From: Patescibacteria group bacterium
Lineage (GTDB): Bacteria > Patescibacteriota > Minisyncoccia > Phycocordibacterales > Phycocordibacteraceae
Assembly: GCA_019752595.1 (NCBI GenBank)
Contig: JAIELV010000001.1
Span: 442,551 to 489,208 of the forward strand
DNA: 46,658 bases
Direction of reading: 5' to 3'
The translations under genes were made by a program, and so were the position numbers. Shown one piece after another: positions 1 to 46,658 of this stretch (within the stretch, counting starts at the first letter, position 1; every line of letters starts with the position of its first letter). The notes under the pieces were generated by a model. The model was not told the origin of the DNA. It did no database searches and was given only the letters and a program-made list of their open reading frames with translations.

Positions 1-467
1 ATTAATAACAACAGAGAAGCAACGCCATTTTTTATTCCGCTGTCGTAATCTCCGTCACGAAACGACGGCAGAATATCATCGCGAATTATCCGAGATGCAT
101 ACGCGTCAGGTACTGTGCCTTCATATCCATACCCTACTTCAACGCGCACGTCTCTGTCCTCAATTGCTACAAGAAGCAAAATTCCTGTATTTGTGTCTGC
201 CCCGCCCACACCCCATTCTCGAAACAACGTGTTCGCGTACGATTCAATATCATCACCATCTAGCGACGGGACAACTGCAACTGCGATTTCTCCGCCAGTT
301 TCTTTCGTAAACGTCTCGAGTTCCGTGTTAAGTGTAGTAACGGTTTCAAACGAGAGTACGCCAGCAAAATCATTTACATACCCCGTAGGTTCTCCTGGAG
401 ATACGTAGGCAAACGCCGACGATGCGGCGAATGCAAAGACAAGAATAAAAAAACTAGAACGCAACAT
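1..467 (-). CDS. TPM domain (YgcG/TPM_phosphatase-like) secreted protein, C-terminus cut by window edge
   Basis: Minus-strand reading from 467: MLRSSFFILVFAFAASSAFAYVSPGEPTGYVNDFAGVLSFETVTTLNTELETFTKETGGEIAVAVVPSLDGDDIESYANTLFREWGVGGADTNTGILLLVAIEDRDVRVEVGYGYEG...; signal peptide plus typical TPM motifs. Absent from the ORF track because it runs off the window. Confidence 0.85.
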   Translation of the reverse strand, partial: MLRSSFFILVFAFAASSAFAYVSPGEPTGYVNDFAGVLSFETVTTLNTELETFTKETGGEIAVAVVPSLDGDDIESYANTLFREWGVGGADTNTGILLLVAIEDRDVRVEVGYGYEGTVPDAYASRIIRDDILPSFRDGDYDSGIKNGVASLLLL

Positions 468-1038
468 CAGGTGCGGCTTCCGCTCCTTCTTCAGCAGTAA
501 AGTATCCTTTCTCCGCAAAACCAAACATCGATGCGATAAACGAACCTGGAACCTGTTTGACTGCTGTGTTGTATGCAAGAACGGCCTGATTCAAATCACG
601 ACGCGCAACCGCTACGCGGTTTTCAGTTCCTTCCAGTTGCGCCTGCAAATCACGAAAGTTTTCGGTTGCGGTCAAGTTCGGATAATTCTCAGCGACCGCT
701 AGAAGCCTACCCAAAGCCTGAGAAAGTTCGCCCTGCGCACTCTGGTATGCGGCGATCATCTGTGGATTAAGCTTCGTAGGGTCAACAGTGATTGCCGTTG
801 CTTTCGCGCGCGCTTCAACAACCGCGGTAAGTGTCTCCTGCTGAAAATTAGCTGCACCCTTTACGGTCTCAACAAGATTCGGAATTAAATCCGCGCGACG
901 CTGATATTGCGTCTGTACATCTGCCCAAGCCGATTCTGTTTTCTGGCTCAATGAAACAAAACTGTTATACATCCCGCCCACAAAAATAGCGACAAGAATA
1001 CCAAAACCTATAACGCCGAGGAAAATAGGATTTTTCAT
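454..1038 (-). CDS. LemA family protein
   Basis: N-terminal TM followed by YNSFVSLSQKTESAWADVQTQYQRRADLIPNLVETVKG, the LemA signature. Confidence 0.93.
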   Translation of the reverse strand: MKNPIFLGVIGFGILVAIFVGGMYNSFVSLSQKTESAWADVQTQYQRRADLIPNLVETVKGAANFQQETLTAVVEARAKATAITVDPTKLNPQMIAAYQSAQGELSQALGRLLAVAENYPNLTATENFRDLQAQLEGTENRVAVARRDLNQAVLAYNTAVKQVPGSFIASMFGFAEKGYFTAEEGAEAAPDVAF

Positions 1039-1068
1039 ATGTTTTTTATTATATCATCCGCCTCACTT

Positions 1069-1089
1069 GTGCTATACTAAGTATAGCAC
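1069..1089. promoter_or_regulatory. Perfect palindrome GTGCTATACT-A-AGTATAGCAC (putative operator), copy 1
   Basis: 10-bp arms with one central base; 15 nt upstream (minus strand) of an extended -10 TGATATAAT preceding the LemA/TPM genes. Confidence 0.6.
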
Positions 1090-1108
1090 TTTCGCGTGTT
1101 ACGCGAAG

Positions 1109-2002
1109 CTACTCCCCTTTTCCGAGAAGCGCTTTCACGCGCTCTTCCACGGGTGGGTGGGTGGCAAATAATTTATTAATAAATTGCCCTGCAGTCCTAC
1201 CAAAAGGATTCGCAATAAAAAGGTGCGCCGTTGCATGGCTCGCACTCTTCATCGGAGCACCATATCCAGAAATCTTCTGAAGCGCAGATGCCAATCCTTC
1301 GGGGTAGCGTGTAAGGAGTGCACCTGAAGCATCTGCCAAAAATTCGCGTTTACGTGAAATAGCAAGCTGTATCAGCTGTGCTGCAATCGGCGCAAGTATA
1401 GCGGCAACGATGGCGAGCACTGCGAGAATCGCGCCCGCTTTTCCGTTATCGTCGCGGTTTCCACCAAACAGCGACATACGCAAAAAGATATCTGCAATAA
1501 TCGCCACAAATCCCGCAAGAACTACAGCAACAGTCATCACGAGCATGTCGCGGTTTTTAACGTGTGAAAGTTCGTGCGCAATCACACCCTCAAGCTCTGT
1601 GCGGTTCAGCATTGAAAGCAGGCCCGTCGTTGCAGCAACGACCGCATGTTTTTCGTCACGTCCTGTGGCAAACGCATTCGGTGCAGGGTCGTCAATAACG
1701 TAGAGTTTCGGCATTGGAAGCCCCGCGGTGATAGAAAGGTTTTCCGTTACTGTATAGAGGTCAAAATGCGCTTCACGAGTTGCAGGCTTTGCATGGGTCA
1801 TCGAAAGTACCACTTTGTCTGAGAACCAAAAACTACCAACATTCATGAGAACGGAAAAGATAACTGCGCCATACAAAATCCCAGGATTACCGTAGTACGC
1901 AGAAATCACCCAGCCAATCGCGATAACTACGATAAAAAACCCCGCCATCAAGGCCCAGGTCTTGGTGAGGTTGCTTGAACGTTCTTGGTAGAGATCAGCC
2001 AT
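1109..2002 (-). CDS. htpX: M48 family membrane zinc metalloprotease HtpX
   Basis: HELSH in VIAHELSHVKNRD, multiple TM segments, LADASGALLTRYPEGLASAL and THPPVEERV motifs. Confidence 0.93.
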   Translation of the reverse strand: MADLYQERSSNLTKTWALMAGFFIVVIAIGWVISAYYGNPGILYGAVIFSVLMNVGSFWFSDKVVLSMTHAKPATREAHFDLYTVTENLSITAGLPMPKLYVIDDPAPNAFATGRDEKHAVVAATTGLLSMLNRTELEGVIAHELSHVKNRDMLVMTVAVVLAGFVAIIADIFLRMSLFGGNRDDNGKAGAILAVLAIVAAILAPIAAQLIQLAISRKREFLADASGALLTRYPEGLASALQKISGYGAPMKSASHATAHLFIANPFGRTAGQFINKLFATHPPVEERVKALLGKGE

Positions 2003-2004
2003 TA

Positions 2005-2565
2005 CTAGAACGAAACTTTCACAGGGTCTTTTGCTGCCTGTTCGTTGTCTGCGAGTTCAAAGAATTCACGCTTCTCAAACTTAAACATTCCGCCAACAAT
2101 ATTTCCTGGGAACTGCTCGAGACCTGTGTTCAATGCCATCACGGTCGTGTTATAGAAGCGGCGTGATGCTTGAATTTTGTTTTCAGTGTCGGAAAGTTCG
2201 CGCTGTAATTCCAAGAAGTTCTGGTTTGCTTTCAAGTCTGGGTACGCTTCCGCAATCGCGAATATTGATTTCAAAGCGCCCGTCAGCATGTTTTCCGCCT
2301 GTGCGTGCCCCTCCACACCCTGCGCTCCCATAGCGGCTGCGCGTGCGTTTGAGACGTTTTCGAATGCCTGCTTTTCGTGCGCAGCATAGCCTTTGACCGT
2401 TTCAATAAGATTCGGAATCAAATCATATCGACGCTTCATCTGAACCTCGATGTCAGACCACGCTTCTTTTGCGCGATTAACAAGTGCGATAAAACCGTTA
2501 TACGAAGCGATGAGCCATGCGGCAACAACCGCAACAATACCAAGAACTATATATAGTGGTGTCAT
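2005..2565 (-). CDS. LemA family protein (second copy)
   Basis: YNGFIALVNRAKEAWSDIEVQMKRRYDLIPNLIETVKGYAAHE; directly upstream of htpX. Confidence 0.93.
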   Translation of the reverse strand: MTPLYIVLGIVAVVAAWLIASYNGFIALVNRAKEAWSDIEVQMKRRYDLIPNLIETVKGYAAHEKQAFENVSNARAAAMGAQGVEGHAQAENMLTGALKSIFAIAEAYPDLKANQNFLELQRELSDTENKIQASRRFYNTTVMALNTGLEQFPGNIVGGMFKFEKREFFELADNEQAAKDPVKVSF

Positions 2566-2591
2566 ATCCCTTAATTATACCAAAAAACAGA

Positions 2592-2613
2592 AAACCCCGC
2601 ACGAGCGGGGTTT
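2592..2613 (-). terminator. Rho-independent terminator
   Basis: AAACCCCGC-TCGT-GCGGGGTTT followed on the minus strand by TCTGTTTTTT, ending the groES-groEL-hyp-hyp unit. Confidence 0.8.
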
Positions 2614-2617
2614 CTTT

Positions 2618-2854
2618 CTACTCACCTCTCGACAAGCCTTCGGTCTTCAACACCATAAGCCTCCGTGAACCGCGAACGGCTTTCGCAGCTTCCCTTCTGC
2701 GCGCCGCATATTCCACGTGCGGACGATGCGTGGCCCCCTTCGCGTTTTCGATAAGTGAATGCCACATCGCGCGCATCGCTTCAGGGCTACCCAGCCCGTT
2801 GACGTATTCAGCACCTAATCTTTTACGAGTATCCACAGTCCGAATTTCTAACAT
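2618..2854 (-). CDS. Small hypothetical protein (78 aa)
   Basis: Complete ORF fitting between groEL-linked ORF and terminator. Confidence 0.55.
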   Translation of the reverse strand: MLEIRTVDTRKRLGAEYVNGLGSPEAMRAMWHSLIENAKGATHRPHVEYAARRREAAKAVRGSRRLMVLKTEGLSRGE

Positions 2855-2861
2855 GTTTCTC

Positions 2862-3164
2862 TTAAATTTTCCTATCCTCTTTCGCTTTTAGTTTTGTGCG
2901 CACCGTTTGGACCGCTTGCTCGTCGGTCATTCCTTCAGCCTGAAGTCGATGGACTCTTAACTCTCTAGCGATTCCACGACGGTGATGAGTGTCGTAAGTG
3001 CTGTATGCAATGGTTCTTGTGATATTCCCTTCTTGGTCGAACATACGACCGTGAGGATGTCTATCTTGAATCGCATGTATCCACTCCCAAAGATATTTCC
3101 TTAATTTCGGACTATGCAGACCTTTATCGTGCTCTAAACTCACAGGCTTATCGCGTCTCAACAT
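2862..3164 (-). CDS. Hypothetical protein (100 aa) immediately downstream of groEL
   Basis: Complete ORF, 8-nt gap to groEL stop, same strand. Confidence 0.6.
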   Translation of the reverse strand: MLRRDKPVSLEHDKGLHSPKLRKYLWEWIHAIQDRHPHGRMFDQEGNITRTIAYSTYDTHHRRGIARELRVHRLQAEGMTDEQAVQTVRTKLKAKEDRKI

Positions 3165-3172
3165 ACGTTGAA

Positions 3173-4813
3173 TTAATAATCCATCCCGCCCATTCCTGGC
3201 GCTCCTCCTGCTGATGCTTTTTCTTCGGGCTCATCTGCAATTGCTGCTTCAGTTGTCAAAAGAATCGCAGCTGCGGAAACCGCATGCTGTACTCCGCCTC
3301 GAGTTACCTTCACAGGATCAATAATTCCCGCCTCAAGCATGTCAGCAACTATCTCATCGTTCACCGCGTCATACCCTGCCATACCTTTTGCGTTTTTGAC
3401 CGCCTCGACAACAACATCGCCAGAATCTTTTCCTGCATTTATTGCAATCTGCTTCAACGGGCGCACGAGCGCTGAAAGTACGATGCGGTAGCCGATTTCC
3501 TCTTCCTTCGTCATCTTGCCCCAATTCGCACCTGCCTCTACTTTCTGTGAAGCCTTTACGAGCGCCGTACCGCCACCAGGAACAATACCTTCGGCAATTG
3601 CAGCTTTCGTTGCATTCACTGCGTCCTCAATTTTGTCTTTGAGGTACTTCATTTCAGTTTCCGTAGCAGCACCTACCTTAATAACAGCAACACCGCCTGA
3701 AAGTTTTGCAATACGTTCATCGAATTTTTCTTTGTCGAATTTTGAATCAGTTGCTTCGCGCTGTTTCTTCAACGTCGAAACACGAGCTTCAATATCTGAT
3801 TTCTTACCCTTTCCGCCAACAATCACTGTTGAATCTTTCGACGCAATTACTTTCGACGCCCTTCCGAACATCGAGAGCTCAACTGCATCAAATTTTAGAC
3901 CCACGTCGTCCGAAATCACCGTGGCTCCAATCGTGATAGCAATATCCTGAAGCATATCTTTCTTTCTGTCGCCGTATCCAGGAGCTTTGACCGCAAGCAC
4001 ACTGAACGCACCGCGAAGCTTGTTCAACACAAACGTTGGAAGCGCATCACCCTCAACATCATCCGCAATAATTACCAACTCTTTTTTGCCTGTTTTTGCA
4101 ACCAATTCAAGCGCGGGCAATATTTCCTGAATTGAAGCGATCTTTTTATCAGTCACCAACACCAGTGCGTCTTTGTATTCTGCTTCCATGCGTTCCGTGT
4201 TCGTCACCATGTAGGGTGATACGTAGCCACGATCAAATTCCATTCCTTCAACAATTTCTTTATCAATGCCAAATGCCTGTGACTCCTCAACAGTTACGAC
4301 GCCGTTTTGCCCTACCTTCGCAATAACATCGGCAATCGTTTCTCCTATTTCGGCTGATTCTGCTGAAATAGTTGCTACCTGCTTAATGTCTTTTGCTCCT
4401 GCTACGGGTTTTGCGAGTGCTTTCAACGCCTTCACTGTTGCCTCAGCTGCGTCTTCCATTCCTTTTCTAATTCCCATTGCATTTAAGCCCATTGCGGTGT
4501 GCTTCATACCTTCATCCACAAGGGCCTGGAAGATAACAACTGAGGTCGTAGTGCCGTCGCCCGCCAAATCATTTGTTTTGTTTGCAACCTCTTTCACAAT
4601 TTCAGCGCCCATGTTCTGGAATTTATCCTTGAGGGAAATTTCTTTCGCAATCGTCACACCGTCGTTCGTCATGTGCGGACCACCGTACCCCTTGTCGATA
4701 ATGACGTTTCTGCCTCGCGGACCAAGCGTTACCTTCACCGCCTTTGCTGCAATATCAATGCCTGCCTTAATTGCACTTCGTGCGTCTGCCTCAAAAAGAA
4801 TTTTCTTTGCCAT
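3173..4813 (-). CDS. groEL: Chaperonin GroEL (60 kDa)
   Basis: KVTLGPRGRNVIIDKGYGGPHMTNDGVTIAKEI, AGDGTTT, VPGGGTALV, GGAPGMGGMDY tail. Confidence 0.99.
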   Translation of the reverse strand: MAKKILFEADARSAIKAGIDIAAKAVKVTLGPRGRNVIIDKGYGGPHMTNDGVTIAKEISLKDKFQNMGAEIVKEVANKTNDLAGDGTTTSVVIFQALVDEGMKHTAMGLNAMGIRKGMEDAAEATVKALKALAKPVAGAKDIKQVATISAESAEIGETIADVIAKVGQNGVVTVEESQAFGIDKEIVEGMEFDRGYVSPYMVTNTERMEAEYKDALVLVTDKKIASIQEILPALELVAKTGKKELVIIADDVEGDALPTFVLNKLRGAFSVLAVKAPGYGDRKKDMLQDIAITIGATVISDDVGLKFDAVELSMFGRASKVIASKDSTVIVGGKGKKSDIEARVSTLKKQREATDSKFDKEKFDERIAKLSGGVAVIKVGAATETEMKYLKDKIEDAVNATKAAIAEGIVPGGGTALVKASQKVEAGANWGKMTKEEEIGYRIVLSALVRPLKQIAINAGKDSGDVVVEAVKNAKGMAGYDAVNDEIVADMLEAGIIDPVKVTRGGVQHAVSAAAILLTTEAAIADEPEEKASAGGAPGMGGMDY

Positions 4814-4815
4814 AG

Positions 4816-5172
4816 TTATTTCGAATTAATGACTGCCAAAATATTTTTCTCTTCAACTACGTAATACTCAACACCAGCAACCTTGATCGTGTCGTAGCCG
4901 TATTTTGAGAACAACACGCGATCACCAACTGAGACCGAAACGGGAATACGGGCATCACCGTCTTCGTTCCATTTACCAGGACCTACTGCAATGACCGTTC
5001 CCTGCTCTGGTTTTTCCTGCGCAGAATCAGGAATAATAATTCCACTCGCAGTCGTGGTACCCATTTCCTCCGCGGACAGCGGCTTCAAAATGACCCGATC
5101 GTGTAAGGGCTCAACAGGACTTTTTGAAGGCGCTTTCTTTGCTACCGTCTTTGCTTTCTTTGCTTTTGCCAT
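4816..5172 (-). CDS. groES: Co-chaperonin GroES
   Basis: [76 protein letters not shown]. Confidence 0.98.
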
Positions 5173-5243
5173 AGAAAAAATTCTTATTGATTAATTATTG
5201 GTAACCCTTTATAAGACCACGGGGAACCCCGTGAAGTTACAGA

Positions 5244-5272
5244 ATTATAGAGAGAGTGCCCGCAACAGTCAA
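5244..5272 (-). promoter_or_regulatory. Near-consensus housekeeping promoter for groES-groEL
   Basis: Minus strand TTGACT - 17 nt - TATAAT; no CIRCE element (TTAGCACTC-N9-GAGTGCTAA) seen. Confidence 0.7.
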
Positions 5273-5322
5273 ACCAGCCTTGCCACCTCATGAAGCTGTG
5301 CTAACATTCTCGGAAAGGCACT

Positions 5323-5553
5323 ATGGCACTCATTGCATCCTTTCTTCCGGGAATCCAGGTAGTGATTTCAATTCTCCTTATAGGAGCAATTCTCCTTCAA
5401 CAGCGAGGGGCGGGCATGGGAGGTGCGTTCGGTGACAGTTCACAGGGCACGTACTACAAACGCAGAGGAGCAGAACTCTTCCTCTTCCGCGCATCCATCG
5501 TCCTGTCGGTTCTGTTCGCCCTCACTGCACTTCTTCAGCTATTGGTGAGTTGA
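5323..5553 (+). CDS. secG: Preprotein translocase subunit SecG
   Basis: Two TM segments, ILLQQRGAGMGGAFGDSSQGTYYKRRGAE. Confidence 0.92.
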   Translation: MALIASFLPGIQVVISILLIGAILLQQRGAGMGGAFGDSSQGTYYKRRGAELFLFRASIVLSVLFALTALLQLLVS

Positions 5554-5581
5554 GATACGTGTCTTTCTAAAAACCGTACCT

Positions 5582-7345
5582 ATGGAATTCTTTCGCGCAT
5601 TCATGCGCGCCTTACAGAGGCGGCGCACGCTTCCTTTTTTTGAAACATTCCGTTCATACACGGCGCGTTTTACACCGCTCGATTGGTTTGTGGTATCTGT
5701 CTTAAGCATCGTGATGGCGCTTTCCGCAGCGACAATGGTTGCAGGAGTTTCACTTGCGCTCACCACTGAAATCCCCTCCCGAGGAGGTTCGTATTCGGAA
5801 GGTATCGTGGGATCTCCGCGATTCGTCAATCCCGTATTGGCTGTATCAGAAACCGACCGCGACCTCACCATGCTTATTTTCTCTGGGCTCATGCGAATGA
5901 ACCCCGACGGCACGCTCGTACCCGATCTCGCTGAGAGCTACAAAATTTCTGAGGATTTGCTCACCTACACTTTTGTATTAAAAGAAGATGCTCGCTTCCA
6001 TGACGGTTCGAACGTGACACCAGAAGATGTAGTCTTCACCGTCCGCGCGGCGCAAAACCCTGACATCAAAAGCCCGCGCCGCGCGGACTGGGAAGGAGTT
6101 GCTGTGGTTGCAACTGACAACCGCACTATCGTATTTACGCTCGGAGAGCCATACGCACTTTTTCTTGAAAATACTTCCTTGGGCATATTGCCGAAAAAGC
6201 TGTGGGGGAACATTACTCCAGAAGAATTTCCATTTACCACACTCAACACCAATCCTGTGGGTTCGGGCCCGTACGATGTTACTTCTGTTCGAGAAAACAG
6301 TTCAGGTATTCCTGTTGAATTCACACTCCGTGCGTTTGAGGGTGGGGTGCGTGTACCGTACATCACCAACTTCACTGTTCGCTTTTACACTAATGAAGAA
6401 GAACTTGTGGGTGCGTTGAACAGAGGAGAGGTCCGCGCAGGAAGTTCTATAAATCCTGCGGCTATCACGAGAGACGTCGAAATCCATGAGGCAATTTTTG
6501 GTCGCGTATTCGGAGTATTTTTAAATCAAAATCAAAATACACTTTTTGCTGAAAGCGCCGTCCGCGAAGCCTTGCAGGTGTCTCTTGACAAAAAACAAAT
6601 AATTGATACCGTATTGGGAGGTTACGGGTCAGCCATCGACGGCCCTCTTCCCCCACAGACGAAAGACGCATCTTCGGAAACTTCTTCGTCAAGCCGTATC
6701 GAGGAAGCGCGAGAGATACTGCGCGACAGTGGCTGGAAAGAAGGAGAAGACGGCATATTCGAAAAAACAAAGACAGTCAAAAATAAGAAAGAGACGACAC
6801 GCTTAGCTTTCTCTTTGACTACGTCGAATAATCCCGAACTCAAGCAAGCAGCGGAATTGACAGCGGAAGCCTGGAAAAATTTGGGCGCTGAAGTAACGCT
6901 GAAGTTCTTTGAACAAAACGACCTCACCATCGAGGTCATACGGCCACGAGAATATGATGCACTTCTGTTTGGAGAAGTCGTCGGCAGAAACCCAGACCTT
7001 TTCGCATTTTGGCATTCATCGCAAAAGAACGATCCTGGTCTCAACATCGCCCTCTACGCGAACTCTGACGTCGACAAAAAACTTGAAAAAGCACGCACCG
7101 AACACGACAGTAAATTGCGCAGAAAAAATCTCGAGGAAGCAGCTGAAGAAATTCGCGCCGACTTCGGAGCACTGTTTCTCTATGCACCACACTTCGTCTA
7201 CCTTGCACCGCGTGAAGTTGCGGGAGTTACCTTCGGCACTATCGCAGTTCCTTCAGACAGATTCGATTCCGTACACGAGTGGTATCTCTCGACAGAACGC
7301 GTGTGGCCAATCTTTATGTTTGATATTAAAAATTTATTCAAATAA
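5582..7345 (+). CDS. Peptide/nickel-type ABC transporter substrate-binding protein (SBP_bac_5 family)
   Basis: GSYSEGIVGSPRFVNPVLAVSETDRDLTMLIFSGLMRMNPDGTLVPDLAESYKISEDLLTYTFVLKEDARFHDGSNVTPEDVVFTV. Confidence 0.93.
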   Translation: MEFFRAFMRALQRRRTLPFFETFRSYTARFTPLDWFVVSVLSIVMALSAATMVAGVSLALTTEIPSRGGSYSEGIVGSPRFVNPVLAVSETDRDLTMLIFSGLMRMNPDGTLVPDLAESYKISEDLLTYTFVLKEDARFHDGSNVTPEDVVFTVRAAQNPDIKSPRRADWEGVAVVATDNRTIVFTLGEPYALFLENTSLGILPKKLWGNITPEEFPFTTLNTNPVGSGPYDVTSVRENSSGIPVEFTLRAFEGGVRVPYITNFTVRFYTNEEELVGALNRGEVRAGSSINPAAITRDVEIHEAIFGRVFGVFLNQNQNTLFAESAVREALQVSLDKKQIIDTVLGGYGSAIDGPLPPQTKDASSETSSSSRIEEAREILRDSGWKEGEDGIFEKTKTVKNKKETTRLAFSLTTSNNPELKQAAELTAEAWKNLGAEVTLKFFEQNDLTIEVIRPREYDALLFGEVVGRNPDLFAFWHSSQKNDPGLNIALYANSDVDKKLEKARTEHDSKLRRKNLEEAAEEIRADFGALFLYAPHFVYLAPREVAGVTFGTIAVPSDRFDSVHEWYLSTERVWPIFMFDIKNLFK

Positions 7346-7373
7346 TGTAATTACTTTATAAAATACATTCCAT

Positions 7374-9389
7374 ATGAACTCATTAGCACAACCACCATCA
7401 GGCGGAGCACCGCGCCCTCGTCGCTCACGGCCTTTTTCTGCTTCAGGCAGACCACTGGGAGGCGCAGGCGGTAAACGCCCGTTTCGAAGCGGCCCGCGTG
7501 GTCCATCACATGGAGCTTCACGTGCTCCCGCATCACACGGCTCTTCTCACGGGCCTTCACGCGGTCCCGCACGCGGTCCTTCGCGAAGCGGTGGGCATGG
7601 CTCGCGCCGTGGTGGCCCTCACTCGCGCATGCCTCAGCAACGTGCTGAGCATCGCCACATCCGTGAAGCGAATGCGGAGACAGTCACCCTTCCCCCACTC
7701 GGCCCCGACACTGTTCGTATTATTCCTTTGGGCGGAGTTGAAGAAGTTGGACGCAACATGACCTTGGTCGAAACTGACGCAGGCATTATTGTTGTTGACG
7801 CAGGATTTCAATTCGTATCCGAAGAATCAGCGCCAGGCGTTGATTACATTTTGCCGAACGTTCGGTACCTTGAAGACAACAAAGACAGAATCATAGGTCT
7901 TTTCATAACGCACGGACACCTCGACCACATCGGTGGTATTCCCTACGTTATTGACCACATGGGCAATCCGCCAATTTACACGCAGTACCTCACCTCCTTG
8001 ATGATTAAGAAACGCCAGGAGGAATTTGCTCACCTCCCCGCACTCGACCTCAAGGTCGTTGAACCAGGAGGTACGGTTTTGGCAGGGCGCCCTGACGGCC
8101 CGAAAGTAACGGTGAAAACATTCCCCGTGACTCACTCAATTCCCGATTCCATGGGTGTTTCTATCGTCACCAAACACGGCAACATTGTCATTTCAGGCGA
8201 CTTGAAGCTTGAACACGTTGACGGTATTGCAACCCCAAAAGAAAAAGAAAACTGGGGCAATTTGGGCAAAGACAAAAACATCATGTTTATCGCCGACTCT
8301 ACGAATGCGGAGAAAGACGGTTTCTCTATTCCTGAATCACGCGTCTACGAAACCATTGAAGGCATTATCAAGAACGTAAAAGGCCGTCTTATTATCGGTA
8401 CATTCGCCTCTCAGTTTGAGCGCATGGTGCACATAATCCGCATGGCGGAAAAGTACGGAAAGAAAATCGTCACCGAAGGACGCTCAATTAAAACAAACAT
8501 TGAAATCGCCCAGCGTGCAAATATCTTCACTCCTCAGCCTGGAACGTTTATCGATGCGCAGGATATCGGCGACTACCCAGCGGATAAAATTGTGGTCATC
8601 GCAACGGGCGCGCAAGGTGAAGAATCTGCAGCACTCATGCGCATTGCAACCAAAAAACATAAATACATCACCTTTACCGAGCGCGACACCATTGTGTTGT
8701 CATCATCAGTGATTCCAGGAAATGAAATATCAGTACAAAAACTAAAAGACAACCTTTTGCGTTACGGATTGAACTTAATGCACTACCGCTCATCCGACGT
8801 GCACTCAACAGGTCACGGCAACACAGGTGAGCTCATCTGGATGCGTGAGCAGGTTAATCCGAACTTCTTCATGCCTGCCTACGGTTACCACTCAATGCTT
8901 CGCTATCACGCAACAGCACAAAATAACGCGGGCTTTCCAAAAGAACGCACCATTATTTCGGATAACGGCATGGTGATTGAAGTAACGAACGGCACGGAGC
9001 TCAATATCCGCAAGGAAAAGCTTCCATCAGGACCAATGATGGTCGACGGATTCACTATCGGTGATATGCAGGAGGTCGTGATTCGTGATCGCCAGGCGCT
9101 CGCGTCCGACGGTATGTTCGTCATCATTGCAACTGTAAATCTGCGCACGGGCACGTTGAAAAAATCACCCGACATTATTTCTCGAGGATTCATTTATCTG
9201 AGAGAATCGCAAACACTTCTCTCTGAAGCACGCCTCTTGGTAAAAAAGAATGTCGAAGATATGGCGTCAGGAATGAATCCTGTTGATCTTGAATACATCA
9301 AAGCGAACCTCACCGACACAGTGGAACGCTACCTATTCCAGAAAACAAACAAGCGTCCAATGGTTATTCCGGTGCTCATTGGGGTCTAA
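7374..9389 (+). CDS. rnj: Ribonuclease J with long G/P/R/S/H-rich N-terminal extension
   Basis: Metallo-beta-lactamase motif THGHLDHIGG, IPLGGVEEVGRNM, HSIPDS, SGDLKLEH, HSTGHG, beta-CASP region. Confidence 0.96.
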   Translation: MNSLAQPPSGGAPRPRRSRPFSASGRPLGGAGGKRPFRSGPRGPSHGASRAPASHGSSHGPSRGPARGPSRSGGHGSRRGGPHSRMPQQRAEHRHIREANAETVTLPPLGPDTVRIIPLGGVEEVGRNMTLVETDAGIIVVDAGFQFVSEESAPGVDYILPNVRYLEDNKDRIIGLFITHGHLDHIGGIPYVIDHMGNPPIYTQYLTSLMIKKRQEEFAHLPALDLKVVEPGGTVLAGRPDGPKVTVKTFPVTHSIPDSMGVSIVTKHGNIVISGDLKLEHVDGIATPKEKENWGNLGKDKNIMFIADSTNAEKDGFSIPESRVYETIEGIIKNVKGRLIIGTFASQFERMVHIIRMAEKYGKKIVTEGRSIKTNIEIAQRANIFTPQPGTFIDAQDIGDYPADKIVVIATGAQGEESAALMRIATKKHKYITFTERDTIVLSSSVIPGNEISVQKLKDNLLRYGLNLMHYRSSDVHSTGHGNTGELIWMREQVNPNFFMPAYGYHSMLRYHATAQNNAGFPKERTIISDNGMVIEVTNGTELNIRKEKLPSGPMMVDGFTIGDMQEVVIRDRQALASDGMFVIIATVNLRTGTLKKSPDIISRGFIYLRESQTLLSEARLLVKKNVEDMASGMNPVDLEYIKANLTDTVERYLFQKTNKRPMVIPVLIGV

Positions 9390-9405
9390 AAAGCCATCTA
9401 AAAAA

Positions 9406-9442
9406 CCGCCCGACGCCGAAGATGTGGTGTCGGGCGGTTTTT
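9406..9442 (+). terminator. Rho-independent terminator after RNase J
   Basis: CCGCCCGACGCC-gaagatgt-GGTGTCGGGCGG-TTTTTGC. Confidence 0.9.
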
Positions 9443-9459
9443 GCTACACTGGCCTTCCC

Positions 9460-9690
9460 ATGAAAGTAGAGCGCGAGCGCGACTATCGCCCCTCCGACCA
9501 CCGAGGTATTCCTAAGTGTCATTTTCACGATACCGTTTGGGCAAGCCATAAAGCTATTGTGGACGGCGTCACCCTGTATCTATGCGCGCACTGCGATCGG
9601 CGACCATGGCCTAAAAGCGTTGAGAGGAAGAAACTGATACCGTTAGCCGAATTTAACCAAGCCGAACTCGCCCGCCAGAATAAGAAATAA
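9460..9690 (+). CDS. Small hypothetical protein with a CxxC motif (76 aa)
   Basis: MKVERERDYRPSDHRGIPKCHFHDTVWASHKAIVDGVTLYLCAHCDRRPW...; start 9460 chosen downstream of the terminator instead of the 9283 ORF start. Confidence 0.55.
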   Translation: MKVERERDYRPSDHRGIPKCHFHDTVWASHKAIVDGVTLYLCAHCDRRPWPKSVERKKLIPLAEFNQAELARQNKK

Positions 9691-10471
9691 GTCCTTCCGA
9701 AAGGAGCTTTGTATATTGCACCTCAACCGCTGAACGCGGAAACGGCAATTCAAAAAGGTTCTCCTTACGCCTCGTTTTCTCCGCAAGCAATTTCAAAATC
9801 GCTCCGCGCACTTCCCTGTTTGAACCTTTAAACGGTTTTTGCCGTACGTGGTGTGCACTTCTTCGCGATGCATTCCCTGCGGTTTGTTTTAAGTGTGAAC
9901 CGTAGTCCATAAGTGCCGAATACCACTCTCGCGCCTGCCTGCTGGTGGGCAGAGTTTTTTTAATGAGCGGAAGCAAAGAGGCATCATGCACCTTTTTCTT
10001 TTTCGTAAAGAAGTGGTGAATAAACACAGAACGCACGTTTGTCTCAATCAAAACTTCTGGTTCGTTGAACGCGAACACTCGCACCGCGGAGGCAGTGTAT
10101 GGGCCGATGCCAGGAAGTTTCATAAGCGCTTCTTTTGAAGTAGGAAACCGCCCACTGTATTCACGTGCAATCGCGCGCGCAGTTTCATGCAACATTTTTG
10201 CCCTTCGGTTGTAGCCTAACCCTTGCCATTCTTTGAGAACAGCCGAAAGAGGAGTTTTCGCAAGCGCGGAAAGTGTCGGGAATTTTTTTAGAAAGTTTTT
10301 ATACTTTGGTACCACTCGGTCAACTTGCGTCTGTTGCAACATAATTTCTGACACCAATATCTGATACGGATTATGTGTGCTCCTCCATGGTAAGTGGTGC
10401 CGACCGTGCGTTTGGTAGTACGCCAGAACAGTTTTCCGAAATTTCCGAATGTCAGAGCTCGTAAATAACAT
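9653..10471 (-). CDS. mutY: MutY-like A/G-specific adenine glycosylase (HhH-GPD), lacking the Fe-S cluster cysteines
   Basis: LPWRSTHNPYQILVSEIMLQQTQVDRV, LPGIGPYTASAVRVFAF, ALMDYGS; start set at MLFTSSDIRKF. Confidence 0.85.
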   Translation of the reverse strand: MLFTSSDIRKFRKTVLAYYQTHGRHHLPWRSTHNPYQILVSEIMLQQTQVDRVVPKYKNFLKKFPTLSALAKTPLSAVLKEWQGLGYNRRAKMLHETARAIAREYSGRFPTSKEALMKLPGIGPYTASAVRVFAFNEPEVLIETNVRSVFIHHFFTKKKKVHDASLLPLIKKTLPTSRQAREWYSALMDYGSHLKQTAGNASRRSAHHVRQKPFKGSNREVRGAILKLLAEKTRRKENLFELPFPRSAVEVQYTKLLSEGLISYSGGRVRLG

Positions 10472-11168
10472 CTTTTCGTTCAACAACCGTACGCCAGCCG
10501 TTCTTTTTTGCTCGCTTATACAAACCACTCGCGGGATTGAAACAAATCGGCTCGTCGACCAATTTTAAAAACGGCACATCGGTTTCTGAATCACCTACCC
10601 CTATCGATTTTGTATAGCTCAGGTTCTGATTCGTCACGGCACGCTTTAAAATTGCCGCCTTATCGAGAATAATGTGTGGATCAACGACGCGCGCAGTCAG
10701 CTTGTTTTTTGGGTCAGTTTCATACATAAGCCCATACCACTTATCAAAGCCTAGTGACGGGCAAAAGTAATCTAGGATCACTTTTGGCGAGTGCGAAACG
10801 GCGAGAAGAAAATAATCACGCTTCTTCAGTGTTTTTATCAAATCACGTGTAAACCGATACACGTGCTTTGATTGCGTCTCAACCACCGTACGCGACGCAC
10901 GTTTGAAATCAACCATATCAATGCCACGGAAATATTCATACGAAGCACGCACCATCGCCTTTACGTATGCGTCATACGTTCCCTCACGATTCATCCACTC
11001 CTCTTTCTCATCAGCATACGCCTTTTTCATCGAAGCAGGCAAATGCTTCTGACGGATAAGTTCTTCCACCAGTTCAATGAAGAGGCTTGAGCGAAAAATA
11101 GTACCGTCCACATCAAACACCGCAACAGGCCGTTTCTTTTTCATACCTCTCATTCTACCATCCCTCAA
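10452..11168 (-). CDS. HAD superfamily (HAD-IB, SerB-like) hydrolase
   Basis: VAVFDVDGTIFRSSL, LAVSHSPKVIL, GVGDSETDVPFL. Confidence 0.9.
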   Translation of the reverse strand: MRDGRMRGMKKKRPVAVFDVDGTIFRSSLFIELVEELIRQKHLPASMKKAYADEKEEWMNREGTYDAYVKAMVRASYEYFRGIDMVDFKRASRTVVETQSKHVYRFTRDLIKTLKKRDYFLLAVSHSPKVILDYFCPSLGFDKWYGLMYETDPKNKLTARVVDPHIILDKAAILKRAVTNQNLSYTKSIGVGDSETDVPFLKLVDEPICFNPASGLYKRAKKNGWRTVVERKDVIYEL

Positions 11169-11170
11169 AA

Positions 11171-11193
11171 TGTGCTATACTTAGTATAGCACA
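11171..11193. promoter_or_regulatory. Perfect palindrome TGTGCTATACT-T-AGTATAGCACA (putative operator), copy 2
   Basis: 11-bp arms; same sequence as 1069..1089 except the central base; upstream of the extended -10 TGGTAGAAT before the HAD/mutY pair. Confidence 0.6.
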
Positions 11194-11198
11194 TCACT

Positions 11199-11882
11199 TT
11201 ATTTTGCTTTTGGCCATACCGTGGCCGCCTTTGGGTAGATTTTTGTCAAAGGATGGCTCATGCAGTCATGCCGCCGCGCCTTACATACGTACCGCCCGTA
11301 GAGCACAAAGCCGTTGTTCACGTATTTCCAGTCTTTCTCGGGAATAAGCGCTTCTAAATCTTTCGATATCTTTTTCAGGTCAGTATGTTTCGTCAATCCA
11401 CATCGAAGCGCGAAACGCTTTACGTGTGTATCAGTTGGAATGCCTTCCCACTTTTGGTATAGCTCACCAAGTATGACGTGGGCAGTTTTATATCCAATAC
11501 CGTGAAGCGCTACAAGCTCCCTCTCCGTTTTTGGAATTATGCCACCGTGCCTCGCCACTATCTCAGTAGCCGCCAAAAGAATTGCTTTCGTTTTATTTCG
11601 ATAAAACGGTATCGAGGAAATCTCTTTCTCGAAAACGGAGGGGCGCGCTTTTGCAAAATCAGCAGGAGTTTTATATTTTTGAAAAAGTTTCTCGGTTGTT
11701 TTATTAACCGCTTTATCTGTACATTGCGCTGAGAGAATGACAGCAGATACAAATTGAAACGGCGTCGTGTGTTTCAACTCGCTCTCAGGCTTCGGGTACG
11801 CCTTCTTCAGATACGCGACAATACGCCGCGCCCTCTGTTTAAGCAGCGAATTCTTTGAGGTCTGCGAGGACTTCTTCGGCAT
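11199..11882 (-). CDS. nth: Endonuclease III-like HhH-GPD DNA glycosylase/AP lyase with degenerate Fe-S motif
   Basis: SAVILSAQCTDKAVNKTTEKLF, LHGIGYKTAHVIL (catalytic Lys), PTDTHVKRF (catalytic Asp); C-terminus CKARRHDCMSHPLTKIYPK. Confidence 0.9.
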   Translation of the reverse strand: MPKKSSQTSKNSLLKQRARRIVAYLKKAYPKPESELKHTTPFQFVSAVILSAQCTDKAVNKTTEKLFQKYKTPADFAKARPSVFEKEISSIPFYRNKTKAILLAATEIVARHGGIIPKTERELVALHGIGYKTAHVILGELYQKWEGIPTDTHVKRFALRCGLTKHTDLKKISKDLEALIPEKDWKYVNNGFVLYGRYVCKARRHDCMSHPLTKIYPKAATVWPKAK

Positions 11883-12306
11883 GTACTTCAGGCTTAACGT
11901 GTTCGTATACTTTCCGCACTATCCCTTCAGGGTCAATAAGGTACGACATTCGTTTGATACCCATGTATGTTCTTCCCATCATTTTCTTCTCTCCCCACGC
12001 ACCGTACGCAGATATCATTTTTTTCTCTGGATCAGCGAGGAGTGGGAACGGGAGTTGATACTCGTCTCTGAATTTTTTATGACTTTCTACGGAATCGGCC
12101 GACACGCCGAACACATGTGCGTGCACCTGCTCAAATCTGGGGAACGCATCCCGAATCATGCAGGCTTCTTTCGTACAACCCGACGTCATGTCTTTCGGAT
12201 AAAAATACAGAAGCACCCAGCGACCGATGTAATTTCCGAGCACATGTTCCTTTCCATCTTGGTCAGGTAACGTAAAATCAGGAGCTTTTTGTCCAACTGC
12301 AATCAT
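11839..12306 (-). CDS. bcp: Bcp/PrxQ-type peroxiredoxin
   Basis: VGQKAPDFTLPDQDGKEHVL, YFYPKDMTSGCTKEACMIRD; start at MIAVGQ (12306). Confidence 0.93.
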   Translation of the reverse strand: MIAVGQKAPDFTLPDQDGKEHVLGNYIGRWVLLYFYPKDMTSGCTKEACMIRDAFPRFEQVHAHVFGVSADSVESHKKFRDEYQLPFPLLADPEKKMISAYGAWGEKKMMGRTYMGIKRMSYLIDPEGIVRKVYEHVKPEVHAEEVLADLKEFAA

Positions 12307-12310
12307 ATGC

Positions 12311-13462
12311 TTATGACATCTTCGCCTTCGCGTCTCTGTACAAACTGGTAAGCGCTGCACCGAGTGAGGCGAAGTAGAGAAACAGTACCGCAATCCAGCC
12401 CAAAAGCGGTATAAACGAAGCGGCAAATACCGCAATCGTCCCGAGAAGACCCCATTTCCAATTGACGATTATTTCTTTCTTCGCGAGCTTTGAAATAAGG
12501 GCGCCCGCAGTGACACACATCAAAACGCCTGCTGCCAAAACCGCAAGAAGATAGAGCGTGCCAACAAGAAAACCTACATACATGCCGACAACTGATAGGA
12601 GTAGTGTGACAATTAAAACGGGAGCAACCACGGTTGCGATGAACCCAACAAACACCATGTGCCAGAACCTATCGAGTGTCTCTACGGCAACTTTTTTCCC
12701 AAACGAATTGAAGAAAGAAACGGTGAACACAACCGCAAGCGCCATAGCGAGGAACTTAATAATGAAAAGCACACTGACAATCGCAAAAAGTGCCTTTGCC
12801 ACATTCTCTTTCATTTCTTTTTTTGGCAGTGCTGTTGCAGTGAACGCGAGATCTTCGGGCATTTTCGCACCTTCAGCAATAACTGCCTCTTCGGGAGCTT
12901 TGTAAATGACTGATTTTTCTATGATTGCTTTTGGACCGAACGAAAGAGATTCTTGTACGTTTACGTAGAGCGGGCCTTTCACCGTGCCATTTATCGTTGC
13001 AGTTCGCCCATAGATTCGTGTCGTACCCGTTATGATGCCGTCCATAACCACGTGATCCCCCGCGAGGACAGCGTCGCCTGCTACCTGGGCGCCTGGCAAA
13101 ACAGAAACCGCCCCGCCTGCCAAAAGTGCATCTCCATTTACGACATGCGCGAGAGTTACCTGACCACCCGCTGCCCGTACGTCGCCCTGCACTAGCTCGA
13201 GGACATCAACACTTCCTCCTGCAAGAAGCGCATCGCCCCATATCTGTCCGTTCAAAATTACCTTACCTCCCGCAATAATCACATCTCGCAAAACCGACGT
13301 CGAAACAGTCACTTGCCCGCCTGCAATGTATGCATTCTCTGAAATGACTTCGTCTTTCGGAACGGTAACAGATTCGCCTGCTTTAAAATATGCAGCGTCA
13401 ACAGAAAATGGAGAGAGGGCTACGGTGAGGATAACAAGCGCCAAAAAGATGTGGGTCTTCAT
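12311..13462 (-). CDS. Polymer-forming (bactofilin-like) repeat domain with signal peptide and C-terminal TM region
   Basis: Short beta-repeats (AYIAGGQVTVSTSVLRDVIIAGGKVILNGQIWGDALLAGGSVDVLELVQGDVRAAGGQVTL...), then several TM segments. Confidence 0.8.
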   Translation of the reverse strand: MKTHIFLALVILTVALSPFSVDAAYFKAGESVTVPKDEVISENAYIAGGQVTVSTSVLRDVIIAGGKVILNGQIWGDALLAGGSVDVLELVQGDVRAAGGQVTLAHVVNGDALLAGGAVSVLPGAQVAGDAVLAGDHVVMDGIITGTTRIYGRTATINGTVKGPLYVNVQESLSFGPKAIIEKSVIYKAPEEAVIAEGAKMPEDLAFTATALPKKEMKENVAKALFAIVSVLFIIKFLAMALAVVFTVSFFNSFGKKVAVETLDRFWHMVFVGFIATVVAPVLIVTLLLSVVGMYVGFLVGTLYLLAVLAAGVLMCVTAGALISKLAKKEIIVNWKWGLLGTIAVFAASFIPLLGWIAVLFLYFASLGAALTSLYRDAKAKMS

Positions 13463-13548
13463 TACCTGGTATTGTACTCCTATGGGAAGCGCTATTCTAT
13501 GTTAAGTAGGCTTTACATCTATGCTATACTGCATATATAAATAAAAGT

Positions 13549-13941
13549 ATGGATAAACAAAACATGCCGACAGAGGCAGAATTAAGGTCCCGCCTTTCCT
13601 CTGAGGAGTACGCGGTCTTGCGCGAAGGAGCAACGGAAGCGCCGTTTTCTGGCGATTTACTGCATGTTGACGCAGACGGTATGTTCCGCTGTAAAGTCTG
13701 CAACACACCCCTGTTCGGTTCAGATGCAAAATTCGATTCAGGTACTGGCTGGCCGTCATTTGATCAAGCGCTCCCTGGCTCGGTTGAACATACAATCGAC
13801 ACTAGTCACGGAATGACTCGCACTGAAGTGGTGTGCGCTACCTGCGGTTCGCACTTGGGACACGTATTTGATGACGGACCGACTTCGACAGGCAAAAGAT
13901 ATTGTATAAATTCAGTGTGCCTAGGTTTTGAAGAAAAATAG
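13549..13941 (+). CDS. msrB: Peptide-methionine (R)-S-oxide reductase
   Basis: MFRCKVCNTPLFGSDAKFDSGTGWPSFDQ, CATCGSHLGHVFDDGP, RYCINS. Confidence 0.97.
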   Translation: MDKQNMPTEAELRSRLSSEEYAVLREGATEAPFSGDLLHVDADGMFRCKVCNTPLFGSDAKFDSGTGWPSFDQALPGSVEHTIDTSHGMTRTEVVCATCGSHLGHVFDDGPTSTGKRYCINSVCLGFEEK

Positions 13942-13942
13942 T

Positions 13943-14566
13943 ATGGCTACCAAACGTCCTTTTTTGCATGAATTTTTATTGGACCACCTCAATCCCGTCA
14001 TACGGTGGCTGATTATTGGCGACGTTCTCTATTACGCGGGCGTTGGATTGTTGGGACCTATATTTGCGCTTTTCATCGTCGACTTCATTGAGGGCGGGAA
14101 CATTGAAGTTGCTGGTATCGCAATTGCAATCTACCTCGTCACCAAAAGCGTATTTCAAATACCAGCAGCAATGATAATAGACAAAATCTGCGGAGAGAAA
14201 GATGACTTTTGGTTTATGTTTTTCTCCCTACTCATCGCAGCTATTGTTCCGCTGTCGTACTTGTTCGTCTCAAGCCCCTTGGAACTCTACTTCGCACAGT
14301 TTATTCTGGGTATCGCACTTGCGTTTAACTTTCCCTCGTTCCTTGCGCTTTTCACAAAACACATCAGCCAGGCAAAAGAAGCTACTACATGGAGCGTGTA
14401 TTACACACTGGTTGACCTTTTCTCTGCAATCGCGGCCGCGCTCGGAGGTGTGATGGCAACGATTTTTGGATTCGCGCCTGTCATTGTTACCGTTTCAGCA
14501 ATCGGCGTTATTGGCGCACTCCTCCTTCTCCCTATGCGCCCGTACTTACGAAAACTAAACTGCTAA
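13943..14566 (+). CDS. Half-size MFS-type transporter (about 6 TM)
   Basis: MATKRPFLHEFLLDHLNPVIRWLIIGDVLYYAGVGLLGPIFALFIVDF..., hydrophobic throughout, stops after one bundle's worth of TM helices. Confidence 0.7.
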   Translation: MATKRPFLHEFLLDHLNPVIRWLIIGDVLYYAGVGLLGPIFALFIVDFIEGGNIEVAGIAIAIYLVTKSVFQIPAAMIIDKICGEKDDFWFMFFSLLIAAIVPLSYLFVSSPLELYFAQFILGIALAFNFPSFLALFTKHISQAKEATTWSVYYTLVDLFSAIAAALGGVMATIFGFAPVIVTVSAIGVIGALLLLPMRPYLRKLNC

Positions 14567-14573
14567 TACTGAT

Positions 14574-15116
14574 ATGAACAACATTGCAGTATTTGGAGGT
14601 GGATGTTTTTGGTGCACTGAAGCGGTTTTTAAAATGCTCCGCGGTGTTAACTCTGTTCTACCAGGATACGCTGGTGGAAAAACTGAAAACCCGACGTATT
14701 ACAAAGTGACGAACGGCGACACAGGGCATGCGGAAGTAATTCACATTGAATACGATCCCGCGCTAGTGTCGTATAACGCTCTTTTGACAGTCTTTTTTGG
14801 GAGTCACGACGCAACACAGATAAATCGTCAAGGAAACGACATCGGCACGCAGTACCGTTCAATAGTGCTCTATACGGACGAGGCGCAGAAAAAAGAAGCT
14901 GAAAATTTTATCCGCGAACTAAATAATTCTTCAAAGGAAGGTAAGCCAATAGCGACCGAAGTAGCACCGCTCACGAAATTTTATCCAGCTGAAAAGGAAC
15001 ATTTGGACTACTACGCACGAAATAAAAACCAAGGCTACTGCCAAATAATCATTGAGCCGAAACTTCAGAAAGTGCAGGAAAAATTTGCGGCACTGCTTGC
15101 CGCCCAGAGCCGTTAG
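14574..15116 (+). CDS. msrA: Peptide-methionine (S)-S-oxide reductase
   Basis: FGGGCFWCTEAVFKMLRGVNSVLPGYAGG, YRSIVLYTDEAQKKEAE, AEKEHLDYYARN. Confidence 0.97.
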   Translation: MNNIAVFGGGCFWCTEAVFKMLRGVNSVLPGYAGGKTENPTYYKVTNGDTGHAEVIHIEYDPALVSYNALLTVFFGSHDATQINRQGNDIGTQYRSIVLYTDEAQKKEAENFIRELNNSSKEGKPIATEVAPLTKFYPAEKEHLDYYARNKNQGYCQIIIEPKLQKVQEKFAALLAAQSR

Positions 15117-15973
15117 GAAGAAATATTTTCTTTCCAGCGCCGCATCTCGGACGGAAGTTCAGAGACAACGAACGAGCGCGGATTCTTTACAAGCTGAAAG
15201 GACTTGAACACCTCAAGAATTCTCTGCTGGGTATGGAATATAACGTTCATTTCGCCGCCCATCTGTGTCGGCGGCAAAAGGATGGGCGGCTCAAATCCGA
15301 GCTCTGAAGAAACTATGTCACTCAATGAAACGACTGACAGCGGGTAGTCGCTATCAAAAAGTCCGAAAGTTTCTTTATCCGCTCTCCTGTCATTCCCTCC
15401 TATGATAACCGCATCTATCGTTCCTTTCTCTGAAGCACCGCGTAAATCCGACAACGAAGCGCGGAGGGCATTTGTAAACCTGGTCTTTTTCGCCTCGTCC
15501 GCAAAAACAAATTCATCAGGAGAGTGATGCGTCAAAAAAGCCGTGTGCTTCTTCCCTGTTTTCTTCTTGCCTACGGCGACGATGCCGTGACAATTCCTAA
15601 AGCCGAGCGAAACGATATCGCTCGTACCAGGCTTTCCTGGAAGCGACTCCGCCGCAACGGAACCATTTCTTAATTCTTCGAGTGTTGCGGCCTCAAAGCG
15701 AAGATTGCGCTCCCCATTCAGACGCAGCAACCGCGCAACCGAAAGAGAAAATTCAGGTTGAGTCAACGTATCAGAAACGTCAATGATAGAGGCACGTATC
15801 GGGCGGACACCGCGTTTCAAGTGCTCGTTCCTAAGCGCTCGCACATGAGAGACCTCAGAGCCGGCGTGTTCTTCAGGACGCACTCCTGATACGCGGTATC
15901 GGATTCGCTGACCTATCCCAAATAAAGAAGGCCCGGAAGCCTCGCGTGCTGACATCCGAGCATTAGAGCACAT
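15113..15973 (-). CDS. Hypothetical protein; central region faintly resembles the CheD/CNF1-type Cys-His deamidase fold
   Basis: LGFRNCHGIVAVGKKKTGKKHTAFLTHHSPDEF...AVIIGGNDRRAD; 286-aa intact ORF. Confidence 0.55.
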   Translation of the reverse strand: MCSNARMSAREASGPSLFGIGQRIRYRVSGVRPEEHAGSEVSHVRALRNEHLKRGVRPIRASIIDVSDTLTQPEFSLSVARLLRLNGERNLRFEAATLEELRNGSVAAESLPGKPGTSDIVSLGFRNCHGIVAVGKKKTGKKHTAFLTHHSPDEFVFADEAKKTRFTNALRASLSDLRGASEKGTIDAVIIGGNDRRADKETFGLFDSDYPLSVVSLSDIVSSELGFEPPILLPPTQMGGEMNVIFHTQQRILEVFKSFQLVKNPRSFVVSELPSEMRRWKENISS

Positions 15974-15991
15974 TAAATACAGAAATCAACC

Positions 15992-16441
15992 TTACGGCTT
16001 GAACTCGTTCGTGCCTGCTTCTTCGCGTTCTTCAATATCAAATTCGTCCATGCCGAAGTAGTGCGCGATTTCATGCCACATGGTGTCGCGAATAATGCGC
16101 TTAATTCTTTTCTTCATCGGCTCCGTCGGCTCTTCTCCCCATGCGATCAATTCGCCGACACCCGATTCCTCTGCCGCCATTCTGACAATAGGTCCACGAA
16201 AGATGGTAATAGTGTCAGGAAGTGTTGCCCCAATGCCGTATCCATCACCACGTTCAGTTACAGGAATGCCCTTGTAAAGCCCGAGAAGTGTATTTCCTGG
16301 TGAAACATCCCCCGCACGCAAATCGTCCGCGCTTGGCTCATCCTCAATCAAAAGCGCAACATTCTTCACCATAAGGCGAAATTTATCGGGCACGTGGTCA
16401 AACGCATCTGCAACCATTGCTTCAAAATCTTTTTTTGTCAT
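15992..16441 (-). CDS. Zincin-like metallopeptidase family protein
   Basis: HEIAHYFGMDEFDIEERE (HExxHxxG), acidic small protein. Confidence 0.85.
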   Translation of the reverse strand: MTKKDFEAMVADAFDHVPDKFRLMVKNVALLIEDEPSADDLRAGDVSPGNTLLGLYKGIPVTERGDGYGIGATLPDTITIFRGPIVRMAAEESGVGELIAWGEEPTEPMKKRIKRIIRDTMWHEIAHYFGMDEFDIEEREEAGTNEFKP

Positions 16442-16539
16442 AGTTTGTTCACTGCCTACGTAAGGCGAGCGAAATAGGATTATGGCATACCATATTCTTA
16501 TTTCCGAGCCGAGGACGGCAGAAAATAAAATGAGTGCAT

Positions 16540-17247
16540 TTAATTTATTTTATTTACAATAGCAATATCTGGACTCTTCCCCTCCTGAATATACACGGCA
16601 AAGTACCCAATACGATAATCAGCTTCTCCTTTTTTGGGTTGAAGCGCGTCAAACATTGCTTGCGCGGCTTTTTTAGCTGAACCGAAATTGAAAGTCACAG
16701 GAAGCGGGTCACCTCTAAACGAAGGTGTTGGTTTTACGTCTGCACCTATGTACGTTGAGATGTACATTCCTTTTCCGGACTCCAAAGGCACATTCCAGCT
16801 TGAGCGGTCGATACCGTCAGGCGCAATGCGCGCAATATGAATCGCTGCGTCCATACCCTGAGAAGTTTTCACCAAACAGCCAGTAATTCGAGGTGTTTTA
16901 TATTCATCAGGTTCATACGCCTCCTCCGAAAGTGCGTACGAAAGTTGTTTCTTTGCTTCCCGATTTTGGAGATCAGTGATCTTTTCAATCTGCCTACCAT
17001 TCGCAACCGTAAGGCCGTTATCAAAAAACACGAGTGCGGGATACTCTAAAAGTTCAGGATTTCCTTCACGCCTCACCGTGTCATCAATCGCAGACGCATA
17101 AATTGCGTTCCCGTCCTGCACGTATTTTCTAGCCAAGCTCGACGGACTTCTGCCTGTTGCCCCGTAGAGAGCAACGTAGGCTGAACCATCCATCCCGAGT
17201 GCAAGAAATCTGCCTGGATAGCGCATTGTCTTAAGTAAATCAATCAT
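16540..17247 (-). CDS. purO: PurO-type (archaeal-like) IMP cyclohydrolase family protein
   Basis: MRYPGRFLALGMDGSAYVALYGATGRSPSS, VANGRQIEKI, YKTPRITGCLV, GMYISTYIGAD match the PurO/IMP_cyclohyd pattern from memory. Confidence 0.72.
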   Translation of the reverse strand: MIDLLKTMRYPGRFLALGMDGSAYVALYGATGRSPSSLARKYVQDGNAIYASAIDDTVRREGNPELLEYPALVFFDNGLTVANGRQIEKITDLQNREAKKQLSYALSEEAYEPDEYKTPRITGCLVKTSQGMDAAIHIARIAPDGIDRSSWNVPLESGKGMYISTYIGADVKPTPSFRGDPLPVTFNFGSAKKAAQAMFDALQPKKGEADYRIGYFAVYIQEGKSPDIAIVNKIN

Positions 17248-17249
17248 TC

Positions 17250-17813
17250 TTATTTTGCATTATGTTTTCGTATAGTATCTAAAATTACATCAACCTGCAT
17301 CTTCAAATCGTCGATTGAACCGTCGTTCGTCACATGATAATCGGCAAGTTTAACCGTGTGACGCAAGTTCTGCTTGCCTGGGTCATCGCCCTCAGACTCG
17401 CGGAGTTCATGTTCCATAAATGTTTCAAACGACACGTGATCAGTTTCGGTCTTTCTGAACTGCACCCGAGAGTAGCGAATCTGCGGGTCAGCATCTACTG
17501 ACAAAAGGAGCATTCCTTTTTTTCGTAGTTCCTGCACCTCGCCTACTGTGCGAATTGATTCAATAACTGCATCTTTCCCTTGAAATTCAGCGCGTGCGTA
17601 CAACTCATCCAATATGTAGCTTGGCCCGTGCTGTTTCCTGAGGTCATTTCCCACTTGAACCATTGAATCTCGATTCACAGGCATTCCACGCCTCACAATC
17701 TCCTCAGTCAGAAATTGACGAACAGAATAATAGCCAAAACCTTTCTCCTGTAGGTATTCAGCAACAGTGCCCTTCCCTGCGCCCAAAGTTCCCGTTATGC
17801 CAAGAATTACCAT
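17250..17813 (-). CDS. P-loop NMP/dephospho-CoA kinase-like protein
   Basis: ILGITGTLGAGKGTVAEYLQEKGFGYYSV Walker A; VDADPQIRYSRVQFR. Confidence 0.75.
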   Translation of the reverse strand: MVILGITGTLGAGKGTVAEYLQEKGFGYYSVRQFLTEEIVRRGMPVNRDSMVQVGNDLRKQHGPSYILDELYARAEFQGKDAVIESIRTVGEVQELRKKGMLLLSVDADPQIRYSRVQFRKTETDHVSFETFMEHELRESEGDDPGKQNLRHTVKLADYHVTNDGSIDDLKMQVDVILDTIRKHNAK

Positions 17814-17828
17814 GCGCCCAAGTGTACC

Positions 17829-19631
17829 CTATTCACCTCCTTCGCGCTCTAAAATAAATCCGCCTGCCTGTAGTTCCCACAGTTTGCGATACAAGCTCTC
17901 ATGATTCTTCAGAAGCTCTTCATGCGAACCATCTTCCTCAATCACACCACCATTTACTACAATAATTCTGTCCATTTTTCGGATGGTTGAGAGTCGGTGC
18001 GCAACTAATATTGCGGTTTTCCCTTTCATAAGTGAATCAAGTGCGTCTTGAATCAAAAACTCAGAGCGCGAATCCAAAGACGATGTTGCCTCGTCGAGTA
18101 TCAGTATCGGTGCATTCTTTAGAATCGCACGCGCGATTGCCACTCGCTGACGCTCACCACCTGAAAGTTTCACCCCGCGCTCTCCGACATACGTCTCGTA
18201 TTTTTCTGGCAGTCCTTCAATAAATTCGTCGCAGTGCGCTAGTTTCGCCGCATGCTTTACCTCCTCATCCGTAGCGTCGGGTCTGCCGAAGCGGATATTT
18301 TCAAGAAGCGTGCGGTGAAAAAGGACAGGGTCTTGTGGAACCATCGAAATATTTTTGTGTAAACTTTCAAGCGTCACTTCTTGTATGTTTTGACCGTCAA
18401 CAGAAATTGAGCCTAGTTCCACGTTAAACAAGCGCAACAACAGTCGTATGAATGTTGTCTTTCCTGCGCCCGATGGCCCCACGAGCGCCACTTTTTGTCC
18501 GCCGGGGATTGAGAGCGTCACGTCGTCTAAGACCTTCCTTTCTTCGCCATCAAACGAAAACGTAACGCGATCAAAAACTATTGCACCACGAGGAACCGAA
18601 AGCGTGCGTGCACCTGGAGCATCCTGTATTTCATGCGGGAGTTCAAGAATTTCCACCATTTCTTTTGAGTCTGCATAAATTTCATACAGCGTGCGGATAA
18701 TGCGCCCGAAATCCCAGAGTTGCGTCGTAAGTGCAATGACGTACACCTGCACCAATACGAACGTACCTGCAGTAATTCCGTTCTCTGCCCACAGTTGAAT
18801 CGCAAAATAGAAGATAAGAAATTCAGCAGCGAAAATGAGTGCAGCTTGCACACCATCGAATATGTTGGTGATGTGCCATGTAAATTTAGTGATTTTTGCC
18901 TGCGCGTGAGTCACGTCACGAAACCGTTCCGTTTCATCGGGATACGCAGCAAAGAGCTGGACAGCGTTTTGATTTGTAATGATGTCTGCCAGGACACCTG
19001 TCGTTTTTGAGTCTGCCTCAGATACCTTGATGTTGTACTTTACTCGCCAAATAGAGAAAATAAGATTGACGAGGAAAAAGACCGCAATCCACCCAATAAT
19101 CACGTATGCCAAAATCCGCTCGGTGTGCCACGTGACCACAATCGCAGCGACAACCGTCACTACAAGTGGGATGAGGTTGAACATGAGCGTGTCTACCAAG
19201 CGTTCCAACGAGCGCGCAAAGCGGTTCACGCGTTGTATCAATGTTCCCGTAAAGCTCGAGGTGAAGAAACTGTGTGAGTGGCGGATGAGGTACTCAAATG
19301 CACGCTGGCGCAGGCGTGCCATGGTGTCTGCCTCCATGGTGGCAATACTAAAATCGCCAATACGCCGCAACGCCCACCGCATGGCGTTTAACATTCCGAC
19401 CGCAACCACAATCGCAATGAGCGCGGGGACAGCAATGTTTCGATCAGGCGCTACGGTGAGTACGTCGAAAAAATCTTTGTAATAGAGCGGGACCACCACT
19501 GCCCCAATAACAGCCGCAGCAAAAAAAGTAACGCCCGTCAGTGTAAAAAGCCCCCATTGCGGTTTCAAGCCTCTCCAAATTTCTTTCAGAACTTCAGGTA
19601 TGCCGACGTTAGGATACTCTACACGCTTCAT
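17829..19631 (-). CDS. ABC transporter, fused permease and ATP-binding protein
   Basis: GPSGAGKTT, LSGGERQRVAIARAIL, PILILDEATSSLDSRSE, N-terminal TM domain. Confidence 0.95.
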   Translation of the reverse strand: MKRVEYPNVGIPEVLKEIWRGLKPQWGLFTLTGVTFFAAAVIGAVVVPLYYKDFFDVLTVAPDRNIAVPALIAIVVAVGMLNAMRWALRRIGDFSIATMEADTMARLRQRAFEYLIRHSHSFFTSSFTGTLIQRVNRFARSLERLVDTLMFNLIPLVVTVVAAIVVTWHTERILAYVIIGWIAVFFLVNLIFSIWRVKYNIKVSEADSKTTGVLADIITNQNAVQLFAAYPDETERFRDVTHAQAKITKFTWHITNIFDGVQAALIFAAEFLIFYFAIQLWAENGITAGTFVLVQVYVIALTTQLWDFGRIIRTLYEIYADSKEMVEILELPHEIQDAPGARTLSVPRGAIVFDRVTFSFDGEERKVLDDVTLSIPGGQKVALVGPSGAGKTTFIRLLLRLFNVELGSISVDGQNIQEVTLESLHKNISMVPQDPVLFHRTLLENIRFGRPDATDEEVKHAAKLAHCDEFIEGLPEKYETYVGERGVKLSGGERQRVAIARAILKNAPILILDEATSSLDSRSEFLIQDALDSLMKGKTAILVAHRLSTIRKMDRIIVVNGGVIEEDGSHEELLKNHESLYRKLWELQAGGFILEREGGE

Positions 19632-19710
19632 CAGCGCATTTTCGCATACCAAACGCTCTCATGCCTATGTGTGCAATACTCAGTGTTGCACAAACGAATA
19701 CACGACGAAT

Positions 19711-20328
19711 TTAGAACCCGAGAGCCTCTTTCACGAATATCACGTGAAATTTCCTTCCCATGGCAGGATGTTCACCCCTGAAAATTAATGTCTTTGATTG
19801 AAACGTTCCTGGATACCCCACACTCTTCATGCGCTCATCTTCAAGTGGGACAACGTGCTTTTCAAGTCGCTCAAGCGCATCCGCCAATGTTGGCATAATT
19901 TTCTGCGTACTCACAACAAAAATGACGTTCGGCGATGTGAAAACTACATGAGGCAACTGGCTCCCTGAATTTGACGCAATAACGATTTCACCGTTTTCTG
20001 AAAGTGCATGCACACTGCCGACGTAGTAATCAGAAATAACAGATTGTTTTCGTAGTGTCGCTTGTTTTTCTGGATCTTTCTCGGCAAGTATCGCGTCTTT
20101 CGGATTAATCCACGCATGTGTGCCTGACTTTAAAAGTTCTATGTAGCCGATTTCTTCAAGTGTACGCGAGCTCCCGTTCATTATCGAAGCGGAAGCGGGC
20201 ACTAATTCATGAATTTTCTCAAGTGCCTGCGCACGATTCAAAACGACCGAGACAGATATATGCCGTTCTGTAAGTGCGGCGCTTGTTTTGGTAATAACTT
20301 CATCTGGAGCAAGTGTGGTGTAGTTCAT
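19711..20328 (-). CDS. LUD (LutC/YkgG-like) domain protein
   Basis: IMNGSSRTLEEIG, YYVGSVHALSENGEIVIASNSGSQLPHVVFTSPNVIFVVSTQKIMPTLADALERLEKHV. Confidence 0.85.
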   Translation of the reverse strand: MNYTTLAPDEVITKTSAALTERHISVSVVLNRAQALEKIHELVPASASIMNGSSRTLEEIGYIELLKSGTHAWINPKDAILAEKDPEKQATLRKQSVISDYYVGSVHALSENGEIVIASNSGSQLPHVVFTSPNVIFVVSTQKIMPTLADALERLEKHVVPLEDERMKSVGYPGTFQSKTLIFRGEHPAMGRKFHVIFVKEALGF

Positions 20329-20458
20329 AGCTCTAGAGTATACCCTGATATGACTTTTCATACAAGTAGGAAAAGTATGATTTCCCCATATTCCCCCACT
20401 TCTGGTCGGACAATAAACCTTGTATACTAGGGAAACTATAAGTTAGTTGAATACATAT

Positions 20459-20905
20459 ATGAAGAATACCGTTATCGTTTTGGTCGTTGTAGCAGTTCTT
20501 GCTGCTGGCGGCTGGTATTACATGAACATGAGTCAAACTTCCACAGACTCAGCCCAGGTGGAAATCGGAATGCCCGCTCCTGGCTCTGAGGGAGTAAATG
20601 AAATGGAGGTAGTTTCGGAAACGGGAGGGACAGTAAAAGAATTTACCGTTGACGGTAAAAACTTTTCGTTTACGCCCGAGCTAGTTTCAGTTAAAAAGGG
20701 CGACACCGTCAGAATAAAGTTTGTAAACTCACAAGGTTTCCATGACTTCGTTATCGATGAATTTAAGGTTGCCACTCCCCAGATTAAAGAAGGGGAAGCT
20801 GTTGTTGAATTCGTAGCCGACAAAGCAGGCTCATTCGAATACTACTGCTCGGTGGGTTCTCACCGCGCAATGGGAATGAAAGGAACGCTTCAAGTTACTG
20901 AGTAA
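20459..20905 (+). CDS. Membrane-anchored cupredoxin-domain protein (type 1 Cu ligands present)
   Basis: FSFTPELVSVKKGDTVRIKFVNSQGFHDFVIDEF...FEYYCSVGSHRAMGMKGTLQV. Confidence 0.9.
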   Translation: MKNTVIVLVVVAVLAAGGWYYMNMSQTSTDSAQVEIGMPAPGSEGVNEMEVVSETGGTVKEFTVDGKNFSFTPELVSVKKGDTVRIKFVNSQGFHDFVIDEFKVATPQIKEGEAVVEFVADKAGSFEYYCSVGSHRAMGMKGTLQVTE

Positions 20906-20924
20906 CCCTAAGCAATTCCCGTTT

Positions 20925-20950
20925 AAAAACGCCCCACAAGGGGCGTTTTT
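20925..20950 (+). terminator. Rho-independent terminator (bidirectional geometry)
   Basis: AAAAACGCCCC-ACAA-GGGGCGTTTTT. Confidence 0.9.
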
Positions 20951-20952
20951 TA

Positions 20953-21828
20953 TTATCTCAGCGTGCCTTCAACGGTATCCCCGCGAAGCAGAATGACTTG
21001 CGTAATGGCTGAGAGAAACATCCCACGAGCATCTATCGGTTCCGTATCGGAAATGTCGGTTGCATCAATTGATGCGTTAATATCGCGCGCTAATCCCTCC
21101 TTCGACACGAACTTCTGCATGAAAAAACTGTACCAGGGGAATTTCACCACCACACGCGCGTCGGAAGTGTTTGCATACGGGTTCACGGTAACCGTAATCG
21201 GAAACGCCATAGGGAAAACCGCAAATAGTCTTCCTTGTGAGCGGTATGTAAGCTCGACAGTATTCAAAGACAAAATAACATCTTCGATATTTTCATTTTC
21301 AAGAATGTCGGAAACAGCCATCAGTGCAAAATCCTTTTTTGTGAGAAATTTTGACGTAAATCGGTTCACGATTGAAAGCTTTGTGATGCCCCGTGCTTTC
21401 AATGCTTCTCTCGCCTTCTTGCCATTTAAACGCACGGTATGTTCTCCGCCATGTGCACTTCCCGAAATAGAGAGTGCCTGATTTCCGAAAAGAGATGCGA
21501 GTATATCCTCTCCATCAAGCACTTCCGAAGAAGATTCTGAATCGCCTTCGGCGTCTCCTCCTGTGCCTGTAGTCGAACTACCTTGAGTAGAAACGGTTAC
21601 CGTCACGTTATTTGCATCCCACAAATTTCCTGGAGTAACAGGCGCATCACTGCCAGCACCCCCACCATCACTTCCCCCTCCCCCTTCAGGAGCATTACTG
21701 TCAGGCATACCTATCGGCGCAGGTCCCAGGTAATCAATATCAACTGAGTTCGTGTCGTTACTGTATGAAACTGCATGCGCAGTAAAAGCGGCTAGACAAA
21801 GAATTGAAAGTGCAATCGCAATCCGCAT
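20953..21828 (-). CDS. Hypothetical secreted protein with G/S/A-rich linker
   Basis: Signal peptide MRIAIALSILCLAAFTAHA; PEGGGGSDGGGAGSDAP linker. Confidence 0.7.
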   Translation of the reverse strand: MRIAIALSILCLAAFTAHAVSYSNDTNSVDIDYLGPAPIGMPDSNAPEGGGGSDGGGAGSDAPVTPGNLWDANNVTVTVSTQGSSTTGTGGDAEGDSESSSEVLDGEDILASLFGNQALSISGSAHGGEHTVRLNGKKAREALKARGITKLSIVNRFTSKFLTKKDFALMAVSDILENENIEDVILSLNTVELTYRSQGRLFAVFPMAFPITVTVNPYANTSDARVVVKFPWYSFFMQKFVSKEGLARDINASIDATDISDTEPIDARGMFLSAITQVILLRGDTVEGTLR

Positions 21829-21859
21829 GCTGTATACCGTAGCACGCAAAATATGGAAA

Positions 21860-22327
21860 CTAGTTCTGAATTACCACAGGAAACCGAACCGATGCATCAT
21901 TTTCTGGCTCTCCAGAAGGATTGTCTTTTTTAAGAACAACGAAAAGGTCACCATAATACGGGTTCGAAAGCTCCATGCGCGCTTTAAACGGTACAAATTC
22001 TTCAGTCATCCAATCCCCCTCTGCTTGTGCGATACCCTGTCCGATTACTGCACCTTCGTTGTCTAAAAGTTCAATCGGGAATGACGCTTCAAAAAACCAG
22101 TATCCGCGGGCAGAGCCTGAAACTGAAATTACTTGACCTACCGTTTGTCCAGGCTTCGGAGAATCAACAACAATCAAATCACTTGAGGCGTTGATATAAG
22201 AAAACGTACCACCTGAAGGAGCTCCTTCCTCTACGGTCGGTGCCTGTGCATTTCCACTGTACAAAAAATACCCACCGATAAGAATGATCAGAACTACAAG
22301 AGCGGCCCAGACGTAATTCTTTTCCAT
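21860..22327 (-). CDS. Membrane-anchored Gmad2 (Ig-like) domain protein
   Basis: LIVVDSPKPGQTVGQVISVSGSARGYWFFEASFPIELLDNEGAVIGQGIAQAEGDWMTEEFVPF. Confidence 0.88.
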   Translation of the reverse strand: MEKNYVWAALVVLIILIGGYFLYSGNAQAPTVEEGAPSGGTFSYINASSDLIVVDSPKPGQTVGQVISVSGSARGYWFFEASFPIELLDNEGAVIGQGIAQAEGDWMTEEFVPFKARMELSNPYYGDLFVVLKKDNPSGEPENDASVRFPVVIQN

Positions 22328-22345
22328 GTATCTATTGTACTAAAC

Positions 22346-22367
22346 AAAAAGGGTGGTTACCCACCCC
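22346..22367 (-). terminator. Rho-independent terminator
   Basis: Minus: GGGTGG-GTAA-CCACCC-TTTTTG, after 61-aa ORF. Confidence 0.7.
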
Positions 22368-22373
22368 TCTCTG

Positions 22374-22559
22374 TTATTTCTGCTCTTCTTTCTTAACCCC
22401 TGGTATATCGCCAAGCATTTTCTCGGGGTCTTTTTCTAATGTCTTCATCACTTCGTCTAAGGCAGGATCAGTGCCCGCAGGGGCAGGCTGAGTCTGCTCT
22501 TCTGGTTCTGTGTCGAACATCATATGCATACAGTATACAAGCGCTCTATGAGCCTGCAA
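22374..22559 (-). CDS. Small acidic hypothetical protein
   Basis: MFDTEPEEQTQPAPAGTDPALDEVMKTLEKDPEKMLGDIPGVKKEEQK; start codon uncertain. Confidence 0.5.
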   Translation of the reverse strand: MQAHRALVYCMHMMFDTEPEEQTQPAPAGTDPALDEVMKTLEKDPEKMLGDIPGVKKEEQK

Positions 22560-23079
22560 ATGTTACCCCCGACGGCAGTTCAAACTTTGAACTGTCTGCC
22601 ACCCACGCAGTGCAATTGTAGTTATACTGCTGGTCGATATTTATCCCCTGCCCCTGAAACGCCGTTGTGCCGTCTGGCGTGCCAATAGTGGTCTTTGCCT
22701 TAAAACCTTGCGGTGCCAAAGACGTCCACACATACACATAGCCCTCGCTTTGAATCATATGGCTATCGATGGTCTGATTTAACTGCGGAACGACGCTTGC
22801 AAAATCACCGCGCAGTTTCTCTCCTGAGATAAACACCGTACCTGAAGAATTTGCTACCCCACTTTCAACGTTAAAGGTGCATTGCCAATTTCCTCCGCGA
22901 CCTATCAAATCGGCAAGCGAACCTGAGAACGTCCCCTCAGAAGGCATGTCCTTCGCGTCTGACTCCGCAGTAGGAGTATTCGCGCTCATCCCCGACACTC
23001 CAGGATTCATTACAAAATATGCTCCCGCGCCTCCGAGGACGACGACCGCAAGCACGATACCTATCAATTTCATTGACAT
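22546..23079 (-). CDS. Hypothetical membrane-anchored extracytoplasmic protein
   Basis: N-terminal TM MKLIGIVLAVVVLGGAGAYFVM followed by soluble domain. Confidence 0.7.
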   Translation of the reverse strand: MSMKLIGIVLAVVVLGGAGAYFVMNPGVSGMSANTPTAESDAKDMPSEGTFSGSLADLIGRGGNWQCTFNVESGVANSSGTVFISGEKLRGDFASVVPQLNQTIDSHMIQSEGYVYVWTSLAPQGFKAKTTIGTPDGTTAFQGQGINIDQQYNYNCTAWVADSSKFELPSGVTFAGS

Positions 23080-23123
23080 GCTGTTTATTTTTTAAAGTTT
23101 AATAACTCAAGAATATCACGCCA

Positions 23124-23561
23124 CTAGTCTAGAGACAGGGGTCTCGCGGGGCGCATAACTGCTGATGGGTCCTTCTTCCACTCATCGGAAACATCTGCAT
23201 ACAGCTCGAGCTCATTGCCGTCAGGGTCAAGTATGTAAAGCGAGTGCGTCACTGAATGATCCGACATCCCGACAATCGTGACGTCGTGTGACTTCAGTTC
23301 CCTATATGCCGCTTGTAAGTCTTCGGGGGAATCACCTATCTTAAATCCAATGTGGTAAAGGCCAGGCTCCATTCCCTTTTGTCGCGGTTCACGCCCTACT
23401 TCTAAGAGAAGTAACTCGTGATGTGTGCGGCCAGAAGAAAAAGCAGCAAGACCGACTGAGCGTGCTATCTCACGAAAACCGAGTGTATCGCGATAAAAAT
23501 TTGCGGAACGCTCAAGATTTGAAACATACAGCACAACATGACCGAGTTCTTGTATGTTCAT
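23124..23561 (-). CDS. VOC family (glyoxalase/bleomycin resistance-like) protein
   Basis: LGHVVLYVSNLERSANFYRDTLGFREI, LYHIGFKIGD, LYILDPDGNELELYADV. Confidence 0.93.
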   Translation of the reverse strand: MNIQELGHVVLYVSNLERSANFYRDTLGFREIARSVGLAAFSSGRTHHELLLLEVGREPRQKGMEPGLYHIGFKIGDSPEDLQAAYRELKSHDVTIVGMSDHSVTHSLYILDPDGNELELYADVSDEWKKDPSAVMRPARPLSLD

Positions 23562-24097
23562 TTCGTTGTGCGTTGACGATGCAGAACAAGCAGCATGAGT
23601 ATAATCACGAACGCGAGCATCGAGAACGCAACCAAGGGGAATGTAATGTAATCAAACTCATAGATAAACCGTTTTCCGCAGTCCCCACCTGAAGCGGGGC
23701 ACGGAAGTGCGCTGCCTTCGCTTATCTGAATGTAGTGGTGATAGAGAGAAACGACAGCACCGAAGATAGAAAGCCAAATTGCATACCACGCTGCGCGCAC
23801 ATCCTTCAAAAACAGTGCGACACCAAAGACCACGACTTGCGAATAGATAAACACTCTCTGCATCCAGCAGAGCCCGCACGGAATAACACCGTACATTTCC
23901 GAATACACAAGACTCATAACAGCAGACGCGAGTGTTAAAAGAAAGCCGAGTAGGAGCCCCCACTTCCCTAAAAGATCCGCAATCGGAGCGACAGTAGGAT
24001 TATTTCTAAAAAGAAACACGCCCAAAAGTACCACTGCGCCTATTTGAAGCGCAATCGTGCCCAAAGCAACGAGGTAATTGAGCTCAAATACAGTCAT
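23558..24097 (-). CDS. dsbB: Disulfide bond formation protein DsbB-like
   Basis: IPCGLCWMQRVFIYSQVV and LPCPASGGDCGKRF, four TM. Confidence 0.88.
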   Translation of the reverse strand: MTVFELNYLVALGTIALQIGAVVLLGVFLFRNNPTVAPIADLLGKWGLLLGFLLTLASAVMSLVYSEMYGVIPCGLCWMQRVFIYSQVVVFGVALFLKDVRAAWYAIWLSIFGAVVSLYHHYIQISEGSALPCPASGGDCGKRFIYEFDYITFPLVAFSMLAFVIILMLLVLHRQRTTK

Positions 24098-24103
24098 ACA
24101 AAA

Positions 24104-24496
24104 TTACTCAGGAAGCGCGCACTTGGTTTTTTCAGCGAGAACCGCCAACTGTTGCTCTCCCGTAACGCGCGTGCCGTCTGGGAAATCCCACGTTGGATAA
24201 TTGGTGACGTCTTTTGCTCGGCACTGCTCCAACTGACCGTTACCATCAGGCGTTGAGCATTCAACGTATGGTAGAAGTTTTACTGATGAACCGAACATTT
24301 TCTTTTGCGCTTGGCAGTGAGGACACCAGAACGCCCCGTAGAAGATAGCTCCGCTGTCTTTGATGCACTGGGTAAATGAATCAAGCTTACCAGGTGACCC
24401 AGGAGCGCCATTTGAAGAGCCAAAAATCACTACGCCTCCCGCAACAAGGGCGAGAACAACGGTACCAATGATAATCGCGGGGGTGTTATTTTGCAT
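24104..24496 (-). CDS. Membrane-anchored thioredoxin-like protein resembling the domain often fused to VKOR
   Basis: FYGAFWCPHCQAQKKMFG...LPYVECS..QCRAKDVTNYPTWDFPDG. Confidence 0.85.
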   Translation of the reverse strand: MQNNTPAIIIGTVVLALVAGGVVIFGSSNGAPGSPGKLDSFTQCIKDSGAIFYGAFWCPHCQAQKKMFGSSVKLLPYVECSTPDGNGQLEQCRAKDVTNYPTWDFPDGTRVTGEQQLAVLAEKTKCALPE

Positions 24497-24538
24497 CCGT
24501 TTAGTATATCGCGCCAGCGTTTACACGGAAAGACTGAA

Positions 24539-25462
24539 TTATTCAATCGGTGCGCGGGCAATGCTACCCATGAGGCGCGACACGCGATACATAGCAAAAA
24601 GCAAAACTGCGCCTGCAATATACTGCGAAACTTCAAGGACAGTGCCGTAGAGGAAGTAATCCAAAACCACGGCGGTCATCGGAAACGCGAGCTCTACGAT
24701 TGTGGCAACAGATGCAGGCGTTTTCTTAAGCCCACGATAATACACCCACAAAGCAAACATTCCCGTTGAGAGCGCAATGACGAGAAGCGTACCCAATTGC
24801 CCCACTGTCACTGCCGTCAAAGATGGAGCGGAGTTTAGTGCAACAACGAAGAGGAGTGCAATAGGCACCGTCAAGAGAAAGCGAAGTCCTGTGATAAAAG
24901 TGTTTGAGTGTGAAAGAAGCGTAAAGCGGGAAAAAGCTGTAGAGGAACCCCACGCAATAGCCGCAAGCAAGGCATACATAGCCGCGGACACATACGCACC
25001 CCCCTCTCCAAAATTCACAATACCGTTCGGGAACGTAACGAAATAGCCTGCAACCAGTGCAAGACCTGCCCATACCGCATACGCCTTTGTTGGCCGTTCT
25101 TTCAAAACGAGCCACGCGGTGAGAACGGTAAACAAAGGCTGAAGCTTTTGAATAAGAAAAACAACCGAAAAAGGAATGAAGCTTATTTTGAGAAGCGCGG
25201 TCGTAAAGAAAAGCGTGCCCAAAACTCCAGAAAGTAACGACACGAGGCCGATTGCGCCCCACTCTTTCTTGGTCAACTTCTCTTTCTTCCAGTTCATGAA
25301 AATGAACGGGAGAAGAATGATGAGCCCAATAAGATGTTCATAGAACACAATCGTCGCAGGAGGCAGATCGTATAGCGTACGGCGCAACACACCGTCGATT
25401 CCCCACAAAACGGCTGCGAAGAAAATCAGAAGCGGTCCGATGCCAAGAAATGTATCTTTCAT
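24539..25462 (-). CDS. EamA/DMT family transporter
   Basis: Two EamA-like halves, about 10 TM segments. Confidence 0.88.
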   Translation of the reverse strand: MKDTFLGIGPLLIFFAAVLWGIDGVLRRTLYDLPPATIVFYEHLIGLIILLPFIFMNWKKEKLTKKEWGAIGLVSLLSGVLGTLFFTTALLKISFIPFSVVFLIQKLQPLFTVLTAWLVLKERPTKAYAVWAGLALVAGYFVTFPNGIVNFGEGGAYVSAAMYALLAAIAWGSSTAFSRFTLLSHSNTFITGLRFLLTVPIALLFVVALNSAPSLTAVTVGQLGTLLVIALSTGMFALWVYYRGLKKTPASVATIVELAFPMTAVVLDYFLYGTVLEVSQYIAGAVLLFAMYRVSRLMGSIARAPIE

Positions 25463-25504
25463 AAAAAATTTTTATGCTAAACGTGCTTTACATAAAATTA
25501 AAAT

Positions 25505-25524
25505 ACCCCCGTTTCTTCGGGGGT
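25505..25524 (-). terminator. Terminator-like hairpin upstream of the DMT gene
   Basis: ACCCCCG-aagaaa-CGGGGGT followed on minus by ATTTTAATTTT. Confidence 0.6.
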
Positions 25525-25546
25525 TTGATTTTACGTTTACGATAAC

Positions 25547-25566
25547 TGATATGATATATCATATCA
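25547..25566. promoter_or_regulatory. Perfect 20-bp palindrome TGATATGATATATCATATCA
   Basis: Self-complementary by inspection; intergenic. Confidence 0.5.
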
Positions 25567-25812
25567 AAATCACAGACGTATACATACCTCAATGTTTTTG
25601 AAGTATGTTCCCCCTTTCATCCCGACTATACGGTCGGTCGCAGAATCTAACTGCAGTCGTGTGTCCATCTCTGAACACTCGCGGACTCGTCTCACCCGCC
25701 GAAGCATTGTGCGAAGGCGGGCGGGATTTACCGCCGATCAGGAATTCCTCGCCTCGCCGAAATCTCGACAGAGGCGGGTCACCTAACCCCGAAGGAACAC
25801 ACGTAGTATATC

Positions 25813-26466
25813 TTAATTCTCAGACGAGAGTTTATTTGCTTTGGAATTCAGTTCCCAAGCCAGGTTGGTGAGAATGCTGGGAAATTTATAGCGAACTGAT
25901 TCGATAAAACCATTGAGGTGCGGCAGCGCGTATACACGGTCGGCGCTTACGTTTGTAAAGTCCTTCCACAAACTCTCTTCATTCTCCTTCCAACGCTCAA
26001 TCAGCCGTACAGTCGGGAGCACTAACCCAGGATTCACTTTTTCATCGAAAACCACTTTTCTTTTTTTACCCATCGGGTCTTCAATGTAAATATCTTTCAC
26101 CTTAAACCAATCACGAGAATAGTGATCCGACCAAGTGTCACTTACGTGAAGACCTCCGTTTTCAGCTAAGCGAATTTCATTACGCTTCTCATACGCTGGG
26201 TCAACATAACCGACTTCTGAATCTACGGTAATATCAGCGTAATTACGTTCACGCGTCCTCTGCAACGCGAAAAGTGTACCGAAATGACTAATAGCTCCAT
26301 CAACGGAGGCGTCAGAGTAGAACTGGGCTTTTGGCCCCACAACGTAACCGACATTCTGTAAAAGGCGTATTGCCAGGTCTTTTTTTAAACCCTTTATCGC
26401 TTCAGACGCCTCTATCGATGAGCTTTGCGCCTCCCCTCTTAGACGCCATCGTTCTTGTGAGTCCAT
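25813..26466 (-). CDS. Hypothetical protein (217 aa)
   Basis: Intact ORF, divergent from the TrmB-type regulator; FFALQRTRERNYADIT-like region not recognised. Confidence 0.65.
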   Translation of the reverse strand: MDSQERWRLRGEAQSSSIEASEAIKGLKKDLAIRLLQNVGYVVGPKAQFYSDASVDGAISHFGTLFALQRTRERNYADITVDSEVGYVDPAYEKRNEIRLAENGGLHVSDTWSDHYSRDWFKVKDIYIEDPMGKKRKVVFDEKVNPGLVLPTVRLIERWKENEESLWKDFTNVSADRVYALPHLNGFIESVRYKFPSILTNLAWELNSKANKLSSEN

Positions 26467-26514
26467 AATCGTAATAAATTAATACACTTATAACGTTAAG
26501 ATAATAAAATAGGC

Positions 26515-26567
26515 TTGTAAATAAGTTAATATTTGATATAATAAAGTGTAATTAATTACAACACTTT
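26515..26567 (+). promoter_or_regulatory. Promoter (TTGTAA-16-TATAAT) with overlapping AAAGTGT-N11-ACACTTT inverted repeat
   Basis: Core GTAATTAATTAC is itself a perfect 12-bp palindrome; ends 3 nt before the TrmB start codon. Confidence 0.55.
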
Positions 26568-26569
26568 CA

Positions 26570-27319
26570 ATGAATCTTCAAAAAACCCTTGAGAACATTG
26601 GATTACCTGGGAACGAAAGCAGGGTCTACCTGGCAGCTTTGGAGCTGGGCGAAACCCCATATTCCGCCCTTGCCGAGAAGGCGGGGGTAAAAAGAGCGAC
26701 CCTCTACTACGACGTCTTACCTGCTCTTATGGAAAAGGGGCTTATAGTGCAGAAAGTTATTGGGAAAAGAAAGTACCTGGTCGCGCAGGATTTGCAGGCA
26801 CATCTTGAAAACAAGAAAGCGGAATTGGCACAAGCAGAAAAAGAAATTCCGCATTTACGTGCGCTTCTTGCCTCTGCAACGGTGAAACCGACTTTGCTTT
26901 TTTTTGAAGGAGTGGAAGGTATAAAAAAGGTCTGGCAGGATCATTTGAAACAAAGCGAACCCATACTGGAATGTATAGGCATAGAAGAAATACATCCCGA
27001 ATTACAAAAATACGTCAAGGAACATTACATATGGAAGAGAGCAGAAAAGAAAATTCCGCTCAAAATGCTCATCAGCGGTCCGACAGTGGCCGGTATTTTT
27101 AAAGTAAAATCCGATCCGTACGAATTACGCGAGGTGCGAAATATCGACGGTTCTCTATTCCCTATTCCCTTAGGATGCGACGTGTACGGAGATTCCGTGT
27201 CGATAACGCTTCATAGAAAAGATAGCGAACCAGTCGGACTAATTATCCGCTCAAAAGAAATTGCAACCACAATGCGCTCCCTCTTTGCGATAGCGTGGGA
27301 ACAAGCGAAAAAAGTGTAA
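26570..27319 (+). CDS. TrmB family transcriptional regulator
   Basis: N-terminal wHTH LENIGLPGNESRVYLAALELGETPYSALAEKAGVKRATLYYDVLPALMEKGLI. Confidence 0.9.
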   Translation: MNLQKTLENIGLPGNESRVYLAALELGETPYSALAEKAGVKRATLYYDVLPALMEKGLIVQKVIGKRKYLVAQDLQAHLENKKAELAQAEKEIPHLRALLASATVKPTLLFFEGVEGIKKVWQDHLKQSEPILECIGIEEIHPELQKYVKEHYIWKRAEKKIPLKMLISGPTVAGIFKVKSDPYELREVRNIDGSLFPIPLGCDVYGDSVSITLHRKDSEPVGLIIRSKEIATTMRSLFAIAWEQAKKV

Positions 27320-27341
27320 ATATCAGGAATGCTTCGCTTGC

Positions 27342-27473
27342 GCGGGTGGGCCTCAGAGAAAATAGCCGCGAGCGGTTATTTTCCTCTTCGTAAGCCTAGA
27401 CGCTATGCTTTATGCGGGGCCTACTCGCACAAAATGAGCGCGAGCTCTCATTTTCGTGCTCGCAACCCCGCAT
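27342..27473. repeat. Two tandem related hairpin units
   Basis: GCGGG(T)GGGCCTCAGAGAAAATAGCCGCGAGCGGTTATTTTC and GCGGGGCCTACTCGCACAAAATGAGCGCGAGCTCTCATTTTC; hairpins at 27356..27386 and 27428..27458, outer pair ATGCGGGG/CCCCGCAT. Confidence 0.55.
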
Positions 27474-28131
27474 CATTCTCCAGAAACCCAAAGAAAGCGC
27501 CACTCCCCACGTACCACAGCATGTGTATTGCTGTCGCATAATAAACGCCTCCTTCAACATTCAGTATGAGAAACGGCAACACAAATCCGCCTAGCGTAGC
27601 AAACAGTGAGAAATAAAGTGCCCATATTACACGCGTCGAAAGAAACATGTGCAAGTGGGAAAGAAAGAAAATACCTGCAAACAGCGGTACGAGTGTATCA
27701 AACGGCACGCCCGCCTTATACATAATCAGTATCAAAATACCCGCAACCAGTTGCTGAAACAGCACATCGCCTGTTTTTGATAAAAGATACTTGTCTTCAA
27801 TCAACAGAAACTGCTGATCAGGGTTCGCTTTCGCCAAATGGTCAGGCTCTTTATCAAGTGCTTGAAGTCTGTTATATATCCACGGATTCAAAACGGTCAA
27901 AACCACGAGTCCAACAAAAACGCTCAGAATTGAATCTGGGAAGAAAAGCTCTTTTGTGTAGTCCCAGAAAAGCCCCGCAACCGCGAGCCCCATAAAAATA
28001 AAATACAAAAATGTGAGGGTCGGATTTTTTGAAAACGAAAGATGTAAGCGTCGATTGAAGACGTAAATAAATGTCAGACGGTTAATCAGCAAAATACCAA
28101 AAAGTAGTGCCACTTCAAGCCACACATTCAT
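27448..28131 (-). CDS. Hypothetical polytopic membrane protein
   Basis: Multiple TM segments; 227 aa. Confidence 0.75.
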   Translation of the reverse strand: MNVWLEVALLFGILLINRLTFIYVFNRRLHLSFSKNPTLTFLYFIFMGLAVAGLFWDYTKELFFPDSILSVFVGLVVLTVLNPWIYNRLQALDKEPDHLAKANPDQQFLLIEDKYLLSKTGDVLFQQLVAGILILIMYKAGVPFDTLVPLFAGIFFLSHLHMFLSTRVIWALYFSLFATLGGFVLPFLILNVEGGVYYATAIHMLWYVGSGAFFGFLENDAGLRARK

Positions 28132-28154
28132 ACCGCATATAATACGGTATCTTT

Positions 28155-29957
28155 TTAGGCTATATCTTTGCGGCGTGCCTTTGCACGGTCGTTGTCGGTC
28201 AAGAATTTTTTTCGAAGGCGAATATTCAATGGCGTAATTTCCAAAAATTCATCTTCACCCATCACTTCCAATCCACGCTCAATGGACAAGGTCCACGGAG
28301 GAACTATGTTAATCGCTTCGTCAGATCCTGAAGCGCGCATGTTCGTAAGTTGTTTACCTTTAGTCGGGTTCACCATCATCTCCTCGCCCTTTGAAGTATT
28401 GCCAATGACCATACCCTCATACACTTCAATAGTCGGTCCGATATACAAAGTGCCACGATCCTGCAGATTCCACAGTGAGAAGCCAAGCGCTTTGCCGCTT
28501 TCCATAGAAACCATAGAACCCGTAAGACGCTTTTTAATCTCTCCGCTGAACTTCTTGAATCCTATGAAGCGGGAAGAAAGAATACCTTCACCTTTGGTAT
28601 CGATAACGAACTGGTTTTTGTATCCCAAAAGTCCACGTGTCGGTCCTTCAAACGTTAGGCGCACCTGATTACCATGCGTCACCAAGTTCTGCATCACAAA
28701 TCCGCGAAGCCCCAAGCGTTCAATAATAGGACCTTGGAATTCAGACGGGGTGTCGATAATGACCTCTTCAAACGGTTCAGTCTTAACTCCGTTTTCTTCA
28801 TGGAAAATAACTTTCGGCTGAGACACCATCAATTCAAATCCTTCACGTCGCATGTTTTCAAGAAGAATTGAAATGTGCAGTTCTCCACGGCCCGACACCT
28901 TGAACGATTCAGTTGCAGTAAAATCAACTTTCAAACCAACGTTCACTTCAAGCTCTTTCTCCAAGCGCTCGCGAATCTGACGAGTGGTAACAAACTTTCC
29001 TTCTTTCCCTGCAAACGGACTTGAGTTCGGATAAAAATTCAAAACGATTGTCGGCTCATCGATAGCAATTGCGGGGAGTGCTTCTGCATTCGCATCGGTC
29101 GTCACGGTTTCTCCGATGTAAATATCTGAAAGTCCTGCAATGAGTGCAATGTCGCCAGATGATGCTGATTCAGCCTCTTCCCTTTTAAGACCACGGAATG
29201 TAAACACTTTCGTGATTTTTCCTGAGCGTGTTTCACCGCTCGGCTGTTTTATCAAAACCTGCTGACCCATTTTCACTGTTCCCTGATAAATACGTGCAAC
29301 CGCCAAACGTCCCAAGAAGTTGTCGTACGCAAGGTTGAATGGCTGCAAAAGAAGTGCTGCGGACTCGTCCGCCGAAGCCTCGGCGGAGGCGGAAGGAATA
29401 TGCGAAAGTATTGTATCCAAAAGTGGCATCAAATCGCTTGATTCGTCCGTCAATTTTTTCTTCGCGATTCCCTGCTTACCAATTGCATACACAACTGGGA
29501 AGTTTGACTGGTCGTCGTTTGCACCGAGTTCAAGGAAAAGTTCCAACACCTGCTCTTCGCATCGGTCGGGGTCAGCGGCTGGCTTGTCGATTTTGTTGAT
29601 GACCACAATCGGCTTCAAACCAAGCTCGAGTGACTTCTTCAACACGAAGCGAGTCTGAGGCATCGGACCTTCCTGAGCGTCAACAACAAGGAGAACGGTA
29701 TCGATAGAGCGAAGCACACGTTCCACTTCTGAGCCGAAGTCGGCGTGACCTGGGGTGTCGACGATATTTATCTTTGTATCTTTATAGAAAACAGCTGCGT
29801 TTTTCGCGTAAATCGTAATTCCGCGCTCCTGTTCAAGCTTGTTTGAGTCCATCGAAACACCCTCTTCGCCGACCCCTGTCTGCTTCAAAAGCGCGTCCGT
29901 GAGGGTGGTTTTTCCGTGGTCCACGTGGGCAATAATAGCTATGTTTCGTATCTCCAT
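28155..29957 (-). CDS. typA: Translational GTPase TypA/BipA
   Basis: MEIRNIAIIAHVDHGKTTLTDALL, EQERGITIYAKNAAV, DTPGHADFGSEVERVL, NKIDKPAADP. Confidence 0.98.
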   Translation of the reverse strand: MEIRNIAIIAHVDHGKTTLTDALLKQTGVGEEGVSMDSNKLEQERGITIYAKNAAVFYKDTKINIVDTPGHADFGSEVERVLRSIDTVLLVVDAQEGPMPQTRFVLKKSLELGLKPIVVINKIDKPAADPDRCEEQVLELFLELGANDDQSNFPVVYAIGKQGIAKKKLTDESSDLMPLLDTILSHIPSASAEASADESAALLLQPFNLAYDNFLGRLAVARIYQGTVKMGQQVLIKQPSGETRSGKITKVFTFRGLKREEAESASSGDIALIAGLSDIYIGETVTTDANAEALPAIAIDEPTIVLNFYPNSSPFAGKEGKFVTTRQIRERLEKELEVNVGLKVDFTATESFKVSGRGELHISILLENMRREGFELMVSQPKVIFHEENGVKTEPFEEVIIDTPSEFQGPIIERLGLRGFVMQNLVTHGNQVRLTFEGPTRGLLGYKNQFVIDTKGEGILSSRFIGFKKFSGEIKKRLTGSMVSMESGKALGFSLWNLQDRGTLYIGPTIEVYEGMVIGNTSKGEEMMVNPTKGKQLTNMRASGSDEAINIVPPWTLSIERGLEVMGEDEFLEITPLNIRLRKKFLTDNDRAKARRKDIA

Positions 29958-29963
29958 GTTATG

Positions 29964-29984
29964 AAAAAAGCTCCGCTCGGAGCT
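29964..29984 (-). terminator. Terminator-like hairpin between purC and typA
   Basis: Minus: AGCTCC-GAGC-GGAGCT-TTTTT immediately before the typA start. Confidence 0.65.
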
Positions 29985-30019
29985 CCTTTCACTGTAACCC
30001 AAAACGTTAAGGAGGTCAA

Positions 30020-30955
30020 TTAAACTCTATATTTTTCTAAGTGTTTTTCAATTCTTACCGCCAAATCCGTAGAATCATCGACCGCAAATTTCTGTCCCGA
30101 AAGCTTTTCATATATTTCAATGTACCTGCGCGAAAGCTCGGCCACCATATCCGCAGGCGCCTCGGGTAAAACCGCATCATTGTACGGGTCGCAATTTTCC
30201 TTAAACCAAATGCGCAGAAATTCCTTATCAAATGCCATCGGCTCCTGCCCCGCTGCAATGCGCGCTTCATATGAATCCTTCAACCAATAGCGGGAATTGT
30301 CCGGCGTGTGTACTTCATCAATCAGAATTACTTTGCCATCGTGGAGTCCGAATTCATATTTGGTATCAACAAGTATGAACCCTTTCTCGGCAGCGTGTTT
30401 CTGTCCGTGCGCAAACAAAGCAAGTGCCGCTCTCTGCATCTCTGCCCATTCTGATCCTGTTGCAAGCCCGCGTGGCACAACCTCATCAAGACTTAGGTTT
30501 TCATCGTGCCCCGCTTTCGTGGTCGGTGTAATCACAGGCCTCGGGAGCGGCATATTTTTCGTCATACCGTCAGGCAACGTAAGTCCGCCAAAATCACGCT
30601 TCCCTTTCTGGTAGTTGGTCCATATAGAGGTATCGGTAACACCCGTCAGGAACCCGCGCACGACTACTTCAACCAAAAACGGTTTTGCTTTTTTCGCAAC
30701 GACAACGTTCGGGTCTGGAATCGCAATTACTTGATTCGGCACAATGTACTCAGTTTCCTTGAACCAAAAAGCCGAAAAAAGATTCAATACGGCTCCTTTG
30801 TGCGGGATATGTGCAATTATCCTGTCGAACGATGAGTGGCGGTCGGTGGTAACAAGAATAATTTTGTCTTCCTGCTCATAAATATCGCGGACCTTTCCGC
30901 GCGTAAGCACACCCAAATTTTTAAAATCCGTTTCTTTTATAACGCTCATAGACAT
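30020..30955 (-). CDS. purC: Phosphoribosylaminoimidazole-succinocarboxamide synthase
   Basis: GKVRDIYEQEDKIILVTTDRHSSFDRII, VVVRGFLTGV, DTKYEFGLHDGKVILIDEVHTPDNSRYW. Confidence 0.97.
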   Translation of the reverse strand: MSMSVIKETDFKNLGVLTRGKVRDIYEQEDKIILVTTDRHSSFDRIIAHIPHKGAVLNLFSAFWFKETEYIVPNQVIAIPDPNVVVAKKAKPFLVEVVVRGFLTGVTDTSIWTNYQKGKRDFGGLTLPDGMTKNMPLPRPVITPTTKAGHDENLSLDEVVPRGLATGSEWAEMQRAALALFAHGQKHAAEKGFILVDTKYEFGLHDGKVILIDEVHTPDNSRYWLKDSYEARIAAGQEPMAFDKEFLRIWFKENCDPYNDAVLPEAPADMVAELSRRYIEIYEKLSGQKFAVDDSTDLAVRIEKHLEKYRV

Positions 30956-32083
30956 TTAAGCTTCAAATTGAAGCTCCTTGCCAGACATCTCTATCCCGCG
31001 ACTCACAAGGGTAATACCTGGCTCTTTGGTAATCACGCCCGCAAGTTTTGCTTCCATTCCTTGTGCCTTTGCTTCCGCTAATACTTTGTCAGGATTATCC
31101 GTAATCAAAGCCATGCCCTGCCCCATGTTCCATGTTCCGTATGCGTCGTAGTCCGACACTCCACCCAGACGTTGGCAATACGCCGTAATATCGGGCGGTT
31201 CAAACAAATCAGTCAAACGCGCACCAAGTCCCGTCCTTCGGAGGACGCGTCCCATTTTTTCAGGAATTCCTCCGCCTGTAATATGCGCCACTCCATGAAG
31301 CGGGACAGTACCCTTTGTATCAAACCCTCCGTGAAGCCCGACCACAAAGCGAGAATAAATTATTGACGGAGTCAGTGCGAGTTCACCTAACGTAGAGCCG
31401 TTGTGGGCCAATGTATGCCACGAATCACCATGCGCAGTTTGAAAAATTTTCCGCACCAATGTCCACCCGTTACAACGGAATCCTTTTTCGCGGAGCATCA
31501 CAACCGCATCACCTGCTTTTATTTCATTCCCCGTCAGAATGTTTTCTTTTTTTGCAAACCACACACACGCCGCGCCCCAATGGAACGGGAAATCTCCGTA
31601 TCCGTTTAAGAGCGAACCCATCTGCGCTATTTCCCCGTTAATAATTGCAACGTTTGCTTCTTTTGCCGCCGCAACATAGCCCTCCGCCAACTGTCGTACA
31701 ATCGCGAGCTTCGTATCATCATTCCCCAAGGATTTCACATCAAGCGTCGTTCCCACAAGAACGGGCTCGCCCCCGCGAAGAAGTGCGTCGTCGCAAACCA
31801 TGGCAAACAAATCGTATGCAATGGTGTTGTAGGTGCCCACACGCTCCGCGATTTCAACTTTTGTTCCCGCAGTATCAAAACCGACTGAGAAATACGTGTC
31901 TTTCGGCAAGTTCCCCGCCGCCACCATTTTGAGTGCGGCAAAATCATCAAACGGAGCGATTACTTCTCCTATTTTCCCTTTTCTGTTTTCAAAACTTTTT
32001 TTTGAAGCTTCGTGCATCAGGCGCGACGCTTCTGCTTCAATGTCTACATTGACTCCAGTTTTCGCGTATGCGTTGTCACTCAT
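30956..32083 (-). CDS. purM: Phosphoribosylformylglycinamidine cyclo-ligase (AIR synthase)
   Basis: [53 protein letters not shown]. Confidence 0.93.
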
Positions 32084-32655
32084 ACCAATCCGCTGTCTGA
32101 AAGATATTTGCTAAAACCTTTTTCTTCAATCGCGCTCGCCTTTTTCAAAACATCCTCTTCCATCTTCTGTTTATACGCTGCAACTTTCGCGCGAAGCGCA
32201 TCGTCACCTGCACCAAGTATCTGCAAAGCCAAAAGTCCTGCGTTTTTTGCACCGTTTATTGCAACAGTCGCAACAGGAACACCAAACGGCATTTGTGCTA
32301 TTGAAAAAAGAGAATCAATCCCGCCTGCGGTTTTTGTTGCGACAGGTACACCAATCACGGGAAGTGGTGTGAGAGCTGCAGTCATTCCTGGGAGATGCGC
32401 GGCACCCCCTGCACCTGCAATAATCACGCGAATTCCTTTCGCTTCAGCGCCTTTGGCATATTCATATAAACGCTCAGGTGTTCGATGTGCGGAAACGACC
32501 GTCACTTCGGAAGCAACACCAAATTCTTCGAGGAGTTTCGCGGCGTCCTGCATTATGGGAAGGTCAGAATCCGACCCCATAATAATGCCGACGAGCGCAG
32601 GAGAGGAGGTACTGAGGTCACCAGATCCGAATGTGCCGACCTTATTCTCCGCCAT
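32080..32655 (-). CDS. purE: N5-CAIR mutase
   Basis: [66 protein letters not shown]. Confidence 0.98.
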
Positions 32656-32658
32656 ATT

Positions 32659-33768
32659 TTAGATAATAACACGCGACAGTAAAAGAAGCGCGTTTTTCTC
32701 TGCCTCTTCTTGTGTGTCGGCAACGGCGTTTATGTGGCCCATTTTTCTCCCGACACGTACGTCTTTTTTCTCGTAGAGGTGCAGAGCAACGCCAGATATT
32801 CCTTCTACTTGAACACCCACAGATTCGCCGTTTCGCGTCCCCAAAATATTTGCCATAACTCCCGCTCTCACTGTCATGGCGACGTCACCCAAAGACATAC
32901 CCATCACTGCGCGAACGTGATTTTCAAATTGAGAAGTAGCACATGCGTCCTGCGTTATGTGTCCTGAATTGTGAACGCGTGGCGCTATTTCGTTCACCAA
33001 AATTTCTCCACCACTTAAAAACATTTCAATACTGATAACCCCTACCCCATGAAGTGCGCCAAGCACCTTCTCAGCAATCGCTTCAGCTTTCTGACGTGCG
33101 GGTTCTGGTACTAACGCGGGCATGCGCACCAACACACAAATGTGATTTTCATGGACCGTCTCAACCGTCGGGTAGGTTCGAATTTCTCCTTCCTCTGAGC
33201 GAACAGCAACAACCGCTAGTTCTTTCTCAAACGGAACAAATTTTTCCGCATACAAGTGCCCCCCACCTAGTTTTTCAAACGCCGTCGCTATATCTTCAGA
33301 AGAGTGAACGGTGGAATTTCCTTTCCCGTCATACCCCCCGCTTCGCGCCTTAAGCACAAACGGATATCCAAGTACCTGCCCTGCTTGTTCTGCGTCTTCT
33401 TTCGAATTCACTTCAAGAAAAGGTGCGACGGCAATACCGTTTTCTGTAAGAAACTTTTTCTGTGCAAGCTTGTCGCGAATAATGGAGAGAGTGTGCGGCG
33501 ATGGATGGACGGGGTATCCGCTTTCAGAAAGCTCGGAGAGTGCCTCGGCGTTTGCCGACTCTATTTCAAAAGTCAAAACGTCTGCCTCTTTCGCAAAAGC
33601 TTTCACTGTTTCGTAGTCCTTAAAATCACCAACCACCTGCCGCGCAAACGCAGATGCGGGGCATCCAGGCGTCGGATCAAGCACGACAGTTTCTACGCCT
33701 ATTTTTTGAGCCGCCTCAGCCATCATCCGTCCCAACTGCCCACCGCCCACTATTCCTAAAGTCTTCAT
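32659..33768 (-). CDS. purK: N5-CAIR synthetase (ATP-grasp)
   Basis: LGIVGGGQLGRMMAEAAQKIGV, EIAPRVHNSGHITQDACATSQFENHVRAV. Confidence 0.98.
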   Translation of the reverse strand: MKTLGIVGGGQLGRMMAEAAQKIGVETVVLDPTPGCPASAFARQVVGDFKDYETVKAFAKEADVLTFEIESANAEALSELSESGYPVHPSPHTLSIIRDKLAQKKFLTENGIAVAPFLEVNSKEDAEQAGQVLGYPFVLKARSGGYDGKGNSTVHSSEDIATAFEKLGGGHLYAEKFVPFEKELAVVAVRSEEGEIRTYPTVETVHENHICVLVRMPALVPEPARQKAEAIAEKVLGALHGVGVISIEMFLSGGEILVNEIAPRVHNSGHITQDACATSQFENHVRAVMGMSLGDVAMTVRAGVMANILGTRNGESVGVQVEGISGVALHLYEKKDVRVGRKMGHINAVADTQEEAEKNALLLLSRVII

Positions 33769-33804
33769 CAGTAGTGGGATTTTAGCATTTGCGAACGTGT
33801 GCCA

Positions 33805-34737
33805 CTAATCACTACCTCGAAGCGTATTCTTTAACTTACAAACGCACGCTGGTCCAAACCCACAGCAGAGCGACACGACTTCAAACCCGTGTTTTTCAGC
33901 AATCCGTGCAAACTCCTCCACTGTTACAGGCTCTCGATGATGATGCACTGTTCCGTTTTCAATGTCCGTAAGGTGGTCCATATTCTCAATATCGATACTA
34001 TTCGCGTACTCAAACCGTAATGCTCCTGGCTCTCTTCTGGCTGCTATCTCAATACCTGTTAATGATCCGCAATTGGCACCGAGGACAACCTTAGTGGTCA
34101 ATTTTTCTGGATTCTCCCTCACATACTCAATAAGTTCTGTGAGTGTAGTTTTGTCGCCTGCCAAATGCCCATGCGAATCAAACGCCAGCCCAATATCAAT
34201 TTCTTCTACTCGAGCTTCATGTGCCGCCCGCCACGCACTTGTGAATCGGTCTTTCGTGGTAGTAGCTTCCACAATTGGACGATAGCCATATTCTTTGGCT
34301 GCAGAAATCTGCGGCGCTATATGCTCAGAAATACTCACTACCGTTTCATCTGGTGAAGGTCTATACCCATCTGGACCAAAGCCGACAGAAAACAAACGAA
34401 CAAGTGCTTCTGGTTTTTTTGTTCCATAGCATTTCTCGACAGCTTCCATATATCGCGAGTGTAGGGCCGCAACGACTTCTTTGTACTTACTCGGATTTTC
34501 GGGCAACAATCGCTTCACGGGATACGTAGGCAAAGAAACACGTCCATCTGGTCCGCAAATTTTTAAATACTCCTCTATTAACCCCGAAATGACCGCACCA
34601 CTTTGCTCGCGAACTTCCGCGTCGTTGCTGATAAGTTCTGTGGGGTCGAGCGTATCTGGCGTAACACCTCTGCGTTTGGCCCATTCAATGGTGTACGCTC
34701 CTGACTGAATTATTGGTCTGTACGTTTTTTCTGACAT
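33805..34737 (-). CDS. Homocysteine S-methyltransferase domain-like protein
   Basis: VVLGANCGSLTGIEIA and VVSLCCGFGPACV resemble the GxNC and GGCCG zinc-ligand motifs; IVEATTTKDRFTSAWRAA region. Confidence 0.72.
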   Translation of the reverse strand: MSEKTYRPIIQSGAYTIEWAKRRGVTPDTLDPTELISNDAEVREQSGAVISGLIEEYLKICGPDGRVSLPTYPVKRLLPENPSKYKEVVAALHSRYMEAVEKCYGTKKPEALVRLFSVGFGPDGYRPSPDETVVSISEHIAPQISAAKEYGYRPIVEATTTKDRFTSAWRAAHEARVEEIDIGLAFDSHGHLAGDKTTLTELIEYVRENPEKLTTKVVLGANCGSLTGIEIAARREPGALRFEYANSIDIENMDHLTDIENGTVHHHREPVTVEEFARIAEKHGFEVVSLCCGFGPACVCKLKNTLRGSD

Positions 34738-34751
34738 GTGAATTTAAAATA

Positions 34752-34794
34752 AAAGCCCTCGTCTTTGGCGGGGCTGGTTTTGAGTGAGGGCTTT
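34752..34794 (-). terminator. Attenuator terminator in the leader of the homocysteine S-methyltransferase-like gene
   Basis: Minus: AAAGCCCTC-N25-GAGGGCTTT-TATTTT, ending 14 nt upstream of the ATG. Confidence 0.65.
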
Positions 34795-34797
34795 GTT

Positions 34798-34884
34798 CTA
34801 AATTTTTTGTGAAGACAAAACCAGCCGCCGCATTCTCATGCCCATCATCATTGCCATCATTACTCCTGCGGCTACGTAAATCAT
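34798..34884 (-). CDS. Methionine-rich leader peptide, 28 aa with 8 Met
   Basis: Minus ATG ATT TAC GTA GCC GCA GGA GTA ATG ATG GCA ATG ATG ATG GGC ATG AGA ATG CGG CGG CTG GTT TTG TCT TCA CAA AAA ATT TAG. Confidence 0.7.
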   Translation of the reverse strand: MIYVAAGVMMAMMMGMRMRRLVLSSQKI

Positions 34885-34964
34885 CTCTTTCCAAAGTACG
34901 CCTCAAAGCCTGTTCGGTCAAGGTAAGCCTCGCAACATTATTTATACTCTTTACTACTCTCCTA

Positions 34965-34998
34965 ATATACCCCTAATTCGCACGAATTAGGGGTATAT
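34965..34998. repeat. Near-perfect 34-bp palindrome/hairpin
   Basis: ATATACCCCTAATTCG-CA-CGAATTAGGGGTATAT, 16-bp perfect arms. Confidence 0.75.
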
Positions 34999-35003
34999 AT
35001 TTT

Positions 35004-35033
35004 TTGACGAAAGAAGTCAAAGTCTGCTATAAG
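35004..35033 (+). promoter_or_regulatory. Promoter for a leaderless + ORF
   Basis: TTGACG-18 nt-TATAAG, 6 nt before ATG at 35040. Confidence 0.6.
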
Positions 35034-35039
35034 ACATAG

Positions 35040-35240
35040 ATGTCGGACTCTGGTCAGGATAGAGAAAGGCGCTTCCCTACGGGAGGTGAAATATATCTGA
35101 ACGAAATCAGCAAGTGGGGCCGTGACGACATTCTGAAATTCGTGGAAGCATTGCTGTCTGCCTCTACCAAAAAACGCCCCGAAAATGGAGGCGACGTCAC
35201 AGCTCAAGTAGAAGTAGACGAAACTACCCGAAATACGTAA
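35040..35240 (+). CDS. Small hypothetical protein (66 aa), probably leaderless
   Basis: MSDSGQDRERRFPTGGEIYLNEISKWGRDDILKFVEALLSASTKKRPEN...; strong upstream promoter; 3' end overlaps purQ 3' end convergently. Confidence 0.55.
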   Translation: MSDSGQDRERRFPTGGEIYLNEISKWGRDDILKFVEALLSASTKKRPENGGDVTAQVEVDETTRNT

Positions 35241-36006
35241 TTCCGTTTTTGAAAATCTGAAGTCCGTCAGAATCAAACGGCAATTTCTTCCCCGCGCGCT
35301 TTGCGCGCTCTTTTTGTAGAGGCCAATCAGGGCGCTGTACCGAAAACAGGTTTCTGTCAGGATGTGGCATCATACCGAACACTCGTCCGTCGTACGCCAA
35401 AACACCTGCAATATTTTCCGTCGCCCCATTCGGGTTTGCGGGCAAATTCTGATATGTGGATGTCTCGCCTTTGTAGTAGCGGAACGCCACCTGTTTATTT
35501 TTCTTCAAATCATCCAAAACTTTTTTCGGCGCAATGTACCTCCCTTCTCCGTGCGCAATAGGCACTGAAAGTGTTTCGATTCCTGAAAGCCACGGGCTTT
35601 TGCCTTCTGCTTTCAAATCCACCCAGCGGTCGATGTAACGGTTTGATTCGTTAAAGGTCACAGCACCAGGCAATATGCCGATTTGCGAAAGTATCTGGAA
35701 ACCGTTACAGATGCCGATTACCAATTTCCCGCTCTCAATGAATTGCATCAAAGGCTTCCATAAGTGGTTCCGCATGCGGTTTCCGTAGGCCTTTCCGCTT
35801 CCCGTGTCGTCGCCGTAGGCAAAACCACCCGGGAACGCGAGGATATCGTAATCGCTCATTTTTTTCATCCCGTCAATCACATCGTTGATGTGCACGATGT
35901 CCGCCTTCCCGCCCGCGCGCTCAAATGCGTGTGCGGTTTCTTCTTCGCAGTTAAGTCCGTAGCCGGAGAAAACCAAAACCTTAATGTTTTTTTTATTTCT
36001 TTTCAT
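35224..36006 (-). CDS. purQ: Phosphoribosylformylglycinamidine synthase glutaminase subunit
   Basis: KVLVFSGYGLNCEEETAHAFERAGG, LAFPGGFAYGDDTGSG, LVIGICNGFQILSQIGILPG; internal start chosen. Confidence 0.93.
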   Translation of the reverse strand: MKRNKKNIKVLVFSGYGLNCEEETAHAFERAGGKADIVHINDVIDGMKKMSDYDILAFPGGFAYGDDTGSGKAYGNRMRNHLWKPLMQFIESGKLVIGICNGFQILSQIGILPGAVTFNESNRYIDRWVDLKAEGKSPWLSGIETLSVPIAHGEGRYIAPKKVLDDLKKNKQVAFRYYKGETSTYQNLPANPNGATENIAGVLAYDGRVFGMMPHPDRNLFSVQRPDWPLQKERAKRAGKKLPFDSDGLQIFKNGITYFG

Positions 36007-36622
36007 TTTTGTTTGCATAAAGACAGAGCCACGAAAACGGTTTTCCATCTGTCTGTGCTTTCAAAACTTCGCGCGTATCAGTCGCCTGTACCTTGAAACC
36101 TCCCGCCTCTATGAGATTCCGCAACTCCTGCTCTTCCCAAAAACTGAAGAACCGCTCGCCCGCTTTGTCGGACACCATGCGTTCGCCTTCCCCCTTTTTG
36201 ACCGACACGAAAAGCGCGCCGTCTCCGGTGAGTAGGCGGGCAAATTCGGCAATGGCTTTCGGCGCGTCTGCCTTCGTAATATTGAGAAGAGACGCACAGG
36301 CCCACAGTCCGTCATAGCTCGCGTCAGGAAGTCCTGTTGCGGTCATATCTGCTTCGTAAAAGGACACCTCGGGAAAACGTTTTTTTACACTCTCTATCGC
36401 GGCGTGAGAATAATCCAAACCCTCAACCTTTGCTCCGCGCTCTAAAAATTGCTTAATATCGCGCCCCGATCCGCCGCATCCGATGTCCACAATTTTTGGT
36501 TCTGCGACTGTTATGTAGGAGAGGAATTTTTCTAATTCCGCAGTCCACACATTCCCGAGGCTTTTCTCCTTGTGCCACTCGTTGCCCGTTTCGTAATTTT
36601 GTTTTGTGACCTGATAGCTCAT
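35993..36622 (-). CDS. Class I SAM-dependent methyltransferase
   Basis: KIVDIGCGGSGRDIKQFLERGAKVEGLDYSHAAIESVKKRF. Confidence 0.88.
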   Translation of the reverse strand: MSYQVTKQNYETGNEWHKEKSLGNVWTAELEKFLSYITVAEPKIVDIGCGGSGRDIKQFLERGAKVEGLDYSHAAIESVKKRFPEVSFYEADMTATGLPDASYDGLWACASLLNITKADAPKAIAEFARLLTGDGALFVSVKKGEGERMVSDKAGERFFSFWEEQELRNLIEAGGFKVQATDTREVLKAQTDGKPFSWLCLYANKNEKK

Positions 36623-36623
36623 A

Positions 36624-39581
36624 TCACCAATTTTTGAAACGCTTCGTGTAGGCCGTTAATGCATCCTCGACACTCACCTGCACGCTCGCACTACCCGCTT
36701 TCATGGAAATTGCCGTACCGCCTATCGTCCCCACCTTTTCAAAGCTCTGTCCTTTGAATAGTTTTTCAAAACGCTCCTTATCTTTCGGCGCTACCGTCAC
36801 CACCAAACGCCCCTGACTCTCAGAGAAAAGCGCCAAATCCGACCTCCCCACATCTTTCACGCTCTTCGTTATATCAACACTCATACCCATTTTCCCCGCC
36901 ATCGCGGTCTTCATAAATGCTACTGCCAGTCCTCCGCGCCCAACTGAAATCGCTGACGCTACCAATTCCTGCTGTATTGCTTTCTCCAACCCAGCATAGA
37001 GTTTCAGATTTTTTGCACCGTGTGTCTGCGGTACCGCGCCCTGCGTTTCATTTCTCATTCTGAAATACTCCGAACCGCCAAGCTCATTCTCTGTGTGCCC
37101 TAAAACGTATACCAAATCTCCTGCAATTTTCGCGTCTATAGAAACGGCTTTCTCTGCGTCCTGCATCACGCCGATAGAAGAAATGAGTAGCGTAGGCAAC
37201 GCTGAAATCTGAATCGCCTCGCCTTTTGCGTCGTACCCTTTGAAATCGTTAAACATACTGTCCTTTCCAGAAATAAACGGCGTGCCATACAAAGTGGCGT
37301 ATTCATAGCAAGCGCGCGCCGCTTCCTTCAACTGCCACAAGCGCTCAGGATTGTATGAATCAGTCCAGCAGAAGTTATCCAAAATAGCCAAATGATTCAG
37401 GGACGCTCCTGCCGCTACCGCGTTTCGAACAGCGGTATCAAGCGCCGCCGCCGCAGACGCGTACGGGTCTAAATTCGCATAGTGCGGGAAAAGAGCGGAC
37501 GAAAGAACCACTGCGCGCTTCGATGTTAGAAGAGGGCGAAACACAGAAGCGTCCCCCGTCACGCGTCCTGCGCCCTGCACAGGTTTAATCACAGACCCGC
37601 TTTGCACTTCGTGGTCGTATTGCTTTGCCAGAAAATCGTTTGACGCGATGTTGTGACTTCCAATCATTTTCAGAACGTATTCCGTCAGTTCCTTTTTGTT
37701 CGGCTCATGAATACTGAGCTCGTATACAGCAGTGCCTCTGTAGTTTGGCTCTCTGGTGTACTGCGCACGCTTTGGCAGACCGTCGTGCAAAAAATCCAAA
37801 TCCAAATCCATCACCGTCTTTCCGTTGTACGAAACTTCACATCTCCCGGAGTTGGTGAATTCCCCAATCACCGTTACCTCCACAGCCCTTCGCTTCATAA
37901 GTTCGGAAAGTTCTTTCCACTTTCCTTTCGGTACAGAGAGAAGCATGCGCTCCTGTGATTCTGAAATCCAAATCTGCCACGGCTCCAACCCTGGGTATTT
38001 CAAAGGCACTTTCTCCAAATCAACTGAAGCACCGTTTGACTCCCGCGACATTTCCCCTACAGAACCCGAAAGTCCTCCAGCGCCCATGTCAGTAATTGAA
38101 GAAAACAAGTTCAAATCCCGCGCTTCTTTCGCTATCGCATCGCTAAATTTTTTCTGGGTTATCGGGTCGCCTATCTGTACGGACGTCGCTGGGCTTCCTG
38201 CATCTATTGATTCAGAAGAAAACGTTGCTCCGTGAATACCATCGAGCCCCACTCTTCCGCCGACCATGACGATGTAATCACCAACCTTTGCTTTCTTTTC
38301 ATACAGCTTCCGCGTGCCATTCTTTTTCGGGATCAAACCTACCGTTCCCGCAAACACTAACGGTTTCCCGCGGTACGCCTCATCAAAAAGCATAAAACCA
38401 TGCGGTGTTGGAATACCACTCTGATTCCCTCCTGCGTTGATTCCCTTAATAACACCTTCCGCGATGCGTTTTGCGGGAAGCATTTCATTTTTCATTGCGC
38501 TGTCGCGATACAGCTTCCGTGTGTCTTCCGATGGCGCAAAACAAAATCCGTACACATTCGCCACAGGTTTTGCGCCAAGTCCGAATCCAAGAGCGTCTCT
38601 GTTCACACCCACTACTCCAGTTATCGCTCCGCCGAACGGATCCAGTGCAGAGGGGCTGTTATGCGTCTCTACTTTATGCGTCACCACATACTCCTCATCA
38701 AACACAATTCCGCCAGAGTTGTCCTTAAACACCGACACACAGAAATCCTGTTTTCCTTTGTTTCTCCGAATCTCCTCAGTCGCTTTCTTTATGTATCCCT
38801 TATAAATACCTTCACTCATCTCGTCTATGGGATTCGCGAAAATCGTGTGTTTGCAGTGCTCACTCCACGTCTGCGCCAAAGCCTCAAGTTCAATATCTGT
38901 AGGATTTCTGCGCAATCTGCGGAAATGGTCGCGAATCGCGGTCATGAAATCGAGTTCGAGCGCCAACGGCCCGCGGTAATTTCCGTGCGAGTCCTTAATT
39001 CCCTTTTTCCCTATTTCTTCTAGCTCTGCGTCAGAAACTTCAAGGTTCACTTCCAAAACTTTCGAAGAGGCCGACAATTTAACTTTCGGCACGACGGGCG
39101 GTTTATTTTTTATCTTCTTCAGCTCGTTCGCCGAATACACGACTGCTTTCTGAATCAGAGGGTTGTGCAAAGTTCCTGCAATCTTTTCCGCCACCTCGCG
39201 GCTAATTTTCCCGTCGATGAAAAAAACTACCGCGGAATACACGTGCTCCCCTTCCTTAAATTTCTTGCCCGTCGCATCTTCGATAGTCTCTTTCGCGGTC
39301 GTGCCGACGTTGTCCGTTACTCCTGGCAAAAATCCTATCTCGATAGCCCAATCAAACTTCTTCGGCAACTGGCGTGCGACCGTAGATTCCTCAACCAGAG
39401 GGTTACTAAGCGAAGATCGGGCCTTATCTAGACCCGCTTTAGGGAGGTCGGTGTCTATAAGATAGGAGTCCGCGATATGAACAGCTTTTACCTTTGTACC
39501 GCCAATTTCCCGAAAGGTTTTTAATTTAAGATGTGCGCGAGCGTCCGGAATTGTAGGGGTCACGTCTATCCGAGTAGCCAT
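36624..39581 (-). CDS. purL: Phosphoribosylformylglycinamidine synthase, PurS-PurL fusion
   Basis: TWSEHCKHTIF, VVTHKVETHNSPSALDPFGGAITGVVGVNRD, ITDMGAGGLSGSVGEMS; N-terminal PurS-like repeats; start placed after the upstream terminator. Confidence 0.95.
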   Translation of the reverse strand: MATRIDVTPTIPDARAHLKLKTFREIGGTKVKAVHIADSYLIDTDLPKAGLDKARSSLSNPLVEESTVARQLPKKFDWAIEIGFLPGVTDNVGTTAKETIEDATGKKFKEGEHVYSAVVFFIDGKISREVAEKIAGTLHNPLIQKAVVYSANELKKIKNKPPVVPKVKLSASSKVLEVNLEVSDAELEEIGKKGIKDSHGNYRGPLALELDFMTAIRDHFRRLRRNPTDIELEALAQTWSEHCKHTIFANPIDEMSEGIYKGYIKKATEEIRRNKGKQDFCVSVFKDNSGGIVFDEEYVVTHKVETHNSPSALDPFGGAITGVVGVNRDALGFGLGAKPVANVYGFCFAPSEDTRKLYRDSAMKNEMLPAKRIAEGVIKGINAGGNQSGIPTPHGFMLFDEAYRGKPLVFAGTVGLIPKKNGTRKLYEKKAKVGDYIVMVGGRVGLDGIHGATFSSESIDAGSPATSVQIGDPITQKKFSDAIAKEARDLNLFSSITDMGAGGLSGSVGEMSRESNGASVDLEKVPLKYPGLEPWQIWISESQERMLLSVPKGKWKELSELMKRRAVEVTVIGEFTNSGRCEVSYNGKTVMDLDLDFLHDGLPKRAQYTREPNYRGTAVYELSIHEPNKKELTEYVLKMIGSHNIASNDFLAKQYDHEVQSGSVIKPVQGAGRVTGDASVFRPLLTSKRAVVLSSALFPHYANLDPYASAAAALDTAVRNAVAAGASLNHLAILDNFCWTDSYNPERLWQLKEAARACYEYATLYGTPFISGKDSMFNDFKGYDAKGEAIQISALPTLLISSIGVMQDAEKAVSIDAKIAGDLVYVLGHTENELGGSEYFRMRNETQGAVPQTHGAKNLKLYAGLEKAIQQELVASAISVGRGGLAVAFMKTAMAGKMGMSVDITKSVKDVGRSDLALFSESQGRLVVTVAPKDKERFEKLFKGQSFEKVGTIGGTAISMKAGSASVQVSVEDALTAYTKRFKNW

Positions 39582-39614
39582 AAGACAATGATATAAGAAA
39601 AACGCCTTACCAGC

Positions 39615-39650
39615 AAAAAACACGCCGAGCGGAAGCTCGGCGTGTTTTTT
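39615..39650 (-). terminator. Strong bidirectional terminator hairpin between the 39666 gene and purL
   Basis: AAAAAACACGCCGAGC-GGAA-GCTCGGCGTGTTTTTT. Confidence 0.9.
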
Positions 39651-39665
39651 TAAAAAGCAGGCTGA

Positions 39666-40154
39666 TTAACGAACGTTAACAACGCCCACGCTGCCGATAG
39701 TGCCAGTCTCGTTGATGTTCTTGATAATCCAGACACCCGGAGTTGCAAAAGAAAGTGAGTAGGTACCGCCTTTCCCGAGCGAATGAGTGTCCGTCGCGTT
39801 CCCTGCCGCTGATGGAGATGTACTCAAAGTGACACTCAATCTCATCGTAAGGTTATCTTTGTTCACAAACTTAATACTGTCACCACGCTCAATGTTTAAT
39901 ACGCCAGGAGTAAAATCACCAGCGTTGTAATTCACTGTGTAGAGAAGGTAATCGCCCTGAACCACGGGTTGCCCAGGCTTAGCGGCTGTACCAGTCGTTC
40001 CTGTGGTCCCAGTTGTAGTGTCAGTTTGTTCCGTATCAGTCCCTGCAATTGGTGCATTTTGTGCAGGTTGCATAGAAAGAATCCACCAGACAAGGAGGCC
40101 TGCTACCACCGCTCCTGCTAAGAAAATAAGAAAACTCTTCATATTAGTATCCAT
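39666..40154 (-). CDS. Membrane-anchored cupredoxin-like fold protein lacking Cu ligands
   Basis: TM anchor, T/G-rich linker, FTPGVLNIERGDSIKFVNKDNLTMRLSV...YSLSFATPGVWIIKN; no Cys/His pair. Confidence 0.6.
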   Translation of the reverse strand: MDTNMKSFLIFLAGAVVAGLLVWWILSMQPAQNAPIAGTDTEQTDTTTGTTGTTGTAAKPGQPVVQGDYLLYTVNYNAGDFTPGVLNIERGDSIKFVNKDNLTMRLSVTLSTSPSAAGNATDTHSLGKGGTYSLSFATPGVWIIKNINETGTIGSVGVVNVR

Positions 40155-40252
40155 AATATTTGTTTTGATTAGTGCTATATAAATTCGTTCGACCGCTTAC
40201 ATATATAGCCGTCTCGAACCTCTATCCATTACAGACAAATTGACTCGGGCAA

Positions 40253-41497
40253 TCAGCAATGAGAGCCAGCCACATATCCTGTAGTCCAGCAGAGCTGTAG
40301 GGAATACCCGCCCGACGGGCGGTTGATGTGGAGCAAATCCCCCGTTACATATAAATTACCAAAAAGGAGCGAACGCATCGTTTTTGTATCAATCTCCGTG
40401 AGCGGCACACCGCCGTCCGCGAGAACCGCTCTGTCGTACCCCATCAAGTGCGTTATATGCACGGGAAGACCTTTTAGTAACCGCACAATTTTCTTCCTGT
40501 CTTCCTTACTCACGGAATGCACTTTCGTCTCAAAAGCAATATCGGGCAAAAGCGTCTGTATTCCTTTCCATGTTCCCACGGGGCACACTTCCTTAAATAC
40601 ATTCTTCAGTGTTTTATTTTTATCTCCGTCAAAAATAGAAAGAATCCGTTTTTCCAGTGCTCCCAAATCAAGTGCGGGGAACGCATCAATCACCGCCCGC
40701 ACCTGCCCACCTTCCAACATCCCACCCACTTTGCCCGCGCAATTCAAAATCAACGGCCCCGAAAGTCCAAAGTGCGTAAATAGCACCCCGCCCGTTTTTG
40801 AAAATACTTTCTCATCTTCCAGATAGAACGTAATTTTCATATCCGCTATGGAGACACCCTTCAGCATTTTTATCCATTCATCAGAAACCGCGAGAGGCAC
40901 AATAGTTGGTGTCGGGTCTTTAATCGTGTGCCCGATTTTTTTCAAGAATTTGAATCCGTCTCCTGTGGAACCAGTCTCTGGGTGCGAAACGCCCCCGGTA
41001 GAAAGAATGTACGAAGAGGCGTGGAATTCCCCGCGATTCGTTGAAACGCCTGTTATCTGCCCACCTTCCGCATTAATTCCCGTCACGGTGCAGTTTGAAA
41101 CAACGGTCACTTTATATTTCTCCAATTCTTTCTTCAACGTCAGATACACATCAGGCGCTTTCTCCGTATGCGGAAACGCACGTTTCCGCGCCTGCACAAC
41201 GAGTGGTAATTTCCGCTCTTCAAAATAGGTAAACGTATCTTTCACTCCGAATTGCGAAAACGGCGAGAATAGGAACTTCCCGCCGTCTCCGTAGTGCGAA
41301 AGGAGTGCGTGCACATCATATTCCGCATTCGTAATATTGCACCGCCCACCGCCAGTGATCTTCAGCTTCTCCCCCAAAGACTTATTCTTCTCCAGTAACA
41401 CCACCCGCTTCCCCCGCTTAGCCGCTACCGCCGCCGCAAACATGCCACTCGCTCCACCGCCAATCACCACGACGTCATATTCCGCATTCTTCCTCAT
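40253..41497 (-). CDS. HI0933/YhiN/BaiN-like flavoprotein
   Basis: YDVVVIGGGASGMFAAAVAAKRGKRVVLLEKNKSLGEKLKITGGGRCNITN; LLHINRPSGGYSLQLCWTTGYVAG. Confidence 0.96.
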   Translation of the reverse strand: MRKNAEYDVVVIGGGASGMFAAAVAAKRGKRVVLLEKNKSLGEKLKITGGGRCNITNAEYDVHALLSHYGDGGKFLFSPFSQFGVKDTFTYFEERKLPLVVQARKRAFPHTEKAPDVYLTLKKELEKYKVTVVSNCTVTGINAEGGQITGVSTNRGEFHASSYILSTGGVSHPETGSTGDGFKFLKKIGHTIKDPTPTIVPLAVSDEWIKMLKGVSIADMKITFYLEDEKVFSKTGGVLFTHFGLSGPLILNCAGKVGGMLEGGQVRAVIDAFPALDLGALEKRILSIFDGDKNKTLKNVFKEVCPVGTWKGIQTLLPDIAFETKVHSVSKEDRKKIVRLLKGLPVHITHLMGYDRAVLADGGVPLTEIDTKTMRSLLFGNLYVTGDLLHINRPSGGYSLQLCWTTGYVAGSHC

Positions 41498-41531
41498 TGT
41501 TCAAAGGATATCTTAAAGAAAAGTCGTGAAT

Positions 41532-42053
41532 CTACATTCCTGAATTACGACAAAAAGCGAAAGTGAGACCGAAAAGAAGTACGAAAAGAACTAGAAGGTA
41601 GAAAAGAACTGGTCCTGCGAAAACTTTACTAAACTTCCAGCCCTTAAATCTTTCTTGTTCTGTGAGGCGTATATTTGTACTTAGGTTAATCCATTTTACA
41701 TATTGGATACCTTCTTTGCTCATATTTTCCAGTTCAAGAATAGTTCGCACGGCACCCCAAAGTAAGCGGTTGTAGTAAAGTAAATCAATTATCGCAATAG
41801 CAATCCAGAAAAATATAAGTCCACAAAAAACAAGTGCTGCAATTTCCCAATTGACTTCCGTGCCAGATGGAGACTTAGCGAAAAGACTTACAAGTGTCGT
41901 AATACCTGCAACACCTGCTAAAGCCTGAATCCTAAGCTTAATGAGTAAATCGTTGAAATGCATGGCAACCTCTTCATATTTGTCCCACAAATCCTTGAGA
42001 GGCCACCCTTGCGGCGATACAGGAAGCTGAGGTAATTCTAAATTTGTCATCCT
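41532..42053 (-). CDS. Small membrane protein (3-4 TM) encoded with the R-M genes
   Basis: MTNLELPQLPVSPQGWPLKDLWDKYEEVAMHFNDLLIKLRIQALAGVAGITTLVSLF..., start overlaps the REase stop. Confidence 0.65.
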   Translation of the reverse strand, partial: RMTNLELPQLPVSPQGWPLKDLWDKYEEVAMHFNDLLIKLRIQALAGVAGITTLVSLFAKSPSGTEVNWEIAALVFCGLIFFWIAIAIIDLLYYNRLLWGAVRTILELENMSKEGIQYVKWINLSTNIRLTEQERFKGWKFSKVFAGPVLFYLLVLFVLLFGLTFAFCRNSGM

Positions 42054-42579
42054 ATTTCTTACCAGGAATCGGCAGCCCCAATTTCTGAAGTGGCAGATAG
42101 CCAAAATAATAGTGACACCCTACAGAAATAATATAATCTCTCACATCTTTGTATTCGGGCTTTTTAAACCAGTCACTGAGAACGTAAATATATTCCACCT
42201 CAATATTAAGAGGAGCCATGAGTTTTGCATACTGCTTTCGTTTGAAGTCACAAGTCTGCAGTTTTTCATCGACAGAACCAGCGACTCTTTGAAACTTAAG
42301 CTCAATTATAAAGAGAGTGTTGTTTGTAATTACGTATATTGCTTCATCGGGCAAAAGCTTCTTTGAAAGAATATCTTTGTAATGCACACCCTTTGATTCA
42401 AGGAATTTATAGAGTACATTTTTACGAAAACTACGAGCGACTTCCTTTTTATCAAAGAAGACCACACTTCCTTTGACGGAATATCCTTTTGTTTTCTTCA
42501 GAAGTTCAAGAATGTCCTTCTCTTTTTCAAAATTTAGACCAGTCAGCGTGTTACCTCCACCTTTCCCACCGGAAATCAT
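42052..42579 (-). CDS. Putative type II restriction endonuclease (PD-(D/E)XK-like)
   Basis: LPDEAIYVITNNTLFIIELKFQRVAGSVDEKLQTCDFKRKQYAKL; 4-nt overlap with an adjacent MTase. Confidence 0.75.
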   Translation of the reverse strand: MISGGKGGGNTLTGLNFEKEKDILELLKKTKGYSVKGSVVFFDKKEVARSFRKNVLYKFLESKGVHYKDILSKKLLPDEAIYVITNNTLFIIELKFQRVAGSVDEKLQTCDFKRKQYAKLMAPLNIEVEYIYVLSDWFKKPEYKDVRDYIISVGCHYYFGYLPLQKLGLPIPGKK

Positions 42580-43457
42580 ACAGTTATCTCTTTAAATCTT
42601 TTCACAGATAAATCAAGGTATTTTGAGTCTAAATCAATACCAATAAATTTCCGGCCATTAGCAACGGCAGCAATTCCAGTAGTAGAACTTCCTGTGAAAG
42701 GGTCGACAACAACATCGCCTTTATTTGTACTCGACAAGATAACTCGTCTAAGCAAATCTAAAGGTTTTTGTGTTGGATGTTTCCCATGTTTCTTCTCTGC
42801 GGGCTTCGGTGTACCGATAGACCAAACAGAACGCATTTGTAGTCCTGGTTTCTTAAATTTATCTTCAGACCACTCGCCTTCCTTCATTTCCTTGTAGTGG
42901 AAGGTGTGTTTCGCTTTCTTATCTTTCCGAGCCCAAATTAGTGTTTCGTGACTTGCAGTAAAAAATCTGCAACTTAAATTTGGAGATGCATTCGGCTTAA
43001 ACCAAGATATATCATTAAGAATGTGATATCCAAGTGACTGAAGAGCGTGCCCACACTGATACACGGAGTGGTATGTCCCAGAAACCCAAAGCGTGCCTTG
43101 GGGTTTCAAAACTCTCTTTGCCGCCATAAGCCAACGGAAATGAAAATTGTAGTCGTCCACAAATCCTTTACTCTTATCCCATTCACCTTTATCGACTGAA
43201 ACCATCTTCCCTGCGTGCACTGAAAAACCACCATTTGAAAGGTTGTACGGTGGGTCAGCAAATACCATGTCTACTGAATTTTCAGGAAGTGAATTTAAAA
43301 AAGATATCGAATCGCCATGGTAAAGAGAGAAATCTCCTTTTTTAAAATACGGCTTGAACTTGTGTTTTTCCTGAGGTGCAACAACCTGAATCTTAGCCTC
43401 TTTTTGTGTAACGGCTTTCCCAGGCTTGTTTTTTAACGGGAGCGGCATTGTGTCCAT
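42576..43457 (-). CDS. Site-specific DNA methyltransferase (adenine/N4 class, DpnA/HinfI-like)
   Basis: DMVFADPPYNLSNGGFSVHAGKMVSVDKGEWDK, PNLSCRFFTASHETLIWARK, HPTQKPLDLLRRVIL, VVVDPFTGSSTTGIAA. Confidence 0.93.
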   Translation of the reverse strand: MDTMPLPLKNKPGKAVTQKEAKIQVVAPQEKHKFKPYFKKGDFSLYHGDSISFLNSLPENSVDMVFADPPYNLSNGGFSVHAGKMVSVDKGEWDKSKGFVDDYNFHFRWLMAAKRVLKPQGTLWVSGTYHSVYQCGHALQSLGYHILNDISWFKPNASPNLSCRFFTASHETLIWARKDKKAKHTFHYKEMKEGEWSEDKFKKPGLQMRSVWSIGTPKPAEKKHGKHPTQKPLDLLRRVILSSTNKGDVVVDPFTGSSTTGIAAVANGRKFIGIDLDSKYLDLSVKRFKEITV

Positions 43458-43478
43458 AATATCACTTCAAAAAATGAA

Positions 43479-44117
43479 TCATTTCTTTATCACATCCACC
43501 ACCTTGCCGGAGACGACAAAATCGTCTCCTTCATGGATAAAGATAGGCAGGTATTTCTCGGTGGATTGAGCCTCGAGGACGATTCGGTTGTTTTTCTTGT
43601 CTTCTCTATAGCGCTTTATGGTCGCCATTCCATCAATCACCGCAACCACGATATCGCCGCTTTTCGGGCTGGTTTGTGACTTATCTACCACCACAAAGTC
43701 CCCGTCCTCAATAGTTACCCCTTTATGTACCTCCGCCTGGTTCATGGATGGCCCATCAGCAACGAGAACATATAAGTCCTGCTTGCGATGCGGAAGCATT
43801 TTTGCCGAAACCTTTAGATACCCTTCTATGCGTTCGTCGGCAAAAATAGTGGCTGGCCCACAATTAGCTGAGCCCACTATCGGCAGTGAATAGAAAAGTT
43901 TTTTGATATTGTTTACAAGCCCCCTTTTTACAGGCTTGATAACACCACTTTCCAAATTCAGCTGAATTAACCCTGCTTTTTCCAGTTCACGAAGATGGTA
44001 TTTAACTATCTGCGGTCTTCCGTCAGCATCAATAAGTTTCGCTATTTGTCGCAGACTTAGTTTTCCTAAGTTTTGATACCTAGCCATCGTAAGAAGTTGA
44101 GCTTGGGTGTCGTGCAT
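43479..44117 (-). CDS. LexA/S24-family autocleaving transcriptional repressor with winged-helix N-terminus
   Basis: Cleavage-like SANCGPA, catalytic Ser in VADGPSMNQ, catalytic Lys in MATIKRYR; start 44117 or 44156. Confidence 0.82.
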   Translation of the reverse strand: MHDTQAQLLTMARYQNLGKLSLRQIAKLIDADGRPQIVKYHLRELEKAGLIQLNLESGVIKPVKRGLVNNIKKLFYSLPIVGSANCGPATIFADERIEGYLKVSAKMLPHRKQDLYVLVADGPSMNQAEVHKGVTIEDGDFVVVDKSQTSPKSGDIVVAVIDGMATIKRYREDKKNNRIVLEAQSTEKYLPIFIHEGDDFVVSGKVVDVIKK

Positions 44118-44271
44118 ATATAAATACTCTACCAGCGAAAAAACCTCAGAGAGCAAGCCTTGTGGAAAACTTTTTTACACTCTTTACACCCTTATGAGCA
44201 CTTTAATATCTTAAAAGCACCCTCGCTTGTTGCCCTGACGAAGGAACGCCCTATTGACCTATAATGCTCGT

Positions 44272-44937
44272 ATGGCGGGCGATAAGAGGCGGATAGAAAC
44301 GGCACTAACCTCTATTACGGGCGGTTATGGCATGGAGCGCGGAGAGGCATACTACCTTCGTCATTTGCATGCAAAATCGATAAAAGAAACTTTCGATAAC
44401 GAAGATGTTCTGGACTTCGGGGCAAGTGCGGATTTGAACCTTGCTAAAACCATAAAAGCAGCTGGGGCAACCCCAAAACGCCTAGTATCGCTCTCGCCTG
44501 CGTTTGCAAATGAAATGATTCGGAACACCGCGCGCGCATCGCAAGCTGAACACGGGCTTGATACCGAAATCGTGGCCGCCATGGGCGAACAACTTCCCTA
44601 CCCCGACGGCTCGTTTACAAAAGTCGTCATCATTAACGTCGCTGAACACCTGATTCATCCTGGTCAGTTTGAAGAAGTGGTTAGCGAAGCAACGAGGGTG
44701 CTGGCCTCAGGCGGAGCTACATATATGAGCCCCGTCCATATGCGCGGTGACATTATATTGGTCGCAACAGAAAATCCTGGCGAATATCGTGAAGTTCTCC
44801 TTTCCGCGCTCTCGAATCGGCATCCCGATGTGAAATTCAAATTTGAAAGAGAGGAGGGTTCGCGCGCTGGAAAAACAAAAGCGCGCCTTGGCACGCTTTT
44901 TATTGAGAGGTCGAAAAAACCAGGAAAGAAAAATTAA
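44272..44937 (+). CDS. Class I SAM-dependent methyltransferase-like protein
   Basis: NEDVLDFGASADLNLAKTIK...LPYPDGSFTKVVIINVAEHLIHPGQFEEVVSEATRVLASGG. Confidence 0.8.
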   Translation: MAGDKRRIETALTSITGGYGMERGEAYYLRHLHAKSIKETFDNEDVLDFGASADLNLAKTIKAAGATPKRLVSLSPAFANEMIRNTARASQAEHGLDTEIVAAMGEQLPYPDGSFTKVVIINVAEHLIHPGQFEEVVSEATRVLASGGATYMSPVHMRGDIILVATENPGEYREVLLSALSNRHPDVKFKFEREEGSRAGKTKARLGTLFIERSKKPGKKN

Positions 44938-45443
44938 TCCCTGAGCGGATTGCCGTTCATGTAGTCGGCTTTGCCGACGGGAACGCCAGCTTTTCGGGCC
45001 AAATCATAGGCCGTGGTCACATGGAATAGAAAATTCGGAATAGCGTAAAAACGAGCATAATCAACCCCCGTCATATATTTTCCGTCCCAATACGGAAGTG
45101 AGACTTTTACATCAGCAGCAGCAAACGCCGATTCGGGAATTGATTTCACAAATTCCAAGGTCTTATCAACTCGCGCTAGCAATTCCCCTATCGTTTTCTC
45201 GTTATCCTCAAACTTTGGAATCTCTACACCCGCAAGGCGCGCCACGGCACCTTTGGCGTTGTCGCAGCTCATCTGCACTTGGCGAACGAACGGAAACATG
45301 TCCTCCCACATTCGTGAGTTCAAAAATTCCTCCTCGCTCATCCCCTTTTCTTTCAAAAATGCCTGCGTCTTCTCCAAGACAATTTTCATCCCGCCCAAGT
45401 GCTTTACAAACACCGGCTGCGTGAATTCATATATCGTATTCAT
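44934..45443 (-). CDS. DUF1993 family protein
   Basis: YEFTQPVFVKHLGGMKIVLEKTQAFLKEKGMSEEEFLNSRMWEDMFPFVRQVQMSCDNAKGAVARLAG. Confidence 0.88.
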   Translation of the reverse strand: MNTIYEFTQPVFVKHLGGMKIVLEKTQAFLKEKGMSEEEFLNSRMWEDMFPFVRQVQMSCDNAKGAVARLAGVEIPKFEDNEKTIGELLARVDKTLEFVKSIPESAFAAADVKVSLPYWDGKYMTGVDYARFYAIPNFLFHVTTAYDLARKAGVPVGKADYMNGNPLRD

Positions 45444-45537
45444 TCCCGTATCGTAACACTCACCCATTCCCCTCCACTACAACTCTTTCATCCAACCCCA
45501 ACCTACCCACCTATCCCCGCCGCCCCCTTCCAAAATT

Positions 45538-45567
45538 CATAGGACCTTTCGTGCGAATGGTCCTATG
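45538..45567. repeat. Intergenic hairpin CATAGGACCtTTCGTGCGAAtGGTCCTATG
   Basis: 9-bp perfect outer arms; central TTCGTGCGAAT also in the 34965..34998 palindrome. Confidence 0.65.
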
Positions 45568-45600
45568 TACCCAAATCACAAAATCTATCCTAACGCGAGT

Positions 45601-46026
45601 CTAATTTTTCTTTCTTAAAGAAAGTCCGATAAGAGAATAACTGACTATCACGTAGAGCGAGCTCACCCACTGAAACACTGACTCTGGAGACGGAATCGGA
45701 GAAACCCAACCTTGCGGCTCTGGCGTAAATATAAACAGAAGTGTAGCGAGCGGAACATACCAAATAGCAAATTTCCACCACCTTGAAAACGCATCCGGAA
45801 CAAAAAGTAACCCGACAAACACTAGTGCCAATGCCCCAAAACCGTAGTACATGGGATCACCTATCCGTTCAAAAAGTTGATGACAAGATGTGTCGAAAGT
45901 GTTTGTCTGAAGATCCGAATAGCATAAACCCAGTCCGTAGCTATTTGAAAACACATACCCTGCGATAAAGCCAAGAACTGAAACGACCAACAGCCAACCA
46001 GTCAGATTTTTCATTCCTTTTATCAT
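45601..46026 (-). CDS. Hypothetical membrane protein (141 aa)
   Basis: Four predicted hydrophobic stretches; no recognised family. Confidence 0.65.
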   Translation of the reverse strand: MIKGMKNLTGWLLVVSVLGFIAGYVFSNSYGLGLCYSDLQTNTFDTSCHQLFERIGDPMYYGFGALALVFVGLLFVPDAFSRWWKFAIWYVPLATLLFIFTPEPQGWVSPIPSPESVFQWVSSLYVIVSYSLIGLSLRKKN

Positions 46027-46658
46027 ATCGCGTTTTCAATCTGCTCGAGTAAATTAAGCACTTCCTGCGCATCAGTGGAGGAGATTTCGCCTTTCTCGCT
46101 CTTTTTTGCTATTTTCTTCTCAAGATTCATAACAGTCTTTGTGGCTTTTTTGTTTTTCTGTTTTCCAATCTTTTTTTCAATTCTATCGACGCGCTTCAAT
46201 AGTTCGCGTTTAAATTTCTCTGAGGCACTAAGATTCTGCACGACTGTCTTGAGATTTACTAAAAGTTCTGTGAGTGTCAGTACTTGCCCTTCTGCGGCAA
46301 CATATGTGTCTACTTGTCCGTCCGCATTCAAATCAATCTCTAGGTTTAGATTAGAAGAATCGTTCTCTATAACAAACGAGGCAAGAACGCCTTCAGATAC
46401 AGGCACATCAACGTAGGAAATAACTTCGCTGACCGTGTCATTCGAAATACGCTCTACATTTATAGTCGCTGTACCAGTGCCAGTGCCTTTAAATTTGAAA
46501 TTGTATGTGCCACCATCAGGCAGGATTACGTACTTTCCTTCCCCAAAAGAGAAATATTTACTTCCGGGAATTTCTTTTTTTGTGAACTGAATCTCAAGAT
46601 CAGAAATACTTTCATCAATACCAGTAAAGCGTCCTAAGTTGTCAAAAACTCCAAGTGT
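46023..46658 (-). CDS. Hypothetical secreted/surface protein, N-terminus beyond window
   Basis: Open frame extends to window end (...TLGVFDNLGRFTGIDESISDLEIQFTKKEIPG...) and includes the listed GTG-start ORF. Confidence 0.65.
   Translation of the reverse strand, partial: TLGVFDNLGRFTGIDESISDLEIQFTKKEIPGSKYFSFGEGKYVILPDGGTYNFKFKGTGTGTATINVERISNDTVSEVISYVDVPVSEGVLASFVIENDSSNLNLEIDLNADGQVDTYVAAEGQVLTLTELLVNLKTVVQNLSASEKFKRELLKRVDRIEKKIGKQKNKKATKTVMNLEKKIAKKSEKGEISSTDAQEVLNLLEQIENAI

Follow-up and report, generated by a model that had tools for sequence, protein, structure and literature searches.

The trp, his, thr, phe, leu and ilv leaders of the enterobacteria share a simple arrangement, in which a run of control codons inside a short open reading frame (ORF) is followed by competing antiterminator and terminator helices before the regulated gene. 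Methionine (Met) genes in other bacteria are usually under the control of SAM riboswitches, T-boxes or repressors, and the SAM (S-box) riboswitches and T-boxes likewise place a premature terminator before Met or SAM genes. In Streptomyces lividans, however, metL, a Met-containing leader upstream of metNIQ, has been proposed to regulate it (PMC8079986). With the leaders described below metL shares a leaderless transcript and a Met leader before a Met gene, but the available portion of that report gives it two internal Met in 29 residues and no typical terminator and offers no comparative support for it (PMC8079986), whereas the present leaders have 5-7 internal Met and both a terminator and an antiterminator. 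In a survey of the Actinobacteria, Met operons were not preceded by any conserved RNA element (PMC1262725). The leaderless leader peptides of Actinobacteria and the hisS/hisZ leaders of Firmicutes are examples of attenuation with near-leaderless ORFs outside the Proteobacteria, but Met as control codon together with a complete terminator switch is not described in these sources (PMC1262725, PMC8079986, PMC2965389). For Patescibacteria, a literature search that lacked most subscription papers returned no account of attenuation by a leader peptide, nor did the literature searched contain a complete Met leader-peptide switch with a terminator and cross-species support.

The region 34752-34884 of the DNA analysed here (46,658 nt in all, hereafter the window) is probably a ribosome-mediated transcription attenuator with Met control codons, as a first-pass annotation of the sequence had proposed; the letters and coordinates given in that annotation were all correct to the base when re-checked. 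The best reading is that the element works in the manner of the trp, his and thr leaders and that its novelty lies in the use of Met control codons with a complete terminator switch. It differs from the enterobacterial leaders in control codon, sequence, gene set and lineage, and also in geometry, since in the leaders of this genus 3-7 nt separate stop codon and terminator arm, and the terminator loop is 24-25 nt long. It differs from riboswitches and T-boxes in that a ribosome translating a peptide ORF would read the signal; a SAM riboswitch and a T-box were both rejected, the region matching no riboswitch or T-box family of Rfam. The Rfam family Thr_leader (RF00506) gives a weak alignment over the whole element, and membership was rejected because the score of 21.4 bits is below the gathering threshold of 55.

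The leader ORF (34798..34884, minus strand) encodes MIYVAAGVMMAMMMGMRMRRLVLSSQKI, and translation confirmed that 8 of its 28 codons are Met, as originally annotated at 34884..34798. Codons 9-18 (MMAMMMGMRM; 34831..34860, minus strand) form the control run. When all ATG ORFs of 20-60 codons in the roughly 891 kb scanned of the genome (G000; 903 kb, probably of Patescibacteria/CPR to judge by its size and gene content) were ranked by Met fraction, this ORF came first of 4,851. Against the background of 1.9% Met in ORFs of this size, at least seven internal Met in 27 codons has a probability of 5e-7 per ORF, so that 0.0026 such ORFs are expected. A scan of the genome for an amino-acid run combined with a terminator-like hairpin gave 142 cases, mostly of Leu, Ser or Arg, among which this leader is the sole Met case. 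The leader DNA is present in a single copy within the genome.

Three further strands of the same RNA, in addition to the terminator, make up the switch, all on the minus strand. Strand 1 (AGCCGC; 34868..34873) is able to pair with the GCGGCU of strand 2 (34816..34831), which is the 5' half of the antiterminator and doubles as the RRLVL codons, while strand 3 (34768..34782), the 3' half of the antiterminator, lies inside the terminator loop. The terminator stem consists of a 5' arm, AAAGCCCTC (34786..34794), and a 3' arm, GAGGGCTTT (34752..34760), followed by the U-tract TATTTT (34746..34751). The antiterminator core GGCTGGTTTTG (34826..34816) pairs with CAAAACCAGCC (34782..34772) without a mismatch, and the helix is carried to 34831/34768 by four extra pairs past one bulged C, which agrees with the 11 perfect pairs plus four first read at 34831..34816 and 34782..34768. 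The downstream ATG at 34737 is, again as first read, 14 nt beyond the end of the terminator 3' arm. That the antiterminator and the terminator exclude each other had also been predicted, and is borne out by the pairing and by the folding models presented below. The duplex between strand 2 and the terminator 5' half has an energy of -27.2 kcal/mol in G000, a value equalled by 11/4000 shuffles of one side and 30/4000 of the other; across the six Met leaders considered in this study the antiterminator duplex was equalled by 0 to 90 of 4000 one-side shuffles. Pairing of strand 1 with strand 2 in G000 was not above that of shuffled sequences (1281/4000), and this protecting pairing was no better than chance in G066 and G160 as well, and modest in G005, G007 and G009. 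The total folding energy of the leader region is ordinary (z = -1.5 and +0.3). The signal is thus the switch and not the overall stability of the fold.

A candidate -35 box, TTGACC (34916..34921, minus strand), belongs to a motif common to the genus leaders, and a candidate -10 box, TACTTT (34893..34898, minus strand), lies 8 nt before the leader ATG, although the latter scored below threshold in a promoter-consensus scan. The arrangement TTGAC-N16/17-TAnnnT, with its end 6-8 nt from the start codon, is found at all four genus Met leaders and at a threonine (Thr) leader discussed below, compared with 7/5744 short ORFs (0.1%) and 10/1086 long ORFs in G000; the motif was spotted post hoc, but five of five leaders are far from the background all the same. 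On this evidence the leader probably has its own promoter and a nearly leaderless mRNA, and the unit would be transcribed independently of purQ.

The first gene behind the switch (33805..34737, minus strand) encodes a divergent homocysteine-S-methyltransferase (HMT)-like protein. It is followed after 36 nt by purK (32659..33768, minus strand), with which it is probably co-transcribed, and then by a purE-like ORF (32080..32655, minus strand) named by sequence resemblance. The upstream neighbour of the leader, here and in the three other leader-bearing genomes of the genus, is purQ (35224..36048, minus strand), so that the order along the strand is purL (also named by resemblance), a SAM-dependent methyltransferase gene, purQ, leader, HMT-like gene, purK and more ORFs of the purine cluster. 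The original label of homocysteine S-methyltransferase stands as a weak resemblance, the NCBIfam model NF005718 (betaine-homocysteine S-methyltransferase) giving 24.4 bits, but this is far below the curated cut-off of 338, and the Pfam model S-methyl_trans had no match in the protein. The HMT assignment is a weak one. The protein contains NC and CCGFGP stretches, which we take to resemble zinc-binding cysteine motifs, and single-sequence structure prediction gave no usable model (pLDDT of 40). No convincing orthologue was found in 99 relatives, about 400 genomes of the order and 384 of the class, which gave one 52-residue match (E = 7e-4) with an internal stop, or in genome, viral and plasmid collections, and the gene is therefore unusable as a comparative anchor. 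Between purQ and the leader there is a perfect 15-bp palindrome (34965..34998); with its T-run (ATTTTTTG) on the plus strand, it has the look of a terminator for that strand or of a 3' end of purQ produced by processing. Plus-strand RNA of 34740..34998 has a strong fold (z = -4.1), to which this palindrome contributes, and a 66-aa ORF with no Pfam match (35040..35240, plus strand) overlaps the end of purQ.

Homologous leaders in the genus were located by a degenerate Met-run pattern together with an antiterminator pattern. Among the ten genomes of the genus set, purQ is present in six, and four of these (G000, G005, G007 and G009) carry the leader directly after it. The peptides of G005 (MILYFVATSGVMMVMMFSMRRLVLRTVHI), G009 (MVLYFVATSAMLMAMMFSMRRLVLQTIHI) and G007 (MHSAQNMMMAMMMSMKRLVLRTP) share with that of G000 the pattern MMxMMxxM..RLVL and a common antiterminator and terminator. 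In the alignment of the four leaders, 20 core pairs, nine of the terminator and 11 of the antiterminator, are kept in all, and three one-sided substitutions within the core helices preserve pairing. The extension of the antiterminator, read by hand, pairs GCGG with CCGC around a bulged C in G000, GAA with UUC in G005 and G009, and AA with UU in G007; as it differs on each side between species, both sides appear to have changed together. The Met-rich ORF is thus conserved in the comparison of related leaders that the first-pass annotation had proposed, but formal covariation, with no more than four sequences that differ little, was not significant, and at this level it is conservation, not covariation, that carries the comparative case. 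That annotation had let its interpretation stand or fall with the retention of Met enrichment and helices in related leaders, and three relatives do retain the Met runs and both helices. The purQ neighbourhoods of G069, G130, G203, G209 and G006 contain no leader, and none was found with purK as the anchor; of the two remaining purQ-bearing genomes of the genus, G006 has purQ directly before purE, with neither leader nor cargo gene, and G008 has a hemerythrin-like ORF behind purQ. Most of the degenerate Met-run matches inspected were rejected because they fell in acidic repeats or in alternative frames of longer genes, and the exact antiterminator pattern had 46 matches in viral contigs, by eye all in unrelated sequences.

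The gene behind the leader is not the same in each species. In G007 the leader precedes the gene for a 321-aa protein that matches Pfam SAM_HAT_C (27.9 bits against a gathering threshold of 25.5), with a purE-like ORF 31 nt past it. In G005 and G009 the leader precedes the gene for a 63-aa zinc-ribbon-like CxxCxGxG protein (L098:7035-7226, plus strand, and L160:7634-7825, minus strand, respectively), which has no known Met role and is weakly like anti-TRAP (E = 0.003 and 0.28) or DnaJ. Hydrolysis of SAM gives adenosine and Met, and methylation of homocysteine makes Met. Two of the three kinds of cargo, SAM_HAT and HMT-like, would therefore be expected to yield Met. Since the leader is constant while the next gene differs, the switch seems to stay in place while the gene is exchanged. 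The single HMT gene originally given as the target thus has to be replaced by a varying cargo: judged from the sequences compared, the conserved element is the switch rather than the gene behind it, and its context within the genus is a purine gene cluster.

A covariance model built from the four genus leaders was used to search 222 genomes of the order. By their scores alone, matches outside the genus did not reach significance (per-genome E = 0.004 and 0.026), but two of them, in G066 and G160, have the full layout; the remaining weak matches were not accepted. The leader of G066, a member of another family, encodes MTFGRNSNMMMEMMT, which is unrelated in sequence to the genus leaders, and is followed by a GGAGGGG/CCCCUCC antiterminator, a CCCC/GGGG-TTTTTT terminator and, directly behind, a SAM_HAT_C gene. 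The SAM_HAT_C protein (32.7 bits against the same gathering threshold of 25.5) is 37% identical to that of G007, and the model of the SAM_HAT N-terminal domain has no match in either. Two leaders unrelated to each other are thus associated with genes that, by their domain matches, belong to the SAM-hydrolase family. Eight further genomes, examined because they are related to G066, contained no SAM_HAT gene, which makes it improbable that a chance match would fall right before one. The leader of G160, from a third family (L190:4439-4569, minus strand), encodes MQNKSNEMMSMMQTLRRKLVFVLAF and has a long antiterminator and a perfect terminator; it is a candidate Met attenuator. The 149-aa ORF behind it has no Pfam match, and the codon run suggests that its function is related to Met. 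The weight of G066 and G160 lies in their layout and, for G066, in the gene behind. With these two leaders of common layout from other families and the three from the genus, the attenuator interpretation is supported.

Met, SAM, one-carbon units and purines are metabolically linked, and a possible though doubtful variant of the explanation preferred here, and one compatible with it, is that a Met-triggered attenuator is aimed mainly at purine synthesis and not at Met supply. The site between purQ and purE is conserved while the next gene varies across the four genomes, and the distances of 36 nt from the HMT-like gene to purK and 31 nt from the SAM_HAT gene of G007 to the purE-like ORF fit such a target. 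However, more than 200 nt separate the small ORF from purE in G005, the purQ-purE pair of G006 manages without leader or cargo, and the G066 leader follows an rpsR-like gene and has behind it on that strand only a SAM_HAT gene.

To model switching, equilibrium folding was carried out on the six Met leaders with a 31-nt ribosome footprint masked codon by codon. In all six the antiterminator was favoured while the ribosome waited at the early Met codons, three of them at the least. With the ribosome beyond the Met run the terminator reached about 0.9 or more in G000, G007, G066 and G160, and the last Met was the precise point of the flip from antiterminator to terminator in G066 and G160. After the run the terminator was partial in G005 and G009, 0.4-0.8 at best and <0.2 at several codons further on. 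The terminator value dips in the genus leaders where the ribosome touches the terminator arm and, because the stop codon is so close to that arm, a ribosome resting there blocks termination. The first-pass annotation had raised this difficulty, which is real in the genus leaders, where a parked ribosome covers the arm, but does not arise in the distant G066 and G160. The level of basal read-through is known to depend on ribosome release at the stop codon (PMC1183508). The naked RNA of G005 and G007 prefers the antiterminator at equilibrium, so that in these two the ground state would depend on the order of folding.

The sequence of events that we envisage for the Met attenuator begins with RNA polymerase starting a few bases before the leader ATG, closely followed by a ribosome that would translate the leader. 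Were charged Met-tRNA scarce, the ribosome would wait at the first Met codons and cover strand 1, so that strand 2 could form a helix with strand 3; the terminator's 5' arm would be trapped inside that helix, and transcription would run on into the HMT-like gene and then purK and what follows it. Were Met plentiful, the ribosome would move over strand 2, the terminator stem would form and transcription would, if termination is efficient, end before the gene. As relatives keep the switch before a different, predicted Met-releasing enzyme, a response to Met in this direction, turning the genes on when Met is scarce, is the probable one.

Attenuators that sense drugs or slow translation also exist. 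An unlikely alternative is therefore that the attenuator is coupled to translation but does not sense Met, its setting being determined by the nascent peptide (M-R/K-R-L-V-L) or by slow translation caused, for instance, by a ribosome-binding drug or low initiation. RRLVL is indeed the most conserved part of the peptide, and G005 and G009 have no Met gene behind the leader. However, RRLVL is encoded by strand 2 of the antiterminator, so that pairing of the RNA explains its conservation; moreover, the G066 leader has a Met run and no RLVL, and two of the leaders precede genes of the predicted SAM-hydrolase family. That an ordinary intercistronic terminator merely happens to lie beside an untranslated ATG-rich stretch, a coincidence that the evidence from a single genome and the ordinary total folding energy would allow, is most improbable given a Met density with P about 5e-7 per ORF, a peptide, a promoter and a pair of helices that are conserved across four genomes, and the independent Met leader before a SAM-hydrolase relative in G066.

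A second leader in the same genome, near position 56,890 of C1 (minus strand; L029:16892-16780, minus strand), encodes VSYRSNTTTTTTTTSEEAVIVA, with a run of eight Thr codons. It continues with GGAGGAGG, to which the 5' half of the terminator that comes next is able to pair, and behind it are a 254-aa ORF and then thrS (NCBIfam thrS, E = 2e-195). In the folding model the antiterminator formed at one or two Thr positions only, which leaves this candidate threonine attenuator suggestive, as is its fit with a use of leader-peptide attenuation by the lineage.

Whether the Met leaders represent a lineage-wide class, by which small-genome bacteria, probably Patescibacteria, control Met recycling in partial coupling to purine synthesis, is in our view an evenly balanced question. 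If they do, SAM hydrolase and HMT-like enzymes would form an attenuator-controlled route of Met recycling in which hydrolysis of SAM is a regulated source of Met, and reduced genomes would watch the charging of Met-tRNA by ribosome stalling instead of by SAM riboswitches or T-boxes. Classical attenuation would then operate in host-dependent bacteria with small genomes, whose gene regulation is little known, and the codon run upstream would predict the function of orphan genes.
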